From Sphingopyxis sp. HIX (GTDB lineage: Bacteria > Pseudomonadota > Alphaproteobacteria > Sphingomonadales > Sphingomonadaceae), in contig NZ_LNSB01000025.1 in assembly GCF_001468285.1 (NCBI RefSeq), positions 1-64,000 on the forward strand: DNA of 64,000 nt, given 5' to 3'. The notes under the pieces were generated by a model that saw nothing but the letters and a program-made list of their open reading frames with translations, searched no databases and was not told the origin of the DNA. Of the stretch, positions 1-64,000 are shown piece by piece; the stretch's first letter is position 1, and each line of letters starts with the position of its first letter. A program made the position numbers and the translations under genes.

Positions 1-882
1 GCGCGATGCGGGGTGCGGTCGTCGGCGGCGAAGCCCGCCAAGGCCGCGAGCGCAGCCCCGCCCCCCTCGATCTCGGCGCCCGCCGCCGACGACCGCACCC
101 CGCATCGCGCCCCGCCGGGACGCGGCAACGGCGGCGGAAGCGGCGGCGGGGGTTTCGCCCTGCCCGCCCCCCTTTGGGCGCTCGCGCTCGGCGCGATCCT
201 GCTGCTCGGCGCGACCTTCTGGCTCGGCGGCCGCTTCGGCGGCGGGATGAGCAAGAGCGAGGTCGAGACGATCGTCGCCGACTATATCAAGGCGAACCCG
301 CAGATCATTCCCGAGGCGCTGTCGGCGCAGCGCGACCGCGAGATGGCGAAGGCGATCGACCAGATCCGCCCGGCGCTCGAAAAGCCCTATGCCGGGGCCT
401 GGGCGGGCAATGCCGACGGCGATGTGACGCTGACCGTCTTCACCGACTACGCCTGCGGTTTCTGCCGCGCCAGCTTGCCCGACATCGACCGGCTGATCCG
501 CAGCGACCGCCGCGTGAAAGTCGTGTTCCGCGAGCTGCCGATCATCTCGCCGCAGAGCCGCGACGCCGCGATCATGGCGCTCGCCGCGGCGCGCCAGGGC
601 AAATATGACGCCTTCCACCACGCAATGTTCCGCGCCCCGTCGCTCGACGCCAGCGCGATCGCCGCAGCGGCGGAGAAGGCAGGCGTGGTCACCGACGGCA
701 GCGCCGACGCGACCGCCAACGAGGCGCTCTTCCAGCGCGAACTCGACAGCAATCTCGCGATCGCCAGCCAGCTGCAGCTCAACGCCACCCCGACCTGGGT
801 CATCGGCGACCAGCTGCTGCAGGGCCAGATCGGTTATGAAGGGCTGCGCGACGCGGTCGCCAAGGCGCGGGCGAAGGGCTGA
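1..882 (+). CDS. Membrane-anchored DsbA-family thiol:disulfide oxidoreductase (5' end uncertain)
   Basis: This is a thioredoxin-fold protein of the DsbA/Com1-like family, expected to act in the periplasm on disulfide bonds. Counting from the GTG at 13, a Pro/Ala/Gly-rich N-terminus is followed by one membrane segment at about residues 52-72, an N-terminal DsbA-type extension, then the redox motif CGFC at 148-151 and the cis-proline region NATPTWVIG near the C-terminus. The reading frame stays open to the left window edge, so the true start may lie outside. The sulfotransferase gene begins 4 bases after its stop. The family is clear; the substrate is not. It could assist cytochrome maturation or act as a general oxidase or isomerase. 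Confidence 0.85.
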   Translation, partial: ARCGVRSSAAKPAKAASAAPPPSISAPAADDRTPHRAPPGRGNGGGSGGGGFALPAPLWALALGAILLLGATFWLGGRFGGGMSKSEVETIVADYIKANPQIIPEALSAQRDREMAKAIDQIRPALEKPYAGAWAGNADGDVTLTVFTDYACGFCRASLPDIDRLIRSDRRVKVVFRELPIISPQSRDAAIMALAAARQGKYDAFHHAMFRAPSLDASAIAAAAEKAGVVTDGSADATANEALFQRELDSNLAIASQLQLNATPTWVIGDQLLQGQIGYEGLRDAVAKARAKG

Positions 883-886
883 GGCG

Positions 887-2482
887 ATGACCGCGGGATC
901 GGCCGAGACCTCGATCACCCGCGCGGTCCGCAACCCTGCGCTGATGGACGCCGCGCTCGCGCTCTACGAGGGACGGCTGCACGACGCCGAGCCGGTGCTG
1001 AAGGCGCATCTGAAGCGCGACCCGTTCGACGTCGCCGCGATGCGCATGCTCGCCGAGCTGGCGGCGCGGATCGAACGCTACCGCGATGCCGAGGCGCTGC
1101 TGCGCCGCGCGCTCGAACTCGCGCCCGAATTCCTCGCCGCGCGCTCGAACCTCGCGACCGTGCTCCACCGCCAAGGCCGGTCGGGCGAGGCGGTCGAGGA
1201 GCTCGACCGGCTGCAGCAACTCGACCCCGACAACCCGACCAACGCCAATCTAAAGGCCGCGGCGCTGGGCCGCGTCGGCGAGTTCGACGAGGCGCTCGAA
1301 CTCTACGAACAGGTGCTCCAGAATTTCGGCAAGCAGCCGAAGATCTGGATGTCCTATGGCCATATGCTGAAGACCGTGGGGCGGCAGGTCGACGCGGTCG
1401 CCGCCTATCGCGAGGCGCTCGCGCTGAAACCGACGCTCGGCGAAGTGTGGTGGAGCCTCGCGAATTTGAAGACGCTGAAGTTCGACGACGGCGATATCGC
1501 GGCGATGCGCGCGGCACTCGATGCCGACGGCATCGGCGCGCCGGACCGGTTCCACCTGCATTTCGCGCTCGGCAAGGCGCATGAGGACCGCGGGCAGGCC
1601 GCCGCGGCCTTCGAGCATTATGCGACGGGCAATGCGCTGCGCAAGGAACTGCTACCCTACGATGCCGGCCAGACGCGCGCCGCGGTCGATCATGCGATCG
1701 CGCTCTATACCCCCGAATTTTTCGAAGCGCGCCGCGGCCATGGCGCGGCGGCGAGCGACCCGGTCTTCATCATCGGCATGCCGCGCGCCGGATCGACGCT
1801 GATCGAGCAGATCTTGTCGAGCCATTCGATGGTCGAGGGCACGATGGAATTGCCCGACATCCCGAAACTTTATGGCCAGGCGCGCGGCATGGGCGGCATC
1901 GCCCGGTTGTCGGCCGAGGACGCGCGCGTGCTCGGTGAACGCTATCTGCACGACACGGCGGTGCAGCGGAAGAGCGGCAAGCCCTTCTATATCGACAAGC
2001 TGCCCAACAACTGGCTGCACAGCGGTTTCATCCGGCTGATCCTGCCGAATGCCAAGATCATCGACGCGCGGCGCCACCCGATGGATTGCTGTTTTTCGAA
2101 CTTCAAGCAACATTATGCCCGCGGCCAGGCGTTCAGCTACGACCTCGCCGACATGGGGCATTATTATGCCGATTATGTGCGCCTCATGGACCATTTCGAC
2201 GCCGTCCTGCCCGGCCATGTCCACCGCGTCTTCCACGAGCGGCTGATCGACGATCTGGAAGGCGAAGTGCGCGCGTTGCTCGCTTATCTCGGCCTCCCGT
2301 TCGAGGCCGCCTGCCTCGATTTCCACACCAACGAGCGCGCGGTGCGGACCGCCAGTTCGGAACAGGTGCGGCGCCCGATCAACCGCGACGGCGTCGGCCA
2401 GTGGCGCGCGATGGAAGAATGGCTGGGACCGCTGGTCGATGCATTGGGGCCCGCGCTGACGCAGTATCCGGCGACGCCCTGA
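887..2482 (+). CDS. TPR-repeat sulfotransferase family protein
   Basis: The 531-residue protein joins an N-terminal block of tetratricopeptide repeats (about residues 15-250) to a C-terminal sulfotransferase domain. The PAPS-binding P-loop GMPRAGST sits at residues 297-304, and a later stretch ARRHPMDCCFSNFKQ resembles the 3'-phosphate-binding region. The ATG at 887 was chosen because it follows the previous stop by 4 bases and the TPR region starts directly after it. The next genes are a TonB-dependent receptor and an amino-acid permease. Sphingomonads often carry a TPR-sulfotransferase beside a TonB receptor, which suggests a shared job, but the acceptor of the sulfate is unknown and sulfotransferase activity is inferred from fold only. 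Confidence 0.85.
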   Translation: MTAGSAETSITRAVRNPALMDAALALYEGRLHDAEPVLKAHLKRDPFDVAAMRMLAELAARIERYRDAEALLRRALELAPEFLAARSNLATVLHRQGRSGEAVEELDRLQQLDPDNPTNANLKAAALGRVGEFDEALELYEQVLQNFGKQPKIWMSYGHMLKTVGRQVDAVAAYREALALKPTLGEVWWSLANLKTLKFDDGDIAAMRAALDADGIGAPDRFHLHFALGKAHEDRGQAAAAFEHYATGNALRKELLPYDAGQTRAAVDHAIALYTPEFFEARRGHGAAASDPVFIIGMPRAGSTLIEQILSSHSMVEGTMELPDIPKLYGQARGMGGIARLSAEDARVLGERYLHDTAVQRKSGKPFYIDKLPNNWLHSGFIRLILPNAKIIDARRHPMDCCFSNFKQHYARGQAFSYDLADMGHYYADYVRLMDHFDAVLPGHVHRVFHERLIDDLEGEVRALLAYLGLPFEAACLDFHTNERAVRTASSEQVRRPINRDGVGQWRAMEEWLGPLVDALGPALTQYPATP

Positions 2483-2629
2483 GGCGATTGTTGCAATTTT
2501 GTCATAGTGGCCGCGAAACGGCGGTCGCACGCCGTCATTTCGCGGGCGCCCGATTGACGGCGCGCCGAAACTGTTCAAGCTTCCCTTTCCGCCGCTGCAA
2601 CGGCGATCGCACATATGAGGGGGTCTTTT

Positions 2630-5092
2630 ATGCGGTTCCAATTTTCGCGCCGCGCGCTGCTTCTGGCATCGCTGTCCGGCACGGTATTGTCGGCCACGCC
2701 GGCGCTGGCGCAGGATGCTCCAGCCGACACCGGCGACGACGACGAGATCGTGGTCACGGCGCAGAAGCGCGAAGAAAATCTGCAGGACGTCCCGATCAGC
2801 ATCCAGGCGCTCGGCACGCGCAAGCTCGACCAGCTGAACGTCGCCAATTTCGAGGATTTCTCGAAACTGCTGCCCAGCGTCTCCTTCCAGTCGAGCCAGC
2901 CGGGCGTGACCACCGTCTATATGCGCGGCGTCGCGAGCGGCGGCGACGGCAACCATTCGGGCTCGCTGCCCAGCGTCGGCGTCTATCTCGACGAACAGCC
3001 GGTGACGACGATCGGCGGCACGCTCGACGTCCATGTCTACGACATCGCGCGCATCGAATCGCTCGCCGGGCCGCAGGGCACGCTCTACGGCGCCTCGTCG
3101 CAGGCGGGCACGATCCGCATCATCACCAACAAGCCCGACACCAGCGGTTTCGAGGGCCGCGTCGACGGCGAGATCAACACGGTCAAGAGCGGCGGCGTCG
3201 GCGGCAAGGTCGAGGGCATGATCAACGCCCCGCTCAGCGACATGGCGGCGGTGCGCTTCGTCGGCTGGTACCAGCGCGATTCGGGCTATATCGACAATGT
3301 CCCCGGCACGCGCAGCTTCCTGCCGACGCCCGGCGGCATCACGGTCAACAACAATGCCTTCGTCGAAAAGGATTTCAACGACGCCGAAATCTATGGCGGC
3401 CGCGCCGCGCTGAAGGTCGACCTCGACGACAATTGGACGATCACCCCGACCGTCCTCTACCAGAAGCAGAAGAGCAGCGGCGTCTTCGTCCAGGATCCGC
3501 TCGTCGGCGACCTGCAGGTCCAGCGTTTCTATCCCGACCAGCGCCGCGACAAGTTCATCCAGGCGGCGCTGACGATCGAGGGCAAGATCGGCAATTTCGA
3601 CCTGACCTATGCCGGTGCCTATCTCGACCGCAAGACGTACCAGATCAACGACTATACCGATTATGCCGAGGCCTATGACGCGCTCTATGCCGATTATGGC
3701 GGGCTGGCCGGCTATTTCTACCTCGAGGACAATGGCGGCAACGACATCGACCCGCGCCAGTTCATCATCGGGACCGACCATTTCCGCAAGATGAGCCAGG
3801 AAGTGCGCGTGTCGTCGCCGCAGGACGAACGCTTCCGCGTCGTCGCCGGGCTCTTCTACCAACGCCAGAGCAACGAAATCCACCAGGACTATATCGTCCC
3901 CGGTCTCGCGAGCGCGCTGTCGGTCAACGGCCGCCCGGGCACTCTCTGGCTCACCGAGCAGAAGCGCGTCGACAAGGATTATGCGGCGTTCGGCGAAGCG
4001 AGCTTCGACATCACCCCGACGGTCACGCTGACCGGCGGCGGGCGCTATTATAAATATGACAACAGCCTGATCGGCTTCTTCGGCTTCGGCCGCAACCCGA
4101 ACGGCCCGCCGTTCAACGGCGCGGGCAGCTCGCGCACGGGCGTCGCCGGCTGTTATACGACGACGGGCGCGATCCTGCGCGATAATCCGGGCGGCACGCT
4201 GCTGCCCGCCGCGGTGCCGGGCGGACCCTGTACCAACCTTGCCGATTTCGTGGGCGGCGAGCTTGTCCCCAAGCGCACCAAGGATACGGGTTTCACCCAC
4301 CGCGTGAACCTGACGTGGAAAGCCAGCGAGGATGTGATGACCTATGCGACCTGGTCGCGGGGCTTCCGTCCGGGCGGCATCAACCGGCGCGGGACGATCG
4401 CGCCCTATGACGCCGACTTCCTGACCAATTACGAGCTGGGGATCAAGACGACGCTGGCCGACGGCAAGGTCCGGCTGAATGCGGCGATCTATATGCAGGA
4501 CTGGAAACGCTTCCAATTCTCCTTCCTGGGCGAGAACAGCTTCACCGAGATCCACAATGGTCCGAACGCGCGGATCAAGGGGATCGAGGCGGACGTCAAT
4601 ATCCGGGCGACCGACGGGCTGACCTTCACCGCGGCGGCCTCCTATACCGACGCCAAGACCCGGAATAATCTCTGCGCGATCGACGATCCGACCTATCAAT
4701 GTACCGACCCGGGCAACTCGATTTCGGCGGCCAAGGGCACGCGCCTGCCGGTGACGCCGAAGTTCAACGGCAATGCGACGGTGCGTTACCAATTCCCGGT
4801 CGGGCCGGGCGAGATGCACTTCCAGTCGGTGATCGCGCATCGCAGCTCGGCCACCCCCGACATCCGCGTCGCCACCGCCAATGCGCTCGGCCGGATCAAG
4901 GGGTCGACCACGGTCGACTTCGGCGCCGGGTTCGAATGGAGCAACTACAGCTTCGAGCTGTTCCTGCAGAATGCGTTCGACGAGCGGGCACAGCTCGCGC
5001 GCTTCTCGAATTGCGGCCAGTGCGACGGGCGCGTGCAGGTGTTGGTGAACCAGCCCCGGACGATCGGGGCGCGACTGGGCGCCAAGTTCTGA
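2630..5092 (+). CDS. TonB-dependent receptor
   Basis: This is an outer-membrane receptor of 820 residues that would import a scarce nutrient using TonB energy. It has a signal peptide ending at ALAQ, an acidic linker with the TonB-box-like stretch DEIVVTAQKREENLQDVP, a plug domain and a long beta-barrel ending in phenylalanine (GARLGAKF). The ATG at 2630 is preferred because GAGGGGG stands 6 bases before it; an ATG at 2615 in the same frame has no such site. Cysteine pairs in the C-terminal half (NNLC...YQC, SNCGQC) may form loop disulfides. It lies between the TPR-sulfotransferase and an APC permease. The substrate cannot be read from sequence; the neighbours hint at a peptide or amino-acid-derived ligand. 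Confidence 0.92.
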   Translation: MRFQFSRRALLLASLSGTVLSATPALAQDAPADTGDDDEIVVTAQKREENLQDVPISIQALGTRKLDQLNVANFEDFSKLLPSVSFQSSQPGVTTVYMRGVASGGDGNHSGSLPSVGVYLDEQPVTTIGGTLDVHVYDIARIESLAGPQGTLYGASSQAGTIRIITNKPDTSGFEGRVDGEINTVKSGGVGGKVEGMINAPLSDMAAVRFVGWYQRDSGYIDNVPGTRSFLPTPGGITVNNNAFVEKDFNDAEIYGGRAALKVDLDDNWTITPTVLYQKQKSSGVFVQDPLVGDLQVQRFYPDQRRDKFIQAALTIEGKIGNFDLTYAGAYLDRKTYQINDYTDYAEAYDALYADYGGLAGYFYLEDNGGNDIDPRQFIIGTDHFRKMSQEVRVSSPQDERFRVVAGLFYQRQSNEIHQDYIVPGLASALSVNGRPGTLWLTEQKRVDKDYAAFGEASFDITPTVTLTGGGRYYKYDNSLIGFFGFGRNPNGPPFNGAGSSRTGVAGCYTTTGAILRDNPGGTLLPAAVPGGPCTNLADFVGGELVPKRTKDTGFTHRVNLTWKASEDVMTYATWSRGFRPGGINRRGTIAPYDADFLTNYELGIKTTLADGKVRLNAAIYMQDWKRFQFSFLGENSFTEIHNGPNARIKGIEADVNIRATDGLTFTAAASYTDAKTRNNLCAIDDPTYQCTDPGNSISAAKGTRLPVTPKFNGNATVRYQFPVGPGEMHFQSVIAHRSSATPDIRVATANALGRIKGSTTVDFGAGFEWSNYSFELFLQNAFDERAQLARFSNCGQCDGRVQVLVNQPRTIGARLGAKF

Positions 5093-5096
5093 TCGG

Positions 5097-6425
5097 GTGA
5101 CCGAACCGCAAACCAACAACGAAAGGCCGGGCCAAAAGCTCGGCCTTTTGATGTGCGTCGCGCTCGGCATGGGCAATATGATCGGGTCGGGGGTGTTCCT
5201 GCTCCCGCGCGATCTCGCGCCGCTCGGCTGGAACGCGATCATCGGCTGGGGCGTGTCGATCGCGGGGACCTTGTGCCTCGCCATCGTCTTTGCACGGCTC
5301 GCGAAGCGGCTGCCGACCGGATGCGCGGCCTATACCTATGCCGCCGAAGCCTTCGGCCCCGGCACCGGCTTCATCGTCGCATGGAGCTACTGGATCAGCT
5401 GCTGGACGGTGGTCGCGACGCTCGCGGTCGCGGCGCTCAGCAATCTGTCGATCCTGATGCCCTGGCTCGCCGACGCCGGCGCACTGACCGCGTGGATCGC
5501 GATCGGCTGCATCTGGCTTTTCACCCTCGTCAACCTCGCGGGCGTCCGGCGCGCGGGCGGCGCGCAGCTGCTGACGCTCGGGCTCAAGCTGATCCCGGTC
5601 GTCGGCGCGATATTCGTCGGCATCTGGGCGCTCGGCACCGGTACCGCGCCCCCGCCGACGATGGCCGGGACCGAGCCGGTCAGCCTGTCGGCGGTGAGCT
5701 CGGCGGCGACGCTGACCCTGTTCGCGCTCCTCGGTTTCGAAAGCGCGTGCGTGGTCAGCGACCGGGTCAAGGATCCCGAGCGCACGATCCCGCGCGCGAC
5801 GGTGATCGCCGCCGCGGCGGTGGGCCTGCTCTACCTCCTGTCGTGCACGACGGTGACTTTGCTCGTGCCGCTCGACACGCTCCATAGTTCGAACGCGGCC
5901 TATGCGACCTTCTTCTCGCGGCTCGTCAGCCCCGAGGCTGGACAGGTCGTCGCGCTCTTCGCAGCGATCGCGGCGCTCGGCGCGCTCAACGGCTTCGTGC
6001 TGCTGCAGGGCGACATCCCGCGCGATCTGGCGCACCGCCGGCTGCTCCCCGCCGCCTTCGCGCGCGACAATCGTTTCGCCTCGCCGTGGATCACCCAGCT
6101 CGTGTCGAGCGGGCTGGCGAGCGTGATCGTCTATGCCAATTATTCGCGCGGGCTCGCCGACCTCTTTGCCTTCATGGTCAAGGTGACGACCTCGACCGCG
6201 ATCATCCTCTATATCGTCGGCGCGCTCGCGGCGCTGTGGCTCGAGCGGCGGGGCGAGATGAAGGTCTCGGCGGGTTTCGTGGCGGCTACGGTCGCGGGCT
6301 TTCTCTACAGCGGCTGGGCCTTCTACGGCGCCGGGCTGGAGGCGAGCGTGTGGAGCCTGATCATGACCGCCGCAGGGCTGCCGATCTATCTGGCGATGCG
6401 GTACGCGAAGCCCGCGGCCGCCTGA
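5097..6425 (+). CDS. APC-superfamily amino acid permease
   Basis: The 442-residue protein has about twelve hydrophobic helices and the typical first-helix motif GMGNMIGSGVFLLPRDL of amino acid/polyamine/organocation transporters. It resembles the basic amino acid and polyamine antiporter branch (AdiC/PotE-like). The start is a GTG at 5097, only 4 bases after the receptor stop, so the two genes are probably cotranscribed. A simple hairpin terminator follows at 6470. A receptor plus an inner-membrane permease is consistent with an uptake route, though no periplasmic peptidase lies beside it. The substrate is not determined. Confidence 0.88.
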   Translation: MTEPQTNNERPGQKLGLLMCVALGMGNMIGSGVFLLPRDLAPLGWNAIIGWGVSIAGTLCLAIVFARLAKRLPTGCAAYTYAAEAFGPGTGFIVAWSYWISCWTVVATLAVAALSNLSILMPWLADAGALTAWIAIGCIWLFTLVNLAGVRRAGGAQLLTLGLKLIPVVGAIFVGIWALGTGTAPPPTMAGTEPVSLSAVSSAATLTLFALLGFESACVVSDRVKDPERTIPRATVIAAAAVGLLYLLSCTTVTLLVPLDTLHSSNAAYATFFSRLVSPEAGQVVALFAAIAALGALNGFVLLQGDIPRDLAHRRLLPAAFARDNRFASPWITQLVSSGLASVIVYANYSRGLADLFAFMVKVTTSTAIILYIVGALAALWLERRGEMKVSAGFVAATVAGFLYSGWAFYGAGLEASVWSLIMTAAGLPIYLAMRYAKPAAA

Positions 6426-6469
6426 AGCTTGATTCCGGCCGCCGAATCGCCTATCGGCGCGGTCCCACG

Positions 6470-6488
6470 AGCCCGGATTCGGGCTTTT
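6470..6488 (+). terminator. Rho-independent terminator after the permease
   Basis: AGCCCG at 6470-6475 pairs with CGGGCT at 6480-6485 across a 4-base loop, followed by a run of T. It lies 45 bases after the permease stop and would end the sulfotransferase-receptor-permease transcript. Confidence 0.65.
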
Positions 6489-6522
6489 CTGGAGAAATGA
6501 CGTGTCGGACCGCCGGACCATC

Positions 6523-6539
6523 CAGGGTTTGAAACCCTG
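6523..6539. promoter_or_regulatory. 17-bp palindrome upstream of the AAA ATPase
   Basis: CAGGGTTT, a central G and AAACCCTG form a perfect 8+1+8 palindrome. It lies about 130 bases before the ATPase start and after the permease terminator, so it could be an operator for the ATPase or simply a hairpin. No known regulator motif is recognised. Confidence 0.35.
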
Positions 6540-6669
6540 CGGCATCCGCCCGCTGTCGTAGCGCGTTTTTCCTGACGCGGTGCGCCCGGGCGCTGCCGCA
6601 ATTTCCAACCCGCCCATCATCACTTCTGCCGCCGGGCGCCATGCGTCCGCCGGCCGCAGGCAGGTATCT

Positions 6670-8661
6670 ATGTTGCACGACAGCCACTGGGCGCGTGCGC
6701 TCGCGCGCGCCATCGCCACGGATCATCCAGGCAAGACCAAGACCGGCCGGGCCCTGCTCGGCTGGGCCCGCGCGCGCGCCGCCGCGCTCGGGCTCGATGA
6801 AAGGAATATCTCGCGCGCGGCGCTGCTGGCGGAGCTCCCGGCCCCGCCCCCGGGCGCGCACGCGGACGAAGGCCTGATCCAGGCCGGCCGACTGGCCGAG
6901 GCGCTCGAGCTGCCCGGCGAGGAACGCGCGTTGCTGCTGCTCGCGACGGCGCTCGACCGCGCGCCGCTGACCCGCAGCCTCGAGCAGCTGATCGGCGCGG
7001 AGAAGCTCGACATGGAGGCCCTGGCGGGCGCGGTCACCGGGATCGCGCCGCACGCGCTGCGCCGCGCCGAGGTGGTGCGGCTCGACCTCGTCGGGCGCTG
7101 GACCGACAAGAGCGGCGGGGTCGAGTTCGGCCTCTGCTGGGCGTTCGAGCGGCTGCTCGACGCCCCGCCCGGGCGCCACGAAAGCCTGCTCGACGGCCTG
7201 CTCGGCGCACGGCAGGCCGCGCGCCACGCGCTCGAGGATTTCCCGGCGCAGCGCGGCGAGGCCGAGCTCGCGATCCGGCTGCTGCGCGGGGCGATCGATC
7301 GCGGCGCGCGCGGGATCAACATCCTGATCCACGGCCCGCCGGGGACGGGCAAGACCGAGCTGGCGCGCACGCTGGCCGCCGCGGTCGGCGAACCGCTGCA
7401 CGGGGTCGGCGAGGCCGACGGCGACGGCGACGAGCCCAGCCGCTTCGACCGCGTCGCCGCTCTGCGGCTGGCGCTGCGCACGCTCGAAAAGCGCGGTCGC
7501 GCGCTGCTGCTGTTCGACGAGATGGAGGACCTGCTCGGTAATGCCCGGCGCGAGCAGGACGGCCGCGTGCGCGATCGCGCGGGGTCGAAGCTGTTCGTCA
7601 ATCGCCTGCTCGAAGACAATGTCGTGCCGGTGATCTGGACGTCGAACGCGGTCGCCGACGTCGATGCCGCGATCCTGCGGCGCTTCAGCCTGTCGATCCA
7701 TATGGACTTCCCCGGTGCCGCGCACAGCCCGGCGATGCTCGAACGCGTGAGCGCCGAGGAAAGCGTCGCGGTCGACCCCGCGCTGCAGGCGCTGGCCGCG
7801 ACCGCGCCCGAGACGGCATCGCTGTTCCGCATCGCGGCACGCGCGGCCGCGCTCGCGGGCGACGCGGCGAGCGCCAGCCGCTTCGCGGGCTCTGTGCTCG
7901 GGACGCTGCGCGGCGAGACGATCGCACCGCGGCCGCAGGGCGCCTTCGACGAGACCTTGCTCGCCGCCGACACCGACCTGCCCGCGCTATTCGGCGCGCT
8001 GGCCCGCCCCGGCGCGCCCGCCGATTTCTCGCTGCTGCTCACGGGGCCGCCGGGCACGGGCAAGACCGAGGCCGTGCAGGCGCTGGCGCGGCAGCTCGGG
8101 CGGCCGCTGCATGTCAAGCGCGCGTCGGACCTGATGTCGAAATGGGTCGGCGAGACCGAACAGGCGATCGCAGCAGCCTTTGCCGAGGCGCGGCGGCAGG
8201 GCGCGATGCTCTTCTTCGACGAGGTCGATTCGCTGCTCGCCGACCGGCAGGGGGCGTCGCGAAGCTGGGAGGTCAGCCAGGTCAACGAACTGCTGACCTG
8301 GATGGCGGAGCATCCGCTGCCCTTTGCCGCGGCGACCAATCATGCGGCGAAGCTCGACCCCGCGTCGGCGCGGCGTTTCGTGTTCAAGGTCGAGATGCGC
8401 ACGCTCGACGCCGGGCGGGCGCGGCGGGCGTTCGTCCATTTCTTCGGGCGCGAAGCACCGGCAGCGCTCGACCGGCTCGGCGGGCTCACGCTCGGCGACT
8501 TTGCGGTCGTCGCGCGGCAGATGCGCTTTACCGGCGCGGCGAACGATGCGGCGCTGGTCGAACGGCTGCGGCGCGAGCGCGCGGCGCGCCCGGCGATGCC
8601 GCAGCCGATCGGCTTCGGATCAGGCGCGCCAACGGGGCGCGAAGAAACCCCGGTCGCGTAG
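6670..8661 (+). CDS. ATPase with two AAA modules
   Basis: The 663-residue protein carries two complete AAA nucleotide-binding modules. Module 1 has Walker A GPPGTGKT at residues 222-229 and Walker B LLLFDE with the acidic pair at 283-284. Module 2 has Walker A GPPGTGKTE at 459-467 and Walker B MLFFDE at 517-518. Residues 1-200 form a helical region without a recognised domain. There is no FtsH-like protease part and no obvious membrane segment, so it is probably a cytosolic remodelling ATPase of the SpoVK/Cdc48-like group. ATG 6670 was chosen because the upstream extension is low-complexity. It stands alone, 244 bases after the permease, and its 3' end overlaps the convergent FAD gene by 42 bases. 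The client is unknown. Confidence 0.8.
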   Translation: MLHDSHWARALARAIATDHPGKTKTGRALLGWARARAAALGLDERNISRAALLAELPAPPPGAHADEGLIQAGRLAEALELPGEERALLLLATALDRAPLTRSLEQLIGAEKLDMEALAGAVTGIAPHALRRAEVVRLDLVGRWTDKSGGVEFGLCWAFERLLDAPPGRHESLLDGLLGARQAARHALEDFPAQRGEAELAIRLLRGAIDRGARGINILIHGPPGTGKTELARTLAAAVGEPLHGVGEADGDGDEPSRFDRVAALRLALRTLEKRGRALLLFDEMEDLLGNARREQDGRVRDRAGSKLFVNRLLEDNVVPVIWTSNAVADVDAAILRRFSLSIHMDFPGAAHSPAMLERVSAEESVAVDPALQALAATAPETASLFRIAARAAALAGDAASASRFAGSVLGTLRGETIAPRPQGAFDETLLAADTDLPALFGALARPGAPADFSLLLTGPPGTGKTEAVQALARQLGRPLHVKRASDLMSKWVGETEQAIAAAFAEARRQGAMLFFDEVDSLLADRQGASRSWEVSQVNELLTWMAEHPLPFAAATNHAAKLDPASARRFVFKVEMRTLDAGRARRAFVHFFGREAPAALDRLGGLTLGDFAVVARQMRFTGAANDAALVERLRRERAARPAMPQPIGFGSGAPTGREETPVA

Positions 8662-10227
8662 CACCACCTCGGCGGCATTGTGTCCCGGCGCGCCGGTGAC
8701 CCCGCCGCCGGGGTGCGCGCCCGCGCCGCACATGTAGAGGTTCCTGACCGGCCCGCGGTAACCGCCGTTTCCGAGCACCGGGCGCGCGGCCCACAGCTGG
8801 TCGAGCGTCATATTGCCGTGCATGATGTCGCCGCCGATCAGCCCGAACTTGCGCTCGAGCCCCTTGGGCGACAGGCGCGTATGGCCGACGATGCTGGCGC
8901 GGAAACCCGGCGCATGCGCCTCGACGGTGTCGATGATCGCGTCGGCGGCGGCGCCTTCCTCATCGTCCCAGTCCCGGCCGTCGGGCAATTCGGGGGCGAA
9001 CTGCTGGCAGAAGAGGCTGGCGACATGCTGGCCCGGAGGGGCGAGGCTGTCGTCGACGGTCGAGGGGATGAGCATCTCGACGATCGGCTTCTTCGACCAG
9101 CCGAACTGCTTCGCGTCGAGGAAGGCGCGATCCATATAATCGAGCGTCGGGGCGAGGATGATGCCCGACTGGTGATGCTCGCCCGGTTCCGGAAGACAGG
9201 TGAATTTGGGGAGTTCGCTGAGCGCGACGTTCATGCGGAAGGTGCCGCTGCCCGCCTTGAAGCCGCGGATGCGGCGCTGGAAATCGCCCGGCAGGTCGGA
9301 CGCGTCCATCAGCCGTTCGTAGAGCAGTTTCGGCCCGACATTGGCGATGACCCGCGCCGCGGCGACCTCCTCGCCGCCGACGAGCTTGACCCCGACCGCC
9401 TTGTCGCCGTCGACGAGCACCTTCTCGACCGGGCTTTCGAGGCTGATCTCGACGCCCATGTCGCGGCAGACCTTCGCCATGATCTCGGTGATCTTGCCCA
9501 TGCCGCCGACGCTGTGGCCCCACGCGCCCTTCTTGCCGTTCACTTCGCCGAAGACGTGGTGGAGCAGCACATAGGCGCTGCCCGGGGTATCGGGGCTCGC
9601 ATAGTTGCCGACGACGGCGTCGAAGCCGAAGGCGGCCTTGACCGCCTCGCTCTCGAACCAGCTGTCGAGCATCGTGCGCGCCGATTTGGTGAAGAGGTCG
9701 AGCACGTCGCGCTGCTGTTCGAGGCTGAGCCCCGCGAAGCGTCGCCCCTGCCGTGCGCCGTCGATCAGCGTGCGGAAGCCTTCGCCCACATTGGGCGGCA
9801 CGCGCAGCGCGAGGTCGCGGAGCAGTTCGGCGACATTTTCGAGCGCGTCATAATAGGCGGGCAGCACCTCGGCGTCGTGGTTCGAGAATTTGCGAAATTC
9901 GGCCTGCGTGCGTTCGAGACCGCCGCCGAGCTTCAGATAACCGCCATCCTCCTGCGGCAGGAAATTGCTGATCGGCCGCTCGATGACACGATAGCCGTGA
10001 TCGGCGAGCTTCATGTCGGCGATCACCTTGGGCTGGAGCAGGCTGACCGTGTAGCTCGCGACCGAGTTGCGGAAGCCCGGCGCGAATTCCTCGGTCACCG
10101 CGGCGCCGCCGACGACGTCGCGCGCCTCGACGATGCGCACCTTGAGGCCCGCCTTGGCGAGATAGAAGGCGCAGACGAGGCCATTGTGGCCGGCGCCGAT
10201 GATCAGCGCGTCATATTTTTTGGTCAT
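8620..10227 (-). CDS. Phytoene-dehydrogenase-like FAD oxidoreductase
   Basis: This 535-residue flavoprotein of the COG1233 group (PYROXD2-like) has an N-terminal dinucleotide-binding site IIGAGHNGLVCAFYLAKAG with an acidic residue at IVEARD, and a C-terminal FAD motif around MCGAGAHPGGGVTGAPGHNAA. Such enzymes oxidise or isomerise C-C bonds in carotenoids or other hydrophobic substrates. The start at 10227 overlaps the stop of the upstream Rieske gene as ATGA and has a GGAG 7-8 bases before it; an ATG 12 bases further upstream is less likely. No phytoene synthase lies nearby, so a carotenoid role is not supported here. The pairing suggests two steps of one oxidative pathway. Confidence 0.8.
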   Translation of the reverse strand: MTKKYDALIIGAGHNGLVCAFYLAKAGLKVRIVEARDVVGGAAVTEEFAPGFRNSVASYTVSLLQPKVIADMKLADHGYRVIERPISNFLPQEDGGYLKLGGGLERTQAEFRKFSNHDAEVLPAYYDALENVAELLRDLALRVPPNVGEGFRTLIDGARQGRRFAGLSLEQQRDVLDLFTKSARTMLDSWFESEAVKAAFGFDAVVGNYASPDTPGSAYVLLHHVFGEVNGKKGAWGHSVGGMGKITEIMAKVCRDMGVEISLESPVEKVLVDGDKAVGVKLVGGEEVAAARVIANVGPKLLYERLMDASDLPGDFQRRIRGFKAGSGTFRMNVALSELPKFTCLPEPGEHHQSGIILAPTLDYMDRAFLDAKQFGWSKKPIVEMLIPSTVDDSLAPPGQHVASLFCQQFAPELPDGRDWDDEEGAAADAIIDTVEAHAPGFRASIVGHTRLSPKGLERKFGLIGGDIMHGNMTLDQLWAARPVLGNGGYRGPVRNLYMCGAGAHPGGGVTGAPGHNAAEVVLRDRGFFAPRWRA

Positions 10228-11399
10228 TTTTGGCTCCATCCCGCACGCGGGGCTTGGTCGAGGCGGGATTCGGGGATCAGGTCGCGCATCCGCGAACAGA
10301 AATGCTTGAGGCAGACTTCCTTGTCGCTGAGCGGGCCCACCTGGAAACTCTTCGATTGCATGCCTTGCTGGACGCGCGTGATGAGTTCGGTGTCCTCGGC
10401 ATTGACCTGGCGGTTGATGCGCCAGTTCAGATAGCGCGTCGCTTTCATCTCGCGGCGCTCATCGGGGAGGACATAGCTGATCTCGCGGATCAGGCAGGTC
10501 GTCGGGCCGGTCGGCAGCCACTGCATGAAGTCGACCTGGTCGGGATAGATGTCGAAGGCGACATTGGGCCAGAGCTTGAAATAGAGCCAGTGGCGCTGGC
10601 GATCCGCGGGCAAATGCGGGACCGGCGGCAGCAACCGCTGGTACATGCGCTCGGACCAATTGGCCGACGGCCGGTCGATCAAATCGCCCCACATACGGTC
10701 GACATTGTCCTTCGCCTCGACGCCATAGCTTTTGCCGAACAGACGCGTGAGGCCCGGGTGCGCGACGGGGATGTGGAGGCCGTCCGAATAATTATCGCCG
10801 ACATTCTTCCAGTTCACCTCGCGCGGACGCAGCGTGACGCGCCCCAATGCGCCGAGTTCCTCGAAGCGATAGGGTTCGACCATCGCCTCGTATGGCGCCA
10901 TCATCGTCGCGACCGACGGGCCGCCGTCATCCTCGAGCCGGACGAACCAGAAGCCGCGCCATTGTTCGAGCCCGACGGGGACGAGCCCCGCCCTGCCCTT
11001 GTCGAGCGTCGGGTAGCTCGCGCTGTCGGGCACGCCCGTGAGGCGGCCGTCGAGTTCGTAGGTCCAGGCGTGATAGGGGCAGACCAGCTTCTTCGCGCAG
11101 CCCGCCGCGCCGTCGAGCAGGCGCGAGCCGCGGTGGCGGCAGACGTTGGTAAAGGCGCGGACATTGCGGTCGGCGCCGCGGACCAGGATCACGCTCTCGC
11201 CGCAATAGTCGATGCTGTGCCAGTCGCCCACGTTCGGGATGTCGCTGTCGTGGCAGACGACCTGCCAGCTGGGGCGGAAGATGCGCTCCATCTCCACCGC
11301 GTGATACTCGGGGTCGCTGTAGGTCCAGGCGGGCAAGGACCAGCCGTCGAGTGGGTCGATGTTCCGGAAATTGTCGAAAGTGTCGCGCAGCGTTGCCAT
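10224..11399 (-). CDS. Rieske non-heme iron oxygenase, alpha subunit
   Basis: The 391-residue protein is a ring-hydroxylating-type oxygenase alpha subunit (COG4638). The Rieske 2Fe-2S ligands are C87-x-H89 and C107-x2-H110, and the catalytic iron site is D206-x2-H209-x4-H214 with the usual downstream carboxylate to be found in the C-terminal domain. The sequence resembles the branch that includes choline monooxygenase, glycine-betaine and stachydrine demethylases rather than classical naphthalene dioxygenases. No beta subunit, ferredoxin or reductase gene is adjacent. The start ATG at 11399 has AAGGA 7 bases before it. It heads a two-gene operon with the FAD oxidoreductase and faces a TetR regulator whose C-terminus resembles BetI, which fits an N-methyl compound as substrate, but that is inference. 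Confidence 0.88.
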   Translation of the reverse strand: MATLRDTFDNFRNIDPLDGWSLPAWTYSDPEYHAVEMERIFRPSWQVVCHDSDIPNVGDWHSIDYCGESVILVRGADRNVRAFTNVCRHRGSRLLDGAAGCAKKLVCPYHAWTYELDGRLTGVPDSASYPTLDKGRAGLVPVGLEQWRGFWFVRLEDDGGPSVATMMAPYEAMVEPYRFEELGALGRVTLRPREVNWKNVGDNYSDGLHIPVAHPGLTRLFGKSYGVEAKDNVDRMWGDLIDRPSANWSERMYQRLLPPVPHLPADRQRHWLYFKLWPNVAFDIYPDQVDFMQWLPTGPTTCLIREISYVLPDERREMKATRYLNWRINRQVNAEDTELITRVQQGMQSKSFQVGPLSDKEVCLKHFCSRMRDLIPESRLDQAPRAGWSQK

Positions 11400-11432
11400 G
11401 AGTCGATCCTTATTGTACAAGTGTATAACAAG
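11400..11432. promoter_or_regulatory. Divergent promoter/operator between the Rieske gene and tetR
   Basis: Only 33 bases separate the two start codons. They hold an imperfect palindrome at 11413-11431 with TTGT and ACAA at its ends, overlapping -10-like hexamers on both strands (TATAAC on +, TATACA on -), and the AAGGA ribosome site of the Rieske gene. A TetR dimer bound here would block both genes. The exact operator is a guess. Confidence 0.45.
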
Positions 11433-12026
11433 ATGCAGCCCGCTCGCCAAGCCTTTACGCGCGAAAGCGCCGACGCCCGCCGCGCCGACCTGATCGAGGC
11501 GACCGCGGCGTGCCTCGCCGCGCTCGGCCTCGCGGGGACGAATGTGCGCGCGATCTGCGCGCGCGCCGGGGTGTCGCCCGGGCTCTTGCGCCATTATTTT
11601 GCGGGGATCGACGACCTGGTCGCCGCGACCTACCAGGCGACGAGCGACCGGATGGACGCGATCTTCGCCGCCGCGGTCGAGAGCGCCGGCCCCGACCCGC
11701 GCGCGCGGCTGAACGCCTATCTGACCGCGAGCTTCCGCCCCCCGGTGACCGATCCCGAGCTGCTCGGCGCCTGGACCGCCTTTTGGGCGCTGGCCCGAAG
11801 CGACGCGCGCATGACGCGTATCCATGCCGAAAGCTACGCCGGTTATCGCGCGCGGCTGAGCGAGCTGCTCGCGGCTTGCGGAGCACGCGATGCCGACCGG
11901 TTGGCGATCATGCTGACCGCGATGGTCGACGGGCTGTGGCTCGAACTGTCGCTCGATTCGACAAGCTTCGGCGCCGACGCGGCGACGGCGATGATCGAAC
12001 AGGCGGTGGCGGCGCTGCTCGACTGA
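11433..12026 (+). CDS. TetR-family transcriptional regulator, BetI-like
   Basis: The 197-residue protein has an N-terminal TetR helix-turn-helix (TNVRAICARAGVSPGLLRHYFAGIDDL, about residues 35-60) and an all-helical C-terminal ligand domain similar to that of BetI, the choline-responsive repressor. It is transcribed away from the Rieske/FAD operon, so it probably represses that operon and itself. The ligand is unknown. The start codon was chosen as the first ATG in the frame after the A/T-rich intergenic region; the gap upstream is too short for a long leader, so its message may be nearly leaderless. Confidence 0.85.
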   Translation: MQPARQAFTRESADARRADLIEATAACLAALGLAGTNVRAICARAGVSPGLLRHYFAGIDDLVAATYQATSDRMDAIFAAAVESAGPDPRARLNAYLTASFRPPVTDPELLGAWTAFWALARSDARMTRIHAESYAGYRARLSELLAACGARDADRLAIMLTAMVDGLWLELSLDSTSFGADAATAMIEQAVAALLD

Positions 12027-12050
12027 GCAACGCCGCCCTTTCCTTGTGGA

Positions 12051-12068
12051 CCCCGGCTTTCGCCGGGG
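12051..12068. repeat. GC-rich hairpin between convergent genes (half of a REP-like palindrome)
   Basis: CCCCGGC and GCCGGGG pair across TTTC between the TetR and SDR stops. The surrounding text (GTGGACCCCGGCTTTCGCC) is typical of the sphingomonad palindrome family also present at 25.6 and 41.5 kb. It may double as a bidirectional terminator. Confidence 0.5.
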
Positions 12069-12077
12069 AACAGATCG

Positions 12078-12809
12078 TCAGAAGCTGCCCTTCACCGGAC
12101 GAACGATGATTTCGCTGACGTCGACATCGGCGGGCTGTTCGACCGCGAAGCGGATCGCACGAGCGATCGCGTCGGGGGTGATCGCGATGCTGCGGAATTC
12201 GGCCATGGCGGCGGCGCTGTCCGGATCGGTGATGTCATGGCCGAGTTCGGATTCGACGACGCCGGGCGAGATGATCGTCGCGCGGATATCCTGATGTTCC
12301 TGGCGAATGCCGTCGGTGATAGCCCAGACGGCGAATTTGGTCGCGCAATAGACCGCACCGGTGGGCACGACATAATGTGCGCCCAAAGAGGCGACATTGA
12401 CGAAATGCCCCGAACCCTGCGCGGTGAAGCCGGGCAGCGCGGCTGCAATGCCGTTGAGGACGCCGCGGATATTGACGTCGATCATCGCGTCCCAATTGGC
12501 CGTTTCGAGCGCGGCGAGCGGCGACAGCGGCATGATGCCGGCATTGTTGACCAGCACATCGACGCGGCCAAAGCGCTGGGTGGCATGATCGACGAAGGCC
12601 TGCATGTCGGCGCGGTTGGTGACGTCGAGCGCGCGAAACTCGGCAGTGCCGCCGGCGGCGGCGATCTCGGCCGCCAGCACTTCGAGCCGATCGGTACGGC
12701 GCGCGCCGAGGAGCAGTTTCGCGCCGGTGGCGGCGAGCTCGCGCGCCGTGGCGGCGCCGATACCGCTGCTCGCGCCGGTGATGAGGATGACTTTGTCGGT
12801 GGTCGTCAT
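12078..12809 (-). CDS. Short-chain dehydrogenase/reductase (SDR)
   Basis: The 243-residue protein is a classical SDR with the cofactor motif TGASSGIG at residues 11-18, NNAG at 88-91 and the catalytic set S141, Y154, K158 (YCATK). The residues after strand 2 (GARRTDRL) favour NADP(H). The substrate cannot be told. It is divergent from an AraC-type regulator, an arrangement common for SDRs induced by small alcohols or aldehydes. Confidence 0.88.
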   Translation of the reverse strand: MTTTDKVILITGASSGIGAATARELAATGAKLLLGARRTDRLEVLAAEIAAAGGTAEFRALDVTNRADMQAFVDHATQRFGRVDVLVNNAGIMPLSPLAALETANWDAMIDVNIRGVLNGIAAALPGFTAQGSGHFVNVASLGAHYVVPTGAVYCATKFAVWAITDGIRQEHQDIRATIISPGVVESELGHDITDPDSAAAMAEFRSIAITPDAIARAIRFAVEQPADVDVSEIIVRPVKGSF

Positions 12810-12973
12810 GGTCGGTCTCCTTGTCTGCCGAGCGGCGCCTTGCCGTTCGCTGGAGACTTATTGCACCCGGTCGGGATAGGAGCGGTAGATCGCAGCTCAG
12901 CGATGATTGCACGATCCTCCGCATGATGGGCTTTGCGCTTGCGGGGCCCAGATCGGGATGCGACACCGCGATC

Positions 12974-13870
12974 ATGACGAGCTTGCAAGAAATGCGCGAC
13001 ATCCTGCTTCGCCACCGGCCGAGCGACGGCATCCACCCCTGCCCGCTACCGCGTATATCGCTTGTCCGTAGCTCCGAAGCGGGCGAACCGATGCCGGTGG
13101 TCTATGAGCCATCGTTGTGCCTCGCGATCAGCGGGCGCAAGCGCGTGCTGATCGGCGATACCGGCTTCGTTTACGACAGCGCGCAATATCTGGTGGTGTC
13201 GGTCGACCTGCCAGTGACCGGCATGATACTCGAGGCCAGCGCCGAGGATCCCTATCTGTGCCTGAAGCTCGACCTCGACGTCGCGGTGCTGAGCGAGTTG
13301 CTGCTCGCGCATGACGATCGTGTGCCGCGCGGCGACCATGCGGCATCGATCGCGGTGGGCGAGGTCGACCCTGCGATGCGCGACACCGCGTTGCGGCTGC
13401 TGCGCCTGCTCGACACGCCCGATGATATTCCCGCGCTGGCACCGCTGATCGAGCGCGAATTGCTCTATCGGCTGCTGTCCGGACCGCGGGGCGCGATGCT
13501 GCGCCATATCGCGACCGCCGACACAAAGCTGTACCAGATCAGCCGCGCGGTGGCGTGGATCAAGGATCATTATGCCGGAGCGTTCAGCATCGACCATCTG
13601 GCAGGGCTGGCGGGGATGAGCCCGTCGTCCTTCCACGAGCATTTCAAGAGCGTGACGCGATTCAGTCCGCTGCAATACCGAACCCGGCTGCGCCTGCTCG
13701 AAGCGCGGCGGTTGATGGTATCCGATGCGATCGACGCGGCAAGCGCGGGATTCCAGGTCGGCTATGACAGCCCGTCGCAGTTCAGCCGCGACTACGCCAA
13801 GGCATTCGGCATGCCGCCGCTGCGCGATGCGGCAAGGCTGCGGGCGATGCCGGCGGGGTTGGCGGGGTGA
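12974..13870 (+). CDS. AraC-family transcriptional regulator (AraC_N type)
   Basis: The 298-residue protein has an N-terminal cupin-like AraC_N domain (about residues 25-180) and a C-terminal double helix-turn-helix (about 195-290, with FSIDHLAGLAGMSPSSFHEHF and the second helix pair near GYDSPSQFSRDYAKAFGMPP). The ATG at 12974 gives the usual family length; ATGs at 12923 and 12926 would add about 17 residues. It faces the SDR gene and probably activates it in response to that enzyme's substrate. The intervening 164 bases should hold both promoters. Confidence 0.87.
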   Translation: MTSLQEMRDILLRHRPSDGIHPCPLPRISLVRSSEAGEPMPVVYEPSLCLAISGRKRVLIGDTGFVYDSAQYLVVSVDLPVTGMILEASAEDPYLCLKLDLDVAVLSELLLAHDDRVPRGDHAASIAVGEVDPAMRDTALRLLRLLDTPDDIPALAPLIERELLYRLLSGPRGAMLRHIATADTKLYQISRAVAWIKDHYAGAFSIDHLAGLAGMSPSSFHEHFKSVTRFSPLQYRTRLRLLEARRLMVSDAIDAASAGFQVGYDSPSQFSRDYAKAFGMPPLRDAARLRAMPAGLAG

Positions 13871-13926
13871 GGGATAGAGCCGATGTCCGCTCTCCCCCCC
13901 CCCCGCAGGCGCGAGGGGAGGATCGG
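13871..13926. other. Convergent intergenic gap with an 11-base C run
   Basis: Between the AraC and M20 stops lies a run of 11 C (13894-13904) followed by a GCGAGGGGAG segment. CTCCCC and GGGGAG can pair, so it may act as a weak terminator in either direction. The homopolymer is a likely site of length variation or sequencing error but is outside both genes. Confidence 0.4.
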
Positions 13927-15300
13927 CTACTTCGACAAATCCCTCAACAAGCTGTCCCAATGCGCCAGCGCCGGGGCAATCGCGTCGACCGGCACGCGCT
14001 CGTTGAGGCCGTGCGCATAGCTGTCGCTGGCCTTCGAGAAGAGCCCGGCGACGCCGTAACTCGGCACGCCCTGCGCGCGGAAATGATAGCTATCGGTCGC
14101 GCCCGCGCTCATCGACGGGATGATCGGCAGGCCCGGCGCGCGCGCATGGACCGCCTTCTTCACCGCCGCCATGACGTCGGGACGCAGCGGCGAGGCGTCG
14201 CTGGCGCTGGCGTCGGGATCGGGGTTCACCTTGACCGCGGGGTCGGCGATGACCTTTTCGAGCTCGGCGCGCACCGCCTCGACCGGCACCCCGGGAAAGA
14301 TGCGGCAGTTGATGTTCGCGGTCGCGCGCTGCGGCAGCGCGTTTTCGGCGTGGCCGCCCTTCACCAAGGTCGGCACGCAGGTGGTACCGATCTGCCCGAT
14401 ATATTCGGGGTCGGCGCGGATCGCGGCGATCGCCTTGGCGTCGGCCGGGTTGGCGGCGAAGGCTTTCAGCGCCGCGCCGATGTCGCCGCCGACCTGGTCG
14501 GCGACGATCGGCATGCCGATCTTGGTCAGCTCGTTCTGCTGCGGGGTGAAGCGATAGGCGCCGACCTTCGCCAGCGCGTTCGACAGCTGGACGATCGCAT
14601 TGCTGTCCGACGGGCGCGAGCTGTGGCCGCCAGCATTGGTGACCTCGAGCGTGAAGTCGGCATAGGTCTTTTCGCCTGCCTGCAGCCCGTAATATTGCGG
14701 CTTGCCGTCCTCGGCGATCAGCCCGCCGCCGCCGTCGCCGTTCAGCGCGAATTCGGCGTTCTTGTACTTTGCGGCGAGCGCGCGGGTGGTCGTCATCGAC
14801 GTCTCCTCGTCGCCCGAGAGCAGCAGGATGATGCTACGCTTCGGCTTGAAGCCCTCCTTCTTGAGCTGCGCCATCGCGGCGACCATCATCGACACGTCGA
14901 ACTTGTTGTCCTCCGACCCGCGCCCGAAGATATAGCCATTCTCTTCGACCGGCACGAAGGGGTCGCGCGTCCAGTCCTTCGCATCGGCCTCGACCACGTC
15001 CATATGGCCGAGCAGCACGATCGGCTTGGCCTGCGTCGTGCCGTGGAGCGTCGCGGCGAAGGTCGCGGTCTCGCCGATCGGGGTGATCTCGATATCGGCG
15101 TCGGCATAGCCCGCGGCCTTGAGCACGCCAGCGTAATAGGCGGCGAGTTCGGGAACCTTGCCGCGGCCCATGACGGTCGGGATCGCGATACTGTCCTTGA
15201 GGATCTTCTTCGCCGCCTCGGCGTCGGCGGGCTTGGCGTGGACGGGCGCGGCGGCGAGCAGGGCGGCGGCGAGGGCGAGCGGGGCGACAAGGCTTTGCAT
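13927..15300 (-). CDS. Secreted M20-family metallopeptidase
   Basis: The 457-residue protein has a signal peptide (cleavage after PVHA) and the M20/M25/M40 dizinc hydrolase pattern: H99 and D101 in GHMDVV, D131 in GRGSEDNK, the catalytic pair E165-E166 in SGDEE, and a late histidine in YAHGLNER. A dimerisation lid domain (about residues 215-340) is present. It would act in the periplasm on dipeptides, N-acyl amino acids or similar amides. It is transcribed towards the AraC gene and is not obviously in an operon. Confidence 0.88.
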   Translation of the reverse strand: MQSLVAPLALAAALLAAAPVHAKPADAEAAKKILKDSIAIPTVMGRGKVPELAAYYAGVLKAAGYADADIEITPIGETATFAATLHGTTQAKPIVLLGHMDVVEADAKDWTRDPFVPVEENGYIFGRGSEDNKFDVSMMVAAMAQLKKEGFKPKRSIILLLSGDEETSMTTTRALAAKYKNAEFALNGDGGGGLIAEDGKPQYYGLQAGEKTYADFTLEVTNAGGHSSRPSDSNAIVQLSNALAKVGAYRFTPQQNELTKIGMPIVADQVGGDIGAALKAFAANPADAKAIAAIRADPEYIGQIGTTCVPTLVKGGHAENALPQRATANINCRIFPGVPVEAVRAELEKVIADPAVKVNPDPDASASDASPLRPDVMAAVKKAVHARAPGLPIIPSMSAGATDSYHFRAQGVPSYGVAGLFSKASDSYAHGLNERVPVDAIAPALAHWDSLLRDLSK

Positions 15301-15370
15301 GAGAGCGGGTTATGGCGCGTCGCTCGGGTTGCGCAAGAGGCGTCGCGCGGCCCGATAGGGCACGATATAT

Positions 15371-15525
15371 GTTTCGCGCAAAGACGCAAAGACGGGAAGA
15401 TGTTCGTGCATGGCGCGGAGATTGCGTCCCAAAACCGCGCGAAGCGCTTTTATTTCGCCTGCGGCGGCAAGCCGGGCCGGAAAAATGGCGCGACCTCTTC
15501 GTATCTTTGCGTCTTTGCGCGAAAC
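15371..15525. repeat. Palindromic repeat element, CAAAGACGCAAAG family
   Basis: The arms at 15371-15392 and 15504-15525 are perfect 22-base inverted copies built from AAAGACGCAAAG units. Between them is a core with GCGCGAAGCGC followed by TTCGCCTGCGGCGG. A very similar core sits inside the element at 31734-31964, showing that these are two copies of one family. It occupies the gap between nth and the M20 peptidase gene, partly downstream of nth. Confidence 0.8.
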
Positions 15526-15530
15526 TCTTT

Positions 15531-16187
15531 TTACGCCGCCTTCTTCGCCTTCGGCGCCGGGGTCTTCGGCTTGAACCGGCAGAGGTCGTCGACCGGGCAG
15601 CGCCAGCATTCGGGCGTGCGCGCCTTGCAGATGTAGCGGCCGTGGAGGATCAGCCAGTGGTGCGCCCCGACGCGGAAGGGGCCGGGAGTTTCCTTGTCGA
15701 GCTTCTTTTCGACCGCGAGCACCGTCTTGCCGGGCGCGAGCCCGGTGCGGTTGCCGACGCGGAAGATATGCGTGTCGACCGCGAAGGTCTCCGCCCCGAA
15801 AGCGCAATTCATCACGACATTGGCGGTCTTGCGTCCGACCCCCGGCAGCTCGACCAGCGTATCGCGATCCGCAGGCACCTCACCGCCAAAGTCGCGGACG
15901 AGGATTTCGGAGAGGGCGATGACATTCTTGGCCTTGGCGTTGAACAGCCCGATCGTCTTGATGTGCTGCTTGAGGCCCGCTTCGCCGAGGTCGACCATTT
16001 GCTGCGGGGTCTTCACCTCCTGGAACAATTTGCGCGTGGCCTTGTTCACGCCAACGTCGGTCGCCTGCGCCGAGAGCACCACCGCGACGAGCAGCTGGTA
16101 GGTGTTGCCGAACTCCAGCTCGGTCTCAGGGCTGGGGTTCAGCTCGGCGAGGCGGCGGTAGAATTCGAAGATGTCGGCCTTTTTCAT
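15531..16187 (-). CDS. nth: Endonuclease III
   Basis: This 218-residue base-excision-repair enzyme removes oxidised pyrimidines and cleaves abasic sites. The helix-hairpin-helix LPGVGRKTANVV contains catalytic K120, D138 lies in FAVDTH, and the 4Fe-4S cluster ligands are C187, C194, C197 and C203 with the canonical 6-2-5 spacing. A lysine/alanine-rich tail ends the protein. Its ATG overlaps the stop of the M48 protease gene as ATGA, so it is the last gene of the minus-strand run that begins with dapB. Confidence 0.97.
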   Translation of the reverse strand: MKKADIFEFYRRLAELNPSPETELEFGNTYQLLVAVVLSAQATDVGVNKATRKLFQEVKTPQQMVDLGEAGLKQHIKTIGLFNAKAKNVIALSEILVRDFGGEVPADRDTLVELPGVGRKTANVVMNCAFGAETFAVDTHIFRVGNRTGLAPGKTVLAVEKKLDKETPGPFRVGAHHWLILHGRYICKARTPECWRCPVDDLCRFKPKTPAPKAKKAA

Positions 16188-17362
16188 TGGGGGGCGGGCT
16201 GCTTTCCGGCGGGATGCGCCGCCTTCCACTCCATCGCGGCGCGGACGCGGCGCTCGACCGAGGGGTGCGAATAGAAGAGGAATTCCTCGACCGCGTTCGG
16301 GCGCGGGTTGCGATATTCGGCGGTCTTCACGAGCGCGCTCGCCATCGCGTCGGGCAGGTTGACGGTCTGCACCGAATAGAGGTCGGCTTCGGTCTCGCCC
16401 TTGCGCACGACCCAATTCTGCACCGGCTGCGCGAGCAGGCCGAACAGCGAGACGATGAACATCAGCACCGGGAAGCCGCGCGCCTCCGCAATCGTCGCGT
16501 CGCTGCCGAACAGCTTGGCGAAGCGGGGAAAGAGGCGGTCGGCGAGGAAGAAGAGCAGCACCGCGAGCAGCGAAAAGACCGCGACGAGCCACCAGACCTG
16601 GCCGAGGACATAATGGCCGATCTCGTGCCCGGTGACCGCCTGGACCTCGTCGAGCGAGGCGCCTTTGAGCGCGACGTCGGAGATCGCGATGCGCGCCGAA
16701 TGGCCGAGCCCCGAGACATTGGCGGTGAAGTTGTTCGACTGGCGCGACCCGTCGAAGACGAAAATGCGATCGGGTTCGATGCCGGCTTCCTTCGCCTGCA
16801 CTTCGAGCGCGTCGCGCACCGCGCCGGCGGGAAGCGGCTTGTAATCATTGAACATCGGCTCGATCACGATCGGCGAAAGCAGCAGGATGCCAAGGATCGC
16901 CCCCGCGGCGAGCCCGCCCGACCAGACCCACCAGCGCTTTCCGGCGCGGCGGACGAGCGCATAGATGCCGAGGAAGAAGAGCGCGCCGAACAAGGTTCCG
17001 ATGACCAGCGAGATCGCAGACTGGCCGAGATAGTCGCCGAGCGGCTGGCTGGTGCGGCCATAGTCAGTTTCGCGATACCAGCCCGTGTACAAGTCCCAGG
17101 GCAGGGTGAGAAGCGCCGAGAGCAGCAGGAAGGTGGCGCAGATCAGGAAGGTGCGGAGCGCCCAGCCGCGGCGTTCGAGCCTTGCCGAAAGGCGGTCGAG
17201 GATGCGGGAGCGCACGAAGACGAAGGTCACCACCGCGGCTACGACGACGTTCCAGAGGAGCAGCCATTCGCTGCCGGTGGTATAGGCCGCGGCCTTGGCG
17301 AGCGCGGCAGGGCCGAGCCCGTCGATATAGGCGGCGGTGGCGGTCGCGGGGTCGAAGGTCAT
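16184..17362 (-). CDS. M48-family (Ste24-like) membrane metalloprotease
   Basis: The 392-residue integral membrane protease has several transmembrane helices, the zinc motif HEIGH (H246, E247, H250) and a downstream glutamate in GETEADLYS. The layout matches CAAX prenyl protease 1/Ste24 homologues, which in bacteria are thought to take part in envelope protein quality control. It lies 22 bases after the HEAGH gene and overlaps nth by 4 bases. Confidence 0.92.
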   Translation of the reverse strand: MTFDPATATAAYIDGLGPAALAKAAAYTTGSEWLLLWNVVVAAVVTFVFVRSRILDRLSARLERRGWALRTFLICATFLLLSALLTLPWDLYTGWYRETDYGRTSQPLGDYLGQSAISLVIGTLFGALFFLGIYALVRRAGKRWWVWSGGLAAGAILGILLLSPIVIEPMFNDYKPLPAGAVRDALEVQAKEAGIEPDRIFVFDGSRQSNNFTANVSGLGHSARIAISDVALKGASLDEVQAVTGHEIGHYVLGQVWWLVAVFSLLAVLLFFLADRLFPRFAKLFGSDATIAEARGFPVLMFIVSLFGLLAQPVQNWVVRKGETEADLYSVQTVNLPDAMASALVKTAEYRNPRPNAVEEFLFYSHPSVERRVRAAMEWKAAHPAGKQPAPQ

Positions 17363-17384
17363 TACAGGCTCCCTGGCGGATGGA

Positions 17385-17918
17385 TCAGCGCAGCCAGCGG
17401 CTGAGCGACGGAAAGGCGGGCTTGCCCTCGGCGAGCGCGGTGCGCAGGTCCGCGGTCATGCCATAGACGCCGAGCATCGGCGCGCCGATGAAGTGGCCGG
17501 TCGCGAAACTGGTCCGAAGCTTCGCCGAATCGCCGCGATAGCCGCCGTCGTGGAACAATTGCCGCAGCGGCAGTTCGCACGGCAGCGACGCGGCATAGGA
17601 CCAGGCGATCGCGACCATCTCGTCGGTGGCATCGGCCTCGAGCGGGCCGAGCGTGGCGCGGTCCTCAGGCGGCACGGCGGCGATATGCCCCGCCTCGTGG
17701 AGCAGGTCGCCGGGCCACACCGGCGTGTCGGGGTCGATGAGGATGCGGCCGTTCACGATCGCGAGGCCGTCGAGAAGCTGCTCCTTCGCCTCGCCGATCC
17801 AGTCGACTTCGATCCCGATCTCCTCGAGAAAGGGCAGGATGCGCGCCGCCGCAGCCTCGCCGCCGCCCTCGTCGCGCCAGGTGCAGGCGGCTGCGGTGAC
17901 TTTGGTCGTGTCGGTCAT
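17385..17918 (-). CDS. Uncharacterised protein with HEAGH zinc motif
   Basis: The 177-residue soluble protein carries HEAGH (H74, E75, H78), the gluzincin/metzincin-type zinc signature, with acidic residues in ATDEMVAIAWSY (about 97-108) as candidates for the third ligand. It has no signal peptide or membrane segment. It starts one base after the DUF1963 stop and 22 bases before the M48 gene start, so it is translated with them. It might be a cytosolic zinc peptidase or a catalytically dead relative. I do not recognise a named family. Confidence 0.75.
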   Translation of the reverse strand: MTDTTKVTAAACTWRDEGGGEAAAARILPFLEEIGIEVDWIGEAKEQLLDGLAIVNGRILIDPDTPVWPGDLLHEAGHIAAVPPEDRATLGPLEADATDEMVAIAWSYAASLPCELPLRQLFHDGGYRGDSAKLRTSFATGHFIGAPMLGVYGMTADLRTALAEGKPAFPSLSRWLR

Positions 17919-17919
17919 G

Positions 17920-18858
17920 CTAGTGGCAGTCCCATGAGAAAGCGACGCGCGAGAAATCGCGCGCGGCGAGGTCGGCGGCGCGGATCAGGAACACCGCCTC
18001 GCCGACGTCGCCCCAGAAGATATGATCGTCCGACGTCAGGCGCAGCAGCGTGCGGTCATAATCGTCCAAATGGCGCGGGCGGCGGAAATCAAACTGGGTG
18101 AAAGCAGGGTGACCGCCAACATGATGGACCATCGGTTCTTCGTGCGCGGGATCGTATAGCCAGTCGTCGATCACCTTGAAATTGGGCCTATTGCCGAGCC
18201 CGTCGATCAGCCCCTCGACACGGAAATCATTGAACGAGGGCTGGTGCATTGCCGGCGAGGCGACCAGCGTAATGCCGGTGTCGCGCGTGGCGTCGGTCAG
18301 CGGCCCGGTCGGCTCGTCCTGCGGCGGCGGCGGAACCAATCCGCCGGCGGGAAGCCCGTTCGGATGCCAGATCAGGCGGATCACCGAGCGGTCGGGATGG
18401 TCGAAATCGACCCCCATGATGTCCTCGCGCTGAGTGAAGAATTGCAGCACGCCGGTGGCGGGGAATCCGTCGAGCGCGGGCAGGTGCTCGAAATCGACTT
18501 GGGCGACGAAATCGAAAGGTCGGCCGTCGCCGTCGACCGGCCACTCCTGCCCCTCTGCGAGCCACACCGGACCGCCGAGGCGGCAGCCGTCGGGACGGAC
18601 GGGGGCGGCGGGGTCGGGGCGCAACTCGGCGGCGGGCAGCGCGTGGGCGGGGAACCAATCCTTGATCGCCGCGATCTCGGCCTCGGTCAGCGGCGGGCCG
18701 GGCGGATTGCGCGCGTCATAACCGGCTTTCCATTCGGCGGTCTCGGTCTGCCATGCGCGCTGGCGCTTGCGTTCGGCCAACCAGCGGCGGACCGGACCGG
18801 CGAGGACGAGCGCCACGACGATCGCGGCGCAGAACAGGCCGAAAAGCTGCGCGGTCAC
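17920..18858 (-). CDS. DUF1963 (YwqG-like) protein with N-terminal membrane anchor
   Basis: The 312-residue protein begins with a single hydrophobic helix (QLFGLFCAAIVVALVLAGPV) and continues into a DUF1963/YwqG-type domain rich in Trp, Asp and Gly, including LGGPVWLAEGQEWP and LQFFTQREDIMG. The GTG at 18858 is chosen because it overlaps the dapB stop as GTGA; a further upstream GTG would run deep into dapB. The function of the family is not known. Confidence 0.78.
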   Translation of the reverse strand: MTAQLFGLFCAAIVVALVLAGPVRRWLAERKRQRAWQTETAEWKAGYDARNPPGPPLTEAEIAAIKDWFPAHALPAAELRPDPAAPVRPDGCRLGGPVWLAEGQEWPVDGDGRPFDFVAQVDFEHLPALDGFPATGVLQFFTQREDIMGVDFDHPDRSVIRLIWHPNGLPAGGLVPPPPQDEPTGPLTDATRDTGITLVASPAMHQPSFNDFRVEGLIDGLGNRPNFKVIDDWLYDPAHEEPMVHHVGGHPAFTQFDFRRPRHLDDYDRTLLRLTSDDHIFWGDVGEAVFLIRAADLAARDFSRVAFSWDCH

Positions 18859-19583
18859 GAAAGCCCCAGCACCTGCGGCATCGTGTAGCGCCCCGGCCGC
18901 TGGTGAAGCAGCCACAGCGCGGCCTTCACCGCGCCGCGCGCGAAGATCATGCGGTTTTCGGCGCGGTGCGAGAGGGTGATCATTTCCTCATTGCCCGCGA
19001 AGATCACGTCGTGATCGCCCGCGACGGTGCCGCCACGTATCGATGCGAAGCCGATCTTGCCATGGCCGCGCGCGCCGGTAACGCCGTCGCGGCCGCGTTC
19101 GGAGCAGCGATCGAGGCTGATGCCGCGGCCGTCGGCGGCGGCTTGCCCCAGCAGCAGCGCGGTGCCGCTGGGGGCGTCGACCTTCATCCGATGGTGCATC
19201 TCGACCACCTCGATATCCCAGTCGGCGTCGAGGCGCGCGGCCGCCTCCTTGACCAGATGCGCGAGCAGGGTGACGCCGAGCGAGGTGTTGCCGGTCTGGA
19301 GTATGGCGATCTCGCTCGCGGCATCGTCGATCAGCCAGTGATGGCGCTCCTCGAGCCCGGTGGTGCCGACCACGATCGGGGTCTTCGCCGCGATGCAGGC
19401 GTCGAGCGTCGCCTCGAGCGCCGCGGGCGAGGAGAAGTCGACGAGCACCTCGGCGTCGACGGCGAGCTTGGCAACATCGCCGCCCTTGTCGATGCCGCAA
19501 TGGCGCGCGCCTGCCTCGGCCGCCGCGGCGGCGAGCACGACGCCCATCCGGCCCTGGCTGCCGACGATGCCGATGCTGGTCAT
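18855..19583 (-). CDS. dapB: 4-hydroxy-tetrahydrodipicolinate reductase
   Basis: This 242-residue enzyme reduces 4-hydroxy-tetrahydrodipicolinate in the lysine and meso-diaminopimelate pathway. The N-terminal nucleotide motif is GSQGRMG, the catalytic stretch is EVVEMHHRMKVDAPSGTA, and substrate-contact residues lie in VTGARGHGKIGFASIRGG. The ATG at 19583 removes an unrelated N-terminal extension. It is the first gene of a five-gene minus-strand run. A palindromic repeat lies directly upstream. Confidence 0.96.
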   Translation of the reverse strand: MTSIGIVGSQGRMGVVLAAAAAEAGARHCGIDKGGDVAKLAVDAEVLVDFSSPAALEATLDACIAAKTPIVVGTTGLEERHHWLIDDAASEIAILQTGNTSLGVTLLAHLVKEAAARLDADWDIEVVEMHHRMKVDAPSGTALLLGQAAADGRGISLDRCSERGRDGVTGARGHGKIGFASIRGGTVAGDHDVIFAGNEEMITLSHRAENRMIFARGAVKAALWLLHQRPGRYTMPQVLGLS

Positions 19584-19615
19584 GATCCGTCCCCTGAAAT
19601 ACGGCCTCCCTTTAA

Positions 19616-19738
19616 CCGTTCGTGTCGAGCGAAGTCGAGACACGTTGGCGCTATCGTTCGCGTGTCCCGACTTCCCCCGTCGGTGGAAGTTTATCCTGAG
19701 CGCCTGCTAAAGGCAGTCGAAGGGCTCGACACGAACGG
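19616..19738. repeat. Composite palindromic repeat, TCGAGCGAAGTCGAG family
   Basis: CCGTTCGTGTCGAG at 19616-19629 and CTCGACACGAACGG at 19725-19738 are perfect inverted ends. Inside are one intact half of the family seen at 50.0 and 54.3 kb, a degraded second half, and a different segment (TTATCCTGAGCGCCTG...). It fills the gap between divergent dapB and cobB, so their promoters must lie in or beside it. Confidence 0.7.
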
Positions 19739-19750
19739 ATATGGGGGAGC

Positions 19751-20455
19751 ATGACCAAGATCGAAAATATCGTGATCCTGACGGGTGCCGGGGTGTCGGC
19801 CGAGAGCGGGATCGACACGTTTCGCGACGGCGGCGGCCTTTGGGAACAGCACCGCGTCGAGGATGTCGCGACGCCGGAGGCGTATATCCGCGACCCCGAC
19901 CTGGTGCACCGCTTCTACGACGCGCGGCGCGAAGCGATCCAGACCAAGCAGCCCAATGCGGCGCACGATGCGCTGGCGCGGCTCGATGCCGAATGGGCGG
20001 GCGAGCTGCTGATCGTGACGCAGAATGTCGACGATTTGCACGAGCGCGCGGGGGCCAGGCGGCTGATCCACATGCACGGCGAGCATCTCAAAGCCTGGTG
20101 CACCGGGTGCGACGCGCGCAGCGCCTGGACGGGCACCTTGCTCGACCGGCCCGCATGCCCGGCGTGCGGCGTCGCCGGCCATCTCCGACCCGACGTCGTG
20201 TGGTTCGGCGAGATGCCGTACGCGATGGACGCCATCTATCGCGCGCTGAACCGCGCCGACCTGTTCGTGTCGATCGGCACCTCGGGCGCGGTCTATCCCG
20301 CCGCGGGTTTCGTCCGCGAGGCGCGCGCGAGCGGGGCGCGGACGCTGGAGCTCAACATGGAGCCGAGCCAGGGGTCGCACTGGTTCGACGAAGCGCGGCA
20401 CGGGCCCGCGAGCCTGCTGGTGCCGGCTTGGGTGGAGGAAGTGCTGGCTCGTTGA
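19751..20455 (+). CDS. cobB: NAD-dependent protein deacylase (sirtuin)
   Basis: The 234-residue Sir2 protein has GAGVSAESGI at residues 12-21, QNVD at 91-94, catalytic H109 in HMHG and four zinc cysteines C117, C120, C136, C139. The Y56-x-x-R59 pair is the signature of class III sirtuins, which remove succinyl and malonyl groups as well as acetyl groups from lysine. It is transcribed alone. Confidence 0.94.
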   Translation: MTKIENIVILTGAGVSAESGIDTFRDGGGLWEQHRVEDVATPEAYIRDPDLVHRFYDARREAIQTKQPNAAHDALARLDAEWAGELLIVTQNVDDLHERAGARRLIHMHGEHLKAWCTGCDARSAWTGTLLDRPACPACGVAGHLRPDVVWFGEMPYAMDAIYRALNRADLFVSIGTSGAVYPAAGFVREARASGARTLELNMEPSQGSHWFDEARHGPASLLVPAWVEEVLAR

Positions 20456-20501
20456 ACGATCAAGCGTCGGCTCTGGAAAAAGTTTCGCCCTCGATCTGGC
20501 G

Positions 20502-20957
20502 CTATCGCCGTCCGGCAAAAAATGCCTTGAGCAGCCCCGCGGCCTCGCGCGCGCCGATGCCGTCGTAAATCTCCGGCCTATGATGCACCGTCGGCTGCGA
20601 AAAGGTGCGCGGGCCGTGGACCACCGCGCCGCCCTTGGGATCGTCGGCGCCGTAATAGAGCCGCGCGATGCGGGCGTGGGCGATCGCGCCGGCGCACATC
20701 GCGCAGGGCTCGAGCGTGACATAGAGGTCGCAGCCGTCGAGCCGTTCGTTGCCGAGCTTCGCCGCCGCCAACCGAATCGCGACGATTTCGGCGTGCGCGG
20801 TCGGGTCGTGCGATTCGCGCGGGCGGTTGTGACCCTCGGCGATCACCACGCCGTCCTTGACCACCACCGCGCCGACGGGCACTTCGCCCCATTCGGCGGC
20901 GATCCGCGCGAGATCGAGCGCGCGGCGCATCGGTTCGGGGAGGGGAAAATGGGCCAT
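20502..20957 (-). CDS. tadA: tRNA-specific adenosine deaminase
   Basis: This 151-residue deaminase converts wobble adenosine 34 to inosine in tRNA-Arg. The zinc site is H55-A-E57 and PCAMC (C85, C88). It is convergent with cobB (46-base gap) and divergent from rpmB. Confidence 0.93.
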   Translation of the reverse strand: MAHFPLPEPMRRALDLARIAAEWGEVPVGAVVVKDGVVIAEGHNRPRESHDPTAHAEIVAIRLAAAKLGNERLDGCDLYVTLEPCAMCAGAIAHARIARLYYGADDPKGGAVVHGPRTFSQPTVHHRPEIYDGIGAREAAGLLKAFFAGRR

Positions 20958-20974
20958 GAAAGCGGCCTATGCGC

Positions 20975-21001
20975 TTGACGAATCTCCTGCAAGCCGATAA
21001 G
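20975..21001 (+). promoter_or_regulatory. Candidate rpmB promoter
   Basis: TTGACG at 20975-20980 and GATAAG at 20996-21001 are separated by 15 bases, a little short for a sigma-70-like promoter. The leader that follows contains a GTGCC-TTGC-GGCAC hairpin and then GAGGAAGAAG before the rpmB ATG. Confidence 0.4.
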
Positions 21002-21085
21002 CGCGCGCCTTTCCCGGCCCACCCGGTCCTTTAAGTGCCTTGCGGCACGACCGGCACGCCGCCCATTGATTCGAGGAAGAAGACC

Positions 21086-21379
21086 ATGTCGCGCATCTGC
21101 GAACTCACCGGCAAGGGCCGCCAGGTTGGCCACAATGTGAGCCACGCCAACAACAAGACCAAGCGCACCTTCCTGCCCAATCTGCAGAATGTGACCCTGC
21201 TGTCGGACGCGCTGGGCAAGGGCGTGAAGCTGCGCGTGTCGACCCACGGCCTGCGTTCGGTCGAGCACAACGGCGGCCTCGACAACTGGCTGCTGAAGGC
21301 CGGCGACGACCAGCTGTCGGCGAACGCCCGCAAGCTGAAGAAGGAAGTGGCGAAGAAGCTGGCCGAAAAGGCCGCCTAA
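21086..21379 (+). CDS. rpmB: 50S ribosomal protein L28
   Basis: The 97-residue protein starts [23 protein letters not shown], the standard L28 N-terminus, and is lysine-rich. The ATG at 21086 has a strong GAGGAAG site 7-8 bases upstream. It is monocistronic and ends at a hairpin terminator. Confidence 0.97.
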
Positions 21380-21405
21380 GCCCTTCACGCTTTCGAATCG
21401 CAATC

Positions 21406-21435
21406 AGGCCGCCGGTTTACCGCGCGGCCTTTTTG
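21406..21435 (+). terminator. rpmB terminator overlapping the convergent gene end
   Basis: AGGCCGC at 21406-21412 pairs with GCGGCCT at 21424-21430 and is followed by a T run. The right half of the hairpin encodes the last residues of the convergent esterase-like gene, so this DNA serves both purposes. Confidence 0.75.
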
Positions 21436-22400
21436 CTGCCCGGCAGGTCGACCAGCTCGAACTGGAGCAGCAGGCTGCGCTGCCAGCTGTTGAAATTATC
21501 GTCGGCGACGAGCCACAGGAAGGTGCGCCCGCCCTCGACCGATACTGCCGCGCCCTCGTAATTTTCGCGCAGCGCCTCGGGAACCGTCCCGACGATCAAC
21601 GACCGCACCACCCCGTCCTTCGTGATGTCCGCGGGATCGACGATGGCGAGCGTGGTCGTGAACAGCGGCGACACGCCGAGCGAGCGGTGGACGAGGAGGA
21701 TACGGCCGTCGGGAAGCGGGGCGGCGTCGCTGACTTGGCCCTTGCCCCCGGCATCGTAGAAGAAACGCAGGCCCCGCGCGCCCGGGCTGGCGGGGTCGCC
21801 GGTGAAGAGCAAAGCCTCGCGCCCGCGATCATCGTCGTCGGCATCCTCCGAAAAGACGATCATACGCCCGTCGGCGAGCCGCGCCATCGCCTCGGCGCCG
21901 CGATTCGCGGGCCAGTGCGCGAGCTGCGCCGATTTGTTGCGCGATTCGATCCGCGTCAGCGCGGGATCGAGCCGCCAGATCTGGTCGATCCCCTCGAGCG
22001 CGACCCAGATCCTGCCCGTCGCCGGATCGACCGCGACCGCCTCGGTATCGGTAAAGGCCTTGCTGCCCGGGTTGCGCAGCGGCAGCGGCAACGCGCCGAT
22101 CGTCACCGCCTCCACCCCGCCCGCGCCGAGCGTCAGCCGCACGGCGCGGCCATTGTCGCCGAGCAGCAGGAAACGGCCGGGGCCGAGCCGCGCGAGCGCC
22201 GAGAAGCCGCCGAAGAAGCTGTTCGGGCTCGTCAGCCGCCAGCCGCGGACGAAGCGCAGGCTGCCGCTGGTTCCCGCGGGGTGGATCAGCGGGCGGGCGC
22301 TCGCACTCTGGCTGCGGTCGACGACGGTATAGCGATGGTGCGTCCCGGGCACCGGGCCGAGCGTCAGGAAGATGAGGGCGGCGGGGAGGAGGCGGCGCAT
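21417..22400 (-). CDS. Esterase-like activity of phytase family protein
   Basis: The 327-residue protein has an N-terminal hydrophobic signal (MRRLLPAALIFLTLGPV) and a beta-propeller-like body with repeated patterns such as GGFSALARLGPGRFLLLGDNGRA, TDTEAVAVDPATGRIWVALEG and NRGAEAMARLADGR, characteristic of the PF13449 family. It is probably periplasmic. Activity is inferred only from the family name. The start at 22400 places the signal peptide at the N-terminus; the frame is open for 19 codons further upstream. Confidence 0.8.
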   Translation of the reverse strand: MRRLLPAALIFLTLGPVPGTHHRYTVVDRSQSASARPLIHPAGTSGSLRFVRGWRLTSPNSFFGGFSALARLGPGRFLLLGDNGRAVRLTLGAGGVEAVTIGALPLPLRNPGSKAFTDTEAVAVDPATGRIWVALEGIDQIWRLDPALTRIESRNKSAQLAHWPANRGAEAMARLADGRMIVFSEDADDDDRGREALLFTGDPASPGARGLRFFYDAGGKGQVSDAAPLPDGRILLVHRSLGVSPLFTTTLAIVDPADITKDGVVRSLIVGTVPEALRENYEGAAVSVEGGRTFLWLVADDNFNSWQRSLLLQFELVDLPGSKKAAR

Positions 22401-22479
22401 CGCCGCGGGCGTAGAGCGAAGCGCGGGCAAAGGAAAGCGCGCGGAAGCGTGGGTCAAGCTGAACCTCGGGCAACCAAGG

Positions 22480-22507
22480 CTGAACGCCAGCCAACAGCCG
22501 CGTTCAG
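22480..22507. promoter_or_regulatory. Inverted repeat upstream of the glycine-zipper gene
   Basis: CTGAACG at 22480-22486 and CGTTCAG at 22501-22507 are inverted copies, and another TGAAC stands about 21 bases further upstream. The arrangement about 90 bases before the start suggests an envelope-stress regulator site, but no regulator can be named. Confidence 0.4.
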
Positions 22508-22588
22508 GGTCGGCTCAAGGCGAATCGCCTAGAACCTCTTCATCGACAACGCCCAGACGGGCTGAACGACGATAGAAGGAGACAGACA

Positions 22589-22996
22589 ATGAAAAAGATG
22601 GTGACTCTCTCGATCGCCGCCCTGATGTCCACCGCGACGCTGGGCGTGGCGACTCCCGCCGCGGCGCAGAACGGCTATTACGACCGCGACGGCTATTCGA
22701 GCTATTACAGCGGCTACGACCGCGACGACCGTCGCTATGACCGTCGTTACGATCGCCGCGACAACCGCCGCGATTACCGCAACGACCGTCGTTACGACAA
22801 TCGCTACAACAACCGCTATCGCGGCCAGCGCTGCGACAACGGCACCGGCGGCACGATCATCGGCGCGATTGCCGGCGGCCTTGCCGGTCACGAAATCGCC
22901 GGTCGCGGCGACCGCACGGTCGGCACGATCATCGGCGGCGCCGTCGGCGCCATCGCGGGCCGCGCGATCGACAAGGGGAATGACGGCTGCCGCTAA
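22589..22996 (+). CDS. Glycine-zipper 2TM domain surface protein
   Basis: The 135-residue exported protein has a signal peptide (cleavage after PAAAQ), a Tyr/Arg/Asp-rich repeat region (residues about 28-80, units such as RRYDRRYDRRDN), and a C-terminal glycine zipper (GTIIGAIAGGLAGHEIAG and GTIIGGAVGAIAGRAI) as in the rickettsial 17-kDa antigen family. It probably sits in or on the outer membrane. There is no lipobox. AGAAGGAGA gives a strong ribosome site. A hairpin terminator follows. Confidence 0.88.
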   Translation: MKKMVTLSIAALMSTATLGVATPAAAQNGYYDRDGYSSYYSGYDRDDRRYDRRYDRRDNRRDYRNDRRYDNRYNNRYRGQRCDNGTGGTIIGAIAGGLAGHEIAGRGDRTVGTIIGGAVGAIAGRAIDKGNDGCR

Positions 22997-23035
22997 GGGC
23001 TGACCCGACCCCCAATATCTTCCCTCCCCCTTTGC

Positions 23036-23071
23036 CCCCGCCCGGTTTCGTACCGGGCGGGGTTTTCTTTT
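23036..23071 (+). terminator. Strong Rho-independent terminator
   Basis: CCCCGCCCGGT at 23036-23046 pairs perfectly with ACCGGGCGGGG at 23052-23062 across TTCGT and is followed by TTTTCTTTT. It ends the glycine-zipper transcript and insulates the riboflavin gene downstream. Confidence 0.92.
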
Positions 23072-23169
23072 GGGGTGGGCGATGTCCGAAAGCGGGCGGA
23101 GCCGACCTTGGAAATCCTCCCCATCCCAAGGCTGCCTCTTCCCACCCTCCGCGCTTCTTCTTCACCGCA

Positions 23170-23206
23170 ATGTGATTCTCCAATTGACAATCACATCATG
23201 ATGTGA
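23170..23206 (+). promoter_or_regulatory. Operator cluster and -35 box before the HTH-ribB gene
   Basis: ATGTGATT (23170-23177) and AATCACAT (23189-23196) are perfect inverted copies 11 bases apart. Sharing the right copy, TCACATCATGATGTGA at 23191-23206 is a perfect 16-bp palindrome. A consensus TTGACA lies at 23184-23189 between them. The palindrome ends 12 bases before the ATG at 23219. Three TGTGA-type half sites in 37 bases on a promoter look like a binding region for a dimeric regulator; the HTH domain encoded by the next gene is the obvious candidate. Confidence 0.65.
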
Positions 23207-23218
23207 AAACTGCGCGGC

Positions 23219-24496
23219 ATGTCTACGCAACTCATCGAGCGCATCCGCGCCATCGTCGATGACGGCGCCATGTCCCGTTCGGGGCTCGCGCGCGCCGCCG
23301 GTCTCCACGCCAACAGCCTGCGCGACCTCGATTCGCCGGGCTGGAACCCCACGGCGGACACGCTGCGCAAGCTGGAGAACTGGCTCGCGCACGGCAGCGA
23401 CCTGTCGCCGATGGCGACCCCCGAGGAAATCATCGCCGAGGCGCGCAACGGCCGCATGTTCATCCTCGTCGACGACGAGGACCGCGAAAATGAGGGCGAC
23501 CTGATCATCCCCGCGCAGATGGCGACCCCCGACGCGATCAATTTCATGGCGACGCACGGCCGAGGGCTCGTCTGCCTGACGCTGACCCGCGAGCGCGTCG
23601 AGCAACTCGGGCTCGAGCTGATGACGCGCAACAACCGCTCGCGCCACGGCACCGCCTTCACCACCTCGATCGAGGCGCGCGAGGGCATCGACACCGGCAT
23701 TTCGGCGGCCGACCGCGCGCGCACCGTGTCGGTCGCGATCGACGCCTCGCAGGGCCGCGACGACATCGTCACCCCCGGCCATGTCTTTCCGCTGATCGCG
23801 GTCGACGGCGGCGTGCTGGTGCGCGCCGGGCATACCGAGGCCGCGGTCGACATCAGCCGCCTCGCGGGGCTCAACCCCTCGGGCGTGATCTGCGAGGTGA
23901 TGAACGACGACGGCACGATGGCGCGCCTCGACGACCTCATCCCCTTCGCGCGGCGCCATGGGATGAAGATCGGCACGATCGCCGACCTGATCGCCTATCG
24001 CAGCCGCACCGACCGGCTGGTCGAATGCGTCGCCGACGAACCCTTCGAATCGGACTATGGCGGCGACTGGCGGCTCAAATCCTATCGCAACAAGACCGAC
24101 GGCAGCATCAACCTGGTGCTGCAGAAGGGCACCGTCGACCCCGACGGCACGACGCTGGTGCGCATGCACCCCGTGTCGCTGTTCGACGACCTGATGGGGC
24201 GCCCAGGGCCGAAAAAGCGCCGCCTGCAGCGCTCGATGGACGCGATCGGCGAGGCCGGGTCGGGGGTCATCGTGCTGCTGATGCGCCCGCTGCCCGGATC
24301 GGCCGACGCCGACGCGGTGCCGCCGCCGACGGGGGGCATGGACCTTCGCACCTATGGCATCGGAGCACAGATCCTGGTCGACCTGGGCGTCCATGCGATG
24401 GAATTGCTGACCCCCTCGCACCATAATCTCGTCGGACTGGAAGGCTATGGCCTGTCGGTCGTCGGCGAACGCTCGATCCCCGGGGAGGCCGAATAA
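23219..24496 (+). CDS. ribB: HTH-fused 3,4-dihydroxy-2-butanone-4-phosphate synthase with degenerate GTP cyclohydrolase II domain
   Basis: The 425-residue protein has three parts. Residues about 1-62 look like an XRE-type helix-turn-helix ([35 protein letters not shown]). Residues about 66-265 are DHBP synthase, which makes the four-carbon unit of riboflavin; the acidic loop is [11 protein letters not shown] (84-94) and RAGHTEA (202-208) is intact. Residues about 275-425 match GTP cyclohydrolase II in outline, but the zinc site normally written VHSECLTGD...CDC is replaced by [14 protein letters not shown] (314-327), so this part should not hydrolyse GTP. The start at 23219 is supported by the HTH match; ATG at residue 65 would give RibB alone. 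The ribH start codon overlaps its stop. Confidence 0.92.
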
Positions 24497-24921
24497 TGGC
24501 GCATGTGCTGATCGTCGAAGCCCGCTTCTACAGCCATTTGAACGACATGCTGCTCGACGGCGTGCGCTCGGCGCTCGAAGCCGAGGGGCATAGCCACGAG
24601 ACGGTGACCGTCCCCGGCGCTCTGGAAGTACCCGCGGCGATTTCGCTGGCGGCCGACAGCGGACGCTACGACGCCTATGTCGCGCTCGGCGTCGTGATCC
24701 GCGGCGAAACCTATCATTTCGAGGTCGTCTCGAACGAGAGCGCGCGCGGCATCATGGCACTGACGCTCGACGGGCTCGCGATCGGCAACGGTATCCTCAC
24801 CGTCGAGAATGAAGAGCAAGCGCTTGCGCGCGCCGACAAGACGCGCAAGGATAAGGGCGGCGAAGCGGCCAAGGCCGCGCTCGCGATGCTGGCCCTGAAG
24901 GAGCAGTTCGGCATTGGCTGA
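24496..24921 (+). CDS. ribH: 6,7-dimethyl-8-ribityllumazine synthase
   Basis: The 141-residue enzyme condenses the RibB product with the pyrimidine intermediate to give lumazine. Family motifs are [24 protein letters not shown] and GNGILTVEN. Its ATG shares one base with the ribB stop (TAATG), so the two are translationally coupled. Confidence 0.95.
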
Positions 24922-25558
24922 CCGACCACCCCCCAGCCGCTATTCCGTCGTCGAACGCGGCGGGCGGCTGGTGGTGATCGACAGGACGACCGGCCAGATC
25001 CCGCTGAGCGCCGCCGAGCGCATGGACCAGCACGACCGCGCGATGGGCGTCGAGCCGATTCGGCCCGAACGGAGCCGCACGCCTGCACCCGCCGCGACCC
25101 CTGCCCCGCGCGCCGACACGCGGCCGACGCCCCCGGCGGGCGACCGCGGCAATGCGTCGATGGCGGCGGCGGTCGCCGAACGCAATCGGCGGCCGTGGAG
25201 CAACGCGCCGACCAATCGGGACCGGCCGCCCCCTGCTCCAACAACTGCTCCCGCGCCAGCGCGAATCGCCGAGCGCCCGGCCCCGCCGCGCGGCGGCGCG
25301 CGCAAGACGATCGTCACCGCCAAATGGTGGGACAGCAAGGGCCCGCGCACGATCGAACTCGGGCCCAAGGGTCAGTCGGCGCTGAGCGGCGGTTTCGTCG
25401 CGATCGTGATCGGCGCGCTGATCGCGGCGGTCGTGCTGCTGATGATCGAGCCGGTGATCTTCTTCATCACCGGCTTCCTCCTCTTCCGCTTCGGCGGCGG
25501 CGTGCTCGGCCCGATCGGTGCGGGCATCGTCGACAAGGCGCTGGCGGAGCGCGATTAG
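24914..25558 (+). CDS. Uncharacterised Pro/Ala-rich membrane protein
   Basis: The 214-residue protein has a disordered Pro/Ala/Arg-rich N-terminal half and a C-terminal hydrophobic region of about 40 residues ([38 protein letters not shown]), likely two membrane passes or one hairpin. The frame opens with TTG at 24914, overlapping ribH by 8 bases; no ATG is near, so the start is uncertain. It is probably cotranscribed with ribBH. Function unknown. Confidence 0.65.
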
Positions 25559-25564
25559 CAAACC

Positions 25565-25653
25565 GTCGCCCCCGCGAAAGCGGGGGCCGCTGGCCGCCTT
25601 TCTCAGCAGCGCTGCGCAAAACCGATGGCGGCCCCCGCCTTCGCGGGGGCGAC
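25565..25653. repeat. Paired REP-like palindrome, CCCCCGCGAAAGCGGGGG family
   Basis: The 26-base arms at 25565-25590 and 25628-25653 are inverted copies with one mismatch, and each arm is itself a hairpin. A 37-base core separates them. It lies between convergent genes and could terminate both. Confidence 0.8.
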
Positions 25654-25662
25654 GCCGGTTTC

Positions 25663-26748
25663 CTACGCCACCTGCAGCGCCGGATAGTCGGTGTAACCCT
25701 CGGGGCCCGGCGAATACCAGGTCTGCGGATTGTCGGCCGACCATTCGGCGCCCGCGCGGATGCGTTCGACCAGGTCGGGGTTGCCGATGAACGGGCGTCC
25801 GAAAGCGATCGCATCGGCGAGCCCGCTCGTCACCGCCTCCTCGGCGAGCGCGACGTCATAGTCGCTGTTGAGGATCAGCGGGCCCTTGAACGCCGCACGA
25901 ATCGCCGGCGACTGCTTGGGCACATCGGTGCGCCCGAAGGTGCCCTCGGGGCCGGGCTCGCGCAGTTCGAGGAAGCCGATGCCGAGCTCGCCCAGCGCCC
26001 CGGCCGCCGCCGGGAAGAGCTTTTCGGGCGCGCTGTCGTCGACGCCCTGCGTCGCGCCGTTCGGCGACAGGCGCACCGAAACGCGGCCGGCGCCCCACAC
26101 GCCGATCAAAGCTTCGGTGACTTCGCGCAGCAGGCGGATGCGGTTCTGGGCCGACCCGCCATAATCGTCGTCGCGCAGGTTCGAATTGTCGCGCAGGAAC
26201 TGGTCGATCAGATAGCCGTTGGCGCCGTGCAGCTGCACCCCGTCGAAGCCCGCCTTTTTCGCGTTCTCGGCGGCGTGGACATAGTCGGCGATCACGCGCG
26301 GGATCTCGTTCAGCTCGAGCGGGCGCGCGACCTCGAGGTCGCGGCGGCCGACCGGCGTATGCGCGCGGCCCTCGCCGACCGTGGCCGAGGCCGACACCGG
26401 CGGCTTGCCGTCGTTGAACACCGAATGGACCAGGCGGCCCATGTGCCACAGCTGCGCGACGATGCGCCCACCGGCCTCGTGCACCGCCTCGGTCACGGGC
26501 TTCCACCCTTCGACCTGCGCGTCGGTCCACAGGCCCGGCGCCGACGGCCAGCCGAGGCCTTCCTGCGAAATGCCGGTCGCTTCGGAAATGATCAGCCCCG
26601 CCGAGGCGCGCTGGCGATAATAGTCGCGCGCGAGCTCGTTCGGCACGAAGCCGGGGCCGGCGCGGCCGCGCGTCAGCGGCGCCATGATGATGCGGTTCGG
26701 CGCGTCGATGGCGCCCAGCTGGATCGGATCGAACAATGATGCGGACAT
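25663..26748 (-). CDS. Alkene reductase (old yellow enzyme family)
   Basis: This 361-residue FMN enzyme of the OYE/NemA group reduces activated C=C bonds or nitro groups with NAD(P)H. The N-terminal strand motif NRIIMAPLTRGRA, the active-site pair H-x-x-N in LHGANGYLIDQFLRD, and the C-terminal FMN phosphate region DAIAFGRPFIGNPDL are present. It stands alone and is divergent from the EamA transporter gene. Confidence 0.93.
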   Translation of the reverse strand: MSASLFDPIQLGAIDAPNRIIMAPLTRGRAGPGFVPNELARDYYRQRASAGLIISEATGISQEGLGWPSAPGLWTDAQVEGWKPVTEAVHEAGGRIVAQLWHMGRLVHSVFNDGKPPVSASATVGEGRAHTPVGRRDLEVARPLELNEIPRVIADYVHAAENAKKAGFDGVQLHGANGYLIDQFLRDNSNLRDDDYGGSAQNRIRLLREVTEALIGVWGAGRVSVRLSPNGATQGVDDSAPEKLFPAAAGALGELGIGFLELREPGPEGTFGRTDVPKQSPAIRAAFKGPLILNSDYDVALAEEAVTSGLADAIAFGRPFIGNPDLVERIRAGAEWSADNPQTWYSPGPEGYTDYPALQVA

Positions 26749-26890
26749 GGAGATCTCCTCGTCTCGTTTTTAGGCGTCTCGTTTTTTAGCGACGCCCCCC
26801 GGGGTCGCCGCTATGGGCAGCGAAGCTATGGACAGCGATGCCCCGGCGCAAGCATGGGTAGCAAAAGAAAATCTAACGGCAGGACAAGCG

Positions 26891-27778
26891 GTGACCGAGG
26901 ATAGCCCAGCGACACAGCCCGGCCGCTGGGCCTTTGCCGCGCTGCTCGCGGGCAATATGGCGCTGTCGATCGGCGCGATGCTCGTGCGGCTCGCCGATAC
27001 GGGACCGACCGCCTCGGCCTTCTGGCGCATGACGCTCGCCGCGCCGGTGCTGCTCTTCCTCGCCTGGCGCGAGACCGGCGGGCGGCTGCCGCCGCGCCCG
27101 GCCATGCTGATCGCCGCCGCCGCGGGCATCTTCTTCGCCTTCGACCTCGCCGCCTGGCACATCGGCATCCTCCAGACCAAGGTCGCCAACGCGACCCTGT
27201 TCGGCAATTGCGCCAGCCTGCTGCTCGTCATCTGGGGCATTTTTCTGACCCGCAGCCTGCCGCGCGGGTGGCAGGCGCTGGCGATCGGCCTCGCCTTCGC
27301 GGGGTCCGCGCTCCTGATGGGACAAAGCTACGAACTCTCGCCCGACTATCTGGTCGGCGACCTGCTCAGCCTGCTCGCGGGCATTCTCTACACCGGCTAC
27401 GTCATCCTGATGCAGCGCGTGCGCGGCACGATCGGCGCCTGGTCGGCGCTCGCCATCGCCTCGCTCGTCTGTCCGCCGATCCTGCTCGGGGTGGCCTTCG
27501 CGCTGGACGAAGTGGTGATGCCGCACAATTGGACCCCCCTCCTCCTGCTCGCGCTGACCAGCCAGATCGTCGGCCAGGGACTGATGATCTGGTCGCTGCC
27601 GCGCTTCAGCCCGCTCGTCATCGGACTCACCCTGCTCGTCCAGCCCGCGCTCGCCGCGCTCGCGGGCTGGCTGATGTTCGGCGAGCTGCTCGGCCCGATC
27701 GACCTGATCGGCGGGCTGATGGTCGGCGCGGCGCTGGTGCTGATCCGGTTGCCGAGCCGCGGCGAACGGCCTATCTGA
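26891..27778 (+). CDS. EamA/DMT-family transporter
   Basis: The protein (295 residues from the GTG at 26891) has about ten hydrophobic helices and the two EamA halves typical of drug/metabolite exporters. GTG 26891 has AGGA 6 bases upstream and gives a normal family length; in-frame ATGs at 26813 and 26828 would add 21-26 hydrophilic residues. The coq9 gene begins 5 bases after its stop. The substrate is unknown. Confidence 0.85.
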   Translation: MTEDSPATQPGRWAFAALLAGNMALSIGAMLVRLADTGPTASAFWRMTLAAPVLLFLAWRETGGRLPPRPAMLIAAAAGIFFAFDLAAWHIGILQTKVANATLFGNCASLLLVIWGIFLTRSLPRGWQALAIGLAFAGSALLMGQSYELSPDYLVGDLLSLLAGILYTGYVILMQRVRGTIGAWSALAIASLVCPPILLGVAFALDEVVMPHNWTPLLLLALTSQIVGQGLMIWSLPRFSPLVIGLTLLVQPALAALAGWLMFGELLGPIDLIGGLMVGAALVLIRLPSRGERPI

Positions 27779-27783
27779 ATCTT

Positions 27784-28449
27784 ATGGCCTCCACCCTGCA
27801 CGCCGACCCCACGCTCGAAGAGATTCGCGCCGCGCTCGCGCCGCTGATCGCCGCGAACGCCGCCTTCGACGGCTTTAGCGAAGCCGCTTTGGCCGATGCA
27901 GCGGCGCGCGCCGGGGTCGACGCCGACGTCGCGCGGCTCGCCTATCCCGGCGGCGGGCGCGACATGGTCGACGCCTGGTTCGCCGGTATCGACGGTGCGA
28001 TGGCGGCGCAATGGCCGGCCGAGAAGCTCGCCACGCGCAAGATTCGCGAGCGGATCACCACGCTCGTCGAAATGCGGATCGACCTGCTCGCGCCGAATCG
28101 CGAAGCGCTGCGGCGCGCGCTCGCGCTGCTCGCCTTGCCGACCAACGTGCCCTTCGCGGCAAAGCTCGGCTGGCGCGCCGCCGACCTGATGTGGCGCCTC
28201 GCGGGCGACACCGCGACCGATTATAATCATTACAGCAAGCGCGCGATCCTCGGCAGCGTCTATGGCGCGACGATGGCGGTGTTCCTGAACGATGAGAGCG
28301 AGGGCCACGCCGACACCCGCGCCTTCCTCGCGCGCCGCATCGACCAGGTGATGCGCTTCGAAGGCTGGAAGCACCGCCGCGCCGCGACCAAGGTCGAACG
28401 CCCCAGCCTCGCGCGCTTCATCGGGCGATTGCGCTACCCGGGACGCTGA
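27784..28449 (+). CDS. COQ9-family ubiquinone biosynthesis protein
   Basis: The 221-residue all-helical protein matches alphaproteobacterial COQ9, a TetR-like fold that binds lipids and assists ubiquinone hydroxylation. It includes FSEAALADAAARAGVD near the N-terminus and the C-terminal block AADLMWRLAGDTATDYNHYSKRAILGSVY, the most conserved part. It follows the EamA gene by 5 bases. Confidence 0.88.
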   Translation: MASTLHADPTLEEIRAALAPLIAANAAFDGFSEAALADAAARAGVDADVARLAYPGGGRDMVDAWFAGIDGAMAAQWPAEKLATRKIRERITTLVEMRIDLLAPNREALRRALALLALPTNVPFAAKLGWRAADLMWRLAGDTATDYNHYSKRAILGSVYGATMAVFLNDESEGHADTRAFLARRIDQVMRFEGWKHRRAATKVERPSLARFIGRLRYPGR

Positions 28450-28486
28450 AGCGTTTCCATAAAGGACTGGCGCCGCGCGGGCGATA

Positions 28487-28503
28487 TTGATAATCGCTCG
28501 CAA
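28487..28503 (+). promoter_or_regulatory. Fur-like iron box touching the feoA start codon
   Basis: TTGATAATCGCTCGCAA directly precedes the feoA ATG. Its TTGATAAT half resembles alphaproteobacterial iron-regulator sites; the other half is weaker. There is no Shine-Dalgarno sequence in this stretch, so feoA may be leaderless or translated from a very short leader. Confidence 0.4.
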
Positions 28504-28770
28504 ATGACTGCTTTGCTCGATAGCGCGCCGCTGGGCGTCGCGGTGCGGATCGCCGGGATCGACTGGTCCGCCATGTCCGAGGACGAAGGCCGCCGCCTGC
28601 GCGAATTCGGTTTGATGGAAGGGGTCGAGATCACCCCGCTGCACCGCGGCAGCATCTTCTCGCGCGACCCGCTCGCGCTCGCGGTCGGGCGGATGCGCGT
28701 GATCATCCGTGCGCGCCAGGCGGCGATGATTTCGGTCGAGTCTCCGGTCAGCGAGCCCGCCGAATCATGA
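28504..28770 (+). CDS. feoA: Ferrous iron transport protein A
   Basis: The 88-residue SH3-like protein helps FeoB take up Fe(II). It includes [20 protein letters not shown] and [19 protein letters not shown], typical of FeoA. Its stop overlaps the feoB start as ATGA. Confidence 0.92.
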
Positions 28771-30632
28771 CCGGCGCCGTCCCCACCATCGCGCTCGTCG
28801 GCAATCCCAATGCCGGAAAATCGAGCCTGTTCAACGCGCTGACCGGCGCGCGGCAGAAGATCGCCAATTATCCCGGCGTCACCGTCGAGCGCAAGGCAGG
28901 GCACGCGAGCTTCGCCGACGGCCGCCCGATCTCGCTGATCGACCTGCCCGGCACCTACAGCCTGATCCCCGCGAGCCCCGACGAGGCGGTGACGCGCGAC
29001 GTGATCCTTGGGCGTCAGGAGGGCGAGCGCCAACCCGACGCGCTGATCGTCGTGCTCGACGCCGCCAATCTCGACAATCATCTCTGCTTCGCGCTCGAAT
29101 TGATCGCGCTCGGGCTGCCGACGGTGGTCGCGCTCAACATGCTCGACCTCGCCGAACGCGACGGGCTGACGCTCGACCCCGCGCGGCTCTCGAAGGAACT
29201 CGGCGTGCCCGTCGTGCCGACCGTGGCGGTGCGCAAGCGCGGCATGGCCGAGCTGCTCGGCGCGGTCGACGAGGCGCTGCGCGGCGCCAAGCCCGCCGCG
29301 CCGATCGCGCAGGTCCCGACCCCGAGCGACGCTGCGCTGCACAGCCGCGCGCGTGCGATCTCGCGTGCGGCGACGCTGTCCGAAACCCCGGTGCGCCGCT
29401 GGACCGCGCGCGTCGATGCGGTGGTGCTGCACCCCGTCGTCGGTTTCCTCATCCTGCTCGCGCTGATGTTCGTGATGTTCCAGGCGGTCTATGCCTGGGC
29501 CGGCCCGCCCGCCGACGCGCTCGAAGCCGGCGTCGGCGTGCTCCAGAGCTGGGTCGTCGAGAACATTCCGCAGAATTTCCTGCGCGACCTGGTCGTCGAG
29601 GGGCTGCTCGCGGGCGTCGGTGCGGTCGTCGTCTTCCTGCCTCAGATCCTGATCCTCTTTCTCTTCATCCTGCTGCTCGAGGCGTCGGGCTACATGACCC
29701 GCGCCGCCTTCCTCATGGACGGGCTGATGGCCAAGGTCGGCCTCTCGGGCCGCGGCTTCATTCCGCTGCTGTCGAGCTTCGCCTGCGCGGTGCCCGGGAT
29801 CATGGCGACGCGCGCGATTCCCGACGAAAAGGACCGGCTGACGACGATCCTGATCGCGCCGCTGATGACCTGTTCGGCGCGGCTGCCCGTCTATGCGCTG
29901 ATCATCGCCGCCTTCATCCCGAACCGCGGCGTCGGCGGCACCGGCATCGGGCTGCAGGGGCTGGTGCTCTTCGGCCTCTATCTCGCGGGCATCGTCGGTG
30001 CGCTGATCGTCGCCTTCGCGCTGCGCCGCACGGTCGCCAAGGGCAATGCCGCGGGCTTCATGATGGAAATGCCGCGTTACCAGATGCCGCAGTGGCGCGA
30101 CGTGGCGCTCGGGCTGTGGCAGCGCGCATGGATATTCCTGCGCCGCGCGGGTACGATCATCGCGATGACCACAGTCGTCCTCTGGCTGCTCCTGACCTTT
30201 CCCAAGGCGCCGCCGGGCGAGAGCCAGGTCGATTACAGCGTCGGCGGTCGCATTGCGAGCGGGCTGGAGGTCGTGGTCAAGCCGATCGGCTTCAACCACG
30301 ATATCGCGCTCGCGCTGATCCCCGCGATGGCGGCGCGCGAGGTCGCGGTGTCGGCGATGGCGACCGCGAACGCGATCGACGCCGGCGACGACGAGGAAGC
30401 GATGGCCGAGACGCTGGGCGAGCGGCTGCAGGGCAAGTGGAGCCTCGCCACCGCGCTCGCCTTCCTCGCCTGGTTCGTCTTCGCGCCGCAGTGCATTTCG
30501 ACGATCGCGATCACGCGACGCGAGACCAATGGGTGGAAATGGCCCATGTTCATGGTTGGCTATTTGTTCCTGCTCGCCTATGCCGCAGCAGGTATCACTT
30601 ATTGGACGGCGGTCGCCTTCGGTCTCGGCTGA
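28767..30632 (+). CDS. feoB: Ferrous iron transporter B
   Basis: The 621-residue Fe(II) permease has an N-terminal G domain with G1 GNPNAGKSS (12-20), G2 in PGVTVE, G3 DLPG (59-62) and G4 NMLD, followed by a polytopic membrane domain with the two gate segments [19 protein letters not shown] and [15 protein letters not shown]-like repeats. It is shorter than the roughly 770-residue enterobacterial form, as usual in alphaproteobacteria. No feoC is present. Confidence 0.96.
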
Positions 30633-30664
30633 CGTCCCCTCAATCTATCGGGAGCGGAGCGGCG

Positions 30665-31222
30665 ATGGCTGGCAGCGTCAACAAGGTTATTCTGATCGGC
30701 AATCTGGGCGCGGACCCGGAGATCAAGTCGTTCCAGAACGGCGGCAAGATCGCCAATATCCGCATCGCGACGAGCGAACAGTGGAAGGACCGCATGTCGG
30801 GCGAGCGTAAGGAGCGCACCGAATGGCATAATGTCGTGATCAACGGCGACGGGCTGGTCGGGGTGGTCGAGCGCTATCTGAAGAAGGGCTCGAAGGTCTA
30901 TATCGAGGGCTCGCTGCGCACCCGCAAGTGGCAGGACCGCGACGGCAACGACCGCTACACGACCGAAGTCGTGATCGCGGGCATGGGGGGCAACCTCACC
31001 ATGCTCGACGGCGCGCCCGGCGGTGGTGGCGGCTCGCGCGGCGGTGGCGGCGACTGGGACAATGGCGGCGGCGGCGGCGGCGGCTGGAACCAGGGCGGCG
31101 GTGGTTCGGGCGGCAACTCGGGCGGCGGTTGGAACCAGGGTGGCGGCGGCAGCTCGGGCGGTGGCTCGGGCGGCGGGCGCCCGCCGTTCGACGACGATCT
31201 GGACGACGACGTCCCCTTCTGA
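30665..31222 (+). CDS. ssb: Single-stranded DNA-binding protein
   Basis: The 185-residue protein has the OB fold (residues 1-115, starting [19 protein letters not shown]), a glycine-rich flexible linker with repeated GGWNQGGGG units, and the acidic tip [10 protein letters not shown] that recruits repair proteins. Start ATG 30665 follows a GGAGCGGAGCGGCG site. It is 32 bases after feoB and 11 bases before mmcB. Confidence 0.96.
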
Positions 31223-31233
31223 GGCGCCGATCC

Positions 31234-31704
31234 ATGGCGAGTGACCTGCTGATCGCCGCCGACGTCGCGCGCGGCGTGTGCCGGCTGTTCGCGCAGCAGG
31301 GTCTCGTCGCGATCCCCGAGGTGCCGCTCCCGAACGGGCGGCGCACCGACCTCACCGCGATCGATGCCAAGGGCCAGATCACGATCGTCGAGATCAAGGT
31401 CAGCCGCGCCGACCTGCACGGCGACGGCAAATGGCCCGACTATTGCGACTGGTGCGACCGTTTCTACTGGGCGCTCGCGGCGGGGCTCGATCCCGCGATC
31501 CTCGAGACTCCCGAATATCGCCCCGAGACCTCGGGGCTGATCGTCGCCGACCGTTATGGCGCCGCGGTGGTGCGCGAGGCGGCAAGCTGCAACCTCGCCC
31601 CGGCACGGCGCAAGGCCGAGCTGCTGCGCATCGGCCGCCTGGCGATGCGGCGCTCGATGGTCGCGATGGATCCCGAAATCGCGGCGGGCTGGGTCGAGGG
31701 CTGA
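31234..31704 (+). CDS. mmcB: MmcB-family DNA repair protein
   Basis: The 156-residue protein matches MmcB, a putative PD-(D/E)xK nuclease linked to mutagenic or mitomycin-C damage repair in alphaproteobacteria. The nuclease core is visible as RTDLTAIDAKGQITIVEIKVS (D ... E-I-K). It lies directly after ssb, which fits a DNA-repair role. Confidence 0.85.
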   Translation: MASDLLIAADVARGVCRLFAQQGLVAIPEVPLPNGRRTDLTAIDAKGQITIVEIKVSRADLHGDGKWPDYCDWCDRFYWALAAGLDPAILETPEYRPETSGLIVADRYGAAVVREAASCNLAPARRKAELLRIGRLAMRRSMVAMDPEIAAGWVEG

Positions 31705-31733
31705 TACCGCTTGCGTGGGCGCGGAAAAATTAT

Positions 31734-31964
31734 CTCAGGCAAAGGCGCGAAGGCGCAAAGCGGGCAGCCAGCGCGGCGGGCCTTTCGATAATCTCACACA
31801 AAGACACAAAGAGGGCGACTTGCCCAAACGCCGCAGTGTAAGGCCGGCGCGAAGCGCCTTTTCATGGTCGCCTGCGGCGACAGGAGACGGCCGCGCAATA
31901 CCACGCCCTCTTTGTGTCTTTGTGTGAGATTCTTCTTCTTTGCGCCTTCGCGCCTTTGCGTGAG
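31734..31964. repeat. Nested palindromic repeat element
   Basis: Two inverted repeats sit one inside the other. Outer arms 31734-31760 and 31938-31964 match at 26 of 27 bases; inner arms 31793-31817 and 31904-31928 match at 25 of 25. All arms are made of short (A)AAG-G/A-C-GC units. The core holds GCGCGAAGCGCC and GTCGCCTGCGGCGAC, as in the element at 15371. It fills the gap between convergent mmcB and ribE. Confidence 0.85.
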
Positions 31965-31993
31965 ACATTCGCGTAACCAGCCTCGAAGGCCGA

Positions 31994-32608
31994 TCACCCC
32001 CGCGCCTGCATCCGCGCGAGATAGCGCGCGAGGATGTCGATCTCGAGGTTCACCGGCCGCCCCTCGGCCGCCTCGTCGAGCGTCGTCATCGCCTGTGTGT
32101 GCGGGATGATGTTGAGCGTGAAATGCGCCTCGCCCGACGCGAGGTCGGCGACCTCGTTGACGGTCAGCGACACGCCGTCGACGGTGATCGAGCCCTTGGC
32201 CGCGATATGCGGCGCGAGCGCGGGCGGCGCCGCGACGGTGACCGCGATGCTGTCGCCGACCGGCGTGATCGACACGATGCGGCCGACCGCGTCGACATGG
32301 CCGGTGACGATATGCCCGCCGAGTTCGTCGCCGACCTTGAGCGCGCGCTCGAGGTTCAGCCGGCGCCCCGGCTCCCACATCCCCGGCGCGGTGCGCGCGA
32401 TCGTCTCGGCGCTGGCGTCGATCGCGAACCAGTCGCCGTCGGCGGCCTTGCCCTTTTCGACGACGGTCAGGCACGCGCCCGAACAGGCGATCGAGGCGCC
32501 GAGGTCGATGCTGTCGGTATCATAGGCGGTGGCGATGACGAGCCGCGCGTCGCCGCGATCCTCGCGCGCGCGCACGGTGCCGATGTCGGTGATGATGCCG
32601 GTGAACAT
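31994..32608 (-). CDS. ribE: Riboflavin synthase
   Basis: The 204-residue enzyme dismutates two lumazines to riboflavin. It starts MFTGIITDIGTV and shows the two internally repeated barrels, with IACSGACLTV in the first and GSITVDGVSLTVNEV in the second. It follows ribD by 7 bases. The ATG at 32608 gives the universally conserved N-terminus. Confidence 0.95.
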   Translation of the reverse strand: MFTGIITDIGTVRAREDRGDARLVIATAYDTDSIDLGASIACSGACLTVVEKGKAADGDWFAIDASAETIARTAPGMWEPGRRLNLERALKVGDELGGHIVTGHVDAVGRIVSITPVGDSIAVTVAAPPALAPHIAAKGSITVDGVSLTVNEVADLASGEAHFTLNIIPHTQAMTTLDEAAEGRPVNLEIDILARYLARMQARG

Positions 32609-32615
32609 GGGGCTC

Positions 32616-33590
32616 TTATCCTTCTCTGACGCGCTCGTAGACGTCGAGCCGGTCGCTGCCAAGCAGGCGGCTGTCGGCCAGCCGCCAACGCCCGTGCGCG
32701 TCGGCGAGATCGGCCAGCCCGATGTCGCCGAGCGCCGCCTTGCCCGCGCCGATCAGGATCGGCGCGCGATAGAGCAAAAGCCGGTCGACGCGGTCGGCGG
32801 TGAGGAAGGCCGACGCCGCGCCCGCGCCGCCCTCGACGAGCAAAGAATCGACGCCCGCAACCGATTCGGGCGACGCCACTGCAGTCCAGCCCGCCGGTGC
32901 TGCGCCGTGCGTCAGCAGCAGGCGCCGCGGCCTGCGGTCCTCGAGGCCGGGCAGGCGCACGTCGAGCGTCGGCGAATCGGCTTCATAAGTACCGCGCCCG
33001 ACCAATATCGCCTGGTGCATCGCGCGTTCGAGATGGCCGTGCGCGCGCGCGCGGGCGCCGGTGATCCAGCGGCTCGCGCCGTCGGCGCGCGCGATCCGGC
33101 CTTCGAGCGAGGTCGCGAGCTTGAGCGTCACGAACGGCCGCCCCTCGGCCTGCCGCGTCCACCACGGCGCCATCGCGGCGCGCGCCTCGGCGGGCATGAC
33201 GTTGAAGACGACCTCGATCCCGGCATCCTGCAGCCGGGCGATCCCCCGACCGTCGGTCCGCGAATCGGGATCCTGTGCGGCGATCATGACGCGCGCGACC
33301 CCCGCGGCGATCAACGAATCGCTGCACGCCGGCCCGCGCGCGCTGGCGTGCGCGCAGGGTTCGAGGCTGACATAGGCGGTCGCGCCGCGCGCCGCGTCGC
33401 CGGCGGCGGCGAGCGCCACCGCCTCGGCGTGCGGCCGCCCGCCCGCCTGCGTCCAACCGCGCCCGACGACTCGCCCGTCCTTAACGAAGATGCAGCCGAC
33501 ATTGGGGTTAGGCGCCGAGGCGGGGCGCCCGCGCCGCGACAGCGCGATCGCCGCCGCCATCCAGTCGGCATCGGCGCGGAGGCGCTGCAT
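32616..33590 (-). CDS. ribD: Bifunctional diaminohydroxyphosphoribosylaminopyrimidine deaminase / reductase
   Basis: The 324-residue enzyme carries out the second and third steps of riboflavin synthesis. The deaminase zinc site is H54-A-E56 with C79 (PCAH) and C89; the reductase domain occupies about residues 150-320 (TLKLATSLEGRIA, LVGRGTYEADSPTLDVRLPG, LLVEGGAGAASAFL). It precedes ribE and follows a small membrane-protein gene. No FMN riboswitch is visible upstream. Confidence 0.94.
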   Translation of the reverse strand: MQRLRADADWMAAAIALSRRGRPASAPNPNVGCIFVKDGRVVGRGWTQAGGRPHAEAVALAAAGDAARGATAYVSLEPCAHASARGPACSDSLIAAGVARVMIAAQDPDSRTDGRGIARLQDAGIEVVFNVMPAEARAAMAPWWTRQAEGRPFVTLKLATSLEGRIARADGASRWITGARARAHGHLERAMHQAILVGRGTYEADSPTLDVRLPGLEDRRPRRLLLTHGAAPAGWTAVASPESVAGVDSLLVEGGAGAASAFLTADRVDRLLLYRAPILIGAGKAALGDIGLADLADAHGRWRLADSRLLGSDRLDVYERVREG

Positions 33591-33593
33591 CGA

Positions 33594-34100
33594 CTAGCGG
33601 GCGGTCGCGGCGAGGGGCGTGGCGGTCGCGGGAGGCGGCGCGGCAGGCGCTGCCTTCGGACCCCGCGCGGCGCGTTCGGCGAGCGTCGAGCGCTTGGGCG
33701 GCTCGGGTTTCTTCTTCGCCGCCGCCGCGGCATCGGCGCCCAGCGTTTCCTGCGTCAGCTTGTCGGCCTCGGCCGAATCATATTCGACCCCCATCATGTC
33801 GGCGAGGCGCTGATATTCGGCGCGCTTTTCGGCGTTGCGCTGCGTGATCTCCTTGGCGCGCGCGACCCAGTCGGCGCGGATCTCGGCATCGCTGCGCGTC
33901 TCGGCCCAATTCTCGAAATAGACGATCTGCGCCTTGGGCTTCTCATAAGGGATCAGATATTGCGACACGCCGTTGAACACGAGGTAGGTCAGGGCGATCG
34001 CGACGCCCCAGACTGCCCAGCGATGCGGGCGCGGCTCGCGGACATAGGCCCAGAAATCGGACAGGCCGCCGCCGATATCGGGAGTGGTGAACATGCGCAT
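33594..34100 (-). CDS. Uncharacterised single-pass membrane protein
   Basis: The 168-residue protein has one hydrophobic helix near the N-terminus (AVWGVAIALTYLVFNGVSQYL), a charged helical middle region and an Ala/Pro-rich tail. It ends 3 bases before ribD and is probably cotranscribed with ribDE. I do not recognise a family; a possible second start lies two codons in (34094). Confidence 0.7.
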   Translation of the reverse strand: MRMFTTPDIGGGLSDFWAYVREPRPHRWAVWGVAIALTYLVFNGVSQYLIPYEKPKAQIVYFENWAETRSDAEIRADWVARAKEITQRNAEKRAEYQRLADMMGVEYDSAEADKLTQETLGADAAAAAKKKPEPPKRSTLAERAARGPKAAPAAPPPATATPLAATAR

Positions 34101-34214
34101 AGGCGTAATTTAGGCGATGTCGTGCCGATTTGCGAGGGGGTAGCGATTGCGCGCGCCGCAAGCCGCCCGGTGTCTCGATTGCAAAAAATGCAATTGCAGA
34201 TGCTCATTTCGCAG

Positions 34215-34243
34215 TTGCACAAATTTTTGTGCGCTGCAATATG
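34215..34243 (+). promoter_or_regulatory. Candidate promoter of the small RNA
   Basis: TTGCAC at 34215-34220 is followed 16-17 bases later by the A/T-rich hexamer CAATAT/AATATG at 34237-34243. The spacer contains the palindrome GCACAAATTTTTGTGC (34217-34232), a possible operator, and TGCAATTGCA-like half sites lie further upstream. Confidence 0.4.
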
Positions 34244-34246
34244 AGC

Positions 34247-34308
34247 ATGCCTTTTAGGCATCCTCTCCCAAAACTTTCACGGGCCACCTTCGGGTGGCCC
34301 TTTTTTTT
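34247..34308 (+). ncRNA. Probable small regulatory RNA, suhB/mmgR-like
   Basis: A hairpin ATGCC-TTTTA-GGCAT (34247-34261) is followed by a pyrimidine single-stranded stretch CCTCTCCC (34262-34269), a short linker and a terminator: GGGCCACC (34281-34288), TTCG, GGTGGCCC (34293-34300) and eight T. A hairpin, a C/U-rich anti-Shine-Dalgarno-like loop and a strong terminator are the pattern of alphaproteobacterial trans-acting RNAs of the suhB/alpha-r8 type, which occur in sphingomonads. It has its own promoter-like sequence and no open reading frame. The 5' end is estimated. Confidence 0.55.
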
Positions 34309-34323
34309 GCCCGAAACCGCCGA

Positions 34324-34348
34324 TTTCTCGACTTTTTGAGTCGAGAAA
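34324..34348. other. 10-bp stem hairpin downstream of the small RNA
   Basis: TTTCTCGACT at 34324-34333 and AGTCGAGAAA at 34339-34348 form a perfect stem with a 5-base loop. It lies between the small-RNA terminator and the end of the convergent thioesterase gene, and could be a backup terminator for either strand. Confidence 0.5.
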
Positions 34349-34378
34349 CGCGATCCGGTTCGAATCAGCGGCGGCGAA

Positions 34379-34834
34379 TCACTGCTGGACGGGCGTCCGC
34401 GATTCGAATCGCCGCACCTCGGCGATGAAGCTGCCCGGCAGCGCGGTCGGCTGGCCACTGTCGCTGTCGATATGGGCGTAGCTGATTGCGATATCGGTAA
34501 GCCGCTGCGAATTCCGGAAAATTCCGCAATGGAGCGTGAAGCTCGTGCGCCCGAAGGCGCTGATTCGCGCGGCGATGGTAATCAGTTCGTCGAGCCGCGC
34601 GGGCGCATGATAGTCGATCTCGCAATGCGTCTCGCGAATGTCTGTACCATATTGGTGAAAATAGGGCCCGGGCTGCCCCTCACCGAGCGCGCGGAAATAT
34701 TCGGTCACGCCGATGTCGGCATAGACCAGATAATGGGCGTTGAAGACGATATTCTGCCCGTCGATCTCGTTGAAGCGCACGCGCACCGTCTCGTGCACGC
34801 GAAAATCGCCGAGCGGAAGCTGTTCGATCGCCAT
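34379..34834 (-). CDS. Acyl-CoA thioesterase (4HBT/YbgC type)
   Basis: The 151-residue hot-dog-fold protein contains RVRFNEIDGQNIVFNAHYLVYAD, the 4-hydroxybenzoyl-CoA thioesterase-type active-site helix region with the catalytic acidic residue in EIDGQNIVFN. It would hydrolyse acyl-CoA thioesters in the cytosol. It starts 2 bases after the aminopeptidase gene ends and is likely in its operon. Confidence 0.85.
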   Translation of the reverse strand: MAIEQLPLGDFRVHETVRVRFNEIDGQNIVFNAHYLVYADIGVTEYFRALGEGQPGPYFHQYGTDIRETHCEIDYHAPARLDELITIAARISAFGRTSFTLHCGIFRNSQRLTDIAISYAHIDSDSGQPTALPGSFIAEVRRFESRTPVQQ

Positions 34835-34836
34835 GG

Positions 34837-36663
34837 TCAGGCGGCGAGCGCGGCGGGGGCGCGGTCGAGCGGGGCACACGCCGCTTCGAGCCATTCGCGA
34901 TCGTCGCCGTCCATGCCGGGCGCCAATTTCTCGAACACCTGCGCATGATAGGCGTCGAACCAGTCGGCCTCGGCGGGCGAGAGCAGCGCAGTATCGACGA
35001 GATCTCTCGCGATCGGCGCGAAGGTGATCGTCTCGAACCCCAGCATATCCTCTTCGGCGCCGTCGATGCGCTGCGGCACCACGATCACCAGATTTTCGAT
35101 GCGGATGCCAAAATGCCCCGCCTTGTAATAGCCGGGCTCGTTCGAGAGGATCATGCCCGCGTGGAGCGGCTCCTCGGTCCCCGCTTGCCCGCCCGACGGC
35201 TTGGCGATGCGCTGCGGCCCTTCGTGGACCGCGAGATAGGTGCCAACGCCGTGCCCGGTGCCATGCGCATAATCCACCCCATCGGCCCAGAGATATTGTC
35301 GCGCGAGGATGTCGAGCTGGCTGCCGCGCGTGCCCTTGGGGAAACGCGCGGTGGCGAGCGCGATATGCCCCTTGAGCACCTGCGTGAAGCGGCGGCGCAT
35401 CTCGGCGGTGGGCGTGCCGATCGCGATGGTGCGCGTGATGTCGGTGGTGCCGTCGGCGTATTGCCCGCCCGAATCGACGAGGTAGAGCGTGCCGGTCTCG
35501 ATCGCGCGGTTGGTGGTCTCGTCGACCTTGTAATGCGGCAGCGCGCCATTGGGACCGGCGGCCGAGATGGTGTCGAAGCTCAGATCGACGAGCCCGCCGT
35601 TCGCCTCGCGGAAGTCGCGCAGCTTCGCCGCGGCGCCAAGCTCGTCGAGGCCGCCCTGCGGCGCGACATCCTCCATCCACTGCAGGAAGCGCGCCACCGC
35701 GACGCCGTCGCGGACATGCGCGGCGCGCGTGCCGCCCAGCTCGACGTCGTTCTTGATCGCCTTGGGCAGCACCGCGGGGTCACGGTGGCGCTCGATCCTG
35801 GCGCCCGCCGCCTCGAGCGCGGTGAAGATCGCCGCGACCGCCGAGCCGGGGTCGACCGCGACTTGTCTGTCCTTGAGGGCCGCGAGCGCCGCCTCGAACG
35901 CGGAGCGATCGTGGATGCGCACGCTGTTGCCCAGATGCGCGCGCACCGCGTCGGTCATCTTTTCGGGCGCGATGAACAGGTCCGCCGTCGCATCGGCATG
36001 GAGCAAGGCGAAAGCGAGCCCGACCGGCGTATGGCTGACGTCCTGCCCCCGAATATTGAAGGTCCAGGCGATCGAATCGAGCGCGGTCATCACGCTGGTG
36101 TCGAGCCCCTTGTCCTTCAGCCAGTCGGCGATCACCTGCCTTTTGTCGATCGCGCTCTGCCCCGCGAGCTTGACGTCGTGCACCGCGACCGGCGCGTCGC
36201 TCGGCGCGGGCTGGTCGTCCCACACCGCATCGATCGGGTTGCTGTCCACCGCGACGAGCTCGGCGCCCTTGGCCTTGAGCGCGTTGGCGGTGGCATTGGC
36301 CCAGTCGATGCCGTGGAGCCAGGGATCGTACCCGATTTTCTGCCCCGCGCTGACGTTGGCGCCAAGCCATTCGGCGACGCTCGACGCCGGCACGCCGACA
36401 TAGTCGAACAGGGTGCCGTCGACCTGGTCGCGCACCTGCACCGTATAGCGCCCGTCGATGAACACCGCGGCCTTGGCGGGCAGCACCGCCGCGGTCCCCG
36501 CCGATCCGCCGAAGCCCGTCAGCCACGCCATGCGCTGCGCATAGGCGCCGACATATTCGCTCATATGCTCGTCGCTGATCGGCACGACGAAGCCGTCGAT
36601 CCCGCGCTTCGCGAGGGTGGCGCGCAGACGGCTCAGGCGGTCGGCATGGACAGGGCTGGACAT
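34837..36663 (-). CDS. Aminopeptidase P family (Xaa-Pro) protein
   Basis: The 608-residue protein is a three-domain long-form aminopeptidase P. The C-terminal pita-bread domain shows metal ligands in VDSGGQYADGTTDITRT (two Asp), GTGHGVG (His), SNEPGYY (Glu) and a final Glu in GFETITFAP. It removes N-terminal residues before proline. The ATG at 36663 has AAGGAAC upstream. It is divergent from the oligopeptidase gene, and together they suggest peptide recycling. Confidence 0.93.
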   Translation of the reverse strand: MSSPVHADRLSRLRATLAKRGIDGFVVPISDEHMSEYVGAYAQRMAWLTGFGGSAGTAAVLPAKAAVFIDGRYTVQVRDQVDGTLFDYVGVPASSVAEWLGANVSAGQKIGYDPWLHGIDWANATANALKAKGAELVAVDSNPIDAVWDDQPAPSDAPVAVHDVKLAGQSAIDKRQVIADWLKDKGLDTSVMTALDSIAWTFNIRGQDVSHTPVGLAFALLHADATADLFIAPEKMTDAVRAHLGNSVRIHDRSAFEAALAALKDRQVAVDPGSAVAAIFTALEAAGARIERHRDPAVLPKAIKNDVELGGTRAAHVRDGVAVARFLQWMEDVAPQGGLDELGAAAKLRDFREANGGLVDLSFDTISAAGPNGALPHYKVDETTNRAIETGTLYLVDSGGQYADGTTDITRTIAIGTPTAEMRRRFTQVLKGHIALATARFPKGTRGSQLDILARQYLWADGVDYAHGTGHGVGTYLAVHEGPQRIAKPSGGQAGTEEPLHAGMILSNEPGYYKAGHFGIRIENLVIVVPQRIDGAEEDMLGFETITFAPIARDLVDTALLSPAEADWFDAYHAQVFEKLAPGMDGDDREWLEAACAPLDRAPAALAA

Positions 36664-36731
36664 CGGATGTTCCTTGTTCCTACATCGCGGCAATCCCGCC
36701 CGTTCCGGGCGACACCGCGGGGGTTTTTGCG

Positions 36732-38897
36732 ATGCGCGCTATTTGGATGTTTCTGGCGGCAATTGCCACCCCGCTTGTCGCGCCCGCCGGCGCTTTCGCC
36801 GAAGAGAAAGAGACGAATTTGACCGACACGCCCCCCGCCTTGGCCGCCGCCCCCGTCGCGGACAAGCGCCCGCACGAAATGACGCTGCACGGCAAGACCC
36901 TCTCGGACCCGTATCACTGGCTGAAGGACGAGAGCTATCCGGTGATCGACGACAAGGATGTCCTCGATTATGTGAAGGCCGAAAATGCGTATTTCGACGC
37001 GGCGATGAAGCCGCACGCCGACCTCGTCGAAACCCTGTTCCAGGAAATGAAGGGCCGCATCAAGGAGGCCGATTCGTCGGTGCCGCAGAAGGACGGCGAC
37101 TGGGTCTATTGGGTCGAGTTCGAAGAGGGCGCCGAGTATAAGAAATGGTACCGCAAGCCCGTCGCGGGCGGGGAGCCGGTGCTGATCCTCGACGAGGTCG
37201 CGATGGCCGCGGGCAAGGATTATTTCCGCCTCGCCGAGCTGTCGATCAGCCCGAACGGCAAGCTGATGGCCTATTCGTTCGACGACAATGGGTCGGAACG
37301 CTTCGAGGTGCGCATCCGCAACCTCGAGACCGGCGAAATGCTGCCCGACGTCATCCCCGGCACCTTGTCGTCGCTGATCTGGACCTCCGGCAATGACGCG
37401 ATTTTGTACGGCCTCGCCAACGAGAATTGGCGCACCGACAATGTCCGGCTGCACAAGCTCGGCACGCCGATTACCGACGACAAATTGCTCTACAAGGAGC
37501 CCGACATCGGTTTCGGGGTCGGCATCGGCAAGACCGCGGCCGACAATTATATCGTGATCGCGACGGGCGATAACGAGACGAGCGAGGTCTATCTGCTCCC
37601 CGCCGACAATCCCGAAGCCCCGATGCAGCTGGTGTCGGCGCGCAAGAAGGGCCGCGAGTATAGCGTCGATGAGCGGGACGGCACGCTCTACATCCACACC
37701 AACGACGAGCATCCCAACTTCCGCGTCGCCACCGCGAGCATCGAGACGCCGGGGACATGGAAGACGCTGATCGCCGGGTCGGATCACAGCTACATCACCG
37801 GATTGTCGGTGTTCCGCGACTATTTCGTGATCGAGGCGCGCGAGGACGGGCTCGACCAGGTCGACATCCGCCAATATGACGCGCCGCTGACCCCCGGCCG
37901 GATCCAGTTCCCCGAAGCGACTTATGTGGCGGGGCTCGGCGACAACCCCGAATATCATCAGGACAAGCTGCGGCTCGACTATGAATCGATGGTCACCCCC
38001 GACACCGTCTATGATTATGATCTCGCGAGCGGAAAGCTCGAGACGCTGAAGGTGCAGGAGATACCTTCGGGTTACGACGCGACGCAATATGTAACCGAAC
38101 GGGTTAGCCTGCCGAGCCGCGACGGCAAGACGATGATCCCCGCTTCGCTCGTCTACAAGAAGGGGACCAAGCTCGACGGCAGCGCGCCGATGCACCTCTA
38201 TGCCTATGGCTCTTATGGCTACCGCGTGCCGCCGGGCTTTTCGACGACGCGGCTCAGCCTCGTCGACCGCGGCATGGTCTATGCGATCGCGCACGTCCGC
38301 GGCGGCGACGACCTCGGCCGCGCCTGGTACCTCGCGGGCAAGACGACCGAGCGCAAAAACACGTTCAACGACTTCATCGACGTCGCGAAGGGACTGATCG
38401 CCAAAAAATATACCGGCGCGGGCAAGATCTCGGTCGAGGGCCGCTCGGCGGGCGGGCAGGTGATGGGCGTGATCTATAACGAGGCGCCCGAACTGTGGGG
38501 CGCGGTGCTCGCGGGGGTGCCCTTCGTCGACGTGATCAACACGATGGTCGACGAGACGCTGCCGCTGACCCCGGGCGAGTGGCCCGAATGGGGCAATCCG
38601 GTCACCGACAAGGCCGCGTTCGACTATATGCTGAGCTACAGCCCGTACGACAATGTAACGGCGAAGGCCTATCCGCCGATGCTGGTGTCGGCGGGGCTCA
38701 ACGACCCGCGCGTGACCTATTGGGAGCCGGCGAAATGGGTCGCCAAGCTGCGCGCGACGCGGACCAACGACGCGACCCTGCTCCTGCGCACCAACATGGG
38801 CGCGGGCCACGCGGGCAAGTCGGGCCGCTGGGGCGCGCTGCGCGAAGACGCCGAGGAATTCGCTTTCGTGCTGACGCAGCTGGGGGTGGAGAAATAG
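36732..38897 (+). CDS. Exported S9 oligopeptidase (oligopeptidase B type)
   Basis: The 721-residue protein has a signal peptide (MRAIWMFLAAIATPLVAPAGAFA), a seven-bladed propeller domain (about 60-440) and an alpha/beta-hydrolase domain with catalytic Ser in GRSAGG, Asp in GLNDPRV and His in GAGHAGKSGR. The sequence is closest in outline to PtrB, which cuts after basic residues in short peptides. Export to the periplasm is typical of sphingomonad homologues but unlike the cytosolic E. coli enzyme. Confidence 0.92.
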   Translation: MRAIWMFLAAIATPLVAPAGAFAEEKETNLTDTPPALAAAPVADKRPHEMTLHGKTLSDPYHWLKDESYPVIDDKDVLDYVKAENAYFDAAMKPHADLVETLFQEMKGRIKEADSSVPQKDGDWVYWVEFEEGAEYKKWYRKPVAGGEPVLILDEVAMAAGKDYFRLAELSISPNGKLMAYSFDDNGSERFEVRIRNLETGEMLPDVIPGTLSSLIWTSGNDAILYGLANENWRTDNVRLHKLGTPITDDKLLYKEPDIGFGVGIGKTAADNYIVIATGDNETSEVYLLPADNPEAPMQLVSARKKGREYSVDERDGTLYIHTNDEHPNFRVATASIETPGTWKTLIAGSDHSYITGLSVFRDYFVIEAREDGLDQVDIRQYDAPLTPGRIQFPEATYVAGLGDNPEYHQDKLRLDYESMVTPDTVYDYDLASGKLETLKVQEIPSGYDATQYVTERVSLPSRDGKTMIPASLVYKKGTKLDGSAPMHLYAYGSYGYRVPPGFSTTRLSLVDRGMVYAIAHVRGGDDLGRAWYLAGKTTERKNTFNDFIDVAKGLIAKKYTGAGKISVEGRSAGGQVMGVIYNEAPELWGAVLAGVPFVDVINTMVDETLPLTPGEWPEWGNPVTDKAAFDYMLSYSPYDNVTAKAYPPMLVSAGLNDPRVTYWEPAKWVAKLRATRTNDATLLLRTNMGAGHAGKSGRWGALREDAEEFAFVLTQLGVEK

Positions 38898-39001
38898 ATT
38901 TGGGTCGATCGCGTACGGGTCGGCTTTAGGGCGGAGAGCGGACGTTCGCTATCTCTCGCAAAACTATGCGATCTCAGCGTCTCTGCGCGAATCCGGCCGG
39001 C

Positions 39002-39622
39002 CTATTTGGGCCCGAAGGTCGTCCCCAGGTCGCGTACCGGCGCGTCGGCCTTGGCGTCGAGCATCGCGAGCAATTGCCCGCTACGGTCGTCGCGCCGGGC
39101 ATAATCGCGCGCCGACATGCCCGCGATATGGTCGGCCTTGTCGGGATTGGCGCCGCGGCGGACGAGCAGGCGCACCATCGCGCTGTTCTTGGCCTGCACC
39201 GCCAGGATCAGCGCAGTCTCGCCGCGCCGGTTCGCCTGGTCGACCGGCGCCTTCCTGTTCAGCAGCTCGTCGGCGACGTCGGTGGTGTTGAGCAAGGCGC
39301 TGTGCATCAGCGCGGTCATCCCCTGGCGGTCGCCGATCGACGGATCGCCGCCCTTGTCGAGCAGGAAGCGCACCCACATCGTGTCGCGGCGCTTGGTGAC
39401 CAGGACCAGCGCGGTCTCGCCGGTGTCGGGGTTGCGCGTGTTGACCAGCGCCGGGTCCTCCTTCAGCGCGTCGGTCGCCTTGGTGCCGTCGCGGCTGTCG
39501 ACCGCCTGCAGGAAGGCGTAACCGCCGCGGAACTGCGCCTGCACCGCGGGAGCAAAGGCGAGCGCGGCGCCGGCGGCGACCAGCGACAGCGAGGCGAGGC
39601 GAAAGGCGGTGCGACGAAGCAT
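39002..39622 (-). CDS. Exported ankyrin-repeat protein
   Basis: The 206-residue protein has a signal peptide (cleavage after AVQAQ) and about four ankyrin repeats (TGETALVLVTKRRDTMWVRFLLDKGGDP, QGMTALMHSALLNTTDVADELLNRKAPV, RGETALILAVQAKNSAMVRLLVRRGANP). Periplasmic ankyrin proteins act in protein contacts, sometimes with peroxide defence; none of that context is here. Its 5' leader contains the left arm of a 44-bp inverted repeat whose other copy lies in the sco gene. Confidence 0.85.
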   Translation of the reverse strand: MLRRTAFRLASLSLVAAGAALAFAPAVQAQFRGGYAFLQAVDSRDGTKATDALKEDPALVNTRNPDTGETALVLVTKRRDTMWVRFLLDKGGDPSIGDRQGMTALMHSALLNTTDVADELLNRKAPVDQANRRGETALILAVQAKNSAMVRLLVRRGANPDKADHIAGMSARDYARRDDRSGQLLAMLDAKADAPVRDLGTTFGPK

Positions 39623-39626
39623 GACC

Positions 39627-39849
39627 AGCGGGACCCTGTTCGAAAAGGCCGTGCGTCCCTTTTGGCGGGAACGACGACAAAGGTTGATTTTCTGCGCCTA
39701 GCCCAGCAAGGCTGGCGCGATGATGAATAAGCTGAATATGGGCCAAAAGGCCGTTCGTGCAAGCCTGCTCCTGCTCGCCGGTATCGCGCTTGCCGGTTGC
39801 GGCGGTCCCGCCAAAAGGGACGCACGGCCTTTTCGAACAGGGTCCCGCT
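39627..39849. repeat. Perfect 44-bp inverted repeat spanning the ankyrin leader and the sco 5' region
   Basis: Positions 39627-39670 and 39806-39849 are exact inverted copies, 135 bases apart. The left arm is the untranslated leader of the ankyrin gene. The right arm falls inside the 5' coding part of the sco gene, immediately after its lipobox codons. The arms are not palindromes themselves and are unlike the REP families elsewhere here, so this looks like an inverted duplication rather than a mobile repeat. Confidence 0.9.
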
Positions 39850-40338
39850 GACCAGGACGGCAAGACCGTCCGCGACACCGACTTCGCGGGCAAATATCGC
39901 CTCGTCTATTTCGGCTACAGCTTCTGCCCCGACATCTGCCCGGTCGACGTCCAGAAATTGATGCGCGGGCTCGCCGCTTTCGAAAAGAGCGACGCGGCGC
40001 GCGGCGCCAGGGTGCAGCCGATCTTCATCACCGTCGATCCGGCGCGCGACACGCCCGCGGCGCTGGGGCCCTTCGTCGCGCGCTATCATCCGCGGTTGCT
40101 CGGGCTGACCGGCACGCCCGAACAGATCGCCGCGGTCGCCAAGGCCTTCGTCGTCACCTATCACAAGGTCGATGGCTCGGCGCCCGATCGTTATCTGATG
40201 GCGCATAGCCAGCTCGCTTTCCTGATGGACCCCGCCGGCAAGCCGCTGGTGCTGCTGCCGCTCGACGATCCCTCGACCGATGTCGACGAGGGCGCCCCCG
40301 AGAAGGTCGCCGCCGACCTCCAGAAATGGGTGAAGTGA
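39757..40338 (+). CDS. SCO family copper/redox protein, probably frameshifted at its N-terminus
   Basis: The body is a clear SCO1/SenC thioredoxin-fold protein: QDGKTVRDTDFAGKYRLVYFGYSFCPDICP with the copper/redox motif CPDIC, TVDPARDTP, and a conserved His in MAHSQLAFL. Such proteins deliver copper to cytochrome oxidase. The expected lipoprotein signal is present but in another frame: ATG 39720 encodes MMNKLNMGQKAVRASLLLLAGIALAGCGG, then runs to a TGA near 39850. The frame of the body opens only at GTG 39757 with no signal peptide. The switch falls inside the right arm of the 44-bp inverted repeat. Either the gene is broken, or the sequence has an error there, or a short form is made. Its end overlaps the next gene by 13 bases. 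Confidence 0.75.
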   Translation: MQACSCSPVSRLPVAAVPPKGTHGLFEQGPADQDGKTVRDTDFAGKYRLVYFGYSFCPDICPVDVQKLMRGLAAFEKSDAARGARVQPIFITVDPARDTPAALGPFVARYHPRLLGLTGTPEQIAAVAKAFVVTYHKVDGSAPDRYLMAHSQLAFLMDPAGKPLVLLPLDDPSTDVDEGAPEKVAADLQKWVK

Positions 40339-40769
40339 CGACGCGGCGCTTCTGGGAAATGCCGCTCGCCAGCCTCGACGCCGGCGAATGGGAGGCCTTG
40401 TGCGACGGCTGCGGCAAATGCTGCCTGCACAAATTGGAGGATGAGGACACGGGCCGCATCTATCCGACCAATGTCGCGTGCCGACTGCTCGACCTTACGA
40501 CCGCGCGCTGCGGCGACTACAAGCACCGGCGGCGCCACGTCCCCGACTGCCTGACGCTGACCAAGGCGAGCGTCGCCGACATCGAATGGCTGCCGCAAAG
40601 CTGCGCCTATCGCCTGCGCGCCGAGGACCGGCCGCTGCCCGAATGGCATTATCTGATCAGCGGCGACCGCGACGCCGTGCACCGCGCGGGCCAGTCGATC
40701 ACCGGCTGGACGGTCGCCGAACAGGTTGCGGGGCCGCTGGAAAATCATCTTGTCGAACGCATCGTCTGA
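40326..40769 (+). CDS. UPF0260 (YcgN-like) cysteine cluster protein
   Basis: The 147-residue protein has the CDGCGKCC cluster near the N-terminus and further cysteines at VACRLL, ARCGDY and VPDC, the pattern of the YcgN/YkgJ family thought to bind zinc or iron-sulfur. It starts within the end of the sco gene and overlaps the YgjP-like gene, so all three appear translationally linked. Function unknown. Confidence 0.88.
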   Translation: MGEVTTRRFWEMPLASLDAGEWEALCDGCGKCCLHKLEDEDTGRIYPTNVACRLLDLTTARCGDYKHRRRHVPDCLTLTKASVADIEWLPQSCAYRLRAEDRPLPEWHYLISGDRDAVHRAGQSITGWTVAEQVAGPLENHLVERIV

Positions 40770-41481
40770 ACTGAAGGCGGCCGAGGGGCCGCATATCCGG
40801 GTGGGCGAGACGCTGTGGCCGGTGCGGCTGGTGCACCATGCGCAGTCGCGCCGCTACCGCCTCGTCTTCGACGCCGCGCGCGCCGAGCTCCGCCTCACCC
40901 TGCCGCGCCGCGGCAGCGCGGCGAAGGCGCTGCGCTGGGCGAGCGAGCAGCAGGACTGGCTGGTCCAGCAGGTCGGCAGGGCGGTGCTGCCCGTCGACAT
41001 CGCGCCGGGCGCGCGCGTGCCGCTGTTCGGGACCGAGCGCCTGATCGTCTGGGACCCGGCCCTGCCGCGTGCGCTGCGCGTTGAGGATGACATATTGGCG
41101 CTTGGCGGCCCCGCCGACGGCGTCGGCCGCCGGATCGAGCGCTGGCTGAAGGCGCAGGCGCTCGAACTCATGGCCGGGGAAAGCCGCGCGATCGCCGCGC
41201 GCGCGGGGCTCAGCGTCGGGCGCGTCGGGGTCGGCGACCCGCGCAGCCGCTGGGGCAGCTGCACCGCGACGGGCGATTTGCGCTATAGCTGGCGGCTCGT
41301 CATGGCACCCGACCATGTCCGCCGCGCGACCGTCGCGCACGAGGTCGCGCACCTCCGGCACATGGATCACGGCCGCGCCTTCCACGCGCTGGTCGACGAG
41401 CTCCACGACGGCGACGTCGCCGCCGCGCGCGCATGGCTGCGCCGCGAGGGGCGCGGGCTGCACCGGTATCGGTTCGGGTAG
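40750..41481 (+). CDS. YgjP-like (DUF45) metal-dependent hydrolase
   Basis: The protein (243 residues from the TTG at 40750) has the M48-type zinc motif HEVAH with a following H-M-D-H, and the conserved SRWGSC motif of the YgjP/DUF45 family, sometimes annotated as SprT-like or wss-associated hydrolase. TTG 40750 has GGAAA about 7 bases upstream; another TTG at 40726 would lengthen it by 8 residues. It overlaps the YcgN-like gene by 20 bases. Confidence 0.85.
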   Translation: MSNASSELKAAEGPHIRVGETLWPVRLVHHAQSRRYRLVFDAARAELRLTLPRRGSAAKALRWASEQQDWLVQQVGRAVLPVDIAPGARVPLFGTERLIVWDPALPRALRVEDDILALGGPADGVGRRIERWLKAQALELMAGESRAIAARAGLSVGRVGVGDPRSRWGSCTATGDLRYSWRLVMAPDHVRRATVAHEVAHLRHMDHGRAFHALVDELHDGDVAAARAWLRREGRGLHRYRFG

Positions 41482-41493
41482 CGGAGCCACCTC

Positions 41494-41678
41494 GTCATCC
41501 CCGCGAAGGCGGGGATCCAGCTTTTTCCTTCTTCGCGTTCTTTGCGCCTTTGCGCCTTTGCGTGAGATAAATTTGAATCACGCAAAGGCGCAAAGAACGC
41601 AAAGGGTCATAGGTTCAGCCGTTTGTGCTCGCTCGCGGACAACGCAAGAAGCTGGATCCCCGCCTTCGCGGGGATGAC
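41494..41678. repeat. Composite palindrome: two repeat families nested
   Basis: The outer arms 41494-41523 and 41649-41678 are perfect 30-base inverted copies of the GTCATCCCCGCGAAGGCGGG family. Inside lies a palindrome of the other family, with TCACGCAAAGGCGCAAAG-type units at 41578-41600 facing a left arm (41535-41565) that has one extra 8-base TTTGCGCC unit. It fills the gap between convergent genes. Confidence 0.88.
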
Positions 41679-41699
41679 GATATTTTATAAATGCCGAGT

Positions 41700-43901
41700 C
41701 TAATTATTCTGCCCCGACCCGCTCTGCACACGCACCGTCGAACTCTTGACCGCCGGCGGAAGCGCCTTGTTCGCGGGCGGCGCTTTCGGCGCGGGCTGCG
41801 GCGCCTTGGGCTGGGCGCCATTGCCGCCGCCGGTCTGTTCGTCGAGCCAGCGCTGGTCCATCACCGGCGGCTCGACCTGCGGCTCGTTCCCCTCGCCGCC
41901 ATCGCTCGGGGGGCGGTTTTCGCTGCCGCCATAGGGCAGCTCGACCGGCATGCCATTCTCGTCGACGAAGCCGCCCTCGCCGGGCTCGCCCAGATAGGCC
42001 TCATCCTCGTCCTCGAGCTGCCAGTCGGGCAGCTTGACCTCGGTGTCGAATTGCTCGACCGGGCGCCGCGCGACGGCGACGCGCATGAAATCGGCAAAGG
42101 CCTTGGCGGGCGCGCGCCCGCCCTGCAGCCCGCCGACCGCCTTGGCATCGTCGCGGCCCATCCACACGCCCGTGGTCAGCCCGCTCGAGAAGCCCAGGAA
42201 CCAGCCGTCCTTGTTGCTCGACGTCGTTCCGGTCTTGCCCGCGACGGGACGGCCGATCTGCGCCGCGCGCCCGGTGCCGGTGGCGACCGCGGTCTGCATC
42301 AGGTCGGTGATTCCCGCGGCGACCCAGTCGTCGACCAGCACCGTGCCGCGCTCGGGCGCGCGCTGGTAGAGCAGGCGGCCATCGGCGGTGGTGACCTTGG
42401 TGATGCCATAGGGCGCCGCCGACACCCCCTTGCGCGAAATCGCGGCAAAGGCGGCGGTCATGTCGATCACGCGCACGTCGGAGGTGCCGAGCACCATCGA
42501 CGGCTGCGTGTTGATCGGGGTCGAGATGCCGAAGCGTCGCGCCATGTTCGCGACCGACGAAGTGCCGACCTCGTCGCCGAGCTTCGCGGCGACGGTGTTC
42601 ACCGAATAGGCAAAGGCGCTGCGCAGGTCCATCGCGCCCGAGAAGCGCCCCGACGAGTTGCGCGGCGACCAGCCGCGGATCGTCACCGGCTCGTCGACCA
42701 CCTCGTCGCCGAGCTTATAGCCCGATTCGAGCGCGGCCATATAGACGAAGACCTTCCACGCCGAGCCCGGCTGGCGCACCGCCTGCGTCGCACGGTTGTA
42801 GTTCGACGCGACATAGTCGGTGCCGCCGACCATCGCGCGCACCGCGCCGTCGCGGTCGATCGACACCAGCGCGCCCTGCGCCCCGCCGGGTACATTGGCC
42901 TGGATCGCCGCGGTCGCCGCGCGCTGCATGCCGAGGTCGATGGTGGTGTAGACGTCGATCGCCTCGCTGCCCTCGTCGATCAGCATGTCGAGCTGCGGCA
43001 GCGCCCAGTCGCTGAAGTAACGCGCGCTGTTCTGCCCCGTTTCCTGCGCCATCTGGACGTCGGCGGGCTTGGCGCTGTCGGCCTGCGACTGGGTGATCAC
43101 GCCCGCATCGACCATCACGGCGAGCACGACGCCCGCGCGGCCGAGCGCGGCCTGCGCGTCGGCGGTCGGCGAATAGCGCGACGGCGCCTTGACGAGCCCC
43201 GCGATCACCGCGGCCTCGGACAGCGACATTTCGGTCGCGCTATGCCCGAAGAAGCGCCGCGACGCCGCGTCGATGCCGTAGCTGCCGCCGCCGAAATAGA
43301 CCTTGTTGAGATAGAGTTCGAGGATCTCGTCCTTCGAGAATTTCCATTCGAGCGCCATCGACAGGATCATCTCGCGCGCCTTGCGCGTCCAGGTGTAGCT
43401 GTTCGAGAGGAAGATGTTGCGCGCGAGCTGCTGGGTGATCGTCGATGCGCCCTGCAGACGGCGGCCGGTGCCGCGGTTCTGCACCGCGACGACCGCGGCG
43501 CGCGTCATGCCGACGGGATCGACCCCGGGATGGTAGCGAAAGCGCCGGTCCTCGACCGCGACCATCGCGTCCTGCATCACCTGCGGCGTCTCGCGCAGCG
43601 TCAGCCAGCGTCCGTAATTGGGCCCGAGCGAGAGGAACACCGTGCCGTCGGCGGCGTGGACGCGGATCGTCTGCCCCGCGGGCGATTTCTTGAGCTCCTC
43701 GAAGCTCGGGATGCGCTGCACCGCGATGCCGACCGCGACCGCCAGCGCGACCGCGCCGACGAGCACGAGGCCGAGGCCCCAGCGGATCATGCGGCGCAGC
43801 CACAACCGCCAGCGCGGCGGCTCGCCCTTGGGAGCCGAACCGCCCGATCGGGTGCTGGCCGGTGATTTACCTGCGGAAACCTGCTGTCTTTCGCGGCGCA
43901 A
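41700..43901 (-). CDS. Penicillin-binding protein 1A
   Basis: The 733-residue bifunctional peptidoglycan synthase has a cytoplasmic tail, a membrane helix (about 40-62), a GT51 glycosyltransferase domain with catalytic E117 in EDRRF and the QGASTITQQLARN motif, and a transpeptidase domain with S380-x-x-K383, S433-V-N435 and K556-T-G558. A Gly/Pro/Gln-rich tail follows (about 660-733). The start is a TTG at 43901 with AAGGAC 7 bases upstream; no ATG fits better. It stands alone, before msrB. Confidence 0.92.
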   Translation of the reverse strand: MRRERQQVSAGKSPASTRSGGSAPKGEPPRWRLWLRRMIRWGLGLVLVGAVALAVAVGIAVQRIPSFEELKKSPAGQTIRVHAADGTVFLSLGPNYGRWLTLRETPQVMQDAMVAVEDRRFRYHPGVDPVGMTRAAVVAVQNRGTGRRLQGASTITQQLARNIFLSNSYTWTRKAREMILSMALEWKFSKDEILELYLNKVYFGGGSYGIDAASRRFFGHSATEMSLSEAAVIAGLVKAPSRYSPTADAQAALGRAGVVLAVMVDAGVITQSQADSAKPADVQMAQETGQNSARYFSDWALPQLDMLIDEGSEAIDVYTTIDLGMQRAATAAIQANVPGGAQGALVSIDRDGAVRAMVGGTDYVASNYNRATQAVRQPGSAWKVFVYMAALESGYKLGDEVVDEPVTIRGWSPRNSSGRFSGAMDLRSAFAYSVNTVAAKLGDEVGTSSVANMARRFGISTPINTQPSMVLGTSDVRVIDMTAAFAAISRKGVSAAPYGITKVTTADGRLLYQRAPERGTVLVDDWVAAGITDLMQTAVATGTGRAAQIGRPVAGKTGTTSSNKDGWFLGFSSGLTTGVWMGRDDAKAVGGLQGGRAPAKAFADFMRVAVARRPVEQFDTEVKLPDWQLEDEDEAYLGEPGEGGFVDENGMPVELPYGGSENRPPSDGGEGNEPQVEPPVMDQRWLDEQTGGGNGAQPKAPQPAPKAPPANKALPPAVKSSTVRVQSGSGQNN

Positions 43902-43914
43902 AGCCGATGTCCTT

Positions 43915-43950
43915 CCCTCGCTGCGCCCCTGTACGCGTCAGCAGCGAGGG
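43915..43950. other. 10-bp stem hairpin in the PBP1A leader
   Basis: CCCTCGCTGC at 43915-43924 pairs with GCAGCGAGGG at 43941-43950 across a 16-base loop. It lies between msrB and the PBP1A start, directly upstream of the PBP1A ribosome site, and has no T run. It could be a leader structure or a terminator-like barrier. Confidence 0.45.
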
Positions 43951-43957
43951 TCGGTGG

Positions 43958-44362
43958 TCAACCCTCGCCGGTGGATGCGTCATCCGGCGAGCGGTCCGCG
44001 AAGTCAAGCGCCGCGCTGTTGATGCAGTAGCGCAGCCCCTCGGGCCCGGGGCCGTCGGGGAAGACATGGCCCAAATGGCCTTCGCACTTCGCACAGCGCA
44101 CCTCGGTGCGGACCATGCCGTGGCTGGTGTCGGTCACCTCGGTCACCGCAGCGTCGGCGGCGGGCGCGGTGTAGCTCGGCCAGCCCGATCCGCTGTTGTA
44201 CTTGGTGGTGCTGTCGAACAGGGGCGCGCCGCAGCCGGCGCAATGATAGACGCCGTCGCCCTTGTGGTCGGTATATTTGCCGGTGAAGGCGCGCTCGGTG
44301 CCGCCCTCGCGCAGCACATGATGCGCCATCGGGTCGAGCGGCTTGGTGTTGGGATCGGTCAT
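43958..44362 (-). CDS. msrB: Peptide-methionine (R)-S-oxide reductase
   Basis: The 134-residue enzyme reduces R-methionine sulfoxide in proteins. Zinc ligands are C41, C44, C90, C93; the catalytic Cys is C113 in RYCINSAAL. No signal peptide, so cytosolic. A clear AGGAG precedes the ATG. Confidence 0.95.
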
Positions 44363-44454
44363 CGGATGATCTCCTGTTGACGGGCCCCGCGGGGCGCCGT
44401 TTTCTTGTGGATAATATCGGTCGGGGAACGCGCCGCCGCAAGGGGCAGGAGGGG

Positions 44455-45552
44455 TCAGCCGCTGCGGATGCGCGTCGTTCGCGATGCTATTCGCACCAAG
44501 GACGGAAAAAGTGACGCCGCTGCGGTCATGGGCCCCGCCGTCCGTGGATTCTCACCCAGTCGCCAGACAAGATTCGCCAGCGCAAAGGGCCGCGCCATGC
44601 GCGCCGCGAGCGCGCGCTGATACTCCGGCGCCGCATCGCCGCCGCCGCGCCGCCATGCCGCCACCGCCGCATCGGCGCTCGCGACCGCGAGCCCCATGCC
44701 TTCGCCCGCGAGGCTCGGGATCACCCCCGCCTGGTCGCCAAGGCGGAACAGCCCGGGCGCGGTGTCGGCGGTGCGCCAGCCATAGGGAACATGCCCGATC
44801 GCATCGACGCCGCGCGACCAGTCGGCAAAAGCGAGCCGTTCGCCGAGCCGCGGCAGCGCGTCGCCCAGTACGCGGAGCAGCGCGCCGGGATCGCCCCCGG
44901 CCTCGTCGAGCCGCGACTTGTGCACGGCGAGGCACAGGTTGCTGCTGCCGTCCTCCTGCCGCACCAGCCCGGCGTAACCGCGGTCGAAGAGATGCAGCTC
45001 GACCGCTTCGCCGACGAGCCGCTCGAGCGCTGGATGCGTCGGCAGCCGCAGCCGCAGGCCCATCACGGGGTCGCTCCGCTGCCACGCGGCGGGCTCGCGC
45101 GCAAAACCGCGAAAGCCATGCTTGCCCGCCGCAAGGAAGATCGCCGATGCCGCCAGCGCCGCGCCGTCGCGCGTCTGCACGCTGCCGTCGGCGATCGCGG
45201 TCGCGTGGACGCCGCGCTCAAGCCCGGCTCCAGCCGTCTCGGCAGCGACCTGCAGCACCGAATCGAGCCGGTGGCGCGACACGCCCAAGGCGGCTTCAGG
45301 CAGCCGCGCCTCGCTCATCCGCTTACCCGCGAACAAGCGCACGCCGGTGACGCGCTGCCCGCCCAGGGTGTCCGCCGCGATGCCGATTGCTTCCAGCCGC
45401 GCGAGCGTCTGCCAGCTGAGAAACCCGCCGCACAGCGCATCGCCCGTTTCGCGCGCGCGTTCGAGCAGAAGCACTTGCGCGCCGCTCCGCGCCAGCCCGA
45501 TCGCCGCCGCCGACCCGGCGGGCCCGGCGCCGACGATCAGCGCTTCGGTCAC
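44455..45552 (-). CDS. FAD-dependent oxidoreductase of the polyketide operon (geranylgeranyl-reductase-like)
   Basis: The 365-residue flavoprotein has GAGPAGS at residues 8-14, an acidic strand end (LLLER), and the second FAD motif [18 protein letters not shown]. It belongs to the group of p-hydroxybenzoate-hydroxylase/geranylgeranyl-reductase-like enzymes. The GTG start at 45552 overlaps the methyltransferase stop as GTGA, and it is third in a PKS-methyltransferase-flavoprotein operon. By analogy with known type III PKS operons it may hydroxylate the phenolic ring to a quinol or quinone. Confidence 0.85.
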
Positions 45553-46262
45553 CGGATGCGCTCGACGCAGAGGCGGTAGGGGAAGCTGCGGAAGATGCGG
45601 CAATCGCCCGCCGCGTCGGGCAGGGCTTCCACCAGCATCGCCGTCCATTCGCTCCGGCGAAAGCTGCGCCCGACCGAGAGCTGCCCGTCGCGCCGCACGA
45701 TCGGATCGACCCATGCCAGCGTCGCGAGCAACGGATAGCCCGCGAAGGGCAGCCGCTGGCGGTGCAGGTCGTTGACCAGCCAGCCGCGCGCCACCTCGCG
45801 CTCCATGAAGCGCAGGAACTCGCTGCGCTGGATCGGGGTCATATGGTGGGCGACGAGGCTCGACATCACAATGTCCCACCCCTCGCCCGCGAGGTCGCGA
45901 TAATCGCCGGTGACCAGCCGCACGCGTCCGTCAAGCCGCACTTCGGCAACGGGAGCGCTGTTGGGATTGAGGTCGACCCCCACGAGATCGAGCGCCACCC
46001 CGCGCTTGTCGCCCCAGCGCGCGATCCGCGCCAGCATGTCGCCCGCGCCGAAGCCGACGTCGAGGATGCGCCACGGCCGCGCGCCGATCCCGCGCGCCCG
46101 CACCCGCTCCAGAAATCCCAGCGTCGGCCGCGCGGCGAGCGTCAGCGCATTGATCCGCGACAGGTCGGCGAGCACCTTGGCATAGCGCGCGGGCGCGAGT
46201 TCGACCGCGTCCATCTCCTCTTCGGCCTCGATCGGCACGGCGAGGCTGGCGAAGGGGTTCAC
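45549..46262 (-). CDS. Class I SAM-dependent methyltransferase of the polyketide operon
   Basis: The 237-residue protein has the SAM-binding motif LDVGFGAGDML and GVDLNPNS, followed by the acidic motif region VTGDYRDL. The start is GTG 46262, 4 bases after the PKS stop. It probably methylates the polyketide product on oxygen or carbon. The C-terminal region is typical of small-molecule methyltransferases near type III PKSs. Confidence 0.85.
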   Translation of the reverse strand: MNPFASLAVPIEAEEEMDAVELAPARYAKVLADLSRINALTLAARPTLGFLERVRARGIGARPWRILDVGFGAGDMLARIARWGDKRGVALDLVGVDLNPNSAPVAEVRLDGRVRLVTGDYRDLAGEGWDIVMSSLVAHHMTPIQRSEFLRFMEREVARGWLVNDLHRQRLPFAGYPLLATLAWVDPIVRRDGQLSVGRSFRRSEWTAMLVEALPDAAGDCRIFRSFPYRLCVERIR

Positions 46263-46266
46263 GTTC

Positions 46267-47343
46267 TTATATATCCTTGGGGGCGGTGAAGCGGATCGCT
46301 TCGGCGGCGAGCCCGGGGCCGAAGGCGATCGCGATCCCCTCGCCCTGCGCCCGCCGTTCCATCATGTGCGCGAGCACGAAGAGGATCGTCGCCGACGACA
46401 TATTGCCCCACGCCGCGAGCACCGCGCGGCTGTCGGTCAGCGCGTCGGCGGGGACGTGCAGCGCCGCCTCGACCGCGTCGAGCACCGAGCGCCCCCCGGC
46501 GTGGATCGCGAGCAGCGGCGGCGGTGCGCCATCGAAAAGCTGCGCTTGCACCGCCGGCTCGCCGAGCGCCGCGCGCAGCCGCCCGGGCACCTCGCCCGAC
46601 AGCTGCATCTCGAACCCCTTGTCGCCAATATCCCAGCGGATGAGGTCCTCGCTCGCCTCGAGCGCAAGGCTGCGGCCTTCGCCGAGCGCCAGCCCGCCGG
46701 GCTCGCTCGAAACGATCCCCGCCGCGGCGCCGTCGCTGAACTGGAGCATCGCGAGCAGGGGCTCGGGCTGGTCGGCGAGGCTGAGGTGCAGGGTGGAGAG
46801 CTCGACGCTCACGACCAGCACCACGGCACCCGGCTCCGATCGCACGATGTGCCGCGCATTGCGGAGCGCGGTCACCCCGGCGTAGCAGCCCATGAAGCCG
46901 ATCAGCACGCGCTCGACCGTGGGCGCGAGGCTCAGCCTGCGCGCGATGATCTGGTCGATCCCCGGCGCGACGAAGCCGGTGCAGCTCGCAACCACCAGAT
47001 GCGTCACCCGCGCGGGATCGAAAGCGGTGCCGAGCCCCGCGATCGCCTGCAAGGCGAGGTCGGGCGCATGGCTCGCATAGGCCGCCATGCGCACCGAGGT
47101 CGGCGGCAGCCCGGGCACGTCGTAGAATCCCCCCGGCGCGACCGGCGACCCGCCGGCGGCGGTCGGCGGCAGCACCGACCAGCGGTGCGCGATCCCCGAC
47201 CGCGCCGCCATGCGCGCAAACAGCGCACGCGTGCGTTCGTCGGCAACGCGCGGCGTTGCCCAGTCGATGAAGGCCTGATGGATATCATGATCGGGCGTCG
47301 CGGTGGCGAGCGCGTTGAGCCAGGCGGGGGGAGCGGGGGGCAT
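46267..47343 (-). CDS. Type III polyketide synthase (chalcone/stilbene synthase family)
   Basis: The 358-residue thiolase-fold enzyme has the catalytic triad C153 (GFMGCYAG), H281 (IHAGGRS) and N314 (WGNMSSAT). It extends an acyl-CoA starter with malonyl-CoA to make alkylresorcinols, alkylpyrones or related rings. ATG 47343 is preferred over a TTG 18 bases upstream. It heads an operon with a methyltransferase and an FAD oxidoreductase, the order seen in srsABC-type phenolic-lipid loci. Confidence 0.92.
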   Translation of the reverse strand: MPPAPPAWLNALATATPDHDIHQAFIDWATPRVADERTRALFARMAARSGIAHRWSVLPPTAAGGSPVAPGGFYDVPGLPPTSVRMAAYASHAPDLALQAIAGLGTAFDPARVTHLVVASCTGFVAPGIDQIIARRLSLAPTVERVLIGFMGCYAGVTALRNARHIVRSEPGAVVLVVSVELSTLHLSLADQPEPLLAMLQFSDGAAAGIVSSEPGGLALGEGRSLALEASEDLIRWDIGDKGFEMQLSGEVPGRLRAALGEPAVQAQLFDGAPPPLLAIHAGGRSVLDAVEAALHVPADALTDSRAVLAAWGNMSSATILFVLAHMMERRAQGEGIAIAFGPGLAAEAIRFTAPKDI

Positions 47344-47438
47344 GGCGCTGCTTTGGGCCAAAAACGGGAGACTCGCCAGCGGATAAGCGCTTCGCCGCCT
47401 TTACCGCGGCTTAACCATGAAAGGGCTAGTGCACAGGC

Positions 47439-47951
47439 GTGGGACCGCGCCTTTTCCTTGCCCTTGCCCTGCTCGCCGCGTCGTCGCCGGCCTCCGCGCA
47501 ATGCCTGCTGTGCGGGCAGGACGGCACATCGGACGCAAAGGCCGCACGCCAGGCCGAGACGCCGCTGCGCGTCGAGGTCGAAACCCAGCTCGATTTCAGC
47601 CGCGTCGCGGTCGGCGCGATGGGCGGCGCGGTCGAGCTCGACCCGCTGTCGGGCGCGCGCCGCCTCAGCGGCGACGTCGTCGACCTCGGCGGCTTCGCGG
47701 TCACCGGGACGGTGACGGTCACCGGCGAGCCCGGCGCCGCGGTGCGCGTGATCCTGCCGACCAGCGTCGATCTCGAAGGCGACCGCGGCCGCAGCGCGCG
47801 CGTCAGCGGCCTCGTCACCAACCTCTCCGCCGCACCGCGCCTCGGCCCCGACGGGCGGCTGCAATTCCGCTTCGGCGGCCGGCTCCAGATCGCCGGACTC
47901 GACGACGGCGACTATCGCGGGCGGATTCCGGTGACGGTGGAATATGAATAG
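47439..47951 (+). CDS. DUF4402 exported protein
   Basis: The 170-residue protein has a signal peptide (cleavage after SASAQ) and a beta-rich DUF4402-like domain with regular GxVxV strands (LSGDVVDLGGFAVTGTVTVTGEPG). A CLLCGQD segment follows the signal. DUF4402 proteins resemble spore-coat or pilus-type beta sandwiches. Start GTG 47439. It overlaps the following lipoprotein gene by 8 bases. Confidence 0.75.
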   Translation: MGPRLFLALALLAASSPASAQCLLCGQDGTSDAKAARQAETPLRVEVETQLDFSRVAVGAMGGAVELDPLSGARRLSGDVVDLGGFAVTGTVTVTGEPGAAVRVILPTSVDLEGDRGRSARVSGLVTNLSAAPRLGPDGRLQFRFGGRLQIAGLDDGDYRGRIPVTVEYE

Positions 47952-48690
47952 GCGGGCGATAGCGGCGCTGGCCGCCGCCACCCTGCTCACGGGCTGTTCG
48001 GATTCGGAATATGGACCCAAGCTCACGCGCGCCGACGTCGAGGAACTTGCCGAGGAAATCCGGGTCACTGTCGGCGACACGCCGCTGGTTTTCCCGCGCG
48101 TGGCGCTGCACGGGCGCGACGAAGCGCAACCTTTCCCGGCAGCCGGTGCGAAGCTCGACCGTATCGAATTGGGTATCGGTCCCTATGGCTGGAGCGATTT
48201 CGAGCCCGAAATCCGCAAGATCTGCCCGCTGCTCGCGCGCCGCTGGGTGGCCTCGGTGTGCAAGGACCCATGGGCGCCTGTCGAACAGGCGATGCCGTAC
48301 GGAAGCTTCTTTCTCGTCGATCGCGACGCGATGGGCTTTTTCGACCGGCATCATACGGCAGCGGGCCGGACGTGGGGCGAGCGGCTCCGCGCCATGCGGA
48401 TGGCGCCGGGCAAGGCGATCGCAGAATGCGACCGCGACGAAGAGTCGGGCCGGAACAGCTGCACCGCGGCGCTTCTGCTCTCGCCGCAGCTGGTCGCCGT
48501 CTGGTCGGTGGGGGGCAGCGAGCGCGAGACCGCAGAGGCGAAAGCCGGGCGCGAAGGCAAGGCGATCGCGGCCTTCGTACGCTACGCCATCGCGCCCGCG
48601 GAGGATTTCGACCGGCTGCTCCCGGCGATGTGCGAACTGCGCCGTCCAGAGGCCAGGGAAGGCCCCGACGGCGACCCCTGCAAGGTTTAG
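47944..48690 (+). CDS. Uncharacterised lipoprotein
   Basis: The 248-residue protein has a lipoprotein signal with lipobox LLTGC at the end of a short hydrophobic stretch. The mature part has several cysteines (KICPLL, SVCKD, AECDRDE, NSCTA, PAMCEL) that could pair in the periplasm. I do not recognise a family. Its stop overlaps the stop of the convergent YggS gene by 4 bases. Confidence 0.7.
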   Translation: MNRRAIAALAAATLLTGCSDSEYGPKLTRADVEELAEEIRVTVGDTPLVFPRVALHGRDEAQPFPAAGAKLDRIELGIGPYGWSDFEPEIRKICPLLARRWVASVCKDPWAPVEQAMPYGSFFLVDRDAMGFFDRHHTAAGRTWGERLRAMRMAPGKAIAECDRDEESGRNSCTAALLLSPQLVAVWSVGGSERETAEAKAGREGKAIAAFVRYAIAPAEDFDRLLPAMCELRRPEAREGPDGDPCKV

Positions 48691-49349
48691 CCGCGCACCC
48701 CGAACAGCGCGGTCCCGACGCGCACGTGCGTCGCGCCGAGCATCACCGCGCCCTCATAATCGCCGCTCATCCCCATCGAACGCAAAGGCAGGCCGTGGCG
48801 TTCGGCGAGTTCGGCGAGCAGCGCGAAATAGGGCGAGGGGGAGACATCGGCCGGGGGAATCGCCATCAGGCCTTCGATTTTCAGCCCCGCGTCGGCCGCT
48901 TCGGCGAGCAGCGCGGGCAGGTCGGCGACCGCAACGCCGCCCTTCTGTTCCTCGTCGCCGATATTGACCTGGACGAAAAACTGCGGCTGGCGGCCCAACT
49001 TCGCGCAGGCCTTGGCGAGCGCCTGCACCAGCGACGGGCGGTCGACCGAATGGATCGCGTCAAAGAGCGCCACCGCCTCCTCGGCCTTGTTCGACTGCAG
49101 CTGGCCGATCAGGTGGAGCGTGATATTGGGGGTCCCGGTCCGCAGCGCGGGCCATTTACCCGCGGCCTCCTGCACGCGATTTTCGCCGAAATGGCGCTGG
49201 CCCGCGGCGATCAGCGGGCGGATCGCGTCGGCGTCATGCGTCTTCGACACCGCGATCAGCGTCACCTCCTCGGCCTTGCGACCCGCGCGCGCCGCGGCGG
49301 CGGCGATTCCCGTTTCGACTTCGGCCAATCGCTGCGCTGCGTCTTCCAT
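48687..49349 (-). CDS. YggS-family PLP homeostasis protein
   Basis: The 220-residue single-domain PLP-binding protein has the Schiff-base lysine K36 in AVSKTH, FGENRVQEAAGKW, HLIGQLQSNKA, and the C-terminal phosphate site SMGMSGDYEGAVMLGATHVRVGTALFG. It controls free pyridoxal phosphate levels. Confidence 0.94.
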   Translation of the reverse strand: MEDAAQRLAEVETGIAAAAARAGRKAEEVTLIAVSKTHDADAIRPLIAAGQRHFGENRVQEAAGKWPALRTGTPNITLHLIGQLQSNKAEEAVALFDAIHSVDRPSLVQALAKACAKLGRQPQFFVQVNIGDEEQKGGVAVADLPALLAEAADAGLKIEGLMAIPPADVSPSPYFALLAELAERHGLPLRSMGMSGDYEGAVMLGATHVRVGTALFGVRG

Positions 49350-49411
49350 CGCTGATCCTTCGCTGGCGGCGGCGCGTTGCGCGCGGCGGCGACGCGCCTA
49401 TAGAAAAGCCG

Positions 49412-49999
49412 ATGCCCCGGCGCCACCCCCTCCCAACCCTCTGGCCGCAGGCCTGGCTGTTCACCGACGCGCGGCTCGGCGACGCGCTGTTCGCCGCGGT
49501 CGCCACGCTGCCGCCGGCGAGCGGCATCGTGCTGCGCCACGACGAACTGGCGCCGGGCAAACGCTGGCGCCTCGCACGCCGCCTCGCGCGCACCGGGCAC
49601 CTGCTGCTGCTCGCCGGCCCGCCCGCGCTCGCGCGGCGCTGGGGTGCTGACGGCGTTCACCTGCGCCAGCCGTCCGCGAAGCAGGCGGCGCAGGCGCACC
49701 GCCTCGGCCTCATCGTCTCGATGCCGGTGCATAATGCCCGCGAAGCCGGCGCCGCGCGCCGCGCGCGCGCCGACCTGGCCTTCGTCTCGCCGCTCCATGC
49801 CACGCGCTCGCATCCCGGCGCTCCGGCGCTCGGGCAAAAGACATGGCTCCGCCTCGCGCGCCTGACCGGCGCGCAGCCCGTCGCGCTCGGCGGCATGACC
49901 GCAAAACGCGCGCGCTCGCTTGGCCGGGCGAGCGCAGCAAGCGGCATTGCGCCCGGCTGGGCTGGAATCGATGCGTGGATGAGTCTTGCGGGGCGTTAG
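49412..49999 (+). CDS. Thiamine-phosphate-synthase-like protein (ThiE/TenI family)
   Basis: The 195-residue TIM-barrel protein has GADGVHLRQPS, VSMPVHNAREAGAARRARADLAFVSPLHATRSHPGAPALG and VALGGMT, the phosphate-binding pattern of ThiE/TenI. No other thiamine genes are adjacent, and it lacks the full ThiE length, so it may be TenI-like or a paralogue rather than the essential enzyme. Confidence 0.8.
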   Translation: MPRRHPLPTLWPQAWLFTDARLGDALFAAVATLPPASGIVLRHDELAPGKRWRLARRLARTGHLLLLAGPPALARRWGADGVHLRQPSAKQAAQAHRLGLIVSMPVHNAREAGAARRARADLAFVSPLHATRSHPGAPALGQKTWLRLARLTGAQPVALGGMTAKRARSLGRASAASGIAPGWAGIDAWMSLAGR

Positions 50000-50020
50000 A
50001 GGACAGGCCGCCCTATAAAT

Positions 50021-50101
50021 CCCGTTCGTGTCGAGCGAAGTCGAGACACGCCGAGTTCGTGCGCGCCTTCCCGTGTCTCGACTTCGCTCGACACGAACGG
50101 G
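50021..50101. repeat. Palindromic repeat, TCGAGCGAAGTCGAG family, perfect copy
   Basis: Arms 50021-50050 and 50072-50101 are perfect 30-base inverted copies around a 21-base loop. Each arm also folds on itself by CGTGTC/GACACG. It lies between convergent genes. Confidence 0.85.
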
Positions 50102-50171
50102 AATAGGGAAGGGTCTGGAAGCTGCCATCGACCGGAGTTCTCCAATCGATACGGTAACGAAACCCCACGCG

Positions 50172-50885
50172 TTAAAAACGGAACGCGGTACCCACATACA
50201 CCGCCTGGCTGTCGCGGCGGGCGTCGGTCAGCGGCTGGACGCCATCGTCGCTCTTGTAGCGCACGCCCGCGGTGACATCGAGGTTCTTGGTCACGCGATA
50301 GCTGCTGACGACGTCGACGGTCTGGTCGTCGCCGGGTGCGGTCAGGCGGTCGGTCGCGCCGGCGGGGTCGCTCGGCCGCGCGGTCATGCGCGTCGCGAAG
50401 CGCGACTTCTTCTCATTCTGCTCGGGCGCCTTGGCCTGCGGCAGGTTGCGGAGGTCCAGCCCGCGCGGCAGCGCCGGGGTGACGAATTTCTCGAACCCGA
50501 CCGATGCGCCGAGGTTGTAGGCGACGGGGGTGATCGCGACCGGCGCCTTGCGGCCCTGAACCAGCGCCGAGGTCAGCGCGGCGCTCGACGATTCGTCGCG
50601 GCTGCGCACGACGACGGTGATCGCGCGGTTGCCGCGATTCTCGTCGGTCAGCGCGGGGGTGAAGCTGAAGCTGCGGCGTGCGTCGGCCGACACCTTGGCA
50701 TAGCGTGCGATCAGCCGCGGATCGCCCGATGCGGGGGTGAACTGCCCCAGCAGGGTGTCCGACAGCGACGTTTCGCGGATGCGGTCGGCGCGGCTCATCG
50801 CGGCGAGCGCGGGGGGCAGGGCGAGCGGAATGGCCGCCAGAACGACGACCCCTGCTTTCCAGAAATGGCGCGATGTGCGCGGCAT
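50172..50885 (-). CDS. Uncharacterised exported protein with beta-barrel-like C-terminus
   Basis: The 237-residue protein starts MPRTSRHFWKAGVVVLAAIPLALPPALAAM, a signal peptide, and ends with alternating hydrophobic residues and a terminal phenylalanine (QAVYVGTAFRF), the outer-membrane insertion pattern. Stretches VVSSYRVTKNLDVTAGVRYKSDDG and AVYVGTAF look like membrane beta-strands, but it is too short for a full autonomous barrel, so it may be a small barrel or a surface protein. ATG 50885 was chosen for the signal peptide. Confidence 0.72.
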   Translation of the reverse strand: MPRTSRHFWKAGVVVLAAIPLALPPALAAMSRADRIRETSLSDTLLGQFTPASGDPRLIARYAKVSADARRSFSFTPALTDENRGNRAITVVVRSRDESSSAALTSALVQGRKAPVAITPVAYNLGASVGFEKFVTPALPRGLDLRNLPQAKAPEQNEKKSRFATRMTARPSDPAGATDRLTAPGDDQTVDVVSSYRVTKNLDVTAGVRYKSDDGVQPLTDARRDSQAVYVGTAFRF

Positions 50886-51153
50886 TGTCTGCGACTCCAA
50901 CCCCAGTACCCAGCCTGAATAGGCCTGTTGCGCCGACTTTTCCAGTGATTCGCACGAAAGCAAATCTTTAGCCCCTGAATTTTTGCGGGCCTGTTGCGCG
51001 ATGACCACAGTGGGGGCGTCACCTGACTCCCCGATGAACGGCGCAAACAAGCGCATTGCCGCGCTTGCCGCCGCGCGAGAGGCGCGATAGAGACGCTCGC
51101 AATTCTTTAGCAGCGCGGCGGTCGCCCGCGCCATTTTGATAAGGTGTTTCGGC

Positions 51154-51615
51154 ATGTCCAAGCTTTCCGTCCTTGCCCTGACCGGTCGCCGTACCGCCAC
51201 GCTCGCGCTCGTTAGCGTCGCGGCGCTCGGCCTTGCGGCGTGCGGCGGCAAGGAACGGCCGCGCGCCGATCTCGCCGCGTCGCAGGTCACCACCATCGGC
51301 GTGAACAGCTATTTGTGGCGCGCCTCGCTCGACGCCTTGTCGTTCATGCCCCTGCTCCAGGCCGATTCGTCGGGCGGGGTGATCATCACCGACTGGTATG
51401 CGAACCCGGGCAACCCGAACGAGCGGATGAAGGTCACCGTGTCGATCCTCGACCGCGACCTTCGCGCCGACGCGCTCCGCGTCGCGGCCTCGCGTCAGGT
51501 CGCGCAGGGCGGCACCTGGGTCGACGCGCCGGTGCAGGCGGCGACGGTGCAGAAGCTCGAGGAAATCATTCTCACCCGCGCCCGCGACCTGCGCCGTTCG
51601 GCCTTCGAGGGCTAA
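51154..51615 (+). CDS. DUF3576 lipoprotein
   Basis: The 153-residue lipoprotein has lipobox LAAC and a DUF3576 domain (GVNSYLWRASLDALSFMPLLQADSSGGVIITDWYANP). DUF3576 genes stand directly before leuS in many alphaproteobacteria. ATG 51154 has AAGG upstream; an earlier TTG at 51136 is possible. Confidence 0.9.
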   Translation: MSKLSVLALTGRRTATLALVSVAALGLAACGGKERPRADLAASQVTTIGVNSYLWRASLDALSFMPLLQADSSGGVIITDWYANPGNPNERMKVTVSILDRDLRADALRVAASRQVAQGGTWVDAPVQAATVQKLEEIILTRARDLRRSAFEG

Positions 51616-51663
51616 TTTCCGGGCGCGGACGCGCGCCGCCAGACATCAACGGGGTAAGAAATA

Positions 51664-54213
51664 ATGACCCGCGAACCGCGCTTCGGCGCCCTCGCCGCCG
51701 ACGCCCGCTGGCAAAAGGAGTGGGAGGCGGCGAACAGCTTCGCCACCACCGATACCGACGGCAAGCCCAAGGCCTATATCCTCGAGATGTTCCCCTATCC
51801 CTCGGGGCGCATCCACATGGGGCATGTCCGCAACTATGCGATGGGCGACGTGCTCGCGCGCTTCAAGCGGATGACCGGGCACGACGTGCTCCACCCGATG
51901 GGCTGGGACGCCTTCGGCATGCCGGCCGAAAATGCGGCGATGGAAAAGGGCGTGCACCCCGGCGGCTGGACGCGCGACAATATCGCCGCGATGCGCAGCC
52001 AGCTGAAGCGCCTCGGCCTCGCGATCGACTGGAGCCGCGAGCTCGCGACGTGCGAGCCCGATTATTACGGGCAGGAACAGGCGCTGTTCCTCGACCTGTT
52101 CGCCGCGGGGCTCGTTACGCGCAAGCACAGCTACGTCAATTGGGACCCCGTCGACATGACCGTGCTCGCGAACGAGCAGGTCATCGACGGCCGCGGCTGG
52201 CGCTCGGGCGCGCCGGTCGAGAAGAAGAAGCTGTCGCAGTGGTTCCTCAAGATCACCGACTTCGCCGACGAGCTGCTCGAAGGGCTGCAGAGCCTCGACA
52301 AATGGCCCGACAAGGTCCGGCTGATGCAGGAAAACTGGATCGGCAAATCGCAGGGGCTCGAGTTCAGCTTCCGCATGGCGGGCGGCGCGGTGGGCTTCGA
52401 CGTCTTCACGACGCGCCCCGACACGCTCTATGGTGCGAGCTTCGCGGCGATCTCGCCCGACCATCCGCTCGCCGAGAAGCTGGCGAAGGATTCGCCCGAG
52501 CTCGCGGCGTTCATCGAGGAGTGCCGCCGCCAGGGCACCGCCGCCGAACAGCTCGACACCGCCGAAAAGATGGGTTTCGACACCGGCCTCGCGGTCGAGC
52601 ACCCGCTCGACCCCAATTGGCACCTGCCCGTCTGGGTCGTGAACTATGTGCTGATGGACTATGGCACCGGCGCGATCTTCGGCTGCCCCGCGCACGACCA
52701 GCGCGATCTCGACTTCTCGCGGAAATACGGCCTGCCCGTCCACCGCGTGATCGCCGACGGCGAGGAGACCGGCCAGGTCTTCCATAGCGACGAGGCCTAC
52801 ACCGGCCCCGGCCGCCTCGTGAACAGCCACTTCCTCGACGGCATGACGATCGACGAAGCCAAGGCCGCGATCATCGCGCGCGCCGAGCATGAGGGCTGGG
52901 GCAAGGGCACGACCGTGTGGCGCCTCCGCGACTGGGGCGTCTCGCGCCAGCGCTATTGGGGCACGCCCATCCCCTTCATCCATTGCGACGCGTGCGGCCT
53001 GCTGCCGGTGCCCAAGAGTCAGCTTCCCGTCGTCCTGCCCGAGGACGCCGATTTCTCGGTCCCCGGCAATCCGCTCGATCGCCATCCGACGTGGAAGCAT
53101 GTCGCCTGCCCGAGCTGCGGCGGCGAAGCGGTGCGCGAAACCGACACGCTCGACACCTTCGTCGATTCGTCCTGGTATTTCCTGCGCTTCGCCTCGGCTC
53201 CGGCGGACAAGCCCTTCGATCCCGAGGTGATCCGCCGCTGGCTGCCCGTCGACCAATATATCGGCGGCATCGAGCATGCGATCCTCCACCTGCTCTACGC
53301 GCGCTTCTGGACGCGCGCGCTGCAGAAGATGGGGATGATCGACATCGCCGAACCCTTCGCCAGCCTCTTCACGCAGGGCATGGTGACGCACGAGACCTAC
53401 AGCCGCGAGCAGGGCGAAGGCCTGCCGCCGATCTTCTTCACCCCCGAAGAGATCACCCGCACCGCCGACGGCGCAACGCTCAACAGCGAAGGCACGCCGG
53501 TGCAGGTCGGCCGCGTGATCAAGATGTCGAAGTCGAAGAAGAATGTCGTCGATCCCGACGCCATCCTCGACCAGTACGGCGCCGACGCCGCGCGCTGGTT
53601 CATGCTTTCCGACAGCCCGCCCGAGCGCGACCTGCCGTGGAGCGAGGCGGGGATCGAGGGTGCGTGGCGCTTCGTCCAGCGCCTGTGGCGGCTGTTCGGC
53701 GACACCGAGACCGTCGGTGACGGCGCCGAGGACAAGGCGCTCGCGCGCAAGCTACACCAGGCCATCGCCGGGGTCGCCGCCGATATCGAGGCTTTGGGCT
53801 TCAACAAGGCGGTCGCCAAGATCCACGCGCTCGCCAACGACATCGAGAAGGCCGTGCCCTCGGCGACGCGCGCCGAAGCGTGCCGGACGCTGATCCTGCT
53901 CGTCGCGCCGATGCTGCCCCATCTCGCCGAGGAGGCCTGGGCCGCGCTGCCCGAAGGCCAGCGCAGCACCGCGATGATCGCCGACGCCGCCTGGCCCGCT
54001 GCCGATCCCGCGCTGCTCGTCGACGACGAAGTGACGATCGCGATCCAGGTCGCGGGCAAGCTGCGCGACACGATGACCGCCGCCAAGGGGGCCGCCAAGG
54101 ACGACCTCGAAGCCGCGGCACTCGCGCGCCCGCGCATCGTCGAGCTGCTCTCCGGCGCCGCGCCGCGCAAGGTGATCGTCGTCCCCGACCGGCTCGTGAA
54201 CATCGTTCCCTGA
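51664..54213 (+). CDS. leuS: Leucyl-tRNA synthetase
   Basis: The 849-residue class I synthetase has the HIGH motif as H51-M-G-H54 (PYPSGRIHMGHVRNY), an editing domain inserted at about 225-420 (TTRPDTLYGASF, GTGAIFGCPAHDQRD), and KMSKS at 620-624. It lies 48 bases after the DUF3576 gene. Confidence 0.98.
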   Translation: MTREPRFGALAADARWQKEWEAANSFATTDTDGKPKAYILEMFPYPSGRIHMGHVRNYAMGDVLARFKRMTGHDVLHPMGWDAFGMPAENAAMEKGVHPGGWTRDNIAAMRSQLKRLGLAIDWSRELATCEPDYYGQEQALFLDLFAAGLVTRKHSYVNWDPVDMTVLANEQVIDGRGWRSGAPVEKKKLSQWFLKITDFADELLEGLQSLDKWPDKVRLMQENWIGKSQGLEFSFRMAGGAVGFDVFTTRPDTLYGASFAAISPDHPLAEKLAKDSPELAAFIEECRRQGTAAEQLDTAEKMGFDTGLAVEHPLDPNWHLPVWVVNYVLMDYGTGAIFGCPAHDQRDLDFSRKYGLPVHRVIADGEETGQVFHSDEAYTGPGRLVNSHFLDGMTIDEAKAAIIARAEHEGWGKGTTVWRLRDWGVSRQRYWGTPIPFIHCDACGLLPVPKSQLPVVLPEDADFSVPGNPLDRHPTWKHVACPSCGGEAVRETDTLDTFVDSSWYFLRFASAPADKPFDPEVIRRWLPVDQYIGGIEHAILHLLYARFWTRALQKMGMIDIAEPFASLFTQGMVTHETYSREQGEGLPPIFFTPEEITRTADGATLNSEGTPVQVGRVIKMSKSKKNVVDPDAILDQYGADAARWFMLSDSPPERDLPWSEAGIEGAWRFVQRLWRLFGDTETVGDGAEDKALARKLHQAIAGVAADIEALGFNKAVAKIHALANDIEKAVPSATRAEACRTLILLVAPMLPHLAEEAWAALPEGQRSTAMIADAAWPAADPALLVDDEVTIAIQVAGKLRDTMTAAKGAAKDDLEAAALARPRIVELLSGAAPRKVIVVPDRLVNIVP

Positions 54214-54246
54214 CAAGCCGCCCTCGGAACCTATGGCCCCCACTCT

Positions 54247-54320
54247 CCGTTCGCATCGAGCGAAGTCGAGATGCGTGTGGCACAGCGCCAGCGTGTCTCG
54301 ACTTCGCTCGACACGAACGG
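54247..54320. repeat. Palindromic repeat inside the leuS-lptE-holA run, variant arms
   Basis: Arms 54247-54275 and 54292-54320 are inverted copies of the family at 50021, with 4 differences. The left arm has CGCATC...GATGCG where the right has CGTGTC...GACACG, so each arm keeps its own stem by paired changes. Confidence 0.85.
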
Positions 54321-54344
54321 GGATAGGGGGCATTAGAGTCTCAT

Positions 54345-54887
54345 ATGCGTAAGCTTCTCACTGCCTCGATCATCGCCGCCTCGCTGCTCCTCGGCGGCTG
54401 CGGCCTGCGCCCGCTCTATGCCAGCGGCAGCGACGGCGCGGTGGCGACGATCCTCGCCGACGTGGACGTCGCGCCGATCGAGGGGCATCAAGGCTGGCTC
54501 GTCCGCAATGCGCTGCGCGACCGGCTCGTCGCCGCGCAGAACGGGCAGGGTGCGGGCAAGCGCCTGCGGCTCGACGTGCGGCTCGAGGACAGCATCACCG
54601 GCTTCGGCGTGCGCGCCGACGATGCGGTGACACGCGAGCGCCGGACGCTGCGCGCCCGCTACCAGCTCGTCGACGCCGGCACCGGGCAGGTGCTGCTCGA
54701 CGCGACCGCCTTCTCCGACGCCGGGATCGACGTCGTCGGCAGCGAATATGCGACGATCGCCGCCGAATCGACCGCGCTCGAACGCCTGTCGCAGGCGGTC
54801 GCCGACCAGATCGTCGCGCGCATCGCGGTCTTCGCCGACCGCGGCGGCGGCCGCACCCCCGACGCCCCCGCCTCCCCGGGCTCGTGA
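54345..54887 (+). CDS. lptE: LPS assembly lipoprotein LptE
   Basis: The 180-residue lipoprotein has lipobox LLGGC followed by GLRPLY, the conserved LptE start after the lipidated cysteine. It forms the outer-membrane LPS translocon with LptD. The C-terminus is Gly/Pro-rich. It overlaps holA as GTGA. Confidence 0.9.
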   Translation: MRKLLTASIIAASLLLGGCGLRPLYASGSDGAVATILADVDVAPIEGHQGWLVRNALRDRLVAAQNGQGAGKRLRLDVRLEDSITGFGVRADDAVTRERRTLRARYQLVDAGTGQVLLDATAFSDAGIDVVGSEYATIAAESTALERLSQAVADQIVARIAVFADRGGGRTPDAPASPGS

Positions 54888-55915
54888 AGAGCGTCAAACC
54901 CGCCGAGCTGGAACGCGTCGGCCGGCTCGACCCCGCGGTCCGCCTCACCCTGCTCACCGGTCCCGACGAAGCGACGATGGAGACGCTCGCCGCGCGGCTG
55001 GTGAGCCTCGCGGGCAAGGAGGCCGAGCGGCTCGACCTCACTTCGTCGCAGATGAACCAGGACCCCTCGCTGCTCGCCGCCGAGGCCGCGTCGATGTCGC
55101 TCTTTTCGAGCGCGCGCGTGATCCGGCTCGAAATCTCCGGCAGCGGCGACGACTGCCTCGCCGCGGTCGAGGCACTGCTGGCGACCGACAATGCGATCAA
55201 CCCGGTGATCGCGACCGGCGCCTCGATCACCGCCAAGTCGAAACTGGTCAAGCTGGTCGAGGGATCGGCGAGCGCGGTCGCGGCGATCTGCTACCAGCCC
55301 GACCGCCGCGCGCTGGTCGGCATCGCGATGTCCGCCGCCGAGGAGCAGGGGCTCCGCCTCGGCAATGCCGAGGCGCAATTGCTCGTCGACCTCGTCTCGG
55401 GCGACCAGGCGCTGATGCGCCGCGAGCTCGAGAAGATCGCGCTCTATCTCGACGCCGGGCCCGATCGCCAGCGCCAGGTCACCGCCGCCGACATCGCCGC
55501 CTTGGGCGCCGCCACGCACGAGGAGGATGTCAGCGAGTGCATCAACATCGCGCTCGGCGGCAAGGTGCGCGAACTGCCCGCGATGCTCGCGCAGGCGGCG
55601 GCGGTCGGCGTCGCCGAAATCCGCCTGATCCGCGCGCTCGCGATCCGCGCCACGCAGCTCGCGCGCCTCCGCGCCGAGGTCGACGCCGGCGCGCACCCCG
55701 CGACGGTGGTGTCGGCGCGCAGCAGCGGGGTGTTCTGGAAGGAACAGAGCGCGGTGACCGCGCAGCTCCACATCTGGGATTCGGTGCGCATCGCGCGGCT
55801 GATGAGCCGGTTGCTCGACTGCGAGCGCGCGCTGAAGGCGTCGGGCACCGCAGGCGCGGTGCTGTTCCGCAAGCTGGTCACCGACATCGCGCATCAGGCG
55901 GCGCGCGCGCGATAG
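54884..55915 (+). CDS. holA: DNA polymerase III subunit delta
   Basis: The 343-residue clamp-loader subunit has a three-domain delta fold, with LTLLTGPDEATMETLAARLV at the N-terminus and SLFSSARVIRLEISGSGDD. The GTG start at 54884 overlaps the lptE stop, the arrangement common in alphaproteobacteria. Confidence 0.92.
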   Translation: MKSVKPAELERVGRLDPAVRLTLLTGPDEATMETLAARLVSLAGKEAERLDLTSSQMNQDPSLLAAEAASMSLFSSARVIRLEISGSGDDCLAAVEALLATDNAINPVIATGASITAKSKLVKLVEGSASAVAAICYQPDRRALVGIAMSAAEEQGLRLGNAEAQLLVDLVSGDQALMRRELEKIALYLDAGPDRQRQVTAADIAALGAATHEEDVSECINIALGGKVRELPAMLAQAAAVGVAEIRLIRALAIRATQLARLRAEVDAGAHPATVVSARSSGVFWKEQSAVTAQLHIWDSVRIARLMSRLLDCERALKASGTAGAVLFRKLVTDIAHQAARAR

Positions 55916-55940
55916 GCGGCTTTCGGGCGGTTGCGGACAT

Positions 55941-56095
55941 CTTAATCCTCCCTGCGGCGAAGCCGTGGGGAGGGGGACCACCCGCAGGGTGGTGGAGGGG
56001 TGCGGGAGGTCATACGCCGAGTTCGGCTGCACGCACCCCTCCACCATGCTTCGCATGGTCCCCCTCCCCATCGCTTCGCGACAGGGAGGATTAAG
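55941..56095. repeat. Multi-hairpin palindromic element
   Basis: The outer arms CTTAATCCTCCCTG (55941-55954) and CAGGGAGGATTAAG (56082-56095) pair. Two more 14-base stems pair inside: 55967-55980 with 56056-56069 and 55991-56004 with 56032-56045. Four small side hairpins protrude between the stems. It fills most of the gap between convergent holA and a TonB receptor gene. Confidence 0.85.
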
Positions 56096-56133
56096 TACGT
56101 CCGCTCCCCACCCCAAAGCCGCCCCCTGGGGAG

Positions 56134-56168
56134 GGTCCGCCGCGGCCGTGCCCTGACCGCGGCGGACC
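56134..56168. repeat. 12-bp stem palindrome downstream of the TonB receptor gene
   Basis: GGTCCGCCGCGG (56134-56145) and CCGCGGCGGACC (56157-56168) form a perfect stem with an 11-base loop. No T run follows on the minus strand, so a role as terminator of the receptor gene is possible but not clear. Confidence 0.5.
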
Positions 56169-56205
56169 TCCCGCCCCACCCCTCGCGGGACGGGGGGAGA
56201 GCCGC

Positions 56206-59001
56206 TTAGAACTGCCCGCGCAAGGTCACGCCATAAGTGCGCGGCTCGCCCGGGAAGCCGACGAACAGCTGGTTCGCCGTCCCCGCCAGCCCGCTCGATG
56301 CCGGCGCCGCGACGGCGCGGAAGGTGCCGCCGCCCTGCAGCGGCATGTCGGCGCCGATCATATAATATTTGTTGTTGAAGATATTCTGCGCCCACAGCTC
56401 GATGCCCCAGCGCCGCTCGGCGCCATAGAGGCCGAGGCGGCCGTTGAACACCGCGAACCCGTCCTGGATCTTCTCGACGTCGAGGTCCGATCCGGTGTTC
56501 GTGTCGCTCTGCAGGCGGGTGTCGAAATAGACGAGGCCCGTCAGCCCCGAACTGCCGATCGGCGGGGTCCAGCTGATCCCTGCGGTCGCGACATAGCGCG
56601 CGGCGTTCGACACCCCGCGCCCGGGCAGCTGGAACAGCACCGGCGACAGCGGCCGCCCGCCGGTCCCGACGAGATTGCGGCGATAGAGGGTGTCGACATA
56701 GGTCAGCCCCATATTGACCGTGAAGTAGCGCGCGGGGCGCAGGAAGGTCTCGATCTCGACCCCCTTGGCACGCACCCCGGGCTTCAGCTGGTCGGGCGCG
56801 CAGGCGCCAGTCAGCGCCGACCCGTCGCTGTCGGCCCCGCCGAGGTCGGTCTTGCACGCCTGGATGTTGGTGACCTCGAAATTGACGCCGTTGAAGGTGT
56901 TGAGCTGGTAATTGCTATATTCCTGGTAGAAAGCCGCCAGATTTACGTCGACGCCGTCGCCGTCATATTTGACGCCGAATTCATAGGCATCGACCTTTTC
57001 GCTCGCGAACTGCAAATCGCTCGCTTCGGCGCGGCCGTTGCCCGGCGTGTTGGCGGGCAGCGCGAGCCGCGCCGCGCAGGCGGCGTCGAAGGCGGCGTTG
57101 CACGGCCGGTCGAGCGCCGAGAAGTCGAGGTTGAAGCCTCCCGCCTTATAGCCCTTCGACGCCGAGCCATAGACGAGCAGGTCCTGCGTCGGCTTCCAGC
57201 TGAGCACCACCGTGCCCGTCCATTCATTGTCCTTGAACTTGGTCCCCGGGCTGCCCGCGGGCAGGTCGGGCGCGGTGCCGTTGATCACGCACGGCAGCGA
57301 GGCGAGCGACTGGAAGGGCGAATTGACGATCAGCGAACAGATCGAATTGTTGAAATTCGCGTCGGCATCCAATGTCTTGCGCTCGCTGGTGTAGCGCGCG
57401 CCGACGGTCAGCGTCAGCGTGTCCTCGATGATGTCGAAGCTGTTGTGCGTGAAGATCGCAAAGTTGCGGCTCTTCTGCTCGAAGGTCGATCCCTGGTTGC
57501 CGGTGCCGTTGATCGCGAGCCCCGGCTGGCCGAGCGCCGCGGCGAGCGAGCCGAAGCCCGGGCGCGCGGGGTTGGCGATCAGCGCCTGCAGCAGGCTGCG
57601 CGTCGCGCCCGGCGGCAGCACGTTGATCGTGCCCTGGATCACGGGGACGTTTACGCATTGCGCGTTGCTGGGCAGCACTGCCGAGGGCAACGCCTGCGCC
57701 AGCAGCAGGCAGTTGGCAAATTTCTCGTAATTGGCGCCGTAGACGATGTCATCGTCGACATCGAGCCGCTCGTTGGCGTAATAGCCGCCGACCAGCCAGT
57801 CGAGCCGCCCGTCGAACGCCTCGCCCTGCAGCCGCAGTTCCTGCGTGAACAGGCGGAAGCGGCGGTCGAGGTCGGTGCGCCGCAATATGTCGAGTGCGTT
57901 GAAATCGGCGTCCTGCCCCTGCGCATTCTTGTAATCGCGGTACGCCGTGATCGAGGTCAGCGACGCGCCGCCGAGGTCCCAGCTGACCTCGCCAGACACG
58001 CCCCAATCCTTGGTATCCGAGCGATAGTCGACCCCGGGGGTCGTCGCCTGGCGGCGCACGAAGCTTGTCCCCGCGGGCGCCTGCTGATGGTTCGAGCCGA
58101 GCGCGAGCAGCAGCGGCAGCAGCGTGTTCGCCGAGGCGACGGGGAAGCCGTCGGGGCCGCGCGCGAGGTTGCGTACGGGGTTGAGCAGGATGCCGCCGCA
58201 GCAATTTTCCTTGCGCTCGCTGTAATCGGCGATCAGCCGGACCTTGAGGCTGTCATTGGGTTCGAACGCGAGCTGGCCGCGGACGAGCCAGCGGTCGCGG
58301 TCGTTGATGTCGGGCTCGCCGGGGGTGACATTCTGGATGAAACCGTCGCGCTTCTGCCAGACGCCGTCGAGGCGCACCGCGGCGGTATCGCCCAGCGGGG
58401 CGTTGACCATGCCGTCGACGCGCCAATAATCGTAATTGCCGTAGCTCACCGACCCCTTGGCGCCGAAGCCCGTCATGTCGGGGCCCTTGGTGACGATGTT
58501 GATGAGCCCCGCGGTCGAGTTGCGCCCGAAGAGCGTGCCCTGCGGTCCGCGCAGCACCTCGACGCGCTCGATATCGCCGAGTTCGGACAGGCCGACCCCG
58601 GTACGGCTGCGATAGACGCCGTCGATGAACAGCCCGACCGAGCTTTCGAGCCCCGGATTCTCGCCGACGGTGCCGATGCCGCGGATGCGCGCGGTGAAAT
58701 TGACCTCGCTCGTCGCGCCCGAGACGAGCAGCGACGGGGCGACCTGGCCGAGCGCGCGGACGTCGGTGGCGCCGGTCTTTTCCAGCGTGTCGCCCGACAC
58801 CGCCGAGACGGCGATCGGCACGTCGGAGAGCAATTCGCTACGCCGCGTCGCGGTGACGATGATCGTGTCGTCGTCGGTCTCGGCGGCGGGTGCCGGCGCG
58901 TCCTGCGCCCAGAGCGGGGTCGCCGCCAGCAGCGTCGCGAGCGCGGCCCCCGCCGCACTGCCACGGGCGAAACGCGCAATTCTCCTGTCGGCCTTTTTCA
59001 T
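56206..59001 (-). CDS. TonB-dependent receptor, first of a tandem pair
   Basis: The 931-residue outer-membrane receptor has a signal peptide (ending PLWAQ), a TonB-box region TIIVTATRRSELLSDVPIAVSAV, a plug domain with GPQGTLFGRNSTAGLINIVTK, and a barrel ending in GVTLRGQF. It has an unusual number of cysteines, including a vicinal CC (KENCCGG) and ACKTDLGGADSDGSALTGAC, all matched in its neighbour. The ligand is unknown. Confidence 0.92.
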   Translation of the reverse strand: MKKADRRIARFARGSAAGAALATLLAATPLWAQDAPAPAAETDDDTIIVTATRRSELLSDVPIAVSAVSGDTLEKTGATDVRALGQVAPSLLVSGATSEVNFTARIRGIGTVGENPGLESSVGLFIDGVYRSRTGVGLSELGDIERVEVLRGPQGTLFGRNSTAGLINIVTKGPDMTGFGAKGSVSYGNYDYWRVDGMVNAPLGDTAAVRLDGVWQKRDGFIQNVTPGEPDINDRDRWLVRGQLAFEPNDSLKVRLIADYSERKENCCGGILLNPVRNLARGPDGFPVASANTLLPLLLALGSNHQQAPAGTSFVRRQATTPGVDYRSDTKDWGVSGEVSWDLGGASLTSITAYRDYKNAQGQDADFNALDILRRTDLDRRFRLFTQELRLQGEAFDGRLDWLVGGYYANERLDVDDDIVYGANYEKFANCLLLAQALPSAVLPSNAQCVNVPVIQGTINVLPPGATRSLLQALIANPARPGFGSLAAALGQPGLAINGTGNQGSTFEQKSRNFAIFTHNSFDIIEDTLTLTVGARYTSERKTLDADANFNNSICSLIVNSPFQSLASLPCVINGTAPDLPAGSPGTKFKDNEWTGTVVLSWKPTQDLLVYGSASKGYKAGGFNLDFSALDRPCNAAFDAACAARLALPANTPGNGRAEASDLQFASEKVDAYEFGVKYDGDGVDVNLAAFYQEYSNYQLNTFNGVNFEVTNIQACKTDLGGADSDGSALTGACAPDQLKPGVRAKGVEIETFLRPARYFTVNMGLTYVDTLYRRNLVGTGGRPLSPVLFQLPGRGVSNAARYVATAGISWTPPIGSSGLTGLVYFDTRLQSDTNTGSDLDVEKIQDGFAVFNGRLGLYGAERRWGIELWAQNIFNNKYYMIGADMPLQGGGTFRAVAAPASSGLAGTANQLFVGFPGEPRTYGVTLRGQF

Positions 59002-59062
59002 GTCATCCTCCCACCAAGCTTATTTTATTCTCAGCGATGATAACAGATTTTCGGCCGATGCC

Positions 59063-59101
59063 AAAATCAAAAACCGCCCGCATCCGGTGGGATGCGGGCG
59101 G
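59063..59101 (-). terminator. Terminator of the second TonB receptor gene
   Basis: Read on the minus strand, CCGCCCGCATCC and GGATGCGGGCGG (59101-59074) form a perfect 12-bp stem with a 4-base loop, followed by TTTTTGATTTT. It separates the two receptor transcripts, so the downstream receptor needs its own promoter. Confidence 0.9.
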
Positions 59102-59134
59102 CCTTGAAAGTCCGGAAAACCGGATGTTTTGCGC

Positions 59135-61909
59135 TTAGAACTTGCCGCGCAGCGTCAGGCCATAGGTCCGGGGTTCGGCCAGGAACTGCGAGAAGATCTG
59201 GCGCCCGCCGGGGAAGCCGTTGGCGTCGGTGAACGGCGCCGAGCTCGTGCCCGCCTGGAAGGGCGAGTTGAAGGCGACCTGGGCATAGTCGGCGTTGAGG
59301 ATATTCTGCGCCCACAGTTCGACCGCCCATTTCTCGTCGGCCCCGCGCACGCCGAGGCGCGCGTTGAACACCGTGAAGCTTTCCTGTTCCTTCTGCGGGA
59401 ACAGGTCGGAGCCGGTGTTGTAGCCACTGGTCGCGCGGCCATCGATATAGACGAGGCCGGTGAGCCCGCCGCTCCCGATCGCCGGGGTCCAGGTCATGCT
59501 GGCGGTACCGACCAGTTCGGGCGCGTTCGACAGATTGTCGCCGGGCAGGAAGCGCAGCGCGGGGTCGAGCGGCCCGCCGGCGTTGGTGCCGACCAGGTTG
59601 GCGCGATATTTGGTCTTCGAATAGGTCACGCCCGCCGCGAGGCGGAGGTCGTCCGCCGGCGCGAAGGAGGATTCGAGCTCGAAGCCTTCGGCGCGCACGC
59701 CCCAGCTGACCTTGTCGGCGGCACAGGCGCCCGTCGCGGCGCTCGCGTCGCGGTCGGCACCACCCAGGTCGGCTTCACAGCCGTTGATGTTCTGGACCAG
59801 GAACACCGTGCCGTTGAAGGTGTTGAGCTGGAAGCTCGAGAAGTCCGAGCGGAACAGCGACACGCCGAGGTTGAACCCGCCCGCCGAATATTTGGCGCCG
59901 ATTTCATAGCTGTCGACCTTTTCGGGGTCGAACTGGAGGTTGCCCACCAGCGCCTGCGCCCCGGCCTGGCCGCCGAACGGCAGGATCGGCGATTTCAGCG
60001 CCGAACGGTCGAGGTTGAACCCGCCCGCCTTGTAGCCGCGCGAATAGCTGACATAGGTGAGCAGGTCTTCGACCGGCTTCCACGACAGGATCGCGGTGCC
60101 GGTGAACTCGTCCTCGCTGCGCTTGTCGTTGATCGACACGCCGTTGAGCTCGGCGGTCGAATTGCCTTGGCAGCCGAGTCCGACCAGCGCACCGGCCAGC
60201 GCCCGCGCGGTGGCGTTGGTCGCCGGGTTCGCCAGATCGTCGAGCAGCAGGCCCTGGATCGTGGTGCAACGCGTGTTGTCGTTGGTGAAGCTCGCGTTGA
60301 ACTTCTTCTTGTCGTTGGTGTAGCGGACGCCGAAGGTGAAATCGAGCGTGTCGGTGATGTGGAAGATATTGTGCGTGAACAGCGCCCAATTCTTGCCGTT
60401 CTGGCGATAGCGATCGTTGATCGAACCGAGATTGTTCAGGCTGTCGAGCGCGTTGAACGCCGCGACGATGTCGGCGCCCGACGCGCCGCTCGCCGCCGCG
60501 ATCGTCGCCGGGCCGACGCCGGGTGCGACGCAGAGCGGGTTGGTCGGCGAATAGAGCCCCGCGAGCCCGCCGCCCGAGATGATGCGGCACGTCGCGAAAC
60601 GGCCGTACTGGTTGCCGAAGCGGAGGTTGTCGCGGACGGTCAGCTTCTCGTTGGCGTAGAAGCCGCCGACGAGCCAGTCGAGCTTGCCGTCGAACGCCTC
60701 GCCCTGCAGGCGCAGTTCCTGGGTGAAGGTGTGGAACTGGCGATAGGCGTCGTCGTCCTCGGCGCGGTAGAGGATGTCGACCGTGCCATAATCGACGTCG
60801 CCCGCCTGCCCTGAGCGATATTCGCGGTAGCCAGTGATCGAGGTCAGGGTCGCGCCGCCCAGGTCATAGTCGATCTGGCCCGAGAAGCCGTAGTCCTTGG
60901 TCTTGCCGGCATAGCTGCGCCCCGGGGTGACCGACAGCGTGCGCGCATAGCGCTGGCTGAACGCCGGCAGCGCCTGGCCCAGGTCGCGCAGCACGTTGAT
61001 GATGTTGTTGCCGTTGGCCTGCAGCGGCGACAGCGGCACCGACGGGTTGTTGAGGTCGCCGACCGCGGTGTTGACCGCGCTGTCGACATAGGTCGCGCCG
61101 CAGCATTTCTCGTCGCGATAGGTGTAATCGGCGATCAGCCGGATCGACAGCGCGTCGGTCGGCTCGAACAGCAATTGTCCGCGCACGAAATAGCGGTCGC
61201 GGTCGTTGACGTCGGTGTTGTTGTTGACGTCGCGATAGAAACCGTCGCGCTTAACCCAGATGCCGTCGAGGCGGGCGGCGATCGTGTCGCTCAGCGGCCC
61301 GGTGATGCTGCCACCGAGGCGGAAATAGTCATAATTGCCATAGGTCGCCTCGGCGGTGCCGCCGAACTCGAAATCGGGCTTTTTCGAATAGATGCTGATC
61401 AGGCCCGCCGACGAGTTGCGGCCGCCGAGCGTGCCCTGCGGGCCGCGCTGCACTTCGACGCGGTCGATCTCGCCCAGTTCGTTGAGGCCGATGCCCGAAC
61501 GCGAGCGATAGACGCCGTCGATGAACACGGGGACCGAGCTTTCGAGGCCGGGATTGTCGCCGACCGTACCGATGCCGCGGATACGCGCCGAGCCATTGGC
61601 TTCCGAGCCCGTCGACGAGACGAGCAGCGACGGCGCCACCTGGTTGAGCTGGCGGATGTCGTTCGCGCCGCTGTTCTGCAGCGCTTCGGCATTCACCGCC
61701 GAGATCGCGACGGGAACGTCGGACAGCAGCTGCGAACGGCCCTGCGCGGTGACGACGATTTCGCTGTCGGCGGCGCCGTCGTCGGTGGTGGCGGTGTCGG
61801 TCGCCGTGTCCTGGGCATAAGCCGGGACCGCCATGCTGACGATGGCCAGCGAGGCGCCAAGCGCACTCGTGCGCAGAAGGCGGGCAGCACAAAGGGTATA
61901 GGATTTCAT
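59135..61909 (-). CDS. TonB-dependent receptor, second of a tandem pair
   Basis: The 924-residue outer-membrane receptor is a paralogue of the one downstream: SEIVVTAQGRSQLLSDVPVAISAV, a plug with GPQGTLGGRNSSAGLISIYSK, a barrel ending GLTLRGKF, and matching cysteines (DEKCCGA, GCEADLGGADRDASAATGAC, CTTIQ...GCQGN). The ATG at 61909 has GAGGAG 8 bases upstream. A 14-bp palindrome stands about 50 bases before the start. Confidence 0.92.
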   Translation of the reverse strand: MKSYTLCAARLLRTSALGASLAIVSMAVPAYAQDTATDTATTDDGAADSEIVVTAQGRSQLLSDVPVAISAVNAEALQNSGANDIRQLNQVAPSLLVSSTGSEANGSARIRGIGTVGDNPGLESSVPVFIDGVYRSRSGIGLNELGEIDRVEVQRGPQGTLGGRNSSAGLISIYSKKPDFEFGGTAEATYGNYDYFRLGGSITGPLSDTIAARLDGIWVKRDGFYRDVNNNTDVNDRDRYFVRGQLLFEPTDALSIRLIADYTYRDEKCCGATYVDSAVNTAVGDLNNPSVPLSPLQANGNNIINVLRDLGQALPAFSQRYARTLSVTPGRSYAGKTKDYGFSGQIDYDLGGATLTSITGYREYRSGQAGDVDYGTVDILYRAEDDDAYRQFHTFTQELRLQGEAFDGKLDWLVGGFYANEKLTVRDNLRFGNQYGRFATCRIISGGGLAGLYSPTNPLCVAPGVGPATIAAASGASGADIVAAFNALDSLNNLGSINDRYRQNGKNWALFTHNIFHITDTLDFTFGVRYTNDKKKFNASFTNDNTRCTTIQGLLLDDLANPATNATARALAGALVGLGCQGNSTAELNGVSINDKRSEDEFTGTAILSWKPVEDLLTYVSYSRGYKAGGFNLDRSALKSPILPFGGQAGAQALVGNLQFDPEKVDSYEIGAKYSAGGFNLGVSLFRSDFSSFQLNTFNGTVFLVQNINGCEADLGGADRDASAATGACAADKVSWGVRAEGFELESSFAPADDLRLAAGVTYSKTKYRANLVGTNAGGPLDPALRFLPGDNLSNAPELVGTASMTWTPAIGSGGLTGLVYIDGRATSGYNTGSDLFPQKEQESFTVFNARLGVRGADEKWAVELWAQNILNADYAQVAFNSPFQAGTSSAPFTDANGFPGGRQIFSQFLAEPRTYGLTLRGKF

Positions 61910-61959
61910 TTCGGGCACTCCTCTCAACATTTCGTTGTTTTTATTGGCGCCTATTCATA

Positions 61960-61973
61960 CGCATAATTATGCG
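61960..61973. promoter_or_regulatory. 14-bp perfect palindrome upstream of the TonB receptor
   Basis: CGCATAATTATGCG is a perfect palindrome in an A/T-rich patch, 51 bases before the receptor ATG. It is a candidate operator for the regulator of the receptor pair. No known motif is recognised. Confidence 0.45.
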
Positions 61974-62062
61974 CTGATCCAGCCGAGGGCGCGCGTTTCC
62001 GTCATGTTTTCGGCGAGTGCGGCTTTTTGGTCACAGGCGCAAAAGCGCGGGATTCGCCGCGA

Positions 62063-62773
62063 TCAGGCGCGGCGCGGCATTGCCGTAACGTCATCGGCGG
62101 CATGGCCGCCACAGCGCAGCGACAGCAATTTTCCGCCCGCGACCAGCATTGCGCGATAATCGCCGGCAAAATTGGCCGCGATCGCCTTGTCGCCGACGTC
62201 GAGCCCGCCGGTCAGGCTGCCGAAGGCGGGCAGAATCAGCCGCTGCGCATCGCCGGCGAAACACGGCCGCGACACGAGCCGCCCGCGCAGCTGGAGGCGC
62301 AGCTTGGGGTGGAAATGACCCGATATCTCGGGCCGCGTCTCGCCGGCGATACATTGGTGGCGAAGGACGACGCCGTCGACCTCCATCTCGTCGGCAACCG
62401 CACCGCCCCACGCGCCGCCGGCCAGCCCGTCGTGGTTGCCCGCGATCCAGGTCAGCCGCGCGCTGCCCGCCTGGCGCAGCAGCCGCTCGGCGACCGCGGG
62501 CGCGATGCGCTCCGCCGCGGCGCGGTCGTGGAAACTGTCGCCGAGGCACCAGATCGCAGCTGCCCCCGTCTCGGCGGCGAGCCGCGCGAGCCGGTCGAGC
62601 GTGTCGTGGCTGTCATAGGGCGGCAGCGGCTGGCCGTGCGCCGCGTACCAGCTCGCCTTTTCGAGATGCAGGTCGGCGACGATCAGCGCGCCGTGGCGCG
62701 GCCAGAACAGCGCGCGCCCGGCAAGCGGAACGAACCGGTGACCGGCGAAATCGAGGTGCGGCGCGGCGGGCAT
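62063..62773 (-). CDS. pdeM: Ligase-associated DNA damage response endonuclease PdeM
   Basis: The 236-residue metallophosphoesterase has the calcineurin-type motifs VADLHLEKA, CLGDSFHD, GNHDG and GHFHPK. In many bacteria pdeM sits beside a DNA ligase, an exonuclease and a helicase (lhr-like); here it stands alone between a TonB receptor and a protease gene. Annotation follows the family name. Confidence 0.87.
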   Translation of the reverse strand: MPAAPHLDFAGHRFVPLAGRALFWPRHGALIVADLHLEKASWYAAHGQPLPPYDSHDTLDRLARLAAETGAAAIWCLGDSFHDRAAAERIAPAVAERLLRQAGSARLTWIAGNHDGLAGGAWGGAVADEMEVDGVVLRHQCIAGETRPEISGHFHPKLRLQLRGRLVSRPCFAGDAQRLILPAFGSLTGGLDVGDKAIAANFAGDYRAMLVAGGKLLSLRCGGHAADDVTAMPRRA

Positions 62774-62826
62774 CGCACCGCTATGGCGGTGCCGCCTGCC
62801 CCCGGCAAGGGTCGCGCGCCCGGGGC

Positions 62827-63855
62827 CTATCCGCGGGGCGGCGAATAGGCGGCGAAACGCTGCCGGTTCTCGCGCGACGCCCCGGTCGGCAGTTCGAAGA
62901 TCACGCGCTTGTTGGGAAAATCGATCTCCACGCGGTCGAACAGCGACAGGCTGTCCATGCCCAGCAGCAGCGCCGGCCGCTCCTCCAGCCCCAGCGCGCG
63001 GAACGCCTGGCTGTCGGCGAAGGAGACGGGCAGGTCGTTGACGTCGGCGCCGCTGATCGTGATGCGCTTGATCGCGGTGCGCGTCGCCGGCACCTCCTCG
63101 CCCGAAACCGCGTTCAGCACCGTCGGAAAGAAGGGGAAGCTGTGCTGGCGCCGCGACGCGACCAGCCGTTGCAGCGCGAGGTTGCCGACGCTGGTCTGTG
63201 CCCCGGTGTCGACGATCACGTCGACGCGCTTGCCGTCGATCCGCGCGTCGGACAGGATCAGCCGCCCCGCCATGTTGCGCGCGGTGACGACGATCGCGTC
63301 GTCATCGTCGATGATCGGCCGCGCCCGGCGGCGCGTTTCCAGTATCTCCATGGTTTCGCTGCGGAAATTGATCAGGATGCGCCGGTTCTCCAGCATGTCG
63401 ACCCCGATCAGCCCGGCCGCGCCGATATGGCGCCCCGAAAAGGCGGGGGCGTCGAACGGCGTCATGTGCAGCCCCGTCATCGACAGCGCCGCGACACGGT
63501 AGCTGCTCACCACCGCCGAGCTGCCGATCGTCGCCAGCCGCAATTTCTCGCCCTCGGCCAGCTTCAGCCGGTCGGCGAGTTCGCGCGCGATCACCGTGCG
63601 CTCGGCGCCGGTATCGACCAGGAAGGAAAAGGGCCCCTGCCCGCCGACCATCACCTGCACCGCCATGCGCCGCGTCGCGTCGAGGTCGAAGGGCTGGATG
63701 AAGGGGGTGATCTCGCTGGTCAGCGCGGGATCGACGATCGGGGTTGCGGCGGGGGCGGGCACCGCCGGGGGCGCCGGCGGCTGGCTCGCGCCCAGCAGCA
63801 GCGGCGCCGCGGCGAGCGCGCTCCAGAACATCGGCCGCTTCGAAACATGGGTCAT
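62827..63855 (-). CDS. Exported retropepsin-like aspartic protease with two DTG sites
   Basis: The protein (342 residues from ATG 63855) has a hydrophobic export signal, a Pro/Ala-rich linker, and two aspartic-protease-like halves: LVDTGAERT at 80-88 and VDTGAQTS around 215-222. Retropepsins usually need two DTG sites in a dimer; a single chain with two may act like pepsin. The end of the chain has FPNKRVIFELP. It may process envelope proteins. Starts at 63864 and 63870 are also in frame. Confidence 0.8.
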   Translation of the reverse strand: MTHVSKRPMFWSALAAAPLLLGASQPPAPPAVPAPAATPIVDPALTSEITPFIQPFDLDATRRMAVQVMVGGQGPFSFLVDTGAERTVIARELADRLKLAEGEKLRLATIGSSAVVSSYRVAALSMTGLHMTPFDAPAFSGRHIGAAGLIGVDMLENRRILINFRSETMEILETRRRARPIIDDDDAIVVTARNMAGRLILSDARIDGKRVDVIVDTGAQTSVGNLALQRLVASRRQHSFPFFPTVLNAVSGEEVPATRTAIKRITISGADVNDLPVSFADSQAFRALGLEERPALLLGMDSLSLFDRVEIDFPNKRVIFELPTGASRENRQRFAAYSPPRG

Positions 63856-63868
63856 CGCGGGCATCCTC

Positions 63869-63874
63869 ATTATA
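63869..63874 (-). promoter_or_regulatory. TATAAT -10 box of the aspartic protease gene
   Basis: A consensus TATAAT reads on the minus strand just upstream of the ATG at 63855. It overlaps the in-frame ATG at 63870, so transcription would begin after that codon, which favours the 63855 (or 63864) start. The -35 region is poor. Confidence 0.4.
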
Positions 63875-63983
63875 TTTGTCCGCAGTCTACGCCTCTCCGC
63901 GGTTCGCGGCAAGCGGGGCGAGGGTTACGGGCGGGGAGTGATCGGGACGGCGGTTTGGGGGTTGGGAGCTGCCACTTGTCCGG

Positions 63984-64000
63984 TCGTCATCCCGGGCTTG
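63984..64000. repeat. Truncated REP-like repeat at the window edge
   Basis: CGTCATCCCGGGCTTG at the right edge resembles the start of the GTCATCCC palindrome family seen at 41.5 kb. The partner arm would lie outside the window. Confidence 0.35.

Follow-up and report, generated by a model that had tools for sequence, protein, structure and literature searches.

We believe that the ribB gene described here encodes a trigger enzyme, i.e., a DHBP synthase that is also the autogenous transcriptional repressor of the ribB-ribH operon, and we assign this reading a probability of roughly 0.78. The protein, referred to below as HTH-RibBX, carries a helix-turn-helix domain (HTH) in addition to the RibBX architecture. 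A conserved palindrome is found at its own promoter, and it occurs where the DNA-binding domain occurs. Computation gave the HTH and the RibBX architecture as well as the site and its co-occurrence with the HTH; judged from the sequence, control of the gene by its own product is probable. The window, i.e., the whole analysed stretch of 64,000 nucleotides from Sphingopyxis sp. HIX, contains the features listed in the table.

Features of the ribB-ribH locus (positions in the window)
Feature	Position	Strand	Remark
Upstream half-site of the operator region	23170..23177	+	ATGTGATT; read in the sequence
Presumed -35 element	23184..23189	+	TTGACA; read in the sequence, role presumed
Operator	23191..23206	+	perfect 16-bp palindrome TCACATCATGATGTGA; only site in the genome within 1 mismatch of TCACATNNNNATGTGA
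Presumed -10 position	23207..23212	+	AAACTG, poor match, 17 nt past the -35 element; placed by spacing
HTH domain, residues 1-62	23219..23404	+	Cro/C1-like
DHBP synthase (RibB) domain, ~residues 66-265	23414..24013	+	
X domain, residues 271-417	24029..24469	+	GCHII fold, zinc-Cys motif absent
ribH (lumazine synthase)	24496..24921	+	Pfam DMRL_synthase, E 4e-44

The open reading frame at 23219-24496 is genuine and consists of three parts: the HTH, the DHBP synthase and a degenerate domain of the GCHII fold. The first-pass annotation had read an HTH and an intact DHBP synthase here, and both are confirmed; the synthase domain keeps the conserved catalytic residues (Pfam and the alignment with relatives). 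It had also noted that the zinc cysteines are gone from the C-terminal GCHII-like domain. This is correct, and the catalytic residues are gone too: neither the zinc-Cys motif nor the RQEGRGIGL-type stretch is present, from which the X domain is predicted to lack GCHII activity. A separate RibA with intact motifs (CLTGDVLGSLKCDC) is encoded elsewhere in the same genome (G000:C1:118548-119036, 201 bits). The dead domain is not a peculiarity of this protein. It is common to the HTH-less alphaproteobacterial relatives and so is not the new part; PMC10012899, which cites Brutinel 2013 for RibBX, gives the combination of RibB with a degenerate GCHII domain as the published RibBX form. The nearest solved structure, PDB 6mnz, is titled RibBX of Acinetobacter baumannii; the same RibB and X domains occur there and in Shewanella and Aeromonas, and to these the present locus adds an HTH and an operator. 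The new parts are the HTH and its putative DNA site, the remaining two domains being known RibBX. Since the ribH ATG overlaps the ribB stop codon, the two genes are probably co-transcribed.

The first-pass annotation proposed to survey sphingomonad RibB proteins for the HTH; it is matched in 159 of the 199 genomes of the sphingomonad family, leaving 40 without it. The exact palindrome TCACATNNNNATGTGA occurs in 85 of the 199 genomes, i.e., in 85/159 with the HTH versus 0/40 without it, and the reversed pattern used as a control occurs in none of the 199. In the first 14 loci (the window and 13 named loci, some of which may be the same species as genomes under G handles) TCACATNNNNATGTGA was found upstream of the gene with 0-2 mismatches in every case. 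The operator of the window falls inside 23170-23206, the DNA that had been proposed for binding tests.

A larger set of 111 HTH loci, non-random in that 61 were chosen for a genome without an exact site and 5 for a genome with one, has a best upstream site with 0, 1, 2 and 3 mismatches in 33, 56, 19 and 3 loci, respectively, so that 108/111 are within 2 mismatches. (L204 was dropped from this set as a duplicate of L013, the re-fetched genomes L083, L149 and L248 were left out, and the HTH genomes lacking an exact site, 74 in number, were inspected except for G030, i.e., 73 of them.) The same threshold is reached by 1.3% of dinucleotide shuffles, never by the reversed pattern upstream of the 111 loci, and by 1 of the 88 HTH-less windows obtained from the 97 HTH-less loci supplied. 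The consensus of the site over 56 loci is TCACATTnnAATGTGATA; its central CAC and GTG do not vary among the loci (111/111), and coordinated changes at the outer symmetric pairs in these loci do not exceed independence. Among the exact sites listed (at least 76), 66 precede the HTH match by 7-92 nt and 5 lie elsewhere; 5 further ones, for which the place of the HTH is not among the matches listed, are at the usual position. A CRP-type operator, with half-sites in the order TGTGA-N6-TCACA, was considered and rejected: the halves of the present site stand in the opposite order, and swapped halves give 0-1 mismatch in 0/111 loci and 2 mismatches in 5/111. Most loci contain one palindrome and an upstream half-site; one (L010) contains two complete palindromes 32 bp apart (2940 and ~2972).

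The geometry of the promoter was counted in the 77 loci that share the common spacing. Of these, 50 have an exact ATGTGA half-site within 40 nt upstream; among the 66 that have ATGTGA with at most 1 mismatch, its start is 21-22 nt ahead of the operator in 50. TTG begins 6-8 nt before the operator in 56/77 loci, TA directly follows it (the -10 place) in 45/77, and the operator is separated from the start codon by 12-13 nt in 54/77. The simplest reading of this spacing is that the operator would be the 17-nt spacer of the promoter and that the transcript would start at or beside the ATG; the interval 23207-23219 suggests a leaderless ribB mRNA. A Shine-Dalgarno-like 4-mer precedes the start in only 4/77 related loci, and a consensus promoter scanner lists no plus-strand promoter at ribB of the window.

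We presume the following mechanism. The RibB core is presumably a dimer; two HTH-RibBX copies joined by it would set their two N-terminal HTHs on the TCACATNNNNATGTGA palindrome, which would fill the -35 to -10 spacer of the ribB promoter, and the half-site about two helical turns upstream may aid the binding. Binding would turn off ribB-ribH, and therefore the enzyme level would determine how much DHBP synthase and lumazine synthase is made. A metabolite bound in the active site of RibB or by the X domain could tune the response, and plain concentration homeostasis would fit as well. Physical binding, repression over activation, the dimer geometry and any ligand are what we infer here. The earlier idea of the enzyme as a regulator is retained in part: the comparative evidence on the palindrome supports transcriptional regulation through the HTH well, while the dead GCHII domain, shared with HTH-less relatives, is not special to this protein.

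It is unlikely, in our opinion, that HTH-RibBX binds the site and activates its promoter, or both activates and represses it. Activation fits the co-occurrence evidence equally; the half-site 21-22 nt before the operator, at or upstream of the presumed -35, is a possible place for an activator, and the weak -10 of the window would suit an activated promoter. However, conservation of the site is highest between the presumed -35 and -10, and a Cro/C1-type protein bound at this place would be expected to block RNA polymerase.

Less probable still is that the palindrome belongs to a separate regulator and the HTH of RibB serves some other purpose, e.g., oligomerisation. The HTH and the site are mostly co-inherited in one family, and DNA binding by the HTH is predicted, which leaves some room for such a reading. 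For a separate regulator, however, one would expect the site to persist where RibB has lost the HTH, and this is not what is found: the exact site is absent from all 40 HTH-less genomes, and in a tree built quickly from 115 RibB cores a site with at most 2 mismatches accompanies 44/46 rows with the HTH versus 0/69 without it. On this tree, no fewer than 7 changes of the HTH label are required, and the well-supported branches force 2. In the two independent contrasts that have good support (the best tree gives 7) the site tracks the HTH in 1.9/2 on average, or 1.5/2 at no more than 1 mismatch, and never in the opposite direction; the contrasts are too few for a statement of significance.

A general regulator would, moreover, have more than one genomic site within 1 mismatch, and the window's genome contains a single one, 23191-23206. 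Among the matches listed at up to 3 mismatches in the genome, 16 have 2 mismatches and none has 1. The 277 places found at this level versus 92 for the reversed control are by themselves no proof of a regulon, because the reversed pattern has other dinucleotides; in the 64-kb window the same threshold gives 5 matches versus 7.8 expected, none of them at ribD or ribE. Control of other rib genes was rejected as well, there being no second genomic site within 1 mismatch and none at ribD or ribE. There is essentially one target per genome, and weak extra targets may exist among the 16 places with 2 mismatches. The five exact sites out of place lie within the ribB coding sequence (G152), within another long ORF (G104), at an ORF end near a phage-terminase-like ORF (G101), 38 nt ahead of a lipoprotein-like ORF (G165), and ~1.1 kb beyond ribH, in the gap that separates an aldo/keto-reductase-like ORF from its neighbour (G103). 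G165, G104 and G101 have an exact site at ribB as well, and the ribB site has 2 mismatches in G103 and 1 in G152; we take the five, without proof, to be due to chance.

The reality of the HTH itself deserves comment. The window copy alone falls short of the Pfam HTH models (only HTH_30 at 0.14), and the sequence-family matches come via relatives: HTH_26 and HTH_3 are each matched by 9/13 members and PHROG 8 by 13/13. A PDB sequence search with the window HTH gave no significant match, and in a check of the HTH models for a lambda-repressor-like fold DSSP calls no third helix and Z is below 8. It is highly improbable that residues 1-64 are outside the protein and translation begins near residue 65, a case the first-pass annotation had named against itself: 6mnz and the HTH-less RibBX homologues align only from about residue 65, and Shine-Dalgarno-like sequence before the upstream start is nearly absent (4/77 loci), but codons 1-62 are biased to silent changes against three relatives, i.e., are under purifying selection, 11 HTH residues are invariant across 111 loci, and the distance between the start codon and the operator is kept in 54/77 loci, as given above. 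One HTH-less ribB reading frame (G099:C1:268556-269653) contains one in-frame TGA.

As to the origin of the domain, a class-wide HTH search matched 31/385 genomes, 4 of which are family members with strong matches. Among the 27 remaining ones, the sequences were read for L169 and L170, which contain the best HTH matches outside the family (E 4.8e-11 and 1.2e-10). These are short stand-alone HTH relatives in other alphaproteobacterial families (L169:1351-1674, L170:1453-1671). They share the WNPTA-x-T signature with the window HTH and, unlike the window protein, are short and unfused to RibB; a Pfam search with them found no significant model. A phage source was considered and rejected: there was 1 weak hit among 50,697 phage records.

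The FMN riboswitch (RF00050) controls rib operons in many bacteria. None reaches the gathering score in the window and none was found in its genome, which agrees with the absence noted earlier at the rib loci of the window. More generally, it is missing from 198 of the 199 family genomes, with or without the HTH (the filters were strict and weak riboswitches may be missed), and was matched in 7/14 control genomes. Considering that HTH-less genomes lack it too, its absence leaves room for a protein regulator and is no proof of one; by the same token, the HTH fusion is not required for control. The single exception, G164, has the order FMN riboswitch, ribD, ribE, ribBA, ribH (L256, G164:C1:1157000-1163000). 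Its ribBA with an intact CLTGDALGSLRCDC is its only DHBP synthase, and HTH-RibBX is absent. The congeners G008 and G102 keep the HTH form and have exact sites; the riboswitch-led operon of G164 would appear to be foreign.

It is tempting to propose that HTH-RibBX is a protein counterpart of the FMN riboswitch, in which the X domain, once a GTP cyclohydrolase II and now retired, would sense a flavin or a pathway metabolite and switch the enzyme from catalysis to the repression of a single operon with a leaderless mRNA, and back, so that control would be on DNA alone. We offer this tentatively and would sooner doubt it than rely on it. The riboswitch is an RNA, absent from the window and the genome, and HTH-RibBX is a protein. 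According to PMC10012899, the X domain of RibBX regulates RibB in a way that is not understood. The present reading may give this domain a use, and it offers a candidate for vitamin B2 control in a large family nearly devoid of the FMN riboswitch, namely, a pathway enzyme reading its own promoter; the predicted site is precise.

BirA, NadR and PutA are bacterial trigger enzymes with a DNA-binding domain. As in these, a metabolic enzyme and a DNA-binding regulator form one chain; they belong to other pathways, and HTH-RibBX apparently has one target, its own operon. The RbkR of archaea combines an HTH with riboflavin kinase and is described in PMC8305020 as a bifunctional regulator and enzyme. 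The likeness is that of a flavin-pathway enzyme carrying its own HTH; the enzyme is a different one of the pathway, and RbkR is archaeal while the window protein is bacterial. No riboflavin kinase domain was found in the latter, for which Pfam gives only the DHBP synthase and GCHII domains. The HTH of RbkR is a winged one. In the open-licence literature searched, we recognised no paper describing an HTH fused to RibB.

The gene order differs between the two kinds of loci. A RibE C-terminal motif lies 130-234 nt before the codons of a 10-residue ribB motif in 51/60 HTH-less loci; in HTH loci it is found within 900 nt upstream in 21/55, at 348-622 nt (~200 nt of which encode the HTH), and is not found within this range in 34/55. 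Therefore, the fusion gene either follows ribE, the operator lying between the two, or stands apart from it as in the window. Here ribD and ribE are together at 31994-33590 on the opposite (minus) strand, 8 kb from ribB-ribH, with neither an operator nor an FMN riboswitch. About 650 nt from ribD, at 34242-34315 (+), there is a suhB / mmgR-type sRNA (RF00519, 57.4 bits, E 3.4e-9), the sole Rfam match in the window. In two genomes, a flavin-reductase-like ORF was noted by eye, divergent beside HTH-ribB (L143:4810-5331 and L144:2582-3112).
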